DNA from: an uncultured Clostridia bacterium
GTDB lineage: Bacteria > Bacillota > Clostridia > Oscillospirales > Oscillospiraceae
Length of the DNA stretch: 38,466 nucleotides
Assembly: GCA_947165825.1 (NCBI GenBank)
Contig: CAMVBX010000006.1
Span: 1 to 38,466 of the forward strand
Direction of reading: 5' to 3'
Part shown: positions 1-38,466 of the stretch, one piece after another
Position numbering within the stretch: the first letter of the stretch is position 1
Layout: the number at the start of each line of letters is the position of its first letter
The notes under the pieces: generated by a model
Told to the model about the DNA's origin: nothing
Seen by the model: the letters and a program-made list of their open reading frames with translations, nothing else
Databases searched by the model: none
Translations under genes and position numbers: made by a program

Positions 1-149
1 CCTGGAACGACGTTCAGATCAATGGCACCTCCGCCACCTTCAACCAGACCAATGTTGCCGCACGCCACAACGGATACAAGTTCCGCTGTAAAGTCACGCG
101 CAGCGGTGTCTCCTCCTTCAGCAATCCCGCTACGCTGACCCTGGGCTGA
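1..149 (+). CDS. C-terminal end of an Ig-like/cell-surface protein (partial)
   Basis: An open frame enters from the left edge (codons from base 3) and ends at TGA 147-149, giving 48 residues. The segment ending in GYKFRCKVTRSGV and then NPATLTLG has the pattern of the last strands of an Ig-like repeat common in secreted Firmicutes proteins, where a conserved NGYKYRC-type strand carries a cysteine. The start and the rest of the protein lie outside the window, so the domain order and substrate cannot be judged. A strong terminator follows directly, showing that this is the true end of the transcription unit. Confidence 0.7.
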   Translation, partial: WNDVQINGTSATFNQTNVAARHNGYKFRCKVTRSGVSSFSNPATLTLG

Positions 150-171
150 ACAGGATAATTGAATCGATTTC

Positions 172-205
172 GGCCGGGCTTTCCATTCGAAGCCCGGCCA
201 TTTTT
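172..205 (+). terminator. Rho-independent terminator
   Basis: A perfect 10-bp stem (172-181 with 190-199, GGCCGGGCTT/AAGCCCGGCC) with an 8-base loop is followed by five T residues at 201-205. It ends the Ig-like gene at the left edge. Confidence 0.9.
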
Positions 206-349
206 GTAAACGGAACCTCCGACCATCTCTGAATCTGTCAAGGAAAAGAAATGCAGAGATTGCGCAAGAGTGATAAATGGAGTTGCGAAGCACTTTCAAC
301 CAAATAGCAGAAGATTTCAAGATAGACGCCAGAGTGTTCCTGCAAGGAC

Positions 350-535
350 ATCAAAACAGCAGAAGAGTATTTCTCGGGCCGAATCGGCCGAATGTGTACA
401 GAATTGCTGGCCATGTTGTATGTGGAAGAGAAAGCCTGCACCTGCGATCTTTTCCGCAGAGACTGTTGAAAGCCGTACAGCAGCCCAAGCAGATCTGCCT
501 GGGCTGTGCTGCGCAAACACCCGGTTTCAGCTCTG
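350..535 (+). pseudogene. Possible decayed ArsR-like HTH regulator fragment
   Basis: One frame from 350 reads a helical stretch ending YVEEKACTCDLF, reminiscent of the start of an ArsR/MarR-type winged helix (C-x-C-D/E-L before the recognition helices). It stops at TGA near 469, and the continuation resembling QPK and AVLRKH is split over other frames. There is no intact start, stop or domain. The resemblance is by eye and weak. The remainder of 206-660 shows nothing else that I can call coding. Confidence 0.25.
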
Positions 536-610
536 TTTTTTCGGCCTTTTCCTGGCAGCTGAAAACCAGAAAACTGTGGGAAACCTATTGCCTTAACTTA
601 GAATTACATA

Positions 611-645
611 TATAATAAAAAAATAATATGTGGTCAGGCTGACCA
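611..645 (+). promoter_or_regulatory. Vestigial promoter with operator-like dyad
   Basis: A TATAAT box at 611-616 in a very AT-rich patch is followed by a perfect dyad, TGGTCA-GGC-TGACCA (631-645), at about the expected transcription start. The shape resembles a GntR/FadR-type operator. It now stands before a decayed rmlA start, so it may be a leftover. I see no convincing -35 box. Confidence 0.35.
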
Positions 646-660
646 TAAATGTGAGATATC

Positions 661-723
661 ATGATGAAAGGAATCGTTCTGGCCGGCGGGAGCGCGGCGC
701 CTGGACAACGACCCGGCATTTGA
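661..723 (+). pseudogene. rmlA (glucose-1-phosphate thymidylyltransferase) 5' remnant
   Basis: ATGATG at 661 opens a 20-codon frame beginning MMKGIVLAGGS, the hallmark N-terminus of RmlA-type nucleotidyltransferases (MKGIILAGGSGTRL in the family). After the glycine-rich turn the sequence diverges (AAPGQRPGI) and stops at TGA 721-723. The expected protein is about 290 residues, so over 90 percent is missing. The next recognisable coding sequence belongs to a different gene, so a deletion has joined the two. Confidence 0.6.
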
Positions 724-988
724 TTTCCTGGGCAGGTTTGATTGAGGATATACGACCTGAAGTCCGGGATGAACGTATTGCCTGTGGTAATGTGGTGGGC
801 GTTATGCCTATCACTTGGGAAGGAAAAGCCGCACTTTGTGCTATGGATGTCAATGGTGATCATGAATGCGGCGATGTGAATACAGAATCTGGAAACGGCG
901 TAATCGGGACTTTTTCGACCTGCACATGAAGCATCGCGTTGACGAACTCCCAGAAATCTGCCGGAACTGCACCGACTGGGAGATCATC
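720..988 (+). pseudogene. Radical SAM/SPASM protein, C-terminal remnant (frameshifted)
   Basis: Frame from about 720 to 890 reads ITWEGKAALCAMDVNGD and GDVNTES, the typical SPASM pattern of a tryptophan-glycine turn followed by C-x(2)-D-x-N and G-D-V. The match continues in another frame (about 884-988) as RDFFDLHMKHRVDELP and ICRNCTDW, the usual carboxy-terminal CxxC of these auxiliary cluster domains. The two halves join only with a frameshift near 885-893. The whole N-terminal radical SAM domain with CxxxCxxC is absent. Related proteins are often found in polysaccharide or peptide modification clusters, but the specific substrate is unknown. Confidence 0.65.
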
Positions 989-990
989 GG

Positions 991-1182
991 TTCTTTTCCA
1001 CCACATTGTTCAGCGTTTATGCCCTGCGCTTCATCCCCCTGTCCCTCAGCGCCGCTCTGGGGGCTTCGGGTCAGATCTTCGTCCCCCTTCTCAGCCGATT
1101 GGCGCTCCATGAGGAGATCAGCAGGCAGCGCGCCTTGGGGATGGCGGTCATCGTGGTCGGCATCGTGGTCTTCTCTCTGTAA
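991..1182 (+). pseudogene. EamA/DMT-family transporter, C-terminal remnant
   Basis: A frame lacking any start codon runs from 991 to TAA 1180-1182. It reads SVYALRFIPLSLSAALG, then QIFVPLLSRLALHEEIS, then a hydrophobic last helix GMAVIVVGIVVFSL. This is the final helix pair of an EamA (DMT) transporter, including the conserved glutamate before the last helix. Only about 60 of about 290 residues remain. It is the third truncated gene in a row here. Confidence 0.6.
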
Positions 1183-1263
1183 AGAGAATCGATGACAGCC
1201 GCACCTGCAGGAATTGTGGCAGAATGGCACCGATTCCGGATTGAAACGAGAAAAGGAAAGACG

Positions 1264-2382
1264 ATGAAGAGAATCATGCTGGTCTTCGGCACCAGGCCGG
1301 AGGCGGTGAAAATGTGCCCTCTGGTGCTGGAACTGAAGCGAAGACCGGATCAGTTTGAAACGGTGGTATGTGTGACGGGTCAGCATCGGGAGATGCTGAC
1401 CCAGGTCCTGCGGGCGTTTCAGGTGACACCGGATTACGATCTGTCCATCATGAAGGACAAGCAGACCCTTTTCGATATCACCGTGAACATCCTGGAGCGG
1501 ATCAAGGCAGTGCTGGAAGAGGTGCGGCCGGACGTGGTGCTGGTCCACGGCGATACCTCCACCACCTTCGTGACGGCCCTGGCCTGCTTCTATCTCCAGA
1601 TCCCCGTGGGACATGTGGAAGCGGGTCTGCGCACCTATAACATTTACTCCCCCTATCCGGAGGAATTCAACCGGGAAGCGGTGGGGATCATCGCCCGGTA
1701 CAATTTCGCGCCGACGGCAAAGTCCCGGGAGAACCTGCTGCGTGAGGGGAAACGGCCGGATTCCATTTACGTCACCGGCAATACCGCCATCGATGCCCTA
1801 AAGACCACCGTCCGGGAGAATTACACCCATCCCGAACTGGAATGGGCGGAGGGGAGCCGGCTGGTGGTGATCACCGCCCACCGGCGGGAAAACCTGGGTC
1901 AGCCCATGCACCATATGTTCCGGGCCATCCGCCGCATCCTGGAGGAGCATCCGGAGGTGAAGGCGGTCTATCCCATCCATATGAATCCCCTTGTCCGCCG
2001 GGCGGCGGATGAGGAACTGGGCAGCTGTGAACGGATCCGGATCATCGAGCCCCTGGACGTGCTGGATTTCCATAATTTCCTGGCCCGCAGCTATATGATC
2101 CTTACGGATTCCGGCGGCATCCAGGAGGAGGCTCCCAGCCTGGGCAAGCCTGTGCTGGTCATGCGGGACACCACGGAACGACCGGAGGGGGTTGCCGCCG
2201 GGACCCTGCGTCTGGTGGGTACGGACGAGGACGTCATCTACCGGAATTTCCGGGAACTGCTGGAGGATCCGGCCGCCTACGGCGCCATGGCCCACGCCTC
2301 CAATCCCTACGGGGACGGGTTTGCCAGCCGCCGCATCGCGGATATTCTGTGGAAGGGCAGCACGGACGAGCTCCCCGGCTGA
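1264..2382 (+). CDS. wecB: UDP-N-acetylglucosamine 2-epimerase (non-hydrolysing)
   Basis: The 372-residue product matches the usual length (about 375) of the cytoplasmic enzyme that interconverts UDP-GlcNAc and UDP-ManNAc for teichoic acid linkage units and surface polysaccharides. Family signatures are all present: FGTRPEA at the N-terminus, HGDTSTT, GHVEAGLRT followed by YPEEFNR, TGNTAID, TAHRREN, and TDSGGIQEEAPSLGKPVL with RDTTERPEG near the C-terminus. The ATG at 1264 is preferred over in-frame codons further upstream because it follows a GAAAAGGAAAG ribosome binding site and gives the family N-terminus MKRIMLVFGTRPE. It stands alone, downstream of decayed genes (rmlA and others) that suggest an eroded polysaccharide cluster. 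No clear promoter is seen in 1183-1263. Confidence 0.95.
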   Translation: MKRIMLVFGTRPEAVKMCPLVLELKRRPDQFETVVCVTGQHREMLTQVLRAFQVTPDYDLSIMKDKQTLFDITVNILERIKAVLEEVRPDVVLVHGDTSTTFVTALACFYLQIPVGHVEAGLRTYNIYSPYPEEFNREAVGIIARYNFAPTAKSRENLLREGKRPDSIYVTGNTAIDALKTTVRENYTHPELEWAEGSRLVVITAHRRENLGQPMHHMFRAIRRILEEHPEVKAVYPIHMNPLVRRAADEELGSCERIRIIEPLDVLDFHNFLARSYMILTDSGGIQEEAPSLGKPVLVMRDTTERPEGVAAGTLRLVGTDEDVIYRNFRELLEDPAAYGAMAHASNPYGDGFASRRIADILWKGSTDELPG

Positions 2383-2399
2383 GAAGAAGGCTCCACGAA

Positions 2400-2450
2400 C
2401 AAAAAAACCGGAAGACAGACGGAATTCTCTCCGCTGTCTTCCGGTATTTC
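2400..2450. terminator. Bidirectional terminator between convergent genes
   Basis: The stem CCGGAAGACAG (2408-2418) pairs with CTGTCTTCCGG (2434-2444), extended by CGG/CCG across a bulged A. A run of seven A residues lies on the left, which is a T-run for the minus-strand operon, and a weaker T-rich stretch lies on the right for wecB. Confidence 0.85.
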
Positions 2451-2501
2451 TGCATTTGGTCTCGGAATGAGACGCAGCTGCGTCCCGGATTCTGTTTGCG
2501 C

Positions 2502-3338
2502 TTATCCCCTCCGCAGCACCACGACGGGCGCCTCCATGGGGTTAAAGACCCGGGGAAAGCCGTTAACCTCCGCCAGGCCCCGGGACAGGACCATGGCGCT
2601 GCCGCCCCGGGTGAACAGACCGCCGTCATACTCCGGGAAAAGTACATGGCCCGGGGCCAGGACGCCCCCCAGGAAGGGGAGACGGAGCATGCCCCCGTGG
2701 ATATGCCCGCTGAACACCACCCGGAAGCCCAACTCGGCATAATCCGGGAAACGGTCGGGCCGATGCGCCAGGAGCAGGGAAAACCCGCCTCCTGCGGCTT
2801 CCAGTTCCCCGGCCAGCTCCTCCGGCGTTTTCATGTCCGCGTAGCCGTTGGGATCCTCCAATCCGGCCAGCAGGAGCCGGCCGCCGCTTCGCTCCAGGGT
2901 CACGAAGCTGTTCCGCAGAACCGTGACCCCCAGGAAGGACAGATCCCGCAGGAAGCCCTCCGTATCCGCCAAGGCCCATTCATGGTTCCCGGTGACGTAG
3001 TACACGGGAGCCAGTCCGGCAAACCCCAGGATCAGCGGTTCCAGCCGCTCCAGCTGTCCCTCCCCGTCCACCAGGTCTCCGGTGATCAGGATCAGATCGG
3101 GCTTTGCCGTCTCCGCCCGCTGCAGGAGCTGTTTGGTCAGGATATCCCGCCCATGGAGATCCGAGATGTGCAGGATGCGCAGCCCGTCAAAGGCGGTGGG
3201 CAGATCCGGGAAACGAAGCTCGTATTCCACGGAACGCACCAGAAAATTGTCCCGGAGGATCAGCGCCCCCAGGATCAGGAGGAGCAGGATGACCAGGATC
3301 CGCCGTCCGCTTCTCCGCCGCGTTTTCCTTCTTCTCAA
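2502..3338 (-). CDS. Membrane-anchored metallophosphoesterase (YkuE/YaeI-like)
   Basis: The 278-residue protein has a basic N-terminus, one membrane anchor (about residues 13-28) and a calcineurin-like phosphoesterase domain. The metal-binding motifs appear in order: HISDLHG, TGDLVDG, TGNHEW, LLAHRPD and SGHIHGG. Relatives act outside the membrane on phosphate esters, in some cases lipid-linked ones such as UDP-diacylglucosamine or isoprenoid phosphates, but the substrate cannot be read from sequence. The start is TTG at 3338, two bases after the TGA of the upstream NYN gene; an AAGGAAG Shine-Dalgarno lies within the end of that gene and no upstream ATG exists. Translation is probably coupled. 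It is the last gene of the 5807-2502 operon. Confidence 0.9.
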   Translation of the reverse strand: MRRRKTRRRSGRRILVILLLLILGALILRDNFLVRSVEYELRFPDLPTAFDGLRILHISDLHGRDILTKQLLQRAETAKPDLILITGDLVDGEGQLERLEPLILGFAGLAPVYYVTGNHEWALADTEGFLRDLSFLGVTVLRNSFVTLERSGGRLLLAGLEDPNGYADMKTPEELAGELEAAGGGFSLLLAHRPDRFPDYAELGFRVVFSGHIHGGMLRLPFLGGVLAPGHVLFPEYDGGLFTRGGSAMVLSRGLAEVNGFPRVFNPMEAPVVVLRRG

Positions 3339-3340
3339 AT

Positions 3341-4222
3341 TCAGGCTTCCTTATCCCGAAGATAGATGTGCTTTGTCCCCGTGGCGTCCGTCACCCGGGC
3401 GTCGATCTCGAAGCGGCCGATGGAGCGGATCAGCTGGGTCAGCTTGGTGAAGCCGAAGTTCCGGGGATCGAAATCCGGCTGTTTCTTCAGCAGAAGGTTT
3501 CCCAGCTCGCCCATGAAGGCGTAGCCATCCTCGTCCGCAATATCGGAAACGGAGTCCACGATGAGTTTGACGATATCCGGCGGGATCTTCTGATCCTTCT
3601 TGACGCTGCCGTGCTCCTCCTTCTGGAGGTGCTCTTCCTTGGCCTGGCCGGCCTTGGCCTGAGCGGCTTTTTCCCCTTCGGCGGGTTCCTTTTCGGCCTT
3701 TTGCCGGGTGGACTTCCGGGCCGTCGTTTTCTGCTTCTCCGGCTTGGCGGAGGCGTCCTTCTGCTTCGTCTGACTGGCGGCCCGGATCACTTCGATATAG
3801 ATAAACTTGTCGCAGGCAACGCGGAAGGCGACGGGGGTCTTCTGCTCTCCCATGCCGATGACCTTCATGCCGGCCTCCCGCAGACGGATGGCCAGACGGG
3901 TGAAGTCACTGTCGCTGGAGACGATGCAGAAGCCGTCGGTCTTCCCCTCGTACAAAATATCCATAGCGTCGATGATCATGGCGGAGTCGGTGGAATTCTT
4001 TCCCGTGGTGTAGCTGTACTGCTGGATGGGTGTCACCGCGTTTTCCAGCAGCAGGGATTTCCAGGAGCCCACGTTGGGAGAGGTCCAGTCCCCGTAAATG
4101 CGCTTGATGGTGGGGGTGCCGTAGATGGCGGCCTCCTCCATAATGGCCTTCATGCTGTTCCGGGGCACGTTTTCCGCATCGATGAGCACCGCGAGCCGCA
4201 GGTTTTTGATCTCGTTTGTCAT
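3341..4222 (-). CDS. NYN-domain ribonuclease-like protein with OST-HTH/LOTUS domain
   Basis: The 293-residue cytoplasmic protein has two recognisable parts. Residues 1 to about 150 are an NYN (PIN-like, LabA/DUF88) domain: LRLAVLIDAEN at the start, TDSAMIIDAMDILY and SSDSDFTRLAIRLRE carry the acidic residues that bind metal in this nuclease fold. A Lys/Ala/Glu-rich linker of about 60 residues follows. The last 80 residues (DIADEDGYAFMGELGNLLLK and GFTKLTQLIRSIGRFEI) form an OST-HTH/LOTUS domain, known to bind RNA. The family therefore suggests an RNA-directed nuclease or RNA-binding protein; the target is unknown. ATG 4222 is chosen over upstream in-frame codons because of the strong AAAGGAGGTG just before it. 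It sits 46 bases after the glycosyltransferase gene. Confidence 0.9.
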   Translation of the reverse strand: MTNEIKNLRLAVLIDAENVPRNSMKAIMEEAAIYGTPTIKRIYGDWTSPNVGSWKSLLLENAVTPIQQYSYTTGKNSTDSAMIIDAMDILYEGKTDGFCIVSSDSDFTRLAIRLREAGMKVIGMGEQKTPVAFRVACDKFIYIEVIRAASQTKQKDASAKPEKQKTTARKSTRQKAEKEPAEGEKAAQAKAGQAKEEHLQKEEHGSVKKDQKIPPDIVKLIVDSVSDIADEDGYAFMGELGNLLLKKQPDFDPRNFGFTKLTQLIRSIGRFEIDARVTDATGTKHIYLRDKEA

Positions 4223-4268
4223 CTTTCTTTCACCTCCTTTCCCGTATGGGAATAACTTTATCAGTATA

Positions 4269-5807
4269 TCAGAAATCTCCGGCCTCCGCAACGGCGTAAA
4301 GTCCGAAAACCGACCGGATGCGGAGATAGCCGTTTTCCGCATATTTGCGGGCCTCCGCCAGGGAAAGGATGCAGATCCCCTCATCCGGCAGCACGCTGCC
4401 GAAACGCCAGCGGCCGAAGCGGGTCACGTGCCGGAAGGGGGCGTCCGGATCCGCGTAAACCACGTCCGCCTGAAATTCCTCCGGCGGCGTCCCCAGGGCA
4501 AAGAGCACGTAGACGTAGGGCATATTGACCCGGCTGGAGATCCATACCGGCTCCTCTCCCTCCTCCAGGGAGGCGATGGCCTCCGGAAGACCCGTATGGA
4601 AGGCGGGCTCCAGGGCGGCGCGCTGCTGGGTGAGGCAGTACCGGCAGAGGAAGCCCAGGGCGCAGAGCAGCAGAAGGCAGGCGGGGATCCGCAGGGCGGG
4701 AAGGGCATCCAGCAGCGCCCTGAGCCCCACCGCCTGGAACCATACCAGGGGAAGGAAAAGGAAGTTCACCCGATTGACGTTGACCTGGATGAACAGGCAG
4801 GAGACCAGCCCTGCGGCCAGGGCGAAAAGGGCGATCCGGTCCGTATCCTCCCCCTTCCGACGGGTGATCCGGCAGACGGAACAGCCCAGGCCCCCCAGGG
4901 ACAGGGCCAGGCCGGGGATCCCCCACAGCAGGCCGAAGGGCCCGGCGCTGTTCCAGGGAAGACCGTCCGACTGCAGCCACAGCAGCTTCAGGGCGTTCAG
5001 CAGGTTCCGAGGGGAAAAGGACATGGTGGCGGTCTGACGGGTCTGGGTGAGCCGGGGAAGGGTGAAGCACAGGAGCTTCGCACTGTCCATGCCCAGCAGA
5101 TTCCGCAGGTTGCACAGAAAGACGGGAAAGGCCAGAAGGATGAACAGGCCCAGAGCGGCCAGAAAGGGAAGCGGGGGAAAACGCCTCCGCAGCAGCAGAA
5201 TGCAGCAGGGGAGCAGGAACAGCGGGAGAAACAGGAAGGCTGTGCCATAGGCGTAAAGCCCCAGGGCAAAAGCCCCCGCGGCGGGAAGGATGCTCCAGGG
5301 CCGGTTCCCCAGGGCCAGATCCAGAAAGTACACGCCCAGCAGGAGGCAGACGGGGAGCAGGTTGCTCTCCAAAGCCCAGCGGCTGATGAGGAGATGCCAG
5401 GGATTCAGCGCCAACAGGCCCAGGGCGCAGAGCCCCATGGCCGGACCTCCGTGCCGTCTCCCCAGGCGCCAGAACAGAAAAAGCGATCCGGTGCCCAGCA
5501 GGGCTGCGGGCAGACGGAGCACCGCGGTACTGCGGCCGAACAGGGCCATCAGCGGCAGCAGAACGTAGGCGTACAGGGCATTCTGCCCGCTGCCCCAGCT
5601 GGTAAAGAGAACGGGCCAGCCGTCCCCGTTCCGGTCCATGCCGGAGACCAGCAGTCCCCATGCGTCGCAGCCCGTGGAGGCCTCGTCCTGGTTCAGGCCG
5701 GGGGGGAAGAAGCCCAGCCCCAAAAGCCGCAGAGCAGCGCCGAGGAACAGAAGGGACAGGGCAAAAACCAGCTCGCGCCTCTCCGGGGAAAAACCACGTT
5801 TATCCAT
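4269..5807 (-). CDS. GT39/ArnT-like membrane glycosyltransferase
   Basis: The 512-residue protein has about ten membrane segments and a soluble tail of some 110 residues. Near the N-terminus, after the first membrane helix, comes GLNQDEASTG in a predicted external loop; an acidic D-E pair in that place is the catalytic signature of GT-C glycosyltransferases that use a polyprenyl-phosphate sugar. The next segment, GSGQNALYAYVLLPLMALFG, matches the second helix of the family. The likely role is transfer of a sugar to a lipid, glycan or protein on the outer face of the membrane. ATG 5807 follows AGGGAGGG. It is the first gene of a three-gene minus-strand operon; the donor and acceptor are not known. 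Confidence 0.8.
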   Translation of the reverse strand: MDKRGFSPERRELVFALSLLFLGAALRLLGLGFFPPGLNQDEASTGCDAWGLLVSGMDRNGDGWPVLFTSWGSGQNALYAYVLLPLMALFGRSTAVLRLPAALLGTGSLFLFWRLGRRHGGPAMGLCALGLLALNPWHLLISRWALESNLLPVCLLLGVYFLDLALGNRPWSILPAAGAFALGLYAYGTAFLFLPLFLLPCCILLLRRRFPPLPFLAALGLFILLAFPVFLCNLRNLLGMDSAKLLCFTLPRLTQTRQTATMSFSPRNLLNALKLLWLQSDGLPWNSAGPFGLLWGIPGLALSLGGLGCSVCRITRRKGEDTDRIALFALAAGLVSCLFIQVNVNRVNFLFLPLVWFQAVGLRALLDALPALRIPACLLLLCALGFLCRYCLTQQRAALEPAFHTGLPEAIASLEEGEEPVWISSRVNMPYVYVLFALGTPPEEFQADVVYADPDAPFRHVTRFGRWRFGSVLPDEGICILSLAEARKYAENGYLRIRSVFGLYAVAEAGDF

Positions 5808-5831
5808 CTCTGCCCTCCCTTCTCTGGGGAA

Positions 5832-5860
5832 AGTCTACCACAAGCGGCGCCGCCGCGCAA
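5832..5860 (-). promoter_or_regulatory. Putative promoter of the 5807-2502 operon
   Basis: On the minus strand TTGCGC (5860-5855) and TAGACT (5837-5832) are separated by 17 bases and lie 25 bases ahead of the glycosyltransferase start. Both boxes are imperfect. Confidence 0.45.
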
Positions 5861-5924
5861 CGGAGAAAGAAAGAGATTATGTCACCCGAATGAGGCGGAA
5901 AGCCGGGAACAAAATCCGGGCTGA

Positions 5925-5968
5925 TTCGTCAAAACTTATTGACGAAACAGCCGTTGGTGTCGTATGAT
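5925..5968 (+). promoter_or_regulatory. Promoter with operator-like dyad
   Basis: TTGACG (5939-5944) and TATGAT (5963-5968), 18 bases apart, form a good sigma-A promoter for the gene at 6009. A perfect 8-bp dyad, TTCGTCAA (5925-5932) and TTGACGAA (5939-5946), covers the -35 box, so a repressor or activator could act here. Confidence 0.65.
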
Positions 5969-6008
5969 GTAAGCAGCAAAACAGATGCATCGGAACGGAG
6001 GGAATGGG

Positions 6009-6902
6009 ATGGCACTGTTTAAAGACGTAAAGTGTGGGCGCTGTGACAAGCATTATTCCTCGATCCACAGTAAGTGTCCCTATTGCGGAGCGAAGAAGAA
6101 CCGGGACGGTAAGACGGTGAAAATCAACAATACCGGCTGGCAGGTCATTGTCGGGCTGGTGGTGCTGATCCTCATCATCGTCGCCGTTGTGGTTCTGCTG
6201 GCCATGAGTCTGAAGGACCGGGAGCCCGAACCCGGCGGGGCAACTGCGAAGCCGGCTGTATCCGCCTCTCCCAGCAACGGGGTATCCACGGTAACCGCCA
6301 ATCCTTCTGCCTCTCCCGCCGCGCCGACCCATACGCCTCAGCCCACTCCTGAACCGACACCCGAACCGGTGGTGAACTCCATCGTGCTGAACCGGGAGGA
6401 CTTCACCCTGTCCAATCCGGGGGATACCTTCCAGATGGTTGCCACCATTTCCCCTGCCCAGGTGCAGGTGGACATCATCTGGATTTCCGAGGATCCCGAC
6501 GTGGCCACCATTGACGAAAACGGCCTGGTCACCGCCGTGAACCACGGCACCACCAAGGTCTCCGCCACCGCCGGCGGCGTCACCAAGGAATGCATCGTCC
6601 GGGTCGTGGGTTATGCGCCGAGCAATCCCAGCGGCGGAAGCAGCAGCAGCGGCAACCTGAGCCTGAGCCACAGCGACGTCACCATCCACAGCGGTACCGG
6701 CGAAACCTTCATGCTGAAGGTGAACGGAGCCGGGGACGGCGCCACCGTCACCTACGCCAGCGACAGCAGCGGCGTGGCCAGCGTGGAGAGCAACGGCCGG
6801 GTAAAGGCTGTGTCCAGGGGCACCGCCACCATCACCGTTACGGTGAAGACGGCAGACGGTAAGGAAACCACCCTGAAGTGCACCGTCCGGGTCGTCAACT
6901 GA
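6009..6902 (+). CDS. Zinc-ribbon, single-pass membrane protein with two BIG_2 Ig-like domains
   Basis: The 297-residue protein begins with a cytoplasmic zinc ribbon (Cys9, Cys12, Cys23, Cys26 in VKCGRCDKHYSS and KCPYCG). One membrane helix follows at about residues 40-62, then a Pro/Thr/Ser-rich spacer with TPEPTPEP, then two bacterial Ig-like group 2 domains (about 120-200 and 215-297), each with the SxxxxVATVDENGxVTA-like core. The topology puts the Ig domains outside. ATG 6009 is chosen over the one at 5985 because GGAGGG lies seven bases ahead of it. It is a single-gene unit with its own promoter and terminator. A very similar BIG_2 domain is found in the TPM protein at 12437-13483. The function is unknown; a cell-surface sensor or adhesion role is a guess. 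Confidence 0.75.
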   Translation: MALFKDVKCGRCDKHYSSIHSKCPYCGAKKNRDGKTVKINNTGWQVIVGLVVLILIIVAVVVLLAMSLKDREPEPGGATAKPAVSASPSNGVSTVTANPSASPAAPTHTPQPTPEPTPEPVVNSIVLNREDFTLSNPGDTFQMVATISPAQVQVDIIWISEDPDVATIDENGLVTAVNHGTTKVSATAGGVTKECIVRVVGYAPSNPSGGSSSSGNLSLSHSDVTIHSGTGETFMLKVNGAGDGATVTYASDSSGVASVESNGRVKAVSRGTATITVTVKTADGKETTLKCTVRVVN

Positions 6903-6923
6903 GCCGGTAAAACCGCATGATGC

Positions 6924-6977
6924 GGGACCGTCTGTGTCCCTGCCGGAATCCGGCAGCCGCAGACGGTCCCCTTTTTT
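6924..6977 (+). terminator. Rho-independent terminator with branched stem
   Basis: An 11-bp outer stem, GGGACCGTCTG (6924-6934) with CAGACGGTCCC (6960-6970), encloses a second hairpin CTGCCGG/CCGGCAG. Six T residues follow at 6972-6977. Confidence 0.9.
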
Positions 6978-7037
6978 CCGAATGCCGCATCGGCCGCATG
7001 AGTTACGGATCTGCGGCTGCAAGAGGAGGAATACCCG

Positions 7038-8036
7038 TTGAACAGCGCCGTATCCCCTGCCCTGAGGAAGCACTATTCCCGCATCGCTCTGGCCTGCTTC
7101 GTTTTCCTGGCGGCGGCGGTGGCCGCTCAGTATATCGCGGCTGTTGTGCTGGGGCTTCTGGCTCCGGAGCTGCTGCGCCGGGGGTGGTTCCTCACCGCCC
7201 TCAGCTTCGTCTGCATGTATCTGGTGGGCTTCCCCCTTTTCCTGCTGATCCTGCCCAAGGCGCCGGTCCAACTGCCGGAGAAGGCGGCTTTGGGGGGGCT
7301 GGGCGAGCTGATGATCTGTCTGCTCATGTGCCTGGGGATCCTCTATCCCTGCAATCTGCTGGGGCAGGGGGTGACACAGCTCCTGGGCCGGGTCCTGGGA
7401 GGGACCGGATCCAATCCCCTGGAGCAGATGCTGGATCAGCTGGACCTCTGGTCCGTCGCTCTGTTTGCGGTGCTTCTGGCCCCCATCATGGAGGAACTGA
7501 TCTTCCGGAAGCTTCTGCTGGACCGGATGCGCACCATAGACCGGCCCACGGCGGTGCTGTTTTCTGCCATGGCCTTCGGTCTTTTCCATGGAAACCTGAG
7601 CCAGTTTTTCTATGCCTTCGGCGCAGGGATCCTCTTCGGCAGCATCTACGTCCGCACCGGAAGACTTCGGTATACCATCGTTCTCCATATCCTGGTGAAT
7701 ACCATCGGCTCTTTGGTGCCCATGCTGCTCATGGGGGACGGAGAATCCCTCAGCCTGCAGGAGCTCCTGGCCGAAGGGGAGGAGGCACTGCCCGCGGTGG
7801 TGGAGAATCTGCCCTCCATGCTGGGCATGGGCCTGTTCGGCATGCTGATCTTCTGCTGCACCGTTGCCGGGCTCATTCTGCTGGTGCGCCGCTTTCCCCG
7901 GATCCGTGCGCGTTCGCCGGAGGATCGGCTGCCGGAGACATGGACCGCCTTCCGCACGGTTTTTCTCACCGGCGGCTTTGCCGCTTTCCTTCTGGCCTCC
8001 GTGCTGCAGATGGTGCTGAGCCTGCTGGTGACCTGA
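7038..8036 (+). CDS. CPBP-family intramembrane metalloprotease (Abi/CAAX-protease-like)
   Basis: The 332-residue protein has about eight membrane helices. It holds the CPBP (PF02517-type) motifs in order: PIMEELIFRKLLL (Glu152-Glu153), GLFHGN (His184) and VLHILVN (His217), the set that forms the active site in Rce1-like proteases. The substrate is unknown; bacterial members process or modify membrane proteins or bacteriocins, and some only act as immunity factors. The start is TTG at 7038, seven bases after the strong AGAGGAGGA; no ATG is near. It follows the terminator of the Ig-like gene and precedes the SRP RNA promoter, so it is probably monocistronic. Confidence 0.9.
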   Translation: MNSAVSPALRKHYSRIALACFVFLAAAVAAQYIAAVVLGLLAPELLRRGWFLTALSFVCMYLVGFPLFLLILPKAPVQLPEKAALGGLGELMICLLMCLGILYPCNLLGQGVTQLLGRVLGGTGSNPLEQMLDQLDLWSVALFAVLLAPIMEELIFRKLLLDRMRTIDRPTAVLFSAMAFGLFHGNLSQFFYAFGAGILFGSIYVRTGRLRYTIVLHILVNTIGSLVPMLLMGDGESLSLQELLAEGEEALPAVVENLPSMLGMGLFGMLIFCCTVAGLILLVRRFPRIRARSPEDRLPETWTAFRTVFLTGGFAAFLLASVLQMVLSLLVT

Positions 8037-8067
8037 ATGAAGGATGCCGGATCGGGAGAAAATAGGG

Positions 8068-8096
8068 TTGATTCCGGCGCGGAAGTATTGTAGAAT
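8068..8096 (+). promoter_or_regulatory. Promoter of the SRP RNA gene
   Basis: TTGATT (8068-8073) and TAGAAT (8091-8096) are exactly 17 bases apart and place transcription start near 8103, upstream of the predicted RNA 5' end. Confidence 0.75.
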
Positions 8097-8135
8097 ATCA
8101 GCATATCGGCAAAGCCCCGCCCGACACGGGGCAGA

Positions 8136-8402
8136 GCCGCACTAGTCGGGGAGATAGCGGTGCCCTGTACCTGCAAACCGCTACAGCAGGGATGAATTCC
8201 CGCCCCCGGCCCTTTGGTGTGTTGTCTGCTCCCTGTAAGCAGTAATGACGGACCGGTCTTGCGCAACGCGGCCCCGTGAACCATGTCAGGCGGGAGACCG
8301 AGCAGCATTAAGCGGTGCGCCACGTGTGCCGCAAGGCAGCCGGTCCCGAGCCGGCTGCAGGGATACCGAACGGATCAGAGCGGTCAAAGGCGGGTGTGCG
8401 GT
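8136..8402 (+). ncRNA. ffs: Signal recognition particle RNA (large, Bacillus/Clostridium type)
   Basis: About 267 bases match the large bacterial SRP RNA that pairs with Ffh to target nascent membrane proteins. Recognisable parts are the Alu region (GGGGAGATAGCGGTGCCCTG and CCTGCAAACCGCT), TTGCGCAACGCGG, and the SRP54-binding helix 8 at about 8278-8311. In helix 8 the usual UCC-GGAA-GGA tip is replaced by CGG-GAGA-CCG (8291-8300): pairing is kept and the loop is still a GNRA tetraloop. The ends pair as GCCGCAC (8136-8142) with GTGCGGT (8396-8402). The stem continues into the precursor (GGGCAGA 8129-8135 with TCTGCCC 8403-8409), so the primary transcript probably runs from about 8103 to the T-tract 8425-8430 and is trimmed. 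Its place just before dnaX is as in Bacillus. Confidence 0.93.
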
Positions 8403-8405
8403 TCT

Positions 8406-8430
8406 GCCCTTTGCCGGGGCGGGCTTTTTT
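8406..8430 (+). terminator. 3' end of SRP RNA precursor / terminator
   Basis: GCCC (8406-8409) can pair with GGGC (8421-8424) around a GC-rich loop, and six T residues follow at 8425-8430. The T-tract is clear, but the local hairpin is weak on its own; the long terminal stem of the RNA may help. Some readthrough into dnaX is likely. Confidence 0.6.
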
Positions 8431-8449
8431 ATCGTTGAGGAGAATGAGC

Positions 8450-9982
8450 ATGTATCAGGCGCTGTACCGCAAATGGCGGCCCAAGACCTTTGATGAGGTG
8501 GTAGGGCAGGAGCATATCACCGAGATCCTGAAGAAGCAGGTGCTGACGGACCGGCCCAGTCATGCCTATCTGTTTACCGGCACCCGGGGCACGGGAAAGA
8601 CCACCTGCGCCAAGCTCCTGGCCAAGGCGGTGAATTGCCTGAACCCCGTGGGGGGCAACCCCTGCAACCGGTGCGAGATCTGCCGGGGGATCGACAGCGG
8701 GGCAATTCTGGACGTAACGGAGATGGACGCCGCTTCGAACAACGGCGTGGACGATGTCCGGGCCATCCGGGACGAGGCGGTTTACGCTCCCGTGGCCGCC
8801 AGGCGGCGGGTGTACATCATCGACGAAGTCCATATGCTTTCCAAGCCCGCCTTCAACGCCCTCCTGAAGACCATCGAGGAACCACCGGAGCACCTGATCT
8901 TTATCCTGGCCACCACGGAGCTGTACAAGGTCCCGGCGACCATCCTCTCCCGCTGCCAGCGGTATTCCTTCCATCGGGTACCGCCGGATCTGATCCGTTC
9001 CCGGCTGATGCAGGTGGCGGAGGCGGAGGGGCTGGAGCTGGATGGAGAAGCCGCCGGTCTCCTGAGCCGCCTGGCGGACGGAGCCCTGCGGGACGCCCTG
9101 AGTCTTCTGGACCAGTGCTCCGGGGCAAAGATCGACCGGGAGCGGGTGCTTTCCGCCATCGGTCTGGCGGAGAATGAGGAAATCTGCCGTCTGCTGGAGT
9201 CCCTCCAGCGGGGGGACAGCGATACTGCCCTGGATATCCTGGACCGGCTGTATCAGTCGGGAAAGGACGTGGCCTCCGTGCTGGAGCAGCTGGCCGCCCT
9301 GCATCGGGATCTGCTCCTGCGTTTCGTGGCTCCGGGCTCCGGCGGCGCCCTGATGTCCGGCGGCTATTCGGAAGGGGTATTGGAGCGGCTTGCCCGGAAT
9401 ACGGATACGGGAAGCCTTCTGGCTGCGCTGGACGTGCTGGAGGAGGCGGATGCCGCTCTGGACCGGAGCAGCGACCGAAGGCTTTGCGCGGAGCTCTGCC
9501 TGGTGCGCCTGTGCGGCCTGAAGCCCGCGGCCTTCGTTCCCGCGCCCCAGATCCCGGCGCAGACGCGCAGCGCGGAAGAGCCGCCTGCTCCGGAGACCGC
9601 AGCGGCGCCGGCGGAAAGCGCGCCGGAACCGGTCCCGGAGGAACCGCAGGAGGTCCGGGAAAACCCCGCCCCGCCTGCGCTTGACTGGCAAACGCTCCTG
9701 GAAAAGCTGGGAGAGAGCCTGTTCATCGGGGATCACATGATGCTGTCGGATCCGTCCAACGTCACTGCGGCGCAGATGGGGGACGTTTTCGTCCTCACCG
9801 CCCGGAACGATGCGGCTCTGCAGATGGTGGAACGGAATCTGGATCGGATCCGGACCGAGGCGGAAAAGCTGGCAGGTCATCCTGTGCCCGTGAAGGCAGC
9901 GGGAGCGGATGGCGTCGGCGGGGATCGCTTTGCAGATATGTCGAATCTGTTCACGCAATTTGGGTTCAAGGAGGAAGAATAA
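8450..9982 (+). CDS. dnaX: DNA polymerase III subunit gamma/tau
   Basis: The 510-residue clamp-loader ATPase starts MYQALYRKWRPKTFDEVVGQ, the standard N-terminus. It has the Walker A GTRGTGKTTCAK (Lys50), a zinc module with the last three cysteines in NPCNRCEIC, Walker B IIDEVHML, and the sensor-1 segment TTELYKVPATILSRCQRY. After the AAA+ and collar domains there is a Pro/Ala/Glu-rich linker (about 365-410) and a short tau-type C-terminal domain. It loads the beta clamp at the replication fork. ATG 8450 is favoured over ATG 8444 because the GAGGAG site is too close to the latter. The stop abuts the next gene, ybaB. I saw no slippery A-rich frameshift signal. Confidence 0.97.
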   Translation: MYQALYRKWRPKTFDEVVGQEHITEILKKQVLTDRPSHAYLFTGTRGTGKTTCAKLLAKAVNCLNPVGGNPCNRCEICRGIDSGAILDVTEMDAASNNGVDDVRAIRDEAVYAPVAARRRVYIIDEVHMLSKPAFNALLKTIEEPPEHLIFILATTELYKVPATILSRCQRYSFHRVPPDLIRSRLMQVAEAEGLELDGEAAGLLSRLADGALRDALSLLDQCSGAKIDRERVLSAIGLAENEEICRLLESLQRGDSDTALDILDRLYQSGKDVASVLEQLAALHRDLLLRFVAPGSGGALMSGGYSEGVLERLARNTDTGSLLAALDVLEEADAALDRSSDRRLCAELCLVRLCGLKPAAFVPAPQIPAQTRSAEEPPAPETAAAPAESAPEPVPEEPQEVRENPAPPALDWQTLLEKLGESLFIGDHMMLSDPSNVTAAQMGDVFVLTARNDAALQMVERNLDRIRTEAEKLAGHPVPVKAAGADGVGGDRFADMSNLFTQFGFKEEE

Positions 9983-10351
9983 ATGGCTAAAGGCGCTTTT
10001 CGCGGCGGTTCCTATGGGGGCGGCGGCGGGTTTTCCGGCGGAATGAATATGAACATGGTCCGTCAGGCCCAGAAGATGCAGCAGGATATGCTGAAGATGC
10101 AGGAGGAGCTGGAGAAGCAGACCTATGAAGCCACCGCCGGAGGCGGCGTGGTGAAGGCGGAGGTCAGCGGGAAAAATGAGCTCCTGAGCCTGGTCATCGA
10201 TCCCGAGGCAGTGGATCCCGAAGACGTGGAAATGCTGCAGGATATGATCGTAGCCGCGGTAAACGAGGCGCTGCGGAAGGCAGACGCCGCCAAGGCTGAG
10301 AACATGAACAAGCTCACCGGAGGGCTCGGGGGACTGAACCTGGGCCTGTAA
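9983..10351 (+). CDS. YbaB/EbfC-family nucleoid-associated protein
   Basis: The 122-residue protein has the YbaB core ([20 protein letters not shown] through NMNKLTGGL), a small dimeric DNA-binding protein that sits on the nucleoid. It has an extra N-terminal glycine-rich stretch (residues about 6-20, [11 protein letters not shown]) compared with the roughly 105-residue family norm. The ATG directly follows the dnaX TAA, and AAGGAGG within the dnaX end is its ribosome binding site. In many bacteria recR is the next gene; here it is not, and a terminator follows. Confidence 0.95.
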
Positions 10352-10366
10352 ACACGAAAACGATTG

Positions 10367-10396
10367 CCGCCCGGCGCATCTGCGCCGGGCGGTTTT
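10367..10396 (+). terminator. Rho-independent terminator
   Basis: A perfect 12-bp stem, CCGCCCGGCGCA (10367-10378) and TGCGCCGGGCGG (10381-10392), is followed by four T residues. It ends the SRP RNA-dnaX-ybaB unit. Confidence 0.9.
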
Positions 10397-10404
10397 CTGC
10401 CGGG

Positions 10405-10433
10405 TCACCTTCCTGTCGTTTTCCACGTATACT
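10405..10433 (+). promoter_or_regulatory. Possible mother-cell sigma-factor promoter of dpaAB
   Basis: TCACC (10405-10409) and CGTATACT (10426-10433) resemble the -35 and -10 boxes of sigma-K/sigma-E promoters (AC about 17 bases before CATAnnnT). No sigma-A -35 lies at 17 bases from TATACT. In Bacillus the homologous operon is sigma-K dependent, which makes this reading plausible but unproven. Confidence 0.4.
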
Positions 10434-10451
10434 GGCCTGGAGGTGAACGGC

Positions 10452-11156
10452 ATGATCCTTGCCATGATCCCCGGAGACGCCCGGCAGGACGCCCTGGGGG
10501 ATCTGCTCCGGGCCGACGGACATGAGACGCCCGCATACTGTCCCGGGCTGGAGGCGGACTGGTGGATATTTCCTCTGCCCACGGGTACCCATCCCCTGCT
10601 GGGCACCCTTCGTCCGGGCAGCCGGGTGCTGGCGGGGGGCGTCACCGGCCGGTGGCCGAATCTCCGCCTCCGGGACTACTACGCGTCGGAGACGGTGCAG
10701 GTGATGAACGCCGCCATTACGGCGGAGGGAGCCATAGGGGAGGCCATACGGGCGTCCTCCGGAACGCTTTGGGATTCCGATGCGCTGATCCTGGGCTACG
10801 GCCGCATCGGCCAGGCTCTGGCTGCCCGTCTCCGTGGACTCGGATGCCGGGTGACCGTATATGCCCGCCGGGAGGAAAGCCGTGCCATGGCCCTGTGCGC
10901 GGGCTGCCGGACCCTGGCGGATCCGGAAGAAGCCGCGGGGTTTGATTTTCTGTTCAATACCGTACCGGAGCCGGTCCTGCCCGCCGCACCGCGGGAAACG
11001 CTGTGCCTGGAGCTGGCTTCGAAGCCGGGGGGATTCCTTGACCGGCGCGGTGTGCTGCCCTGTCCCGGCCTGCCGGGGAAGACCGCGCCGCTGACGGCGG
11101 CAAGGGTGCTGAAGGCTTCCATAGACCGGATATTGAAGGAGGAATCCCCGATATGA
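10452..11156 (+). CDS. dpaA: Dipicolinate synthase subunit A
   Basis: The 234-residue protein begins MILAMIPGDARQ, matching the GGDARQ start of SpoVFA. It carries the conserved NAAITAEGAIGEAI segment and a Rossmann motif ILGYGRIGQALAARL for a nicotinamide cofactor, then NTVPEP, ELASKPGGF and CPGLPGKTAPLTA. With DpaB it converts a lysine-pathway intermediate (dihydrodipicolinate or its precursor) to dipicolinic acid in the mother cell, for export to the spore core. It is about 60 residues shorter than Bacillus SpoVFA (297), the loss lying in the N-terminal domain, but both ends align, so it is compact rather than truncated. ATG 10452 follows GGAGGTG; the in-frame GTG at 10443 overlaps that site and is rejected. 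It overlaps dpaB by four bases (ATGA). Confidence 0.93.
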   Translation: MILAMIPGDARQDALGDLLRADGHETPAYCPGLEADWWIFPLPTGTHPLLGTLRPGSRVLAGGVTGRWPNLRLRDYYASETVQVMNAAITAEGAIGEAIRASSGTLWDSDALILGYGRIGQALAARLRGLGCRVTVYARREESRAMALCAGCRTLADPEEAAGFDFLFNTVPEPVLPAAPRETLCLELASKPGGFLDRRGVLPCPGLPGKTAPLTAARVLKASIDRILKEESPI

Positions 11157-11725
11157 TCCGCCTGGGCTTTGCCATTTGCGGTTCCTTTTGCACCTTCGAT
11201 GCGGTGCTCCCGGTGATGCGGGAGCTTGCGGCTGACTATGAGATCACCCCGATCCTGTCCCCGGCGGCCGCGGAAACGGATACCCGTTTCGGCCTGGCTT
11301 CCCGTTTCCTGGAGGAAGTGCGGGAGATCTGCGGGCGGCGCCCGATCCTGCGGTTAGAGGATGCGGAGCCCATCGGCCCGAAGGGCCTGCTGGATATCCT
11401 GGCCGTGGCGCCCTGTACGGGGAATACCCTGTCCAAGATGGCCGCCGGAGCGGCGGACACCACCGTCACCTTTGCCTGCAAAGCGCATTTGCGCAACGCA
11501 AGGCCTATCGTGCTGGCGGTGAGCACCAATGACGGGCTGGCCGCCGGGGCGGCGAACCTGGGCAGCCTGCTGAACCGGAAGCATTATTACTTCGTCCCCT
11601 TCCGCCAGGACGATCCCCGGGGAAAACCCACCAGCCTGGTCGCGGACTTTTCCCTGCTGCCGCAGACGATCCAGGCGGCCCTGGCCGGACGCCAGCTTCA
11701 GCCCATGCTCCTGCCCCCCGGATAA
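11153..11725 (+). CDS. dpaB: Dipicolinate synthase subunit B
   Basis: The 190-residue flavoprotein-like subunit has GFAICGSFCTFDAVLPVM at the N-terminus, DILAVAPCTGNTLSKMA with the conserved PCTGNT, and AVSTNDGLAAGAANLGSLL followed by KHYYFVPFRQDDP, all typical of SpoVFB (about 200 residues). It works with DpaA to make dipicolinate, which gives spores their heat resistance. It starts in the ATGA overlap with dpaA and uses AAGGAGG inside the dpaA end. The pair is direct evidence that this organism makes, or descended recently from one that makes, endospores. Confidence 0.95.
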   Translation: MIRLGFAICGSFCTFDAVLPVMRELAADYEITPILSPAAAETDTRFGLASRFLEEVREICGRRPILRLEDAEPIGPKGLLDILAVAPCTGNTLSKMAAGAADTTVTFACKAHLRNARPIVLAVSTNDGLAAGAANLGSLLNRKHYYFVPFRQDDPRGKPTSLVADFSLLPQTIQAALAGRQLQPMLLPPG

Positions 11726-11730
11726 AGAAC

Positions 11731-11957
11731 AGACGCGGTCCATATCGGACCGCGTCTCAGCGTGTCGACAAAGTCTTGTCGCCCCGCTGAAGCAAGTTTT
11801 TCGAACAGGAAATACGGTAGAAATTGTTCGAAAAACTTCTGATTGAACGCGAAAGACACCCCTCCTGGGTTTCTTTCGCGCTATCTTCCTTCCCGTTTTC
11901 GTTCCATTTTCGGGTTTGTCTACAGTCTGAGACGCGGGCCATATCGGACCGCGTCTC
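11731..11957. repeat. Structured intergenic element with duplicated hairpin
   Basis: Two near-identical hairpins flank this stretch between the convergent genes dpaB and 12006. Copy one has a perfect stem AGACGCGGTCC/GGACCGCGTCT (11731-11741, 11747-11757). Copy two is GAGACGCGGGCC/GGACCGCGTCTC (11929-11940, 11946-11957), with one mismatch and a T-rich tail. Between them are a perfect 13-bp inverted repeat (11794-11806 with 11826-11838) and a third hairpin CGCGAAAGA/TCTTTCGCG (11848-11856, 11872-11880). They could terminate both convergent units. The whole 11726-12005 gap has no gene that I can support. Confidence 0.7.
11762..11775 (+). repeat. Short repeat shared with the right end of the window
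   Basis: The 14-base GTGTCGACAAAGTC occurs here and again at 38417-38430. Both copies come shortly after a hairpin that follows a gene end. Confidence 0.55.
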
Positions 11958-12005
11958 TCTCGTTTTATGCGCATTCTATGCGTTGTGCTCAGGAAAAACC
12001 GAGGA

Positions 12006-12440
12006 TCAGATCTCCCGTATGAAGCGTTCTCCCGTGCTCTTTTGCCCCAGCCTGTCTGCCCAGCCCTCGCAGTACAGGGCGCTGTAGGAGATGCGCCGCT
12101 TTTGCCGGAGCCGCTGGAAGGGGGGCAGATTGCACCAGAGCATGGAGGGCAGACCGATGCTCAGGCTCCAGAGGGGACCCAGATACAGGGACTGGACCGT
12201 ATGTCCGTATTCGTGGATCAGCAGATCATGCTCCGATTCCTCGCTCAGGGGCTCCGTCAAAAAGATGAAAATGCCCAGGGTGAAGCCGCCGGAGAAGCGC
12301 TTCCGCCGGATGCGGGTTACCACGGCTCCGTTCCAGATCCGATGCGGCTTGCGCAGATAGAACAGGAACCAGAGCAGTCCCCCCAAGTTTTGGGGAAGGC
12401 CCCAGGTGAACTGGAGCAGATACCAGAGAAAGGGCTTCAA
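12006..12440 (-). CDS. Small membrane protein with HExxH zincin motif
   Basis: The 144-residue protein has hydrophobic segments near residues 4-29 and 53-62, then LIHEYGHTVQSLYLGPL (His76, Glu77, His80) and YCEGWADRLG (Glu125). HExxH plus a downstream ExxAD is the pattern of gluzincin metalloproteases, so three zinc ligands and the catalytic glutamate can all be placed. I do not know a named family for it. It starts with TTG at 12440, overlapping the TGA of the TPM gene (TTGA), with GGAAAG just upstream. A longer frame exists upstream on this strand but is only the shadow of the TPM gene. As the last gene of a three-gene operon it may process a surface protein, which is inference. Confidence 0.75.
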   Translation of the reverse strand: MKPFLWYLLQFTWGLPQNLGGLLWFLFYLRKPHRIWNGAVVTRIRRKRFSGGFTLGIFIFLTEPLSEESEHDLLIHEYGHTVQSLYLGPLWSLSIGLPSMLWCNLPPFQRLRQKRRISYSALYCEGWADRLGQKSTGERFIREI

Positions 12441-13483
12441 AACTTTCCGCTGTGGTGGGAGCTGCCGTGGGAGCTGATGGAGGTGCCGCCATGGCTGCCG
12501 CCGCCCCCGCCGCCTCCGCCGCTCCGGGAGCCGCTGTTGGATTCGATCCTCGTGCGATGGACGCTTCGATGGAGGAACCGGTCGTCCCGGATGCTCAGGT
12601 TCAGCTGATCCCAGCCGGTGTACTGAGCGGCGGTCTGTTGCCGGTGAACCGTCTTCATCTTGCCCTTCATGATGAGGGTGGCGATGAGGGCGGGAATGAG
12701 GGCGATGACAGCGTGGACGATGGTGCGGGTGGTCGCGGCGTTGGCGCTGTTCTCCACCCGAACGTAGCATTCGTTGGTGAAGCCGTCCGCGTAGCCGGTG
12801 ATGCTGGCATAGCCGCGATTCACCGCGGTGACCAGGCCGTTTTCGTCAACGGTAGCCACGCTGGGATCCGAAGAACGCCAGACGACGCTGACCGGCTTCC
12901 CCCCCAGGGTGGAGGCGTACAGCTGGAAACTCTCCCCGGGGTCCTGGAAGGAATAATCAAAGACGTTCAGAACGAAGGGAATGTCCACCGGCTCGTCCTG
13001 GGCGGCTTTCTCCAGGAAACTGCCGCAATCCTCCAGAAAAGCCGTAAAGGCGCCGTTCCAGTCGTTGTTTTTCAGATAGGGAACCACGTCGTCCGCGATG
13101 AGTTCCTTTCCGTAGTCCGTGAAGGCCTCGTTGCCGTAACCGTGGGCAAAGATGTCATAGTCCCGGTATTCCATGCTCAGCAGGAGCATGATGCAGCTGC
13201 CCTGGTCCCCGAAGCCCAGATGGTACTGATCGAAGGCGGCTTCCGCAAAATCCTCAATATTGTACTGGCCGATGGACTGGACGGTGAGGATGCGCACGGC
13301 GATGCCGTATTTTTCCGTCAGTTCTGCGGCCTTCTGCTGGAGCGCTTCCGCCTGGGTGTCCGACAGGAGCTCCGCCGCGTCCGTCACCAGGGGGAGCGTA
13401 TCCTCCTCCGCCGCCAGAGCGGTGTAGCCGGGAAAAAGGGTGAGCAGCAGCAGCGCCGTCAGGATCAGAAGAAAACGTTTCAT
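12437..13483 (-). CDS. Secreted/membrane TPM-domain protein with BIG_2 domain
   Basis: The 348-residue protein has a signal peptide (MKRFLLILTALLLLTLFPGY) and then a TPM domain (about 28-150, LVTDAAELLSDTQAEAL, YGIAVRILTV, GFGDQGSCIMLLLSME, HGYGNEAFTD). A BIG_2 Ig-like domain follows (about 170-250, SDPSVATVDENGLVTAVN), then one membrane helix (about 260-278) and a cytoplasmic tail ending in a Gly/Ser/His-rich stretch. TPM domains in other bacteria and plants are linked to membrane protein quality control or acid phosphatase activity. The Gly/Ser-rich tail is typical of bacterial TPM proteins. ATG 13483 gives the signal peptide; the longer upstream frame lacks one. It lies 26 bases after the zinc-ribbon gene. 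Confidence 0.85.
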   Translation of the reverse strand: MKRFLLILTALLLLTLFPGYTALAAEEDTLPLVTDAAELLSDTQAEALQQKAAELTEKYGIAVRILTVQSIGQYNIEDFAEAAFDQYHLGFGDQGSCIMLLLSMEYRDYDIFAHGYGNEAFTDYGKELIADDVVPYLKNNDWNGAFTAFLEDCGSFLEKAAQDEPVDIPFVLNVFDYSFQDPGESFQLYASTLGGKPVSVVWRSSDPSVATVDENGLVTAVNRGYASITGYADGFTNECYVRVENSANAATTRTIVHAVIALIPALIATLIMKGKMKTVHRQQTAAQYTGWDQLNLSIRDDRFLHRSVHRTRIESNSGSRSGGGGGGGGSHGGTSISSHGSSHHSGKF

Positions 13484-13509
13484 CTTAATATCCCTGCCTT
13501 TCCGCCCGC

Positions 13510-14625
13510 TCAGAGCAGTCTGCCGATGATCTCGATCGCGGCGAACACCGCGGCCCAGATCCCGCCGAACCATGCCCAGAAACGGCCCTTGGATACCGGC
13601 AGGTCGCCCACCAGCTTCCCGGTCTGGCCGTTCATGGCGAAGTAGTAATCCTTATCCTGCCACTTGGTGTGCAGCATCCACACCGGAAGCAGAGCATAGG
13701 AGGCCCTGCTGGGGTAGAAGTCCGCCCGTCCTTCCCGCAGGGCTACGGAGCCGTATCCCGAGACGGTGCCGGCCAAAGCGTTCATGAAGCTCTGCTTCGC
13801 CCGGTCCGAGGCCCGGGGCGCGCTCTCCTTGGCGTCCACGTCGTATTTGTCCGCCAGGAAGCCCGGCAGATATGCGGTGGAGAAGGGCTTCAGATCCCCG
13901 TAATCATAGGGCTCGATGGACTCCATATAGTCGTCCTTCATGTTCCTGGAGGCATCCACAGGCACATGAGTAAAGGCAAGGGCGCCGGCCCGGTCGACCT
14001 CGAAATACTCCGTCTCCGTGACCCGGTAGCTGCCTTCGGTCCAGGAGCGGGAGTTGGAGGCGTTGAAGATCGCCCGACCCTCGGCCTGGCCGTCGAAGAG
14101 CCAGAAGGGAACGTACAGGCCTTTGATCTCCTCCAGGTGGGAGGCCTCGCTGAAGGCCTTGGGGAGGAGTCTCTTGCCCTGGTAGAAGCGCTTCAGCGCG
14201 GCTACGGCTTCCTCTTTGGTTTTCTGGAAAGGAATGACGAAATCCGGCTTCAGCAATCCCCCCAGCTGTCCCGGTACCACGGTGGGATTGCCGCAGTAGA
14301 TGCAGCTGGTGGCAGCGGTGGTCTCCTCACAGATGATCTCCGCCCCGCAGGAGGGGCAGTTGTAGACCTTCAGCCCGTTTGCCTCCGCCTCGGTCCAGGG
14401 CGCTCCCTCCGGCATCTGGGAGACAGCCTGGGCATACTGGGCGTCTGCCTTCTTTTTGGCGGCCTCGGCTTCGGCTTCCTTCTGGGCGTATTGCGCTTCG
14501 ATCTCCTTGGGATCGTAGACCGACTCGCAGTATTCGCATACGAGTTTTCCCGTCTGGGGATCATATTTCAGCGGACCGGTACAGGCCGGGCACTGATAAT
14601 TGGTGACCTGGGAGGACAATTCCAT
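13510..14625 (-). CDS. Zinc-ribbon membrane-associated protein
   Basis: The 371-residue protein carries two N-terminal zinc ribbons: Cys12, Cys15, Cys30, Cys33 (YQCPACTGPL, VCEYCES), and a second about 90 residues later (YNCPSCGAEI, SCIYCGN). Between them lies a charged helical stretch rich in Ala, Glu and Lys. The body (PFQKTKEEAVAALKRFYQGK, GLYVPFWLFDGQAEG, LLPVWMLHTKWQDKDYYFAMN) is a conserved uncharacterised domain, and a hydrophobic C-terminal helix (WAWFGGIWAAVFAAIEIIG) anchors it. Databases often call such proteins PriA-like or TFIIB-type zinc-ribbon proteins, but no helicase motifs are present. ATG 14625 is supported by AAGGGGG two bases upstream. It leads the operon with the TPM and HExxH proteins. 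The role is unknown. Confidence 0.82.
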   Translation of the reverse strand: MELSSQVTNYQCPACTGPLKYDPQTGKLVCEYCESVYDPKEIEAQYAQKEAEAEAAKKKADAQYAQAVSQMPEGAPWTEAEANGLKVYNCPSCGAEIICEETTAATSCIYCGNPTVVPGQLGGLLKPDFVIPFQKTKEEAVAALKRFYQGKRLLPKAFSEASHLEEIKGLYVPFWLFDGQAEGRAIFNASNSRSWTEGSYRVTETEYFEVDRAGALAFTHVPVDASRNMKDDYMESIEPYDYGDLKPFSTAYLPGFLADKYDVDAKESAPRASDRAKQSFMNALAGTVSGYGSVALREGRADFYPSRASYALLPVWMLHTKWQDKDYYFAMNGQTGKLVGDLPVSKGRFWAWFGGIWAAVFAAIEIIGRLL

Positions 14626-14748
14626 TACCCCCTTCCGGCCGGGGACCGGCCGATTCCTTAATCTGAATACTACATACATCATATCATAGCATAACTGCCG
14701 AAAAAATACCACGCCTCTTTGACCGCCGGGTGAATTTTTTCCCGCCCC

Positions 14749-14777
14749 TTGCAGAAGTGGGCCGGTATCTGTATAAT
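14749..14777 (+). promoter_or_regulatory. Promoter of the GH25 gene, very close to the start codon
   Basis: TTGCAG (14749-14754) and a consensus TATAAT (14772-14777) are 17 bases apart. The ATG is at 14784, about where transcription should start, so the mRNA may be leaderless; there is no Shine-Dalgarno sequence in the gap. Confidence 0.7.
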
Positions 14778-14783
14778 CAGGGC

Positions 14784-16655
14784 ATGAATAAGTTGAGAAA
14801 TGCGTTTGCCCTGCTGATCCTGGGCCTCCTGTGCGTGCTTGCCCTCCGGGCCTCCGGGCCCTGGTCCCCCCGTCCCCGACTCTGGCTGGGGGGCGAGGAG
14901 ATCACCCAGGGGGGAGTATACTCCTTTGGAGAGGGCACGGCGGAGTATGATCCGGAAAGCGGGACCCTCACCCTGCGCGGCGCGGTGGTGGAGGGAGAAT
15001 TTCGGGGCGCCGCATTGTATGCCGAGGGAGATCTTCTCATCCGGCTGGAGGGGGAGAACCTGCTGAAGGGTTACCGCCGCGGAGCCACGGTCCTGGGAGA
15101 CCTGACCCTGGTGGGGGAGGGGAGGATCACCTTCACCGGTCATCGCTGCGGCGCGGCGGTTCGGGGCTGCCTCACCCTCTTTGATCGGCCCATGCTCACG
15201 CTGGTGTCGGATCGGGACACGCCCCTTCTCTGGGGCAAGGTCCATGCCGCCCCCAACGTGGTGCAGGTCCGGGAGAAGGGAAGCTATCAGGCTTTCCCGC
15301 CCTGCTGGGTGACGATACAGGACGGGCGGCATGACGCCGCCAGCCACCCCCTGCCGGAGGATGGGGCGGAGTATCCCACCTTCCTCCTGCCCATGGGCAG
15401 CGCCCTGCCCGTGCCGGAGGAGCCGGAACGGGAGGGATATTGGTTCGGCGGCTGGTATACCGACCCGGACCTGACGGAGGAATATGATTTTGACAGTCCC
15501 GTGACGAAGGACATCACCCTGTACCTCCGGTGGATCCAGATCGTGACCGTCCATTTCGATACCTGGGGCGGTACGCCGGTACCGGATATCCAGGTGGCCT
15601 GGGGAGATCCCTGTCCCGAACCGGAGGCGACCGAGCGGCAGTACTGGAATTTCGTGGGCTGGTATACGGACCGGGATCTGGAAACGCCCTACGACTTCGA
15701 CCTGGCCGTTGCCTATGAGCGCACCGTGTATGCCAAATGGGAGCGGCAGGCAGAGGCCGTGGGCCGCGGTCTGGACGTGGCCCGATACCAGGGAGAGATC
15801 GATTGGGAGACCGTGGCGAAGACCCAGGACTTCGTCTTTATCCGCCTGGGCTTCCGGGGCTACGGCGCCGAGGGTACGCTGAACCTGGACGACAATTTCA
15901 CGGTCAATATGGAAGCGGCGCTGAAGGCGGGGCTGGACGTGGGGGTATACTTCTTCTCCCAGGCTGCCAGCGAAGCGGAGGCTCTGGAGGAGGCGGATTT
16001 CGTCCTGGAGGCGTTGGAGCCCTACAGCCTTACCCTTCCGGTGATCCTGGACTATGAGCTTGCCACCACGGCGGACGGGAGTATGATCGGACGGCTGTAC
16101 GAAGCGAATCTTTCCGGGGAGGAATACGGAAGGATCTGTGCGGCCTTCTGCCTGGCTGTGGAAGACGCAGGCTACACCGCCGGGGTATATGCGGGCAGGA
16201 GCATGCTGGAGGAAGGCGTGGCCCAGGCCCTGGAGGAGGCGGGCGGCTTCCCCGTCTGGCTTGCCAACTGGACGGTGCAGACCCGGTATAACGGGGATTT
16301 TGCCTATTGGCAGTATACCGGCAGCGGCAGCGCGGCGGGGATCACCGGCGCGGTGGATCAGGATATCCGGTACATCGTCCGGCCTGAACAGGTGACGGGA
16401 CTCACGGCGGAAAAACGCGGCTTGGGCTGCTTCCTGCACTGGGATAAGGTTCCCGGCGCCAGAGGCTATATCATTCTGCGCAGTGAACAGGAGGGCGGCG
16501 GATACGCGGAGGTGGCCCGGGTGACCGGGGCCGGCGCCCTGAACTGGACCGACCGGCGGACCTTCACCGGATACCGGTACATCGTCTGCGCATACATATC
16601 CCAGGGCAGCACAGAATACCGTGGGCCCATGTCTGAGCCCGCGCAGATCCCGTAA
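14784..16655 (+). CDS. Secreted GH25 lysozyme with InlB-type repeats and Fn3-like tail
   Basis: The 623-residue protein is modular. It has a signal or anchor helix (5-23), and a repetitive beta-rich region (30-160, TLTLRGAVVEG, AALYAEGDLLIRLEGENLL) resembling carbohydrate-binding beta-helical modules. Two InlB/Listeria-Bacteroides repeats follow (about 210-255 and 256-325, FGGWYTDPDLTEEYDF and FVGWYTDRDLETPYDF). The glycoside hydrolase family 25 domain (about 328-530) has GLDVARYQGEIDW (Asp331) and VILDYE (Asp423, Glu425) as catalytic residues. A final fibronectin-III-like domain begins at TGLTAEKRG. GH25 enzymes cut the glycan strand of peptidoglycan; the other modules suggest wall attachment. 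The gene shares a short 19-base gap with hflK downstream. The start is discussed under its promoter. Confidence 0.9.
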   Translation: MNKLRNAFALLILGLLCVLALRASGPWSPRPRLWLGGEEITQGGVYSFGEGTAEYDPESGTLTLRGAVVEGEFRGAALYAEGDLLIRLEGENLLKGYRRGATVLGDLTLVGEGRITFTGHRCGAAVRGCLTLFDRPMLTLVSDRDTPLLWGKVHAAPNVVQVREKGSYQAFPPCWVTIQDGRHDAASHPLPEDGAEYPTFLLPMGSALPVPEEPEREGYWFGGWYTDPDLTEEYDFDSPVTKDITLYLRWIQIVTVHFDTWGGTPVPDIQVAWGDPCPEPEATERQYWNFVGWYTDRDLETPYDFDLAVAYERTVYAKWERQAEAVGRGLDVARYQGEIDWETVAKTQDFVFIRLGFRGYGAEGTLNLDDNFTVNMEAALKAGLDVGVYFFSQAASEAEALEEADFVLEALEPYSLTLPVILDYELATTADGSMIGRLYEANLSGEEYGRICAAFCLAVEDAGYTAGVYAGRSMLEEGVAQALEEAGGFPVWLANWTVQTRYNGDFAYWQYTGSGSAAGITGAVDQDIRYIVRPEQVTGLTAEKRGLGCFLHWDKVPGARGYIILRSEQEGGGYAEVARVTGAGALNWTDRRTFTGYRYIVCAYISQGSTEYRGPMSEPAQIP

Positions 16656-16674
16656 TCAGGAGGAACAGGGCAAT

Positions 16675-17724
16675 ATGGAAGTTTTTGTAACCCTTGCCAT
16701 CATCGTCGCCGCTTTCATCGTTTACTCCCTGGCGGGGAAGATGAAACAGCAGAAGGCGCAGCAGGAGGCGGGAGACGGGCCCATCCCCGTAAAGCCCGCG
16801 AAGCCCGGGAATAAAGGCAGCGTCAAGTGGATCCTTGTCGCGGCGGCGATCCTGGTGCTGGCGGCGCTGGTGTTCAGCTCCATGTACCAGCTTCAGGAGG
16901 ATCAGTTCGCTGTGATCACCACCTTCGGCAATCCCAGCGTGGTGAGTACCCCCGGCCTGCGGTTCAAGCTCCCCCTCATTCAGAAGAAGACCATTGTGAG
17001 CAAGGCGGTGCAGGGCCTGGCCATCGGGTATGATCTGGCCACCAATGCCAGCGTGGAGGAGGAGTCCGTGATGATCTCCGTGGACTTCAACTTCGTGAAC
17101 GTGGACTTCTACGTGGAATATCGGGTGGTGGACCCGGTGAAGTATCTGTACAACAGCCAGGACCCGGTGGGCATTCTGAAAATGCTCTGCCAGAGCTATA
17201 TCCGGGACACCATCGGCCTGTACAAGGTGGACGATGTGATCACCACCGGCAAGAGCGAGATCCAGGCGACCATCAAGGAGAAGATCTCCCAGCGGCTGGA
17301 GCAGGAGGATCTGGGCATCGCCCTGGTGAATATCGCCATGCAGGACGCGGAGCCGCCCACGGAGGAGGTCCAGCAGGCCTTCAAGGCGGTAGAGACCGCA
17401 AAGCAGGAGGCGGAGACCGCCATCAACAATGCCAACAAATACGCAAATGAAGTGCTCCCCGCGGCGGACGCGGACGCGGACGAGATCCTGCAGCGGGCGG
17501 AGGCCTACAAACAGTCCCGCATCGCCGAGGCGGAGGGGCAGGCTTCCCGCTTCCGGGAGCTGTATGAAGAATACGCCAAGTATCCGGAGATCACCCGCAA
17601 GCGGCTGTATTATGAAATGATCACCGAGATCTTCCCGGGGATCAAGGTCATTATCCAGGGGGCGGACGGCAGCATGCAGACCGTGCTCCCGCTGGACGAT
17701 TTCACCGGAAAGGGGGCGGAGTGA
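16675..17724 (+). CDS. hflK: SPFH/band-7 protein HflK
   Basis: The 349-residue protein has a short N-terminal hydrophobic segment (2-20), a charged spacer, a second membrane helix (about 50-70, KWILVAAAILVLAALVF), and an SPFH domain starting EDQFAVITTFGNPSVVSTPG. A long coiled coil (about 240-300, Ala/Glu-rich) follows. HflK and HflC form a cage in the membrane that surrounds FtsH and controls its proteolysis. The order hflK then hflC and the one-base spacing support the pair. ATG 16675 has AGGAGG upstream; the longer frame to 16621 runs into the GH25 gene. It is probably transcribed with the GH25 gene, since no terminator lies between them. Confidence 0.9.
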   Translation: MEVFVTLAIIVAAFIVYSLAGKMKQQKAQQEAGDGPIPVKPAKPGNKGSVKWILVAAAILVLAALVFSSMYQLQEDQFAVITTFGNPSVVSTPGLRFKLPLIQKKTIVSKAVQGLAIGYDLATNASVEEESVMISVDFNFVNVDFYVEYRVVDPVKYLYNSQDPVGILKMLCQSYIRDTIGLYKVDDVITTGKSEIQATIKEKISQRLEQEDLGIALVNIAMQDAEPPTEEVQQAFKAVETAKQEAETAINNANKYANEVLPAADADADEILQRAEAYKQSRIAEAEGQASRFRELYEEYAKYPEITRKRLYYEMITEIFPGIKVIIQGADGSMQTVLPLDDFTGKGAE

Positions 17725-17725
17725 A

Positions 17726-18604
17726 ATGGCGGCTAAGGGAACGAAACGCAAGGTCGGCCTCATCATTCTGATCGTCGCCGCCGTTGTCCTTCTGATCCTC
17801 ATCCTCAGCAGCTGCTACGTGGTGCGGCAGAACGAATACGGCGTGGTCCGGCAGTTCGGCGCAGTGGTGGACGTAAAGGACCAGCCTGGACTCTATCTGA
17901 AGATCCCCTTCGTCCAGTCTGCGGATAAGCTCCCCAAAACGGTGCTGCTCTACGACCTGCCCGTGAGCGATCTGCTCACGGCGGACAAGACCAGTCTGAT
18001 CGCGGACTGCTTCGCCATCTGGCGCATCGATGAGCCCCGGCGCTTCATCGAGACCCTCTCCGGCAGCGTGGAGAACGCGGAGAGCCGGATCAACGTGAAC
18101 GTGTACAACGCCCTGAAGGTGGTCATGAGCTCCATGACCAGGGACGAGATCATCAGCGGGCGCAGCGGCGCCGTGGTGGAAGCCATCATGGCCAATATCG
18201 GGGATTCCTTCACCCGGTACGGCATTCGGCTCATTGCCGTGGAGACCAAGAAGCTGGATCTGCCGGACGACAACAAGAGCGCCGTATACACCCGCATGAT
18301 CAGCGAGCGGAACAACATTGCCGCCAGCTACCTGGCCGAGGGGGAGCGGGAGGCCAAGGAGATCCGCAACAAGGCGGACCGGGACGTGGAGATCGAGGTC
18401 GCCCAGGCCCGGAGCCAGGCGGAGATCATCAAGGCGGAGGGGGACGCGGAGTATATGCGCATCCTCAGCGAAGCCTACGACAGCAGCAAGAAGGCGGAGT
18501 TCTATACCTTCATGATCGCCCTGGACGCCATGAAAAAGTCCATGAACGGGGAAAAGACCCTGATCCTCAGCGCGGACAGCCCCCTGGCGGAGCTGTTCAA
18601 CTGA
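17726..18604 (+). CDS. hflC: SPFH/band-7 protein HflC
   Basis: The 292-residue partner of HflK has one N-terminal membrane helix (10-29), the SPFH domain from QNEYGVVRQFGAVVDVKDQPG, and a coiled coil with ARSQAEIIKAEGDAEYMRIL. The segment SERNNIAASYLAEGEREAKEI is typical of HflC. It localises to the membrane and modulates FtsH with HflK. The start follows the hflK stop by one base, with AAGGGGGCGGAG as ribosome binding site. Confidence 0.92.
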   Translation: MAAKGTKRKVGLIILIVAAVVLLILILSSCYVVRQNEYGVVRQFGAVVDVKDQPGLYLKIPFVQSADKLPKTVLLYDLPVSDLLTADKTSLIADCFAIWRIDEPRRFIETLSGSVENAESRINVNVYNALKVVMSSMTRDEIISGRSGAVVEAIMANIGDSFTRYGIRLIAVETKKLDLPDDNKSAVYTRMISERNNIAASYLAEGEREAKEIRNKADRDVEIEVAQARSQAEIIKAEGDAEYMRILSEAYDSSKKAEFYTFMIALDAMKKSMNGEKTLILSADSPLAELFN

Positions 18605-18616
18605 ATCCGATAAACC

Positions 18617-18657
18617 GCTGATCCGATCGTCCGCTATCTGATCGGATCAGCTTTTTT
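18617..18657 (+). terminator. Rho-independent terminator directly before a gene
   Basis: A perfect 12-bp stem, GCTGATCCGATC (18617-18628) and GATCGGATCAGC (18640-18651), is followed by TTTTTT (18652-18657). The ribosome binding site of the next gene begins two bases later, leaving no room for a promoter after it. Confidence 0.88.
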
Positions 18658-18670
18658 CAAGGAGAAAGCT

Positions 18671-19900
18671 ATGGAATACAATGAGGCGCTGGAAAAACTG
18701 AAGCGGTACGGACAGGAGCAGGTCCTGGCCTGGTATGATACCCTGGGGGAAGAAGAAAAGTCCGCTCTTCTGCGGGAGATCGAAGAGACGGATCTTTCCC
18801 CTCTGCTGGGCTTTCGGGCCGCCCTGGAGCCCCGGGTCGGGGGGGAGAAGATCGAGCCCCTGGCCGCCATGGAGCTCCCGGAGATCGAGGCGAACCGGGA
18901 AGTGTTCACAGCCCGGGGGCTGGAGGCCATCCGGCAGCGGAAGCTGGCCGCCGTCCTCCTGGCAGGGGGCCAGGGGACCCGGCTGGGGGTGGATAAGTCC
19001 AAGGGGCTGGTGGATATCGGCCTCACCCATCCCCTGTACATCTTCGAATGTCTGTTCCGGAACCTGATGGAGGTGACGGAGCAGGCTGGGTGTACCATCC
19101 CCCTGTATATCATGACCAGCGCCATCAACGACGAGGCCATCCGGGACTTCCTGCGGGAGAAGGATTACTTCGGCTATCCGGCGGAGGAGGTGCGCTTCTT
19201 TGAGCAGGAGACCTGTCCCGCCGTGGATCCGGAGGGGAAGATCCTCATGGGCAGCCGCAGCGCCATGTTCATGGCCCCCAACGGCAACGGGGGCTGGTAC
19301 AAATCCATGGCCCGGGCGGGGATCACGCAGGAGCTCCGCCGGGCGGGGATCCAATGGCTCAATGCCTTCGCCGTGGACAATGTCCTCCAGCGCATCGGGG
19401 ATCCCTGTTTCCTGGGGGCGGTGATCAACCGGGGCTGCGACAGCGGCGCAAAGGTCATCCGCAAGGCTTTTCCCGAGGAGAAGGTGGGGGTCATGTGCCG
19501 CCGGAACGGCAGGGCCAGCGTGGTGGAGTACTATGAGCTCACCCCGGAGATGCTGCAGGAGCGGAACGAAAACGGAGACCTGGCCTACAATTTCGGCGTC
19601 ATCCTCAACTACCTGTTCCGGGTGGACGCCCTGGACCGTTTCCTGGGGGATAAGCCCATCCTCCACCTGGCGAAGAAGAAGGTACCCTGCCTCAACGCCG
19701 CCGGGGAGTTGGTCCAGCCGGAGACGGAGAACGGGTATAAGCTGGAGACCCTGATCCTGGACCTGGTGGAGAAGATGGACTCCTGCCTGCCCTTCGAGGT
19801 GATGCGGGAAAAGGAATTCGCCCCCATCAAGAACAAAACCGGAGTGGACTCCATCGAGAGTGCCAGGGAGCTGCTGAAACAGAACGGCGTAGTCCTTTGA
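18671..19900 (+). CDS. Eukaryotic-type UDP-sugar pyrophosphorylase (UDPGP family)
   Basis: The 409-residue protein belongs to the UDPGP family, unrelated in length to bacterial GalU or GlmU. Signatures are VLLAGGQGTRLG with the following DKSKGL (substrate phosphate and UTP binding), PNGNGGWY, and NAFAVDNVLQRIGDP (uridine and metal binding), and the later NFGVILNYLF. Characterised relatives activate GlcNAc-1-P, GalNAc-1-P or glucose-1-P with UTP in the cytoplasm. The GQGTRLG form and overall size are closest to UDP-N-acetylhexosamine pyrophosphorylases, but the specificity is not settled by sequence. It may supply UDP-GlcNAc for wecB and cell wall synthesis. ATG 18671 follows AAGGAG. Confidence 0.88.
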   Translation: MEYNEALEKLKRYGQEQVLAWYDTLGEEEKSALLREIEETDLSPLLGFRAALEPRVGGEKIEPLAAMELPEIEANREVFTARGLEAIRQRKLAAVLLAGGQGTRLGVDKSKGLVDIGLTHPLYIFECLFRNLMEVTEQAGCTIPLYIMTSAINDEAIRDFLREKDYFGYPAEEVRFFEQETCPAVDPEGKILMGSRSAMFMAPNGNGGWYKSMARAGITQELRRAGIQWLNAFAVDNVLQRIGDPCFLGAVINRGCDSGAKVIRKAFPEEKVGVMCRRNGRASVVEYYELTPEMLQERNENGDLAYNFGVILNYLFRVDALDRFLGDKPILHLAKKKVPCLNAAGELVQPETENGYKLETLILDLVEKMDSCLPFEVMREKEFAPIKNKTGVDSIESARELLKQNGVVL

Positions 19901-19918
19901 GAGAATGATAGGATTTTT

Positions 19919-19944
19919 CCCCAGGCCGAAAGGCCTGGGGTTTT
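19919..19944 (+). terminator. Rho-independent terminator
   Basis: CCCCAGGCC (19919-19927), loop GAAA and GGCCTGGGG (19932-19940) form a perfect 9-bp stem with four T residues after it. Confidence 0.9.
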
Positions 19945-20035
19945 CCTATGCTGAGGACGGGGTAGACGGATTGCCGCATCGCTTCCCTCCTCTCCATCGT
20001 CATGTGCAGGCACATTACAATGAACAAAAGGACCC

Positions 20036-20198
20036 CTCAGTCATCCGCCTTGCGTGAGACGGCGGATGCCAGCTCCCCTTTCAGGGGAGCCAGCCGCAGC
20101 AGCGGGATGGTGGCTTGCCTCCCCTGAAAGGGGCTGCGAAGCAGGGGCGCGGTAGTGAATGACGTGCCTGGGGCACGTCAGAGCCGCACTTGACTGAG
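20036..20198. repeat. MITE-like palindromic element
   Basis: The stretch is bounded by an inverted repeat CTCAGTCA (20036-20043) and TGACTGAG (20191-20198). It contains two related palindromes, CTCCCCTTTCAGGGGAG and CCTCCCCTGAAAGGGG, and a GACGTGCC/GGCACGTC hairpin. It codes for nothing. A shorter relative with similar ends lies at 22839-22983. The rest of 19945-20283 holds only a weak GCGAA/TTCGC hairpin with T6 (20251-20272). Confidence 0.55.
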
Positions 20199-20283
20199 CC
20201 GCAGCGAGACGGGGACCGCGAGGCGGTGGAGAGGTTTATTTTGTCTGCAAGCGAACTTTATTCGCCTTTTTTGCAAAAACCTC

Positions 20284-20314
20284 TTGACATTGACGCGGCG
20301 TCAAATTGTAGGGT
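20284..20314 (+). promoter_or_regulatory. MerR-type promoter, copy 1
   Basis: TTGACA (20284-20289) and TAGGGT (20309-20314) are 19 bases apart. The spacer carries a perfect dyad, TTGACG-CGG-CGTCAA (20290-20304). An over-long spacer with a central dyad is the hallmark of promoters activated by MerR-family proteins. The 42 bases 20283-20324 are identical to 23020-23061. No merR gene lies in the window. Confidence 0.65.
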
Positions 20315-20347
20315 GGAGGCAGAATACCGGAATGGGAGGCGAAGCTC

Positions 20348-22752
20348 ATGAAAAAGGCCCTGTGTTTTGCGCTGCTCCTGACCCTGCTCCTCTCTGCCTG
20401 CGGACGGACGCCGGCACAGCCGACGGAGCCTGCCGGGACACCGGCACCGACGACAGCCCCGGAGTCCACCCCGACGCTCGCCCCGGAGCCGACTGCGGCC
20501 CCGACGACAGCCCCGAAGCCCACCCCGGAGCCGGAAGCCGCCCCGGAGCCGGAAGCCGCCCCGGAGCCGGAACCCCAGGATCCCCTGGAGCGGGCCCTGC
20601 GTTTCCTCCGGGCCCAGGACGGAGACTACGTGTCGAGGCATATAAACACGTACCTGGAGCTCTACCGCATGATGCATCCCGGGGCAAACGTCCTTGCCAC
20701 CGGCTGGACCCACGACGCCCGGCACATGCAGCTGGACATGATGGGTCTGGACGTCCAGGCCTTCCTGGATGCGGGGTACTTCCCGGACCTGGTGACGGTC
20801 AGTTCCAAGGGTTATGCCAATGAATTCGTCCCTCTGGCCGAGCCCATCCCCCGGGAGCCGGAGTGGGAACGGGTCTCCGAACAGGGCGTGCGGGTCACCA
20901 TGGACCGGGCGGACTGGTCGGTGGGGGCGGAATACGTGCGCTTCACCATGCGCAACGAGGGGGAGGAGCCCTATCTGTACGGGGCGGACGTGGAGCTGCA
21001 GAAGTATGTGGAGGGCAGCTGGAAGGCCCTCCGGCATTCGGGTGTGATCCTCGCCATTGGTTATTCCTTGAACCCGGGGAATGAGCGCAGCCTGACCCCG
21101 CCCATGGTCTACTTCCCCGCCCTGGGGGAGGGCCTGTACCGGGTGGGCTTCATCCGGGATGGGGTCTGGGCGGAATTCGCCGTCCGGGCCGACGCGGAAC
21201 CGGTGGACTTGAGCGATATCGGGCGCGTCAGTTGGCCGGAGGCGGCCCTGCTGCTGGCGGGGCTGCCGGAAACCGTGGAAAGCGATCTGCGTGACACCCG
21301 CTGGCCCGCCATGAGCAGCTTTTCCTGGGAACTGTGGGAGGAACGGCGATTCACCGATGAAGAACTTGCCGCTCTCCTCCTGGGGGAGAGGGCGGAGTAT
21401 GACGCCTCGGCGGAGGTCTACCGCCTGGGGAATGGAACCCTGGACCTGAAACAGGGGGCGGAGCTGGACCGGGATACCCTGCCGGCAAAGGCCCTGCGTC
21501 TGGTACTGGAAAACACGACGGATTCCCCGGAGAAGGCAGGGTGGAAGAGCCGCCAGCGGACGGCGATGCTCCCGCCTCTGGACAGCCTGTACCCGGAGAT
21601 CACCGTAAACAGTTATGCCCCGGATCCGGACGTGCTCATCAGAGGCTTGAAGCGGTCTTGGAAACGCTGGGGGAGGATGCGGGGGAACTCCGGGATTTCC
21701 GCTTCACTTCTGAGGACCTGCGGGACCTGCGGCTGCTGCTGGTCCCGGTGAGTACGGAAGGGAGTTACCCCAAGGGCTTTCCCCTGTGCTCCCCCGAGGG
21801 AGAGCTGGCGTCTTCGGCGGCCTGGTGCGTTTGCCGGAATACCTACGATACCGATAGCGGCGCCGTGAGCATGGAGTTCCTGGTCCTCCACGCCCGGTAT
21901 ACGGGCTATACCCTGGTGCCGGGAGAGCAGCGTCAGACCTGCTCTCCCCTGGAGCAGGCGGAGAAATTCATCCCCCTTTTGCAGGAGGAGGGGATCAGGC
22001 TGCGGAGCTTCGACTATGTGCTCATCCCCGACCTCCATGATCCGGAGGGGAAAACCCTGCATCCCGCCTACCGCCTCCTGGCGGAGACGGCGTCGGGGGA
22101 GGAGCGGTGCTTCGTGGTGAGCGCCGTGAGCAGAGGGGCGAGCGCCTACGATCTCCCCCGGCGGGCTTACCTGGAGGAGCTCATGAACGCCCATACGGTC
22201 ATGGATATCTTTGAGACCTGCTGGGCGCAGTACCCGGAGATGGACGTGTGGCCGGTGAGCTTCGGCATCCGGGCGTTGGAGGACGGAAGGGAAGCCCTGG
22301 TGATCGACTGCGACGGAGTGGACTGTCCCGCCCTGGAGGCCTCCGGGCTCCTGCCGGAGGGGGTGGCGCTGAACTATCCGGAGGAGAAGTTCAACCAAAA
22401 GGAAGCCCACCCCTGCCCCTGGGAGCCGGAGTGGGAGAAAAGCTGGGACGGGGGGACCGTCACCCTCACCATGGCCCGGGCGGAATACCCCCTATACCCC
22501 GATCACGTGGAACTGACGGTGCGCTGCGAGAGGTCATTCAACCGAGACTGGGACCGCTTTGAAAAGTACGCGGAGGGAGAGTGGCACAACGTGCGCAGCT
22601 CAATGGCCGGCACCCTGGGCCTGCGCTACGTGGAGTCCGGGGAGACGGTGCTGCAGGTGAGGACCAACGCCAAGCTGGGACCGGGCCTCTACCGCCTGTA
22701 CCTCACCAAGGAATACTGGGTGGAGTTCAAGGTCTCTGAAATGGAAGAGTAA
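20348..22752 (+). pseudogene. Large lipoprotein with duplicated module, broken by one frameshift
   Basis: The reading frame from ATG 20348 (GGGAGG upstream) begins MKKALCFALLLTLLLSACG, a lipoprotein signal with Cys at the lipobox. A Pro/Thr/Glu-rich spacer follows (EPTAAPTTAPKPTPEPE). At about 21638-21645 the frame shifts: before it reads PDPDVLI, after it RLEAVLETLGEDAG, exactly as in the paralog at 23086, and one missing base explains the switch. The second half runs to TAA at 22752. Restored, it would be about 801 residues. Both halves hold a related unit: an alpha/beta segment and an Ig-like (Big_14-like) domain ending LGEGLYRVGF and LGPGLYRLYL. It could be a fresh pseudogene or a sequencing error. 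No function is known. Confidence 0.8.
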
Positions 22753-22838
22753 AACCCGGAGAACGGCGAACGCTGTCCTCCGTGGGTGTTGACAAACCCG
22801 GATTTGCCATTGTTATGACAGAGAGATCGAAGCAATCG

Positions 22839-22983
22839 CCCCTCATCCGTCACGGCGCTTCCGTGAGACGCACCGCACCACCTTCCCACAGGTGAAGGCA
22901 GTCGCTGCGGCGGGACGGGGGTAACGATTTGCAACCTTGGCTTCCCTTGGGGGAAGCTGTCGCCGCAGGCGACTGATGAGGGG
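22839..22983. repeat. MITE-like palindromic element, 145 bp
   Basis: Terminal inverted repeats CCCCTCATCCGTC (22839-22851) and GACTGATGAGGGG (22971-22983) match at 12 of 13 positions. Internal hairpins include GGCTTCCC with GGGGAAGC near 22940-22956. There is no coding capacity. It lies just ahead of the second lipoprotein promoter. A possible promoter-like TTGACA starts at 22789, but nothing supports its use. Confidence 0.65.
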
Positions 22984-23020
22984 CATTTTGCGGATATTCT
23001 GACTTTTTTGCCAAAACCCC

Positions 23021-23051
23021 TTGACATTGACGCGGCGTCAAATTGTAGGGT
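23021..23051 (+). promoter_or_regulatory. MerR-type promoter, copy 2
   Basis: TTGACA (23021-23026) and TAGGGT (23046-23051) are 19 bases apart with the dyad TTGACG-CGG-CGTCAA at 23027-23041. It is identical to copy 1 at 20284-20314 and drives the intact lipoprotein gene. Confidence 0.65.
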
Positions 23052-23085
23052 GGAGGCAGAAAACGAAATAACGGAGGTGCTGAAC

Positions 23086-25422
23086 ATGAAAAAGGCCCTG
23101 TGTTATGTCCTGGCTCTGGCACTGGTCCTGGGGTTTTCCGCCTGCGGCGGAAGGCCGGATCCGGTCCCATCGCCGGAGAGCACGCCGACGCCCGCCCCGG
23201 AACCGACTGCGGCCCCGACGCCGGAGCCGACGCCCGCCCCGGAACCGGAGCCAGGCCAGGACCCCCTGGAGCGGGCCCTGGCCTGGCTCCGGGCGCAGAA
23301 GGACTGGAACTTTGTCGGCGCCCATCTGGGCACCTATCAGGAGCTCTATGAACTGACCCATCCCGGGGCGGACATCCAGATCCTGGGCGGCGGAATCGGC
23401 GCGAAGGAGGTATCCATAGAGGTGGCCGGGACGGATGCCCAGGCCTTTGCCGAAGCGGGATACTTCTCGGACCGGTTCACGATCCACCCGAAGAAAAACG
23501 GCGATCCCTGTTTTCCTCAGGATCTGCCCATCCCCCGGGAGCCGGAGAGCGACCACATTTCGGACCGGGGCCTGCGCATCACCATGGATCGGGCGGTGTG
23601 GCCTGTGGGGACGGATTACCTGCGCTTTACGGTAGAGAAGGAGCCAGGGGAAAACCTGGAATTCTGCCTGGAGAAGTATGCGGACGGGACATGGATACGG
23701 TATCTTTGGCCCGGCGCGAGCATAGGGAACGATCTTGGCCTGCTGCGGCGCGCCGGTACGTATTATATGAATACGCAGCTTTTACCCCGGCTGGGGGAGG
23801 GACTGTACCGCATCTTCGTTTCCCCGGAGGGGGACTGGGCGGAATTCGTCGTCCGCGCCGATGCGGAGCCCCTGGCCCTGGAACCCCTGGTCCGTCGAAG
23901 CTGGCCGGAGGCGGCCCTGCTCCTGGCGGGACTGCCGGAGCATGTGGAGACCGACCTGCGGGGCACCGTCTGGCCTGCCATGAGCCATACCTGGCAGGTG
24001 ATGGAGGATCAGAGCCTGACGGATGAAGCATTGGCGGAGCTGCTGCTGGGGACGGGGGCGGAGGTCGACCCCTCCGGGGAGGTCTGGCGCGCCGGGGAAC
24101 TGACCCTCAGCACCGGGGAAGAGATCCGGGTGGAAGACGATTCCCTGCTTACCCGGGCCCTCCGGCTGACGCTTCCCCTGCGGGACCCGGAGACCCGGGA
24201 TCCCCGGGAGCTTCCCTCCCTGGAGGAGGCGGGATGGACGTACGTGGGGATCGACTCCAACGTATACGGTCTTTCCCGTCTGTTCCCCCGGACGGGCTTC
24301 CGGTGCTATTCCCCGGATATCGGCGTGCTGAACGCCAGGCTGGAGGCAGCCCTGGAGACCCTTGGGCCGGAGGATCCCCGGCATGCAGAGCTGGCAGACT
24401 TCCGCTTCACGCAGGAGGATGCAAAGAAACTCTTCCTGGCTCTGCTCCCCATCCAGACGAGGGCAGCGGAATATATGCTTACAGAGATTTCCCTGGTTTC
24501 CCCCTGGGGTGCAATGGACGAAGCTGCAGCCTGGTGCGTTTACCGGAAAGACAAGGGAATTTTGCTCCTGGAGGCCAGGTATCCGGATCACCGCCTGGAG
24601 CCGGAGAACGCCTGGGAGACGCTCAGCCCGGAGGAACAGATCGAGAAATTCCTCCCCCTGATGGAGGGGGAGGAGGAAGGACTGCGTCTCACCCGGATGG
24701 ACTATGTGCTCATCCCCGGAAATGAGGAGGGGATATTCCAGCCCGCCTGGCGCCTCCTGGCGGAGACGGCCTCCGGGGAGGTGCGGACCTGGGTGGCGAG
24801 CACCCGGAACGATCGGCAGAGCGCCTACGACCTGCAGCGGCGGGCTTATCTGCTGGAGCTCCAGAAGCCCAACGGGATCCGGCACATTTTCCAAAGCTTC
24901 CGGGAGGAGTATCCGGACATGGACGTGTGGGAGGACAGCTGGGGGATCGATCTGCTGGAGGACGGCAGGGACTACCTGGTGGTGCTGTGCCATGGAGCGG
25001 ACATCCCGGCCCTGGAGGCCTCCGGCTTCCTGCCGGATGGAGTGGTGTTGGATTGGATCGAAAGCCCCTTCAACCAAAAGGAATCCCACCCCTGCCCCCA
25101 TGAGCCGGAGTGGGAAAAGGACTGGGGGACCGTTCGTCTTGCCATGGGTCAGGCGGAGTATCCTCCGTATCCCGGATCTGTGGAGCTGACAGTGGGCTTG
25201 GAAAAAACCTTCCGGCTGCAACCGCTCGTCTGCAAAAAGTACATGGACGGGGAATGGAGAACCGTATGCCGGGTGGATCTCGACCAGCCGCTTCGCGAGG
25301 AGGGGGAAACGACCCTGCAGGCAGCCCCTTTAGCCAGGCTGGGGCCGGGCCTTTACCGCCTGTATCTCAACGACAAGTTCTGGGTGGAATTCAAGATAAC
25401 CGATCGTACAGCTGAAAACTAG
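23086..25422 (+). CDS. Large lipoprotein with duplicated Ig-like module
   Basis: The 778-residue protein starts MKKALCYVLALALVLGFSAC, a lipoprotein signal with lipobox FSAC (Cys20), so it should be anchored outside the membrane. A Pro/Glu-rich spacer (PEPTAAPTPEPTPAPEPE) follows. The rest shows an internal duplication. Unit one (about 75-270) has an alpha/beta part (YQELYELTHPGADIQ) and an Ig-like domain from EPESDHISDRG to LGEGLYRIFV; unit two (about 590-778) has the same order (IFQSFREEYPDMDVW, EPEWEKDWGTVRL, LGPGLYRLYL). A middle region contains DFRFTQEDAKKLF. The Ig domains resemble Big_14. The role is unknown. ATG 23086 has ACGGAGGTG just upstream. The first paralog at 20348 is frameshifted. 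Confidence 0.85.
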   Translation: MKKALCYVLALALVLGFSACGGRPDPVPSPESTPTPAPEPTAAPTPEPTPAPEPEPGQDPLERALAWLRAQKDWNFVGAHLGTYQELYELTHPGADIQILGGGIGAKEVSIEVAGTDAQAFAEAGYFSDRFTIHPKKNGDPCFPQDLPIPREPESDHISDRGLRITMDRAVWPVGTDYLRFTVEKEPGENLEFCLEKYADGTWIRYLWPGASIGNDLGLLRRAGTYYMNTQLLPRLGEGLYRIFVSPEGDWAEFVVRADAEPLALEPLVRRSWPEAALLLAGLPEHVETDLRGTVWPAMSHTWQVMEDQSLTDEALAELLLGTGAEVDPSGEVWRAGELTLSTGEEIRVEDDSLLTRALRLTLPLRDPETRDPRELPSLEEAGWTYVGIDSNVYGLSRLFPRTGFRCYSPDIGVLNARLEAALETLGPEDPRHAELADFRFTQEDAKKLFLALLPIQTRAAEYMLTEISLVSPWGAMDEAAAWCVYRKDKGILLLEARYPDHRLEPENAWETLSPEEQIEKFLPLMEGEEEGLRLTRMDYVLIPGNEEGIFQPAWRLLAETASGEVRTWVASTRNDRQSAYDLQRRAYLLELQKPNGIRHIFQSFREEYPDMDVWEDSWGIDLLEDGRDYLVVLCHGADIPALEASGFLPDGVVLDWIESPFNQKESHPCPHEPEWEKDWGTVRLAMGQAEYPPYPGSVELTVGLEKTFRLQPLVCKKYMDGEWRTVCRVDLDQPLREEGETTLQAAPLARLGPGLYRLYLNDKFWVEFKITDRTAEN

Positions 25423-25441
25423 CACAAACAGCCTCGCAGAG

Positions 25442-25601
25442 TTCGCGGCTCGGAAGCCGCGAATACAGGAAATCATTTTCGGGCGGAATTTATTTCTGCA
25501 CGAAAATACTTCTCGCGGAGCGTACTGTGCGAGCGAAGCGAGTGCGGGAAGCGCAGCGCGACTATCTCGACCTTGAGCCCAGCGAAGCGGGTCAAGGTCG
25601 A
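25442..25601. repeat. Intergenic palindromes
   Basis: After the lipoprotein gene come a perfect 9-bp hairpin TTCGCGGCT/AGCCGCGAA (25442-25450, 25455-25463) and, at 25567-25601, a stem TCGACCTTGA/TCAAGGTCGA extended by CCC/GGG across one bulge. The second hairpin includes the stop codon of the convergent MATE gene. Neither has a T-run, so they are weak terminator candidates or repeat-type elements. Between them GCGAGCGAAGCGAGTGCGG and similar short palindromes occur. Confidence 0.55.
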
Positions 25602-27067
25602 ATTGCCTTCGCCTGCTCCGTGATCCCCTTCTCCCGCCAATGGGAGAAGAAGAACACCGGAAGGATGATGAGCATGCCCATGAGCATGCTGATGCCCCAG
25701 GCCTGGAACACGCCGATATAGTGCTCCATGCCCACCCCGGCGGCAGCCGCGGCCTCCCGGCTGGCATACTGTCCGGCGGCAAGGGCGGCATCCAGGGCTT
25801 TATCCAGGGGATAGGCGGTGATGGCCCAAGTGAGGGGGATCTTCAGAATGGTGGAGCCGATGACGCAAAGGGAAGCGCCCAGGGCGGCTCCCGCGCCCCG
25901 GAGGGCGCCGGCCAGAATATTCTGGACCCCATAGAAGAGATAGAAGAAGCAGACGAAGCGGATACCCTCCGCCGCCATGCGCCGGGAATTCTCGTTGGCC
26001 CCGAAGATCAGGGTGATGGCGGGGCAGAAGAAATACAGGATCACCGACAGGAACAGGGTGACGCCCGCGGTCATGAGCAGGGTGGTGCGTACCCCCTTGT
26101 TGGTCCGGTCCAGGTCTCCGGCCCCCACATTCTGGCCCACATAGGTGGTGATGGCGGTGGAGAAGCCCATCATGGGCAGGAGCACGAAGCCGTCGATCTT
26201 CATGAGCATGGAATTGGCGGCGATGAACTCCGTGCCGAAGCGGAAGGAAAAGCTCTGGGTGATGAGGCAGCCCCCGGCGAAGCACATGCTCTGGAGGGCG
26301 GAGGGAAGTCCCAGACGAAGGATCTGCTTCGTCTGGGCGCCGTCCATCCGCAGATGCCGGAAATCGATCTTCGCCCCGTAGACCCCCGTGGACTGCCGCC
26401 AGAGCATGAGGCAGCCGCTGAGAATATGGGCCAGGATGGTGGCGACGGCCACCCCCGCCACGTCCCAATGGAAGACGCAGACAAAGAGCAGGTCCAGGGC
26501 GATATTGGTGAGGCTGGAGACGATGAGGGCGTACATGGGCCATTTGGCGTCCCCCAGCCCCTGGACCATGCCGTTCATGTTGTTGTACAGCACGTTGCCG
26601 CAGGTGCCCAGGAAGATGATGCGGATATACAGGGTGGCGTCGTCCAGAATGTCCGCCGGTGTGCCCAGGAGGACCAGCAGCGGCCGGGCGCACAGGGTAC
26701 CGGCGACGGTGATGAAGAGCCCCGCCAGCATGCTCAGCAGGAAGGTGGTGGTCATGGCCTTCTCCAGCATCTTCGTGTCCCTGGCTCCCCGGTACTGGGA
26801 GATCACGATGTTCGCCCCCATGCTCACCCCCATGTACAGGGCGTTGAAGACCAGCATGATGGCGAAGCTGGCGTTCACCGCCGCGAGGCAGTGGGTGCCG
26901 TCCCGGGCGAAATTCCCCACCACTACGCTGTCCACCACATTGTACAGCTGCTGGAACAGGTTCCCCAGGATGATGGGCAGGGAGAAGAGAATGATCTTTT
27001 TTGCGATATTCCCCTGGGTCAGATCCCGCCGGTCGGCCGCCCGGAGCAGCCGTTCTTCTTTCGTCAA
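25592..27067 (-). CDS. MATE-family efflux transporter
   Basis: The 491-residue protein has twelve membrane helices in two related halves. Family marks are LFSLPIILGNLFQQLYNVVD in helix 1, GNLFQ and VDSVVVG, and a matching second half starting ILRLGLPSALQSMCFAGG. MATE proteins export drugs or metabolites using a Na+ or H+ gradient. Start is TTG at 27067, the first possible codon after an in-frame TGA (the end of the upstream gene); AAGGA lies ten bases upstream. It is the last gene of a five-gene minus-strand run, and its stop falls within a hairpin. The NhaC antiporter in the same run could supply the ion gradient; that is inference. Confidence 0.92.
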   Translation of the reverse strand: MTKEERLLRAADRRDLTQGNIAKKIILFSLPIILGNLFQQLYNVVDSVVVGNFARDGTHCLAAVNASFAIMLVFNALYMGVSMGANIVISQYRGARDTKMLEKAMTTTFLLSMLAGLFITVAGTLCARPLLVLLGTPADILDDATLYIRIIFLGTCGNVLYNNMNGMVQGLGDAKWPMYALIVSSLTNIALDLLFVCVFHWDVAGVAVATILAHILSGCLMLWRQSTGVYGAKIDFRHLRMDGAQTKQILRLGLPSALQSMCFAGGCLITQSFSFRFGTEFIAANSMLMKIDGFVLLPMMGFSTAITTYVGQNVGAGDLDRTNKGVRTTLLMTAGVTLFLSVILYFFCPAITLIFGANENSRRMAAEGIRFVCFFYLFYGVQNILAGALRGAGAALGASLCVIGSTILKIPLTWAITAYPLDKALDAALAAGQYASREAAAAAGVGMEHYIGVFQAWGISMLMGMLIILPVFFFSHWREKGITEQAKAIRP

Positions 27068-27073
27068 CTTGCT

Positions 27074-27988
27074 TCAGTCCTTCTTGCGCAGCGCCGCTGC
27101 GATTTTTTCATAAAGGGGGAGGGTCACGCCATGCTGCGCCCCCAGCCGGGGAACGTCCAGGATGAGCCCTTCCAGCTCCGAGGCGCCGCCCCGGAGGATA
27201 TCCCGCTGGAGGGAGGTGGTCATTTCCGGCTCCACTCCGTCCAGAATGGCCAGGTTCCAGGCCGGAAGGTCCGGGTCCAGCTCCACCCCCTGCGCCTGGG
27301 CCAGCAGGACGATCTCCTCCACCAGGGCGGCGAAGCAGTCCCGGATCTCCCCGGGCTTCTGCATGGCCCCGGCGCTGACGCCGTAATACAGGCCGCAGGC
27401 CCCCTGGGGGGAAACGTAGGAAAACTTGGTCAGGCAGTCCCGCCGGATGCTCCGGGAGAGATTGGCGTCCACGCCGCAGGCGGCCAGGTCCCCCCGGATC
27501 GCTTCCAGGACGGGGAGGGTCTCTCCCCCCGGCAGACCGAAAAACACCCGGAGGATGTTTCCCCGCATGCGGATATGGCCGGGGGAAGCGAGCTCCGAGG
27601 CAATATAGATGCAGCCGTCCGTCACCAGGGGAGCTTCAAGCCGCGCCCGGAGCCGCTCGCCCGTATCCGGAAGGTTCAGAATGGGGATAATCACCGTATC
27701 CTTCCCGGCAATGCGCCGGAGAAGGGGGACCGTTTCCTCCAGGGAATACCCCTTCACGCAGAGAAAGATCACGTCGGGAGCATCGGTACGCATCTCCGCG
27801 TCCCAGACCGGCAGGGGGCCGGAGGAGAAGATCTCCCCGGGCTTTTCCACCCGGAGACCTTCGCGGGCCAGCGCCTCCCGCTGCTTTCCCCGGGCAAGGA
27901 AGGAGACCTCCAGCCCGCCCCGGAAAAGATGGGCCCCGAGAGCGCCGCCGGTGCCCCCGGCGCCCAGGATCAGATAGCGGAGGCTCAC
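27074..27988 (-). CDS. ApbA/PanE-like 2-dehydropantoate 2-reductase family protein
   Basis: The 304-residue protein starts with a Rossmann motif LILGAGGTGGALGAHL for NADP(H), followed by ARGKQREAL and FLCVKGYSLE. The helical C-terminal domain has RDCLTKFSYVSPQGACGLYY (catalytic Lys plus substrate-binding region) and SLQRDILRGGASELEGL, where the family Ser/Asp/Glu residues lie. True PanE makes pantoate for coenzyme A, but many ApbA-family members act on other 2-keto acids, and no other pantothenate genes are nearby. The start is GTG, in a GTGA overlap with the nitroreductase stop, showing translational coupling. Confidence 0.85.
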   Translation of the reverse strand: MSLRYLILGAGGTGGALGAHLFRGGLEVSFLARGKQREALAREGLRVEKPGEIFSSGPLPVWDAEMRTDAPDVIFLCVKGYSLEETVPLLRRIAGKDTVIIPILNLPDTGERLRARLEAPLVTDGCIYIASELASPGHIRMRGNILRVFFGLPGGETLPVLEAIRGDLAACGVDANLSRSIRRDCLTKFSYVSPQGACGLYYGVSAGAMQKPGEIRDCFAALVEEIVLLAQAQGVELDPDLPAWNLAILDGVEPEMTTSLQRDILRGGASELEGLILDVPRLGAQHGVTLPLYEKIAAALRKKD

Positions 27989-28803
27989 CGGATCACCCGG
28001 ATGGTGGCGAGGTATTCCGTATCCGCCGCCGTCTCCAGACCGGGATCCTCCAGGGCGAGGGCAGGCTGCAGGCCGTCTTCCTTCGCCGTCAGGAAGAAAT
28101 GGCAGAGGGCGATGCCCAGGTCGATTTTCTGCAGGTCGCCGGTGGCGTCCCCGGTGAAGCCCTTATTGCGCTTCACGTAGAAATGCGCGGCATTCTCCGC
28201 GATCACCGCCCGCCATGGCTGCTTGTTCACCGCCGAGGGGGCGAGTCGAACCGCCTCCAGAGGACGGGCCAGAGGACCGGCTGCCTGGGAAGACAGGGGA
28301 TGCTGCAGATCTCCGGAAAAGAACAGCTCTCCGAAGGACAGACGGGTGTCCGCCCCCACCCCCTTGCGCATGAGCGTCTCCCGAAGAGCGGGCTTTTTCG
28401 CGGGATAGCCCAGAGGGCTGGCGCAGGGCATAAATTCCCCGGGAGCCAGGTCCATGGCTTTCTGGAAGGCCTCCCGGTTCAGGGTGCCCCCCAGCCAGAC
28501 GGTGCCGATGCCCAGGGACCAGGCGTACAGCACCAGCATCTCAAAGGCAAAGCCGCAGGCCTCCTCGGCATGCTCCCGCCGGGGCAGCTTGGCGGCGAAA
28601 TACAGGCTTTCCCCAGTGACCACCGGGCTCTTCAGCCCGAATTCCGAAGCATCCAGCAGGCGGAATTCGGGAGAGATCCCCCAGGGGGTGGGGATATCCG
28701 CCAGATATGCGGCCAGGGCGGAACGGTGTTCCGCCGAAAGCGGTTTCCCGTCGTAGGTGCGAACGCTGCGGCGGGTTCGGATCAGATCATAAACGTGCTC
28801 CAT
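27985..28803 (-). CDS. Nitroreductase-family oxidoreductase
   Basis: The 272-residue protein starts IRTRRSVRTYDGKPL, the FMN phosphate-binding entry of nitroreductases, and ends with LAPSAVNKQPWRAVI and KIDLGIALCHFFLTAKEDGL. The first segment is the usual RRSxRxY motif. The centre has an inserted or rearranged stretch (GFAFEMLVLYAWSLGIGTVWLGG), seen in the larger clostridial nitroreductases that act as a fused pair of half-domains. These enzymes use FMN and NAD(P)H on nitro compounds, quinones or unknown natural substrates. ATG 28803 follows AAGGAG by nine bases, one base after the antiporter stop. Confidence 0.85.
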   Translation of the reverse strand: MEHVYDLIRTRRSVRTYDGKPLSAEHRSALAAYLADIPTPWGISPEFRLLDASEFGLKSPVVTGESLYFAAKLPRREHAEEACGFAFEMLVLYAWSLGIGTVWLGGTLNREAFQKAMDLAPGEFMPCASPLGYPAKKPALRETLMRKGVGADTRLSFGELFFSGDLQHPLSSQAAGPLARPLEAVRLAPSAVNKQPWRAVIAENAAHFYVKRNKGFTGDATGDLQKIDLGIALCHFFLTAKEDGLQPALALEDPGLETAADTEYLATIRVIR

Positions 28804-28804
28804 A

Positions 28805-30454
28805 TCATTCCGCTCCTTTGCGCCTTTCCCGCTGCCGGATGATCAGCAGGACCGCCAGCAGGATCACCAGGGAAACCGGGGTGGCCAGGGCGGCTATGCT
28901 GCTGTTCGTGCGGGAACCGATGATCCCCGCCAGGATGTACCCCGGTACGCACACCGCCGCGGCGGTGAGGGCATAGGGCAGCTGGGTGGTGACATGGTTG
29001 ATATGGTTGGACTTGGCTCCGGCGGAGGACATGATGGTGGTATCCGAAATGGGGGAGCAGTGATCCCCGCAGACGGCTCCGGCCAGACAGGCGGCGATGG
29101 AGATTACCAGCATTTCCGATTCCCCGGGGAACACGGCGCAGACGATGGGGATCAGAATGGTGAAGGTGCCCCAGCTGGTGCCCGTGGAGAAGGCCAGGAA
29201 GACGGAGACGATGAAAGCGATGGCGGGGATCAGCATCTGCACCGCCTCGGCGGAGGAGGCCATGAGCCCGTGGATGAAGTCCGCCGCCCCCAGCAGGCCG
29301 GTGACCCCGGACAGATTCCAGGAGAGGATGAGAATGATCATGGGGGCACACATGGAGCGGAAGCCCGCGGCGAAGCAGCCCATGAAATCCTTGAAACTGA
29401 TGACGCCGCGGTTCATGTACAGCCAGAAGGTGACGATGACGGTGATGAGGCTCCCCATCACCAGTCCCCGGGCGGAATCCGCATCCGCAAAGGCGTTGAT
29501 GAGGCTGGCCCCGGAGAAGAGACCGCCGGTATAGACCATACCCAGAAGGCAGGTGAAGATCAGCACGATGACGGGGATCACCAGGTCGGAGATCCGGCCA
29601 GTGCCCTGCTGCGCGTCCTCCGGCTCCTCATAGGGCTGATCCCCGGTGGTGAACAGGTCCCCCTTTCGGGCGTTGGCCTCATGGAGGCGCATGGGACCGA
29701 AGTCCAGCTTCAGCAGCACCAGAAGCAGGAGCATCACCAGGGTGACCAGGGCGTAGAGGTTATAGGGAATGGTGCGGACGAACATATGGAAACCGTTGAT
29801 TTCCATCCCCTCCGGCACCGCATAGCTCACGGCCGCGGCCCAGCAGGAGATGGGGGCGATGATGCATACCGGAGCGGCGGTGGAATCCAGCAGGTAGGCC
29901 AGCTTGGCCCGGGAGACCTGGTGCCCGTCGGTGATGGGCCGCATGACGCTGCCCACGGTCATGCAGTTGAAGCCGTCGTCCACGAAGATCAGCAGACCCA
30001 TGAGGATGGTGAGGAGCTGGGCGCCCACCCGGGTCTTGATCCGCTTCTGGGCCCAGCGGCCGAAGGCGGCCGCGCCGCCGGACCGGTTCATCAGCACCAC
30101 CAGGGTCCCCAGCAGGGTGACGAAAACCAGGATGCAGGCATGGGAGGTGTCGGCAATGCCGGAGACCAGACCGGCCTCCTCATGGAAGAGCAGGGTGTTC
30201 AGGGCCAGTTCCCCGTTGCCCCCCGCATAGAGCAGCGCGCCGACCACCACGCCCACGAAGAGGGAACTGTATACCTCCTTCGTGATGAGGGCCAGGGCGA
30301 TGGCGATCACCGGGGGCAGCAGGGACAGGATCGTAGCGTATGCCCCGGGGCTGTACTCCTCCGGCGCCTGGCCGGGGGTGAAGACGGTCAGAAGGATCAG
30401 AGCCGCGACGACGGCCAGAGCCAGAAGGTTGCAAACTAACTTTTTGGTTCTCAT
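28805..30454 (-). CDS. nhaC: Na+/H+ antiporter NhaC family
   Basis: The 549-residue protein has about twelve or more membrane helices. Conserved parts are MGLLIFVDDGFNCMTVG, the helix PVCIIAPISCWAAAV, and STGTSWGTFTILIPIVCAVF followed by GDHCSPISDTTIMSSAGA, all typical of NhaC transporters, including the acidic DD pair and the D of SPISDT. It exchanges Na+ for H+ across the membrane, though some members transport malate/lactate instead. ATG 30454 (MRTKKLVCN) is chosen over ATG 30490, which has no ribosome binding site. It lies 63 bases behind the SanA-like gene and is followed within one base by the nitroreductase gene. Confidence 0.88.
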   Translation of the reverse strand: MRTKKLVCNLLALAVVAALILLTVFTPGQAPEEYSPGAYATILSLLPPVIAIALALITKEVYSSLFVGVVVGALLYAGGNGELALNTLLFHEEAGLVSGIADTSHACILVFVTLLGTLVVLMNRSGGAAAFGRWAQKRIKTRVGAQLLTILMGLLIFVDDGFNCMTVGSVMRPITDGHQVSRAKLAYLLDSTAAPVCIIAPISCWAAAVSYAVPEGMEINGFHMFVRTIPYNLYALVTLVMLLLLVLLKLDFGPMRLHEANARKGDLFTTGDQPYEEPEDAQQGTGRISDLVIPVIVLIFTCLLGMVYTGGLFSGASLINAFADADSARGLVMGSLITVIVTFWLYMNRGVISFKDFMGCFAAGFRSMCAPMIILILSWNLSGVTGLLGAADFIHGLMASSAEAVQMLIPAIAFIVSVFLAFSTGTSWGTFTILIPIVCAVFPGESEMLVISIAACLAGAVCGDHCSPISDTTIMSSAGAKSNHINHVTTQLPYALTAAAVCVPGYILAGIIGSRTNSSIAALATPVSLVILLAVLLIIRQRERRKGAE

Positions 30455-30517
30455 ACATCCACGCCTTTCTTTTCTAACAGAGGTGTTCATTCAGATCCAT
30501 GAGGGGGAGGGGTAAGC

Positions 30518-31192
30518 TTATGCGCGGTCGTTGGTGGCATCCCCGCTGCCGGTGAGGGGGATAGATTCCCCCAGGTATGTGGGTTCGGGCAGAAATACGC
30601 ACTGGAAAAAGTCCTTGTCCCTGGCCAGGAGCTCCCGGATATCCCGGTGAAGCTGACCTGCGTAGCGCCGGGTGTCGCAGGGGATGCCCACCGCCTCCAG
30701 GCCCAGCCGGGAGGCGATATACAGGGCGCGGGGGAGATGGTAGGACTGGGTGACGATGAGGAGGCGTTCCGCCCCGAAGATCGCTTCGGCCCGGTACAGA
30801 CTGTCGTAGGTGCTGAAGCCGGCATGGTCCATGAAGACGTCTTCCGAAGGGATCCCGGCGGCCAGGGCCGCGTCCTTCATGGCGTTTACCTCATCGTGGT
30901 CCGCCCGCCCGTGGTCCCCGCTCATCAGAAGCTTCGGCGCCGCTCCGGATCCGTACAGCCGTATGCCCATATCGATCCGTTCCCGGAGCATGAGGCTGGG
31001 ACTTCCGTCCGGCTGGAGTCCCGCGCCCAGGACCAGAATACAGTCCCAATCGCCGGTGTCCAATTCCTCCGGGGTGAGGATACGGCTCCGGGCGTGCAGG
31101 AGCATCACGGCATTGGGCCCAAGTCCCAGCAGGAAAAGGAGGCAAAGGACCGCAATCAGGACGATCCGCAGACCCTTTTTCTTTCTCTTCAT
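30518..31192 (-). CDS. SanA/YdcF-like DUF218 membrane protein
   Basis: The 224-residue protein has one N-terminal membrane helix (about 8-27) followed by a DUF218 domain: CILVLGAGLQPDGSPSLMLRERI, KLLMSGDHGRADHDEVNAM and VTQSYHLPRALYIASRLGL. SanA-type proteins influence envelope permeability and vancomycin resistance at high temperature, and DUF218 is thought to act on phosphorylated lipid or peptidoglycan precursors. ATG 31192 has GGAGGA six bases upstream, so the longer frame further upstream is not used. It opens the minus-strand run 31192-25592 and is divergent from the nitrogenase-like genes. Confidence 0.85.
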   Translation of the reverse strand: MKRKKKGLRIVLIAVLCLLFLLGLGPNAVMLLHARSRILTPEELDTGDWDCILVLGAGLQPDGSPSLMLRERIDMGIRLYGSGAAPKLLMSGDHGRADHDEVNAMKDAALAAGIPSEDVFMDHAGFSTYDSLYRAEAIFGAERLLIVTQSYHLPRALYIASRLGLEAVGIPCDTRRYAGQLHRDIRELLARDKDFFQCVFLPEPTYLGESIPLTGSGDATNDRA

Positions 31193-31216
31193 CAATATGT
31201 CCTCCAAGGTTTCTCC

Positions 31217-31245
31217 ATTATAAGCGAAAACGGAAAAATATACAA
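31217..31245 (-). promoter_or_regulatory. Promoter of the SanA-like/antiporter operon
   Basis: On the minus strand TTGTAT (31245-31240) and a consensus TATAAT (31222-31217) lie 17 bases apart, 25 bases ahead of the start codon. Confidence 0.65.
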
Positions 31246-31254
31246 TACGGGGTA

Positions 31255-31284
31255 TTGCGCAGAAGGGGGAAAAAGGCATAGAAT
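31255..31284 (+). promoter_or_regulatory. Putative promoter of the nitrogenase-like operon
   Basis: TTGCGC (31255-31260) and TAGAAT (31279-31284) are 18 bases apart and 27 bases before the start codon. The -35 is weak, and the stretch between is G- and A-rich. Confidence 0.4.
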
Positions 31285-31311
31285 TTCCTCAAAAAGAGAG
31301 GAGGGCAGGGG

Positions 31312-33498
31312 ATGGAGCATAGACGACTGGAGCTGGCCCTGTACGGAAAGGGCGGCATCGGCAAGTCCACGGTCAGCGCAAACCTCTCCGCCGCCCTGGC
31401 GGCGGCGGGCAGCCGGGTTCTGCAGGTGGGCTGCGATCCCAAGCATGATTCCACCCGGCTGCTCCTGGGAGGCGGGAGTCTCCCCACGGTGCTGGATTAT
31501 CTGCGGACCGTGCCCAGGGAGCAGGAAAGGCTGGATGCGGTGCTCCGCACGGGCTGGGGCAAGATCGGCTGCGTGGAGGCCGGCGGACCGAAGCCCGGCG
31601 TGGGCTGCGCGGGCCGGGGCATCATCACCGCCTTTGAATTTCTGGAGCGCCATCGGGCAAAGGCGAATTATGACGTTCTGATCTACGACGTGCTGGGGGA
31701 CGTGGTCTGCGGCGGCTTCGCCGTGCCCATCCGCCGGGAATATGCCGACGCGGTTTTTCTGGTGACCAGCGGAGAATTCATGGCCCTGTACGCCGCAAAC
31801 AATATTCTCCGGGGGATCCGGAATTTTGACGGCGGGGAATGCCGCCGCGCGGCGGGGATCATCTTCAATGCGCGGAACCTGTCCGGGGAGGCGGAGCGGG
31901 TGGAACGCTTCGCCCGGGCGGTGGGACTGCCCATCGTGGCCCGTGTCCCACGGAGCGAGGCCTTCGCCCGGGGAGAGGAGGCGGGAAAACCCCTCCTTGC
32001 CTTGGAAGGCTATGATCGGGAGAAGGCGGTATTCACCCGCCTGGCGGAGACGATCCGCAGCGGTCTGACCCTGTATGAAGCCCGCCCTCTAGAGGATGAA
32101 GCCCTGGAGGAGGTGGTGCTCCGCGGCGGCACCGCGGCTCCGGCTGCGGCTGCGGAACCGACTCCGGAACCGCAGCAGAAAGCAAAGACTTCCGATCCGG
32201 CCCCGGCGCCGGACGAACCCCGGATGCCGCTGTACGGCTGCGCCTTCAACGGCGCCGCCACCACGGCGGTCCACCTGACGGACGCGCTGGTGATCGCCCA
32301 TTCTCCCCGGTCCTGCGCCTTCTATACCTGGCAGAATATCAGCTCCCCCGGACGGCGGAATCTGTTCAACCGGGGGATCCTCATGCCCTCTGCCATCAGC
32401 CCGGGCTTCGAAACCACGGAAATCGGCCATGCCGAGGCGGTATTCGGCGGCGTGGAGAAGCTCAGGGCGCAGGTGGAGCGGGCCTTGGAGCGAAAGCCCG
32501 GGGCGGTGGTGGTGATCAGTTCCTGCGTCAGCGGGATCATCGGGGACGATCTCCTCAGCCTGGAGCGCCTCTCCACCCCGGAAACTCCGGTGATCGCCGT
32601 ACCGGCGGACGGAGTCCTGGGCGGGGACTATATGGAAGGGATCCGACTTTGCCTCCACACCCTGGCGGAGAAGCTGGTGCGTCGGGACGCGCCACTCCGG
32701 CCCAGGACGGTGAACCTCATCGGCGAGGTGGGGGTGAGCAACAATACCCAGGTGGACTATCAGACCCTGCGCCGTCTTCTGGGGGAAATGGGGATCTCCA
32801 TCGGCTGCCGCTTCCTGGGGGACTGTACGGCGCAGGAGCTGCGGGATCTGCTGAGCGCGCCGCTGAACCTTCTGGCCACGGACAGCCAGGACAATCTGGA
32901 GCTGAAGGCGTGGCTGGAAACGGAATACGGCTGCCGTTTCCACCCGGGCTGCCTGCCCATCGGTTTCCGGGCCACCCGGAATTTCCTCCTGGAGCTGGGG
33001 GACTTCTTCGGCTGCCGGGAGGAGGCGGAGGCCCTGATTTCCCGGGAAGAAGCGGATTACCGGCGGGAGATCGAAAGCCTTCGGCCTCTGCTGCAGGGAA
33101 AACGCATCCTGATGACCACCATCAACGCCAATCTGGACTGGCTCCTGGATGCGGCGGAGGACTGCGGCATGGAGTTCGTGTGGATCGGCGTGCTGAATTA
33201 TCTCCACCGGGAACTGCGGATCACGGACCGGCAGGAGCGGAATGCCGTCATCCGGGAGATCACCGGGGGAGATATCGTGGAACAGCGCATTCGGGAGCTG
33301 AAGCCGGATATGGTCCTGGGAAACTACACCGCCCGGGCGGAGGGCGGAGAGTATATCGCGGATACGCTGCCCATGACCCAGCCCATCGGCTTCGGCTCCG
33401 GGCTGACGGTCCTGCGCCGCTGGGCGCAGCTGAACAAGAACGAAAGAGAGGGGGAGTGGGAGCATGACCGGGTCTGGTTTGAACAGTATTTTGCCTGA
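31312..33498 (+). CDS. Nitrogenase-like fusion: NifH-type iron protein joined to NifD-like subunit
   Basis: The 728-residue protein joins two parts. Residues 1-262 are a complete iron protein: P-loop GKGGIGKST (12-20), GCDPKHDST, GVGCAGRG with Cys99, and YDVLGDVVCGGF with Cys133, the two ligands of the shared [4Fe-4S] cluster, then SGEFMALYAANNI. A Pro/Ala-rich linker (about 263-304) follows. Residues 305-728 are NifD-like: GCAFNGAATT (Cys310), SPRSCAFY (Cys335) and SSCVSGIIGDD (Cys405) match P-cluster cysteines 62, 88 and 154 of NifD. I find no equivalent of Cys275 (the region reads NLLATDSQDN) or of His442. True nitrogenase function is therefore unlikely. The substrate is unknown. ATG 31312 follows GAGGAGGG. 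It overlaps the NifK-like gene by 35 bases. Confidence 0.93.
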   Translation: MEHRRLELALYGKGGIGKSTVSANLSAALAAAGSRVLQVGCDPKHDSTRLLLGGGSLPTVLDYLRTVPREQERLDAVLRTGWGKIGCVEAGGPKPGVGCAGRGIITAFEFLERHRAKANYDVLIYDVLGDVVCGGFAVPIRREYADAVFLVTSGEFMALYAANNILRGIRNFDGGECRRAAGIIFNARNLSGEAERVERFARAVGLPIVARVPRSEAFARGEEAGKPLLALEGYDREKAVFTRLAETIRSGLTLYEARPLEDEALEEVVLRGGTAAPAAAAEPTPEPQQKAKTSDPAPAPDEPRMPLYGCAFNGAATTAVHLTDALVIAHSPRSCAFYTWQNISSPGRRNLFNRGILMPSAISPGFETTEIGHAEAVFGGVEKLRAQVERALERKPGAVVVISSCVSGIIGDDLLSLERLSTPETPVIAVPADGVLGGDYMEGIRLCLHTLAEKLVRRDAPLRPRTVNLIGEVGVSNNTQVDYQTLRRLLGEMGISIGCRFLGDCTAQELRDLLSAPLNLLATDSQDNLELKAWLETEYGCRFHPGCLPIGFRATRNFLLELGDFFGCREEAEALISREEADYRREIESLRPLLQGKRILMTTINANLDWLLDAAEDCGMEFVWIGVLNYLHRELRITDRQERNAVIREITGGDIVEQRIRELKPDMVLGNYTARAEGGEYIADTLPMTQPIGFGSGLTVLRRWAQLNKNEREGEWEHDRVWFEQYFA

Positions 33499-34702
33499 CT
33501 GCACCACCGGCGCCATCTTTGCGGTGGAGGGGATCCAAAACGCCGTGGTGCTGCTGAACGGACCCATGGGCTGCCGCTTCTACCACAGCACCACCTCCCG
33601 TTTCCTCACCATCCGCCCGCTGCTCCGTCTGCCTGAGGAGGAGGGGAAAGACCCCAGGCCGGTGGATTACAACACCCTGAACAACTGGTTCTTCCGCCAG
33701 GAGCGGGTGCCCTGTACCTGGCTGGACGGACGGGACTTTGTGTACGGGACGAAGGACAAGGTGCTGGAGGCTCTGGCCTATATCCGGGATCACGTGGCCT
33801 TCGACCTCCTGGCCATCGTGGATTCCCCCGGAGCCTCCCTCATCGGGGACGCGCTCCTGGAGCCAGCCCGGGGTATCCTGGGGGATAAGGTCGTGCTGCT
33901 GGAATCTCCGGGGTGGTCCGCCTCCTTTGAAGACGGCGCCTCCTATGCCGCCCTGGAGCTGCTGCGGAAGGGCGTCAGACTTCACCGTACCGGGGAAAGG
34001 AGAGAAGGGAAGTCCGTGAATCTTCTGGGCTTCAATCTCTGGCAGCGGTACCAGGAAGGGGATATCCTGGAAATGAAACGGCTCCTGGAGCTCTGCGGGA
34101 TCGGGGTCAACGCGGTCCTTTGCGCGGGCTGCAGTCTTCCCGAGCTGGAGCGGATGCCGGAGGCTGACCTGAACCTGGTGGTCTACCCGGAGCTGGGGCT
34201 GGACTGCGCCGGATACCTGGAGGAAGCCTGGGGCATGCCGTACTTTGTCTGCCCCACTCTGCCCGTGGGCTTCCGGGCGACGGAGGAGCTTCTGGAGGAA
34301 CTGTGCCGCCGGCTGGGGATGGATCCCGCCCCGGCCCTGGAGGACAGCCGTCGGGCCAGGGCCCTGGCCTGGTACAAGATCCGGGATATCCAGCAGAGCT
34401 ACGGCAGGCCCAGGGGTGTCCGATTCCACGTGGATATCGGCCCCAGCGCGGATAAGGCCTATACCGCATTTCTCCGGGATTACCTGGCGATGGAGCCCTC
34501 GCCGCCGGGGGAGGCGGAGCTGGTGTTTTCCGACGCAAACGTCATCGCGGAGCTGATGCTGGAGAACAAGCGCTTCTGCGGCATCGAAGCCCGGATGCCC
34601 GGCATGGGCTATACGGATCTGATCCCCAAGACCCATCTGGGGGTGCAGGGCGCCCTGTTTCTCATCGAACAGGTCTTGAACGGCCTGATGAGCAAAATCT
34701 GA
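33464..34702 (+). CDS. Nitrogenase-like component 1, NifK-like subunit
   Basis: The 412-residue protein begins with PDCTTGAIFAVEGIQNAV (Cys13) and LLNGPMGCRFYHST (Cys37), the first two P-cluster-type cysteines of the NifD/K/E/N/BchB superfamily. At the place of the third, before IGDAL, it reads DSPGASLIGD, with no cysteine; an Asp, Ser or the partner chain may supply the ligand, as the known BchB Asp ligand shows is possible. Later parts (LLGFNLWQRYQEGD, CAGCSLPELERM, PTLPVGFRATEELL, GMGYTDLIPKTHLGVQGAL) fit the superfamily folds. It should pair with the fused NifHD-like protein. ATG 33464 lies inside the preceding gene with GAGGGGGAG upstream, pointing to coupled translation. Confidence 0.9.
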   Translation: MTGSGLNSILPDCTTGAIFAVEGIQNAVVLLNGPMGCRFYHSTTSRFLTIRPLLRLPEEEGKDPRPVDYNTLNNWFFRQERVPCTWLDGRDFVYGTKDKVLEALAYIRDHVAFDLLAIVDSPGASLIGDALLEPARGILGDKVVLLESPGWSASFEDGASYAALELLRKGVRLHRTGERREGKSVNLLGFNLWQRYQEGDILEMKRLLELCGIGVNAVLCAGCSLPELERMPEADLNLVVYPELGLDCAGYLEEAWGMPYFVCPTLPVGFRATEELLEELCRRLGMDPAPALEDSRRARALAWYKIRDIQQSYGRPRGVRFHVDIGPSADKAYTAFLRDYLAMEPSPPGEAELVFSDANVIAELMLENKRFCGIEARMPGMGYTDLIPKTHLGVQGALFLIEQVLNGLMSKI

Positions 34703-34727
34703 AACAGAAAATCCGAATCTGCCTGTT

Positions 34728-34763
34728 CACCCCTTGCGGGATACCCCGCAGGGGGTGTATTAT
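34728..34763 (+). promoter_or_regulatory. Hairpin/operator and putative promoter before the M42 gene
   Basis: A 13-bp inverted repeat, CACCCCTTGCGGG (34728-34740) and CCCGCAGGGGGTG (34745-34757), with one G-T pair and loop ATAC, overlaps a possible promoter TTGCGG (34734-34739) - 18 bases - TATTAT (34758-34763). There is no T-run, so an operator is as likely as a terminator. Confidence 0.5.
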
Positions 34764-34802
34764 GCTGGAGAATTAGCCTATGCTTACAAAGGAGTACATG
34801 CC

Positions 34803-35837
34803 ATGATTCCCTTCGATGAGAAGTATTGCCTGGATACCTTCCGGCGTCTGCTGGAGGTGGACAGCACCACCGGCCAGTATGAGGAGATCCAGAAGCTTCT
34901 TTGCGCCATTCTGGAGGAACTGGGTTATTCCTATTCCACCGTGCGGAAGGGCGGCGTCATCGCAGACCTGGGGGGCGAGGGAAACGCCCTGTGCCTCACC
35001 GCCCATGTGGACGATATCGGCCTTATGGTGCGCCATGTGAACCGGGACGGGACCCTGAACGTCTGCTCCGTGGGGGGACTGTACCCCTTCTACTGCGTGA
35101 CGGAAAATGTCCGGGTGTATACCCGGGAGGGAAAGGTTTTTACCGGCACCGTATGCCGTACGCCCAATTCCATCCACGTGACGGAGGAGGAGCTGCGCGC
35201 CGTGCTGCCGGATTTCCGCACCAATGTGTGCGTGGTGCTGGACGCGGACACCCGCAGCGCGGAGGAGACGAAAGCCCTGGGGGTGGATACGGGGGATATC
35301 ATCGCCCTGGAGCCCCGAATGGCCCTTTCCGGCGGGTATCTCAAGAGCCGGTTTATCGACGATAAGGCCTGCGCCGCCCTGCTCCTTGCCCTGATGAAGG
35401 GAATCAGGGAGAGCGGTAAGACCCTGGGGCGGAAGGTCTACGCCTATTTCGCCATGTATGAGGAGATCGGTCACGGCACCGTCGTGCTGCCCGGGGACGT
35501 GGAGGATATGATCGCCATCGATATCGCCCCCACAGGGCCGGATCAGAATTCCGATGAGCGGAAGGTCTCCATCTTTGCCAAGGATTCCCGCTATCCCTAC
35601 CACTGGGGCCTGACCAACGAGATCCGGGCAGCGGCGATCCGGGCGGGCGTCCCCTTCGAGATGGACATCTTCACCCCCCATTACGGTACGGACTGTGACC
35701 CCGTCATCACGGCGGGCTATGACGTGCGCCATGGGGCCATCGGTCCCGGCACCGCCAACAGCCACGGCTACGAGCGCACCCATCTGGAGGGACTCAAGGC
35801 TACCCATGACCTGCTGGCAGCCTGCCTCAATCTGTAA
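34803..35837 (+). CDS. M42-family metallo-aminopeptidase
   Basis: The 344-residue enzyme has all zinc ligands and catalytic residues of family M42 (glutamyl aminopeptidase/tetrahedral TET type): LTAHVDDIG (His68, Asp70), FIDDKACAALLL (Asp186), YEEIGHG (Glu220, Glu221), AIDIAPTG, and a C-terminal GTANSHGYERTH. Members form large dodecamers in the cytoplasm that trim peptides from the N-terminus. ATG 34803 is preceded by AAAGGAG at eight bases; upstream in-frame codons have no such site. It is 100 bases after the NifK-like gene and 20 bases before feoB. A role linked to either is not visible. Confidence 0.93.
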   Translation: MIPFDEKYCLDTFRRLLEVDSTTGQYEEIQKLLCAILEELGYSYSTVRKGGVIADLGGEGNALCLTAHVDDIGLMVRHVNRDGTLNVCSVGGLYPFYCVTENVRVYTREGKVFTGTVCRTPNSIHVTEEELRAVLPDFRTNVCVVLDADTRSAEETKALGVDTGDIIALEPRMALSGGYLKSRFIDDKACAALLLALMKGIRESGKTLGRKVYAYFAMYEEIGHGTVVLPGDVEDMIAIDIAPTGPDQNSDERKVSIFAKDSRYPYHWGLTNEIRAAAIRAGVPFEMDIFTPHYGTDCDPVITAGYDVRHGAIGPGTANSHGYERTHLEGLKATHDLLAACLNL

Positions 35838-35857
35838 ACGGACAAGGAAGAGATCAG

Positions 35858-38203
35858 ATGACCTTACGGGATCTGGAAATCGGAAAAAGCGCCGTCGTCA
35901 CCGCCATCGGCGGACAGGGCGCGTTGCGGCAGCATTTCCTGGATATGGGCGTTCTTCCGGGAGCGGAGATCACGGTGGTGAAATACGCCCCCATGGGAGA
36001 TCCCATGGAGCTGATGATCCACGGCTACTCCCTTACCCTGCGTCTGGCGGACGCGGAGAAGATCACGGTGGAGCCCGTCCGGGGGGAGCACCGGGAGCCG
36101 GAGAAACCGGACCAGCGGAAGAAGACCGCCCACCCCGGCCTGGGGGAGGGCGGCGAGTTCCACCCCAAGGGCAGCGGGGATCCCCTGCCGGAGGGAACGC
36201 TGCTTACCTTCGCCCTGGTGGGGAACCAGAACTGCGGAAAAACCACCCTGTTCAATCAGCTCACCGGCGCCAATCAGCACGTGGGGAATTTTCCCGGGGT
36301 CACGGTGGACCGGAAGGACGGACAGATCCGGGGCCATTCGGATACCCGGGTGACGGATCTGCCGGGGATCTATTCCATGTCCCCCTATACCAGCGAGGAG
36401 ATCGTCTCCCGGAACTTTGTCATCCGGGAGAAGCCCAAGGCGATCATCAATATTCTGGACGCCACCAATATCGAACGGAACCTGTATCTCACCATGCAGC
36501 TCCTGGAGATGGACGTGCCCATGGTGGTGGCCCTGAATATGATGGACGAGGTAGCCGCCAACGGCGGAAGCATTGACATCAACCGCATGGAGAACCTCCT
36601 GGGCGTGCCTGTGGTGGCCATCGCCGCCGCGAAAAACTCCGGCGTGGATGAGCTGGTGGACCACGCCATCCATATCGCCCATTACCAGGAAAAGCCCCAG
36701 CGCCAGGATTTCTGCGGGGCGGATGACAACGGCGGCGCGGTACACCGCTGCCTCCACGGCATCAGTCATCTCATCGAGGACCACGCCCGTCGGGCAGGGC
36801 TGCCTCTGCGCTTCGCCGCATCCAAGGTGGTGGAAGGAGACCCGCTCATTCTGGAGCAGCTGGAGTTGGACGAAAACGAGCGGGACATGGTGGAGCACAT
36901 CATCCTCCAGATGGAGGCGGAGCGGGGACTGGATCGGAGCGCCGCCATTGCGGATATGCGCTTCCGCTTCATCGGGGAGACCTGCCGGGAGACCGTCATC
37001 AAGCCCAGACAGTCCCGGGAAAAGGTCCGCAGCGAGCGGATAGACCGGATCCTGACGGGGAAATATACCGCTATCCCCACCTTCGTCCTCATCATGGCCC
37101 TGGTGTTCTGGCTCACCTTCAACGTCATCGGAGCTAAGCTCCAGGAGCTGATGGATCTGGGCATCGGCGCCCTGACGGAGCTGGCGGACCGGCTTCTGAC
37201 CGCCGGAAACGTCAACGAAGCCCTCCATGGCCTGATCATCGACGGGATCTTTACCGGGGTGGGCAGTGTACTCAGCTTTCTGCCCATTATCGTGACCCTG
37301 TTTTTCTTCCTCTCCCTGCTGGAGGACAGCGGCTATATCGCCCGGGTGGCCTTCGTGATGGACAAGCTGCTCAGAAAGATCGGTCTTTCCGGCCGCAGCA
37401 TCGTGCCGATGCTGATCGGCTTCGGCTGTACGGTCCCTGCAGTTATGTCAACCAGAACCCTGCCCTCGGAGCGGGACCGGAAAATGACGATCCTGCTGAC
37501 GCCCTTTATGAGCTGCACCGCCAAGCTGCCGATTTACGCGTTTTTTGTCGGGGCCTTTTTCCCGAAGCAGGGCGGCCTGCTTATGATCGGGCTCTATTGC
37601 CTCGGGATCATCCTGGGGGTGCTGGCCGCCTTCCTGTACAAGGGGACCCTGTTCCGGGGCGAGCCGGTGCCCTTCGTGATGGAGCTGCCCAATTACCGCC
37701 TTCCCGGGGCGAAAAACGTGCTGCGGCTCCTGTGGGAAAAGGCCGGAGATTTTCTGAAGCGCGCCTTCACCGTCATCCTCATCGCCACGGTGGTCATCTG
37801 GTTCCTGAAGAGCTTCGATCCCCGCTTTGATCTGGTGCGGGATTCCCAGAAGAGCATCCTGGCCATGATCGCCGGTATCCTGACCCCCATTATGCGGCCC
37901 CTGGGCCTGGGGGATTGGCGGATCTGCACCTCCCTGATCTGCGGCTTCACCGCGAAGGAAAGCGTGGTCTCCACCATGGAGCTACTGTTCGGCGGCAGCG
38001 TGGAGCAGGCGTTGACCGCCCTTGGCGCTGCCTGCATGCTGGTATTCTCCCTGCTGTATACCCCCTGCGTGGCGGCGGTGGCCGCCGTGCGGCGGGAGCT
38101 GGGACGCCGCTGGTCCCTGGGCGTGGTGGTCTGGCAGTGCGCGGTGGCCTGGCTGGCGACCCTGGCGGTCCGGGGCGTGCTGATCCTGTTGGGAGTGCGA
38201 TAG
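35858..38203 (+). CDS. feoB: Ferrous iron transporter, FeoA-FeoB fusion
   Basis: The 781-residue protein starts with a FeoA SH3-like domain (1-75, MTLRDLEIGKSAVVTAIGG, FLDMGVLPGAEITVV). A charged linker leads to the FeoB G domain: G1 GNQNCGKTTLF (122-132), G2 FPGVTVDRK, G3 DLPGIYSMSPY, G4 LNMMDE, then a GDI-like helical domain and the membrane part. The latter has the two Gate regions (DSGYIARVAFVMDKLL, GFGCTVPAVMSTR, FMSCTAKLPIYAFF). It imports Fe2+ across the cytoplasmic membrane in anaerobes. The FeoA part is normally a separate gene; fusion is known in some Clostridia. ATG 35858 lies 20 bases after the M42 stop. Confidence 0.95.
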   Translation: MTLRDLEIGKSAVVTAIGGQGALRQHFLDMGVLPGAEITVVKYAPMGDPMELMIHGYSLTLRLADAEKITVEPVRGEHREPEKPDQRKKTAHPGLGEGGEFHPKGSGDPLPEGTLLTFALVGNQNCGKTTLFNQLTGANQHVGNFPGVTVDRKDGQIRGHSDTRVTDLPGIYSMSPYTSEEIVSRNFVIREKPKAIINILDATNIERNLYLTMQLLEMDVPMVVALNMMDEVAANGGSIDINRMENLLGVPVVAIAAAKNSGVDELVDHAIHIAHYQEKPQRQDFCGADDNGGAVHRCLHGISHLIEDHARRAGLPLRFAASKVVEGDPLILEQLELDENERDMVEHIILQMEAERGLDRSAAIADMRFRFIGETCRETVIKPRQSREKVRSERIDRILTGKYTAIPTFVLIMALVFWLTFNVIGAKLQELMDLGIGALTELADRLLTAGNVNEALHGLIIDGIFTGVGSVLSFLPIIVTLFFFLSLLEDSGYIARVAFVMDKLLRKIGLSGRSIVPMLIGFGCTVPAVMSTRTLPSERDRKMTILLTPFMSCTAKLPIYAFFVGAFFPKQGGLLMIGLYCLGIILGVLAAFLYKGTLFRGEPVPFVMELPNYRLPGAKNVLRLLWEKAGDFLKRAFTVILIATVVIWFLKSFDPRFDLVRDSQKSILAMIAGILTPIMRPLGLGDWRICTSLICGFTAKESVVSTMELLFGGSVEQALTALGAACMLVFSLLYTPCVAAVAAVRRELGRRWSLGVVVWQCAVAWLATLAVRGVLILLGVR

Positions 38204-38204
38204 A

Positions 38205-38402
38205 ATGAATATCTGGGATATCCTGATCATCCTTCTGCTGCTGTTCGTCCTGGTCCGGGCGATCCTGCGCATCCGGAAGAACCGGGGCGGCTGTTCCTGC
38301 GGCTCCGGAGGCTGCAGCGGCTGTACGGGAGAAAAAAACTGCCCCGCCTGCCAGAGGGCAGGGGGGACGGATGAACCCGATCACGAAGAGGAGCGCCGCT
38401 AA
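38205..38402 (+). CDS. FeoB-associated Cys-rich membrane protein
   Basis: The 65-residue protein has one membrane helix (5-20, DILIILLLLFVLVRAIL) and a cytoplasmic tail with six cysteines (30, 32, 37, 40, 46, 49 in GGCSCGSGGCSGCTG and NCPACQ). It fits the FeoB-associated Cys-rich (FeoB_associated) family found downstream of feoB in anaerobes. The cysteines could pass iron from the transporter, which is inferred. It starts one base after the feoB stop. A hairpin GAGCGCCG/CGGCGCTC (38391-38410) spans its stop codon. Confidence 0.85.
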   Translation: MNIWDILIILLLLFVLVRAILRIRKNRGGCSCGSGGCSGCTGEKNCPACQRAGGTDEPDHEEERR

Positions 38403-38435
38403 CGGCGCTCCTGAGTGTGTCGACAAAGTCGACAC
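38391..38435 (+). repeat. Two hairpins after the feoB operon
   Basis: GAGCGCCG (38391-38398) pairs with CGGCGCTC (38403-38410) around the stop codon. A perfect palindrome GTGTCGAC-AAA-GTCGACAC (38417-38435) follows. Its first 14 bases match the repeat at 11762-11775. There is no T-run in the visible part; the window ends at 38466. Confidence 0.6.
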
Positions 38436-38466
38436 GCTTCGACCGGGACCCACTTCGTTGGGCTCC

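Follow-up and report, generated by a model that had tools for sequence, protein, structure and literature searches.

The window analyzed here is a 38,466-nt stretch (contig C6) of a rumen Oscillospiraceae genome (G000; 2.2 Mb, 73% complete). It contains two tandem lipoprotein genes, each preceded by a promoter of the same sequence, and the relevant features are as follows.

20267 to 20279, + strand: A/T tract TTTTTTGCAAAAA, just 5' of the -35 box of promoter 1 (from position counts over 35 sites)
20284 to 20314, + strand: putative MerR-type promoter 1, with -35 box TTGACA (20284 to 20289), 19-bp spacer, and -10 box TAGGGT (20309 to 20314)
20290 to 20304, + strand: dyad TTGACG-CGG-CGTCAA of promoter 1 (TTGACGcggCGTCAA, TTGACGCGGCGTCAA), within the spacer
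20348 to 21751, + strand: N-terminal part of lipoprotein gene 1, encoding a signal peptide, lipobox LSAC, a Pro-rich spacer, and a Big_14 Ig-like domain
21541 to 22752, + strand: open reading frame with the C-terminal part of lipoprotein 1 in a shifted frame, 51% identical to copy 2
23004 to 23016, + strand: A/T tract TTTTTTGCCAAAA, 5' of the -35 box of promoter 2 (from position counts over 35 sites)
23021 to 23051, + strand: putative MerR-type promoter 2, identical to promoter 1, with -35 box (23021 to 23026), dyad (23027 to 23041), and -10 box (23046 to 23051)
23086 to 25422, + strand: lipoprotein gene 2, the intact paralog (778 aa; lipobox FSAC)

A letter-by-letter comparison of positions 20283 to 20324 and 23020 to 23061 found 42 of 42 nt identical, exactly as an earlier sequence-only reading of this DNA had claimed, and in both copies the TTGACA and TAGGGT boxes do lie 19 bp apart with the dyad between them, beginning directly 3' of the -35 box. 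Within the window, the first 32 nt of the 42-mers occur at these two places only (up to three mismatches allowed), and the count of this 32-nt site expected from dinucleotide shuffles was none. The flanking DNA is indeed much less similar, as that reading had also noted (20/40 identical positions upstream and 12/40 downstream in ungapped comparison). The similar block is nevertheless about 62 nt long (95% identity) rather than 42 nt, because the A/T tract upstream of the -35 box is conserved as well. This tract, which is kept in most of the 35 sites described below (position counts), is UP-element-like and may act as such. The intergenic regions 5' of the two promoters each contain palindromic stretches (CTCCCCTTTCAGGGGAG; CTTCCCTTGGGGGAAG) that look like dispersed palindromic repeats, at approximately 20065 to 20130 and 22860 to 22985.

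The two lipoproteins are 45% identical and are thus paralogs, as had been proposed from the sequence. The upstream gene (20348 to 22752) is frameshifted: its frame is broken near 21.64 kb, and its halves match copy 2 at 45% and 51% identity. The break represents either a pseudogene or an assembly error; intact relatives of this gene are present in a congener (G003). Elsewhere in the window, positions 14730 to 16655 encode a glycosyl hydrolase family 25 (lysozyme-like) protein with Listeria-Bacteroides repeats.

Further copies of the dyad with the same spacing, for which a genome-wide search had been suggested, proved to be plentiful. A pattern search identified 14 sites in G000, 12 in G003, and 9 in G005 (all three being metagenome-assembled genomes that are 71 to 76% complete), giving a total of 35 in three species; there were no sites in the four other congeners (of six), and the reversed pattern, used as a control, gave none. 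The perfect dyad TTGACGnnnCGTCAA is present in 13, 9, and 7 copies in G000, G003, and G005, respectively, every one of them inside such a promoter; it occurs nowhere else in these genomes and is absent from the four other congeners. All 35 sites have a 19-bp spacer and are oriented toward an exported-protein gene, with 15 to 46 nt between the end of the -10 box and the start codon (with start codons called by a script and by visual inspection). Approximately 25 of the 35 targets are lipoproteins (23 by a strict lipobox pattern, with a few added by reading the N termini by eye, namely, those with WGC or HGC boxes and the L011 gene), and the remainder are membrane anchored at the N terminus. Several target proteins carry the Ig-like domain Big_14, and the families are otherwise mostly unrelated.

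The 42-mer pair is therefore part of a clade-specific regulon with at least 14 promoters in G000 and 35 in the three species, all of them before exported-protein genes. The earlier description of two promoters driving paralogous genes holds insofar as both promoters are real; it understated the extent of a regulon whose exported proteins are mostly unrelated. The 31-bp site keeps 87 to 100% identity between homologous genes, even where the proteins are only about 40 to 60% identical, while the 30 to 90 nt upstream of the site are often near the random baseline (some recently diverged pairs keep similar flanks). Because of this difference, the conservation of the site looks like purifying selection on a promoter rather than like a repeat. 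The regulon provides a common regulatory label for many uncharacterized lipoproteins of rumen bacteria.

According to a review, MerR promoters typically have a spacer of 19 to 20 bp that contains a palindrome (PMC9909328). Outside the clade, 66 of 401 genomes of the family hold this type of site, each with one or two copies. Of 46 distinct outside sites examined (48 rows, in which one pair is listed twice), 41 lie directly upstream of a MerR-family gene, which usually follows 19 to 35 nt past the -10 box. The sites thus combine a 19-bp spacer, a palindrome within it, and a tie to MerR genes elsewhere. Since 41 of the 46 outside sites precede a MerR gene, the architecture is that of a local MerR autoregulatory promoter in the family, which the regulon clade has before exported-protein genes. 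The 42-mers are very probably sigma-70-type promoters whose overlong 19-bp spacer carries a putative MerR-family operator. The reading as MerR-activated promoters, first put forward from the two copies in the window, is supported by their recurrence before exported-protein genes and by the association with MerR genes elsewhere.

Profile searches of G000 with PF13411 and PF00376 identified three full MerR genes and one weak, partial match. None was found on the window contig, in agreement with the earlier statement that the regulator is not in the window. A regulator gene with the operator in its own promoter is common in the MerR class and is not obligatory. The sequence-only reading had pointed to a merR-family gene whose promoter contains a matching operator as the gene to look for; no merR gene found in G000 has the dyad there, so autoregulation does not identify the regulator, and this route was rejected. 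The MerR gene on contig C9 has operator TTGACTATCCCCTTGGGGCATACCTTACAAT in its own promoter, of a type that is conserved in the congeners, and the one on contig C60 has a divergent MerR-type promoter, TTGACTGTATAGTAACAATACACTATACAAT, which faces a helix-turn-helix (HTH) gene and is conserved in G003 and G005. MerR genes of the L015 type are preceded by a promoter with a CCC(C)nnGGG(G) operator, which occurs once per regulon genome; those of the L017 type have a divergent GTATAGT operator that is conserved in all three species. Both types were disfavored as regulators, since each has a different operator, neither of which resembles TTGACG. We also considered a CCCC-type operator as the basis of a parallel lipoprotein regulon in the congeners that lack the sites; this was rejected, as each genome has only one to four matches of weak to good quality, most of them preceding MerR genes.

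The remaining candidate is a protein with a predicted membrane-spanning segment, here called TM-MerR.

G000 contig C176, 1622 to 2608 (L016:721-1707), - strand: TM-MerR gene (329 aa), encoding a MerR winged HTH (wHTH), one predicted transmembrane (TM) helix, and a predicted extracytoplasmic domain

TM-MerR matches MerR_1 (PF13411; 6.5e-17; 61.8 bits; curated cutoff, 21.6) and PF00376 (39.1 bits; curated cutoff, 28.2), and its N-terminal half matches CueR both by profile or sequence and by structural model. The wHTH is followed by a predicted long dimerization helix (residues 72 to 103; pLDDT, ~90), and a predicted long helix (residues 138 to 182) that includes a hydrophobic segment (residues 158 to 176) leads through the membrane to a C-terminal domain of approximately 140 residues. 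Past residue ~104, there was no Pfam or NCBIfam match and no known effector domain (metal loop, GyrI-like, or TipAS). Membership in the MerR family rests on the wHTH and does not require a known effector domain. The predicted topology is that of a cytoplasmic DNA-binding domain, a single TM helix, and an extracytoplasmic domain. Confidence in the full-length model is low past residue 186, and the outer domain was assessed from a separate model instead, which predicts an alpha/beta domain (moderate confidence; pLDDT, 76), with no significant fold match in the PDB (best E value, 0.12). No such site lies in the promoter of the TM-MerR gene, and none was found on contig C176.

The outer domain of TM-MerR is 33 to 38% identical to the N-terminal domain (mature part) of lipoproteins encoded on contig C59. 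This domain was found in only 3 of 149 genomes, which are the regulon genomes G000, G003, and G005, and beyond TM-MerR it occurs only in lipoproteins of these three. Domain and promoter were directly shown to occur together only in the C59:8045 lipoprotein and its contig-truncated counterpart in G005. On contig C59 (L087), three adjacent lipoprotein genes carry the sensor-like domain, one being cut by the contig end and one lying directly behind a promoter. Directly 3' of the TM-MerR gene is a lipoprotein-like open reading frame (L088) with an apparent frameshift soon past the lipobox.

The TM-MerR gene itself was found in two of the genomes only (G000 and G005), where it sits between tsf and an alcohol dehydrogenase gene; the orthologs are 84% identical, and the same protein is encoded in JAFZVM010000027.1 (Oscillospiraceae bacterium, water buffalo rumen). 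The gene tsf is expected in every bacterium. The G003 assembly lacks tsf altogether, as it does TM-MerR, so this region is missing from the assembly, and the absence of TM-MerR from G003 is uninformative. G001, G002, and G006 have tsf with no TM-MerR beside it and no promoter sites; G004 lacks tsf too and is likewise uninformative on synteny. The three regulon species are probably one clade, so the co-occurrence is close to a single evolutionary event. Co-occurrence, domain homology, and elimination together point to TM-MerR as the candidate regulator, a role that it probably has.

Other MerR proteins of this family are also membrane associated. L051 and L052 (and also L099 and L103), from the congeners G006, G004, and G001, encode proteins of approximately 650 to 690 aa with an N-terminal MerR domain, two TM segments flanking an extracytoplasmic region, and a long cytoplasmic C terminus without a Pfam match; most of the genes are directly preceded by a MerR promoter of the TTGACTAT... 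type. Within this genus, they represent a second type of MerR with predicted membrane attachment. L047 (G056:C76) contains two tandem genes for membrane-associated MerR proteins with two to three C-terminal TM segments, each gene having the identical promoter TTGACACTTACGTTGCGTAAGAGTGTATAAT; it holds the closest HTH relative of TM-MerR outside the genus.

The alternative that survives best accepts the sites as MerR type and assigns them to a different MerR protein, which would be either missing from the assemblies or one of the soluble L015-type or L017-type proteins. We consider this unlikely. The regulon genomes are only 71 to 76% complete, so another regulator could be missing; a wholly missing one, however, would need to have escaped all three assemblies, and it would give no explanation for the shared outer domain. 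An L017-type MerR is present in all three regulon genomes, with no close relative seen in the other four, a co-occurrence equal to that of TM-MerR, and such sites elsewhere in the family mostly precede genes for soluble, Mta-like MerR proteins. The CCC(C)nnGGG(G) and GTATAGT operators of the two soluble types, in contrast, are unlike TTGACG, and for the L017-type protein this difference in operator is the only reason for which it is disfavored.

Far less probable is that the dyad is the operator of an unrelated dimeric repressor (e.g., a TetR- or GntR-like protein), with no MerR protein involved. Repressors, too, commonly have a palindromic site between the -35 and -10 boxes, but the 19-bp spacer, found in 35 of 35 sites, is poor for ordinary sigma-70 promoters, the dyad is placed as in mer-type promoters, and in other genera, 41 of 46 distinct sites with the same arrangement stand before a MerR gene. 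The idea that the 42 identical base pairs are left over from a recent tandem duplication or belong to a dispersed repeat, with no regulatory meaning, as the tandem arrangement of the paralogs and the other palindromic repeats in both intergenic regions might suggest, has a negligible probability, since the paralogs are only 45% identical with diverged flanks, the 14 copies in G000 precede largely unrelated exported-protein genes in the correct orientation and at the correct distance (a gene context that led us to reject the dispersed-repeat explanation), and the site is conserved across species with distal flanks that have often diverged.

The best explanation as a whole, to which we assign a probability of roughly 70%, is a clade-specific regulon controlled by the membrane-spanning TM-MerR, encoded elsewhere in the genome. 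The wHTH and dimerization helix of TM-MerR would bind the dyad, and the TM helix would connect this DNA-binding part with the extracytoplasmic domain, which has homologs in the N-terminal domains of certain lipoproteins of the genome. With no signal, the membrane-held dimer would sit on the dyad and the promoter would presumably be off, since the -35 and -10 boxes are out of register; a cell envelope signal reaching the outer domain might then cause the dimer to twist the spacer, so that all these promoters would open together. Because the lipoproteins share the sensor domain and at least one of them lies behind the promoter, competition for a common ligand could give rise to feedback. The fuller proposal, that a membrane-spanning MerR controls a dispersed lipoprotein regulon, has an outer domain in common with some of its targets, and responds with them to the same envelope signal in a feedback loop, has about even odds, and we rate this shared-signal feedback below the role of TM-MerR as the regulator. 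If TM-MerR is the regulator, a membrane-spanning MerR over 9 to 14 exported-protein promoters would constitute a one-component route from the cell surface to transcription in gut Clostridia, which raises the mechanistic question of whether activation by spacer twisting can be driven by an extracytoplasmic domain. In textbooks, MerR proteins are soluble and sense metals, drugs, and oxidants inside the cell. A search of the open literature found no paper on a membrane-bound MerR, which is weak evidence, as most subscription papers lie outside such a search; a survey of transmembrane regulators leaves the MerR family unmentioned in its main text, where the sole match is an author name (PMC10269533).

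Classic members of the MerR family each govern a single resistance or stress operon or a few of them. The promoters described here resemble MerR-regulated promoters of the mer, cueR/copA, bmr, and mta type in their 19-bp spacer, near-consensus -35 box, TAnnnT -10 box, and palindrome beside the -35 box (PMC9909328); unlike the classic cases, they serve exported-protein genes, with 9 to 14 uses in each genome, and the regulator gene is apparently not under their control. The N-terminal wHTH and dimerization helix of TM-MerR match those of CueR and Mta by sequence and model, whereas no C-terminal metal loop or drug-binding domain was recognized and a predicted TM helix and extracytoplasmic domain stand in this place. 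Transmembrane transcription regulators such as ToxR, TcpP, and CadC are one-component proteins in which a single TM helix joins a DNA-binding domain in the cytoplasm to an extracytoplasmic sensor (PMC10269533). TM-MerR shares this one-component membrane design in its predicted topology and differs from ToxR and CadC in that its DNA-binding domain is MerR_1 rather than an OmpR/PhoB-type wHTH.
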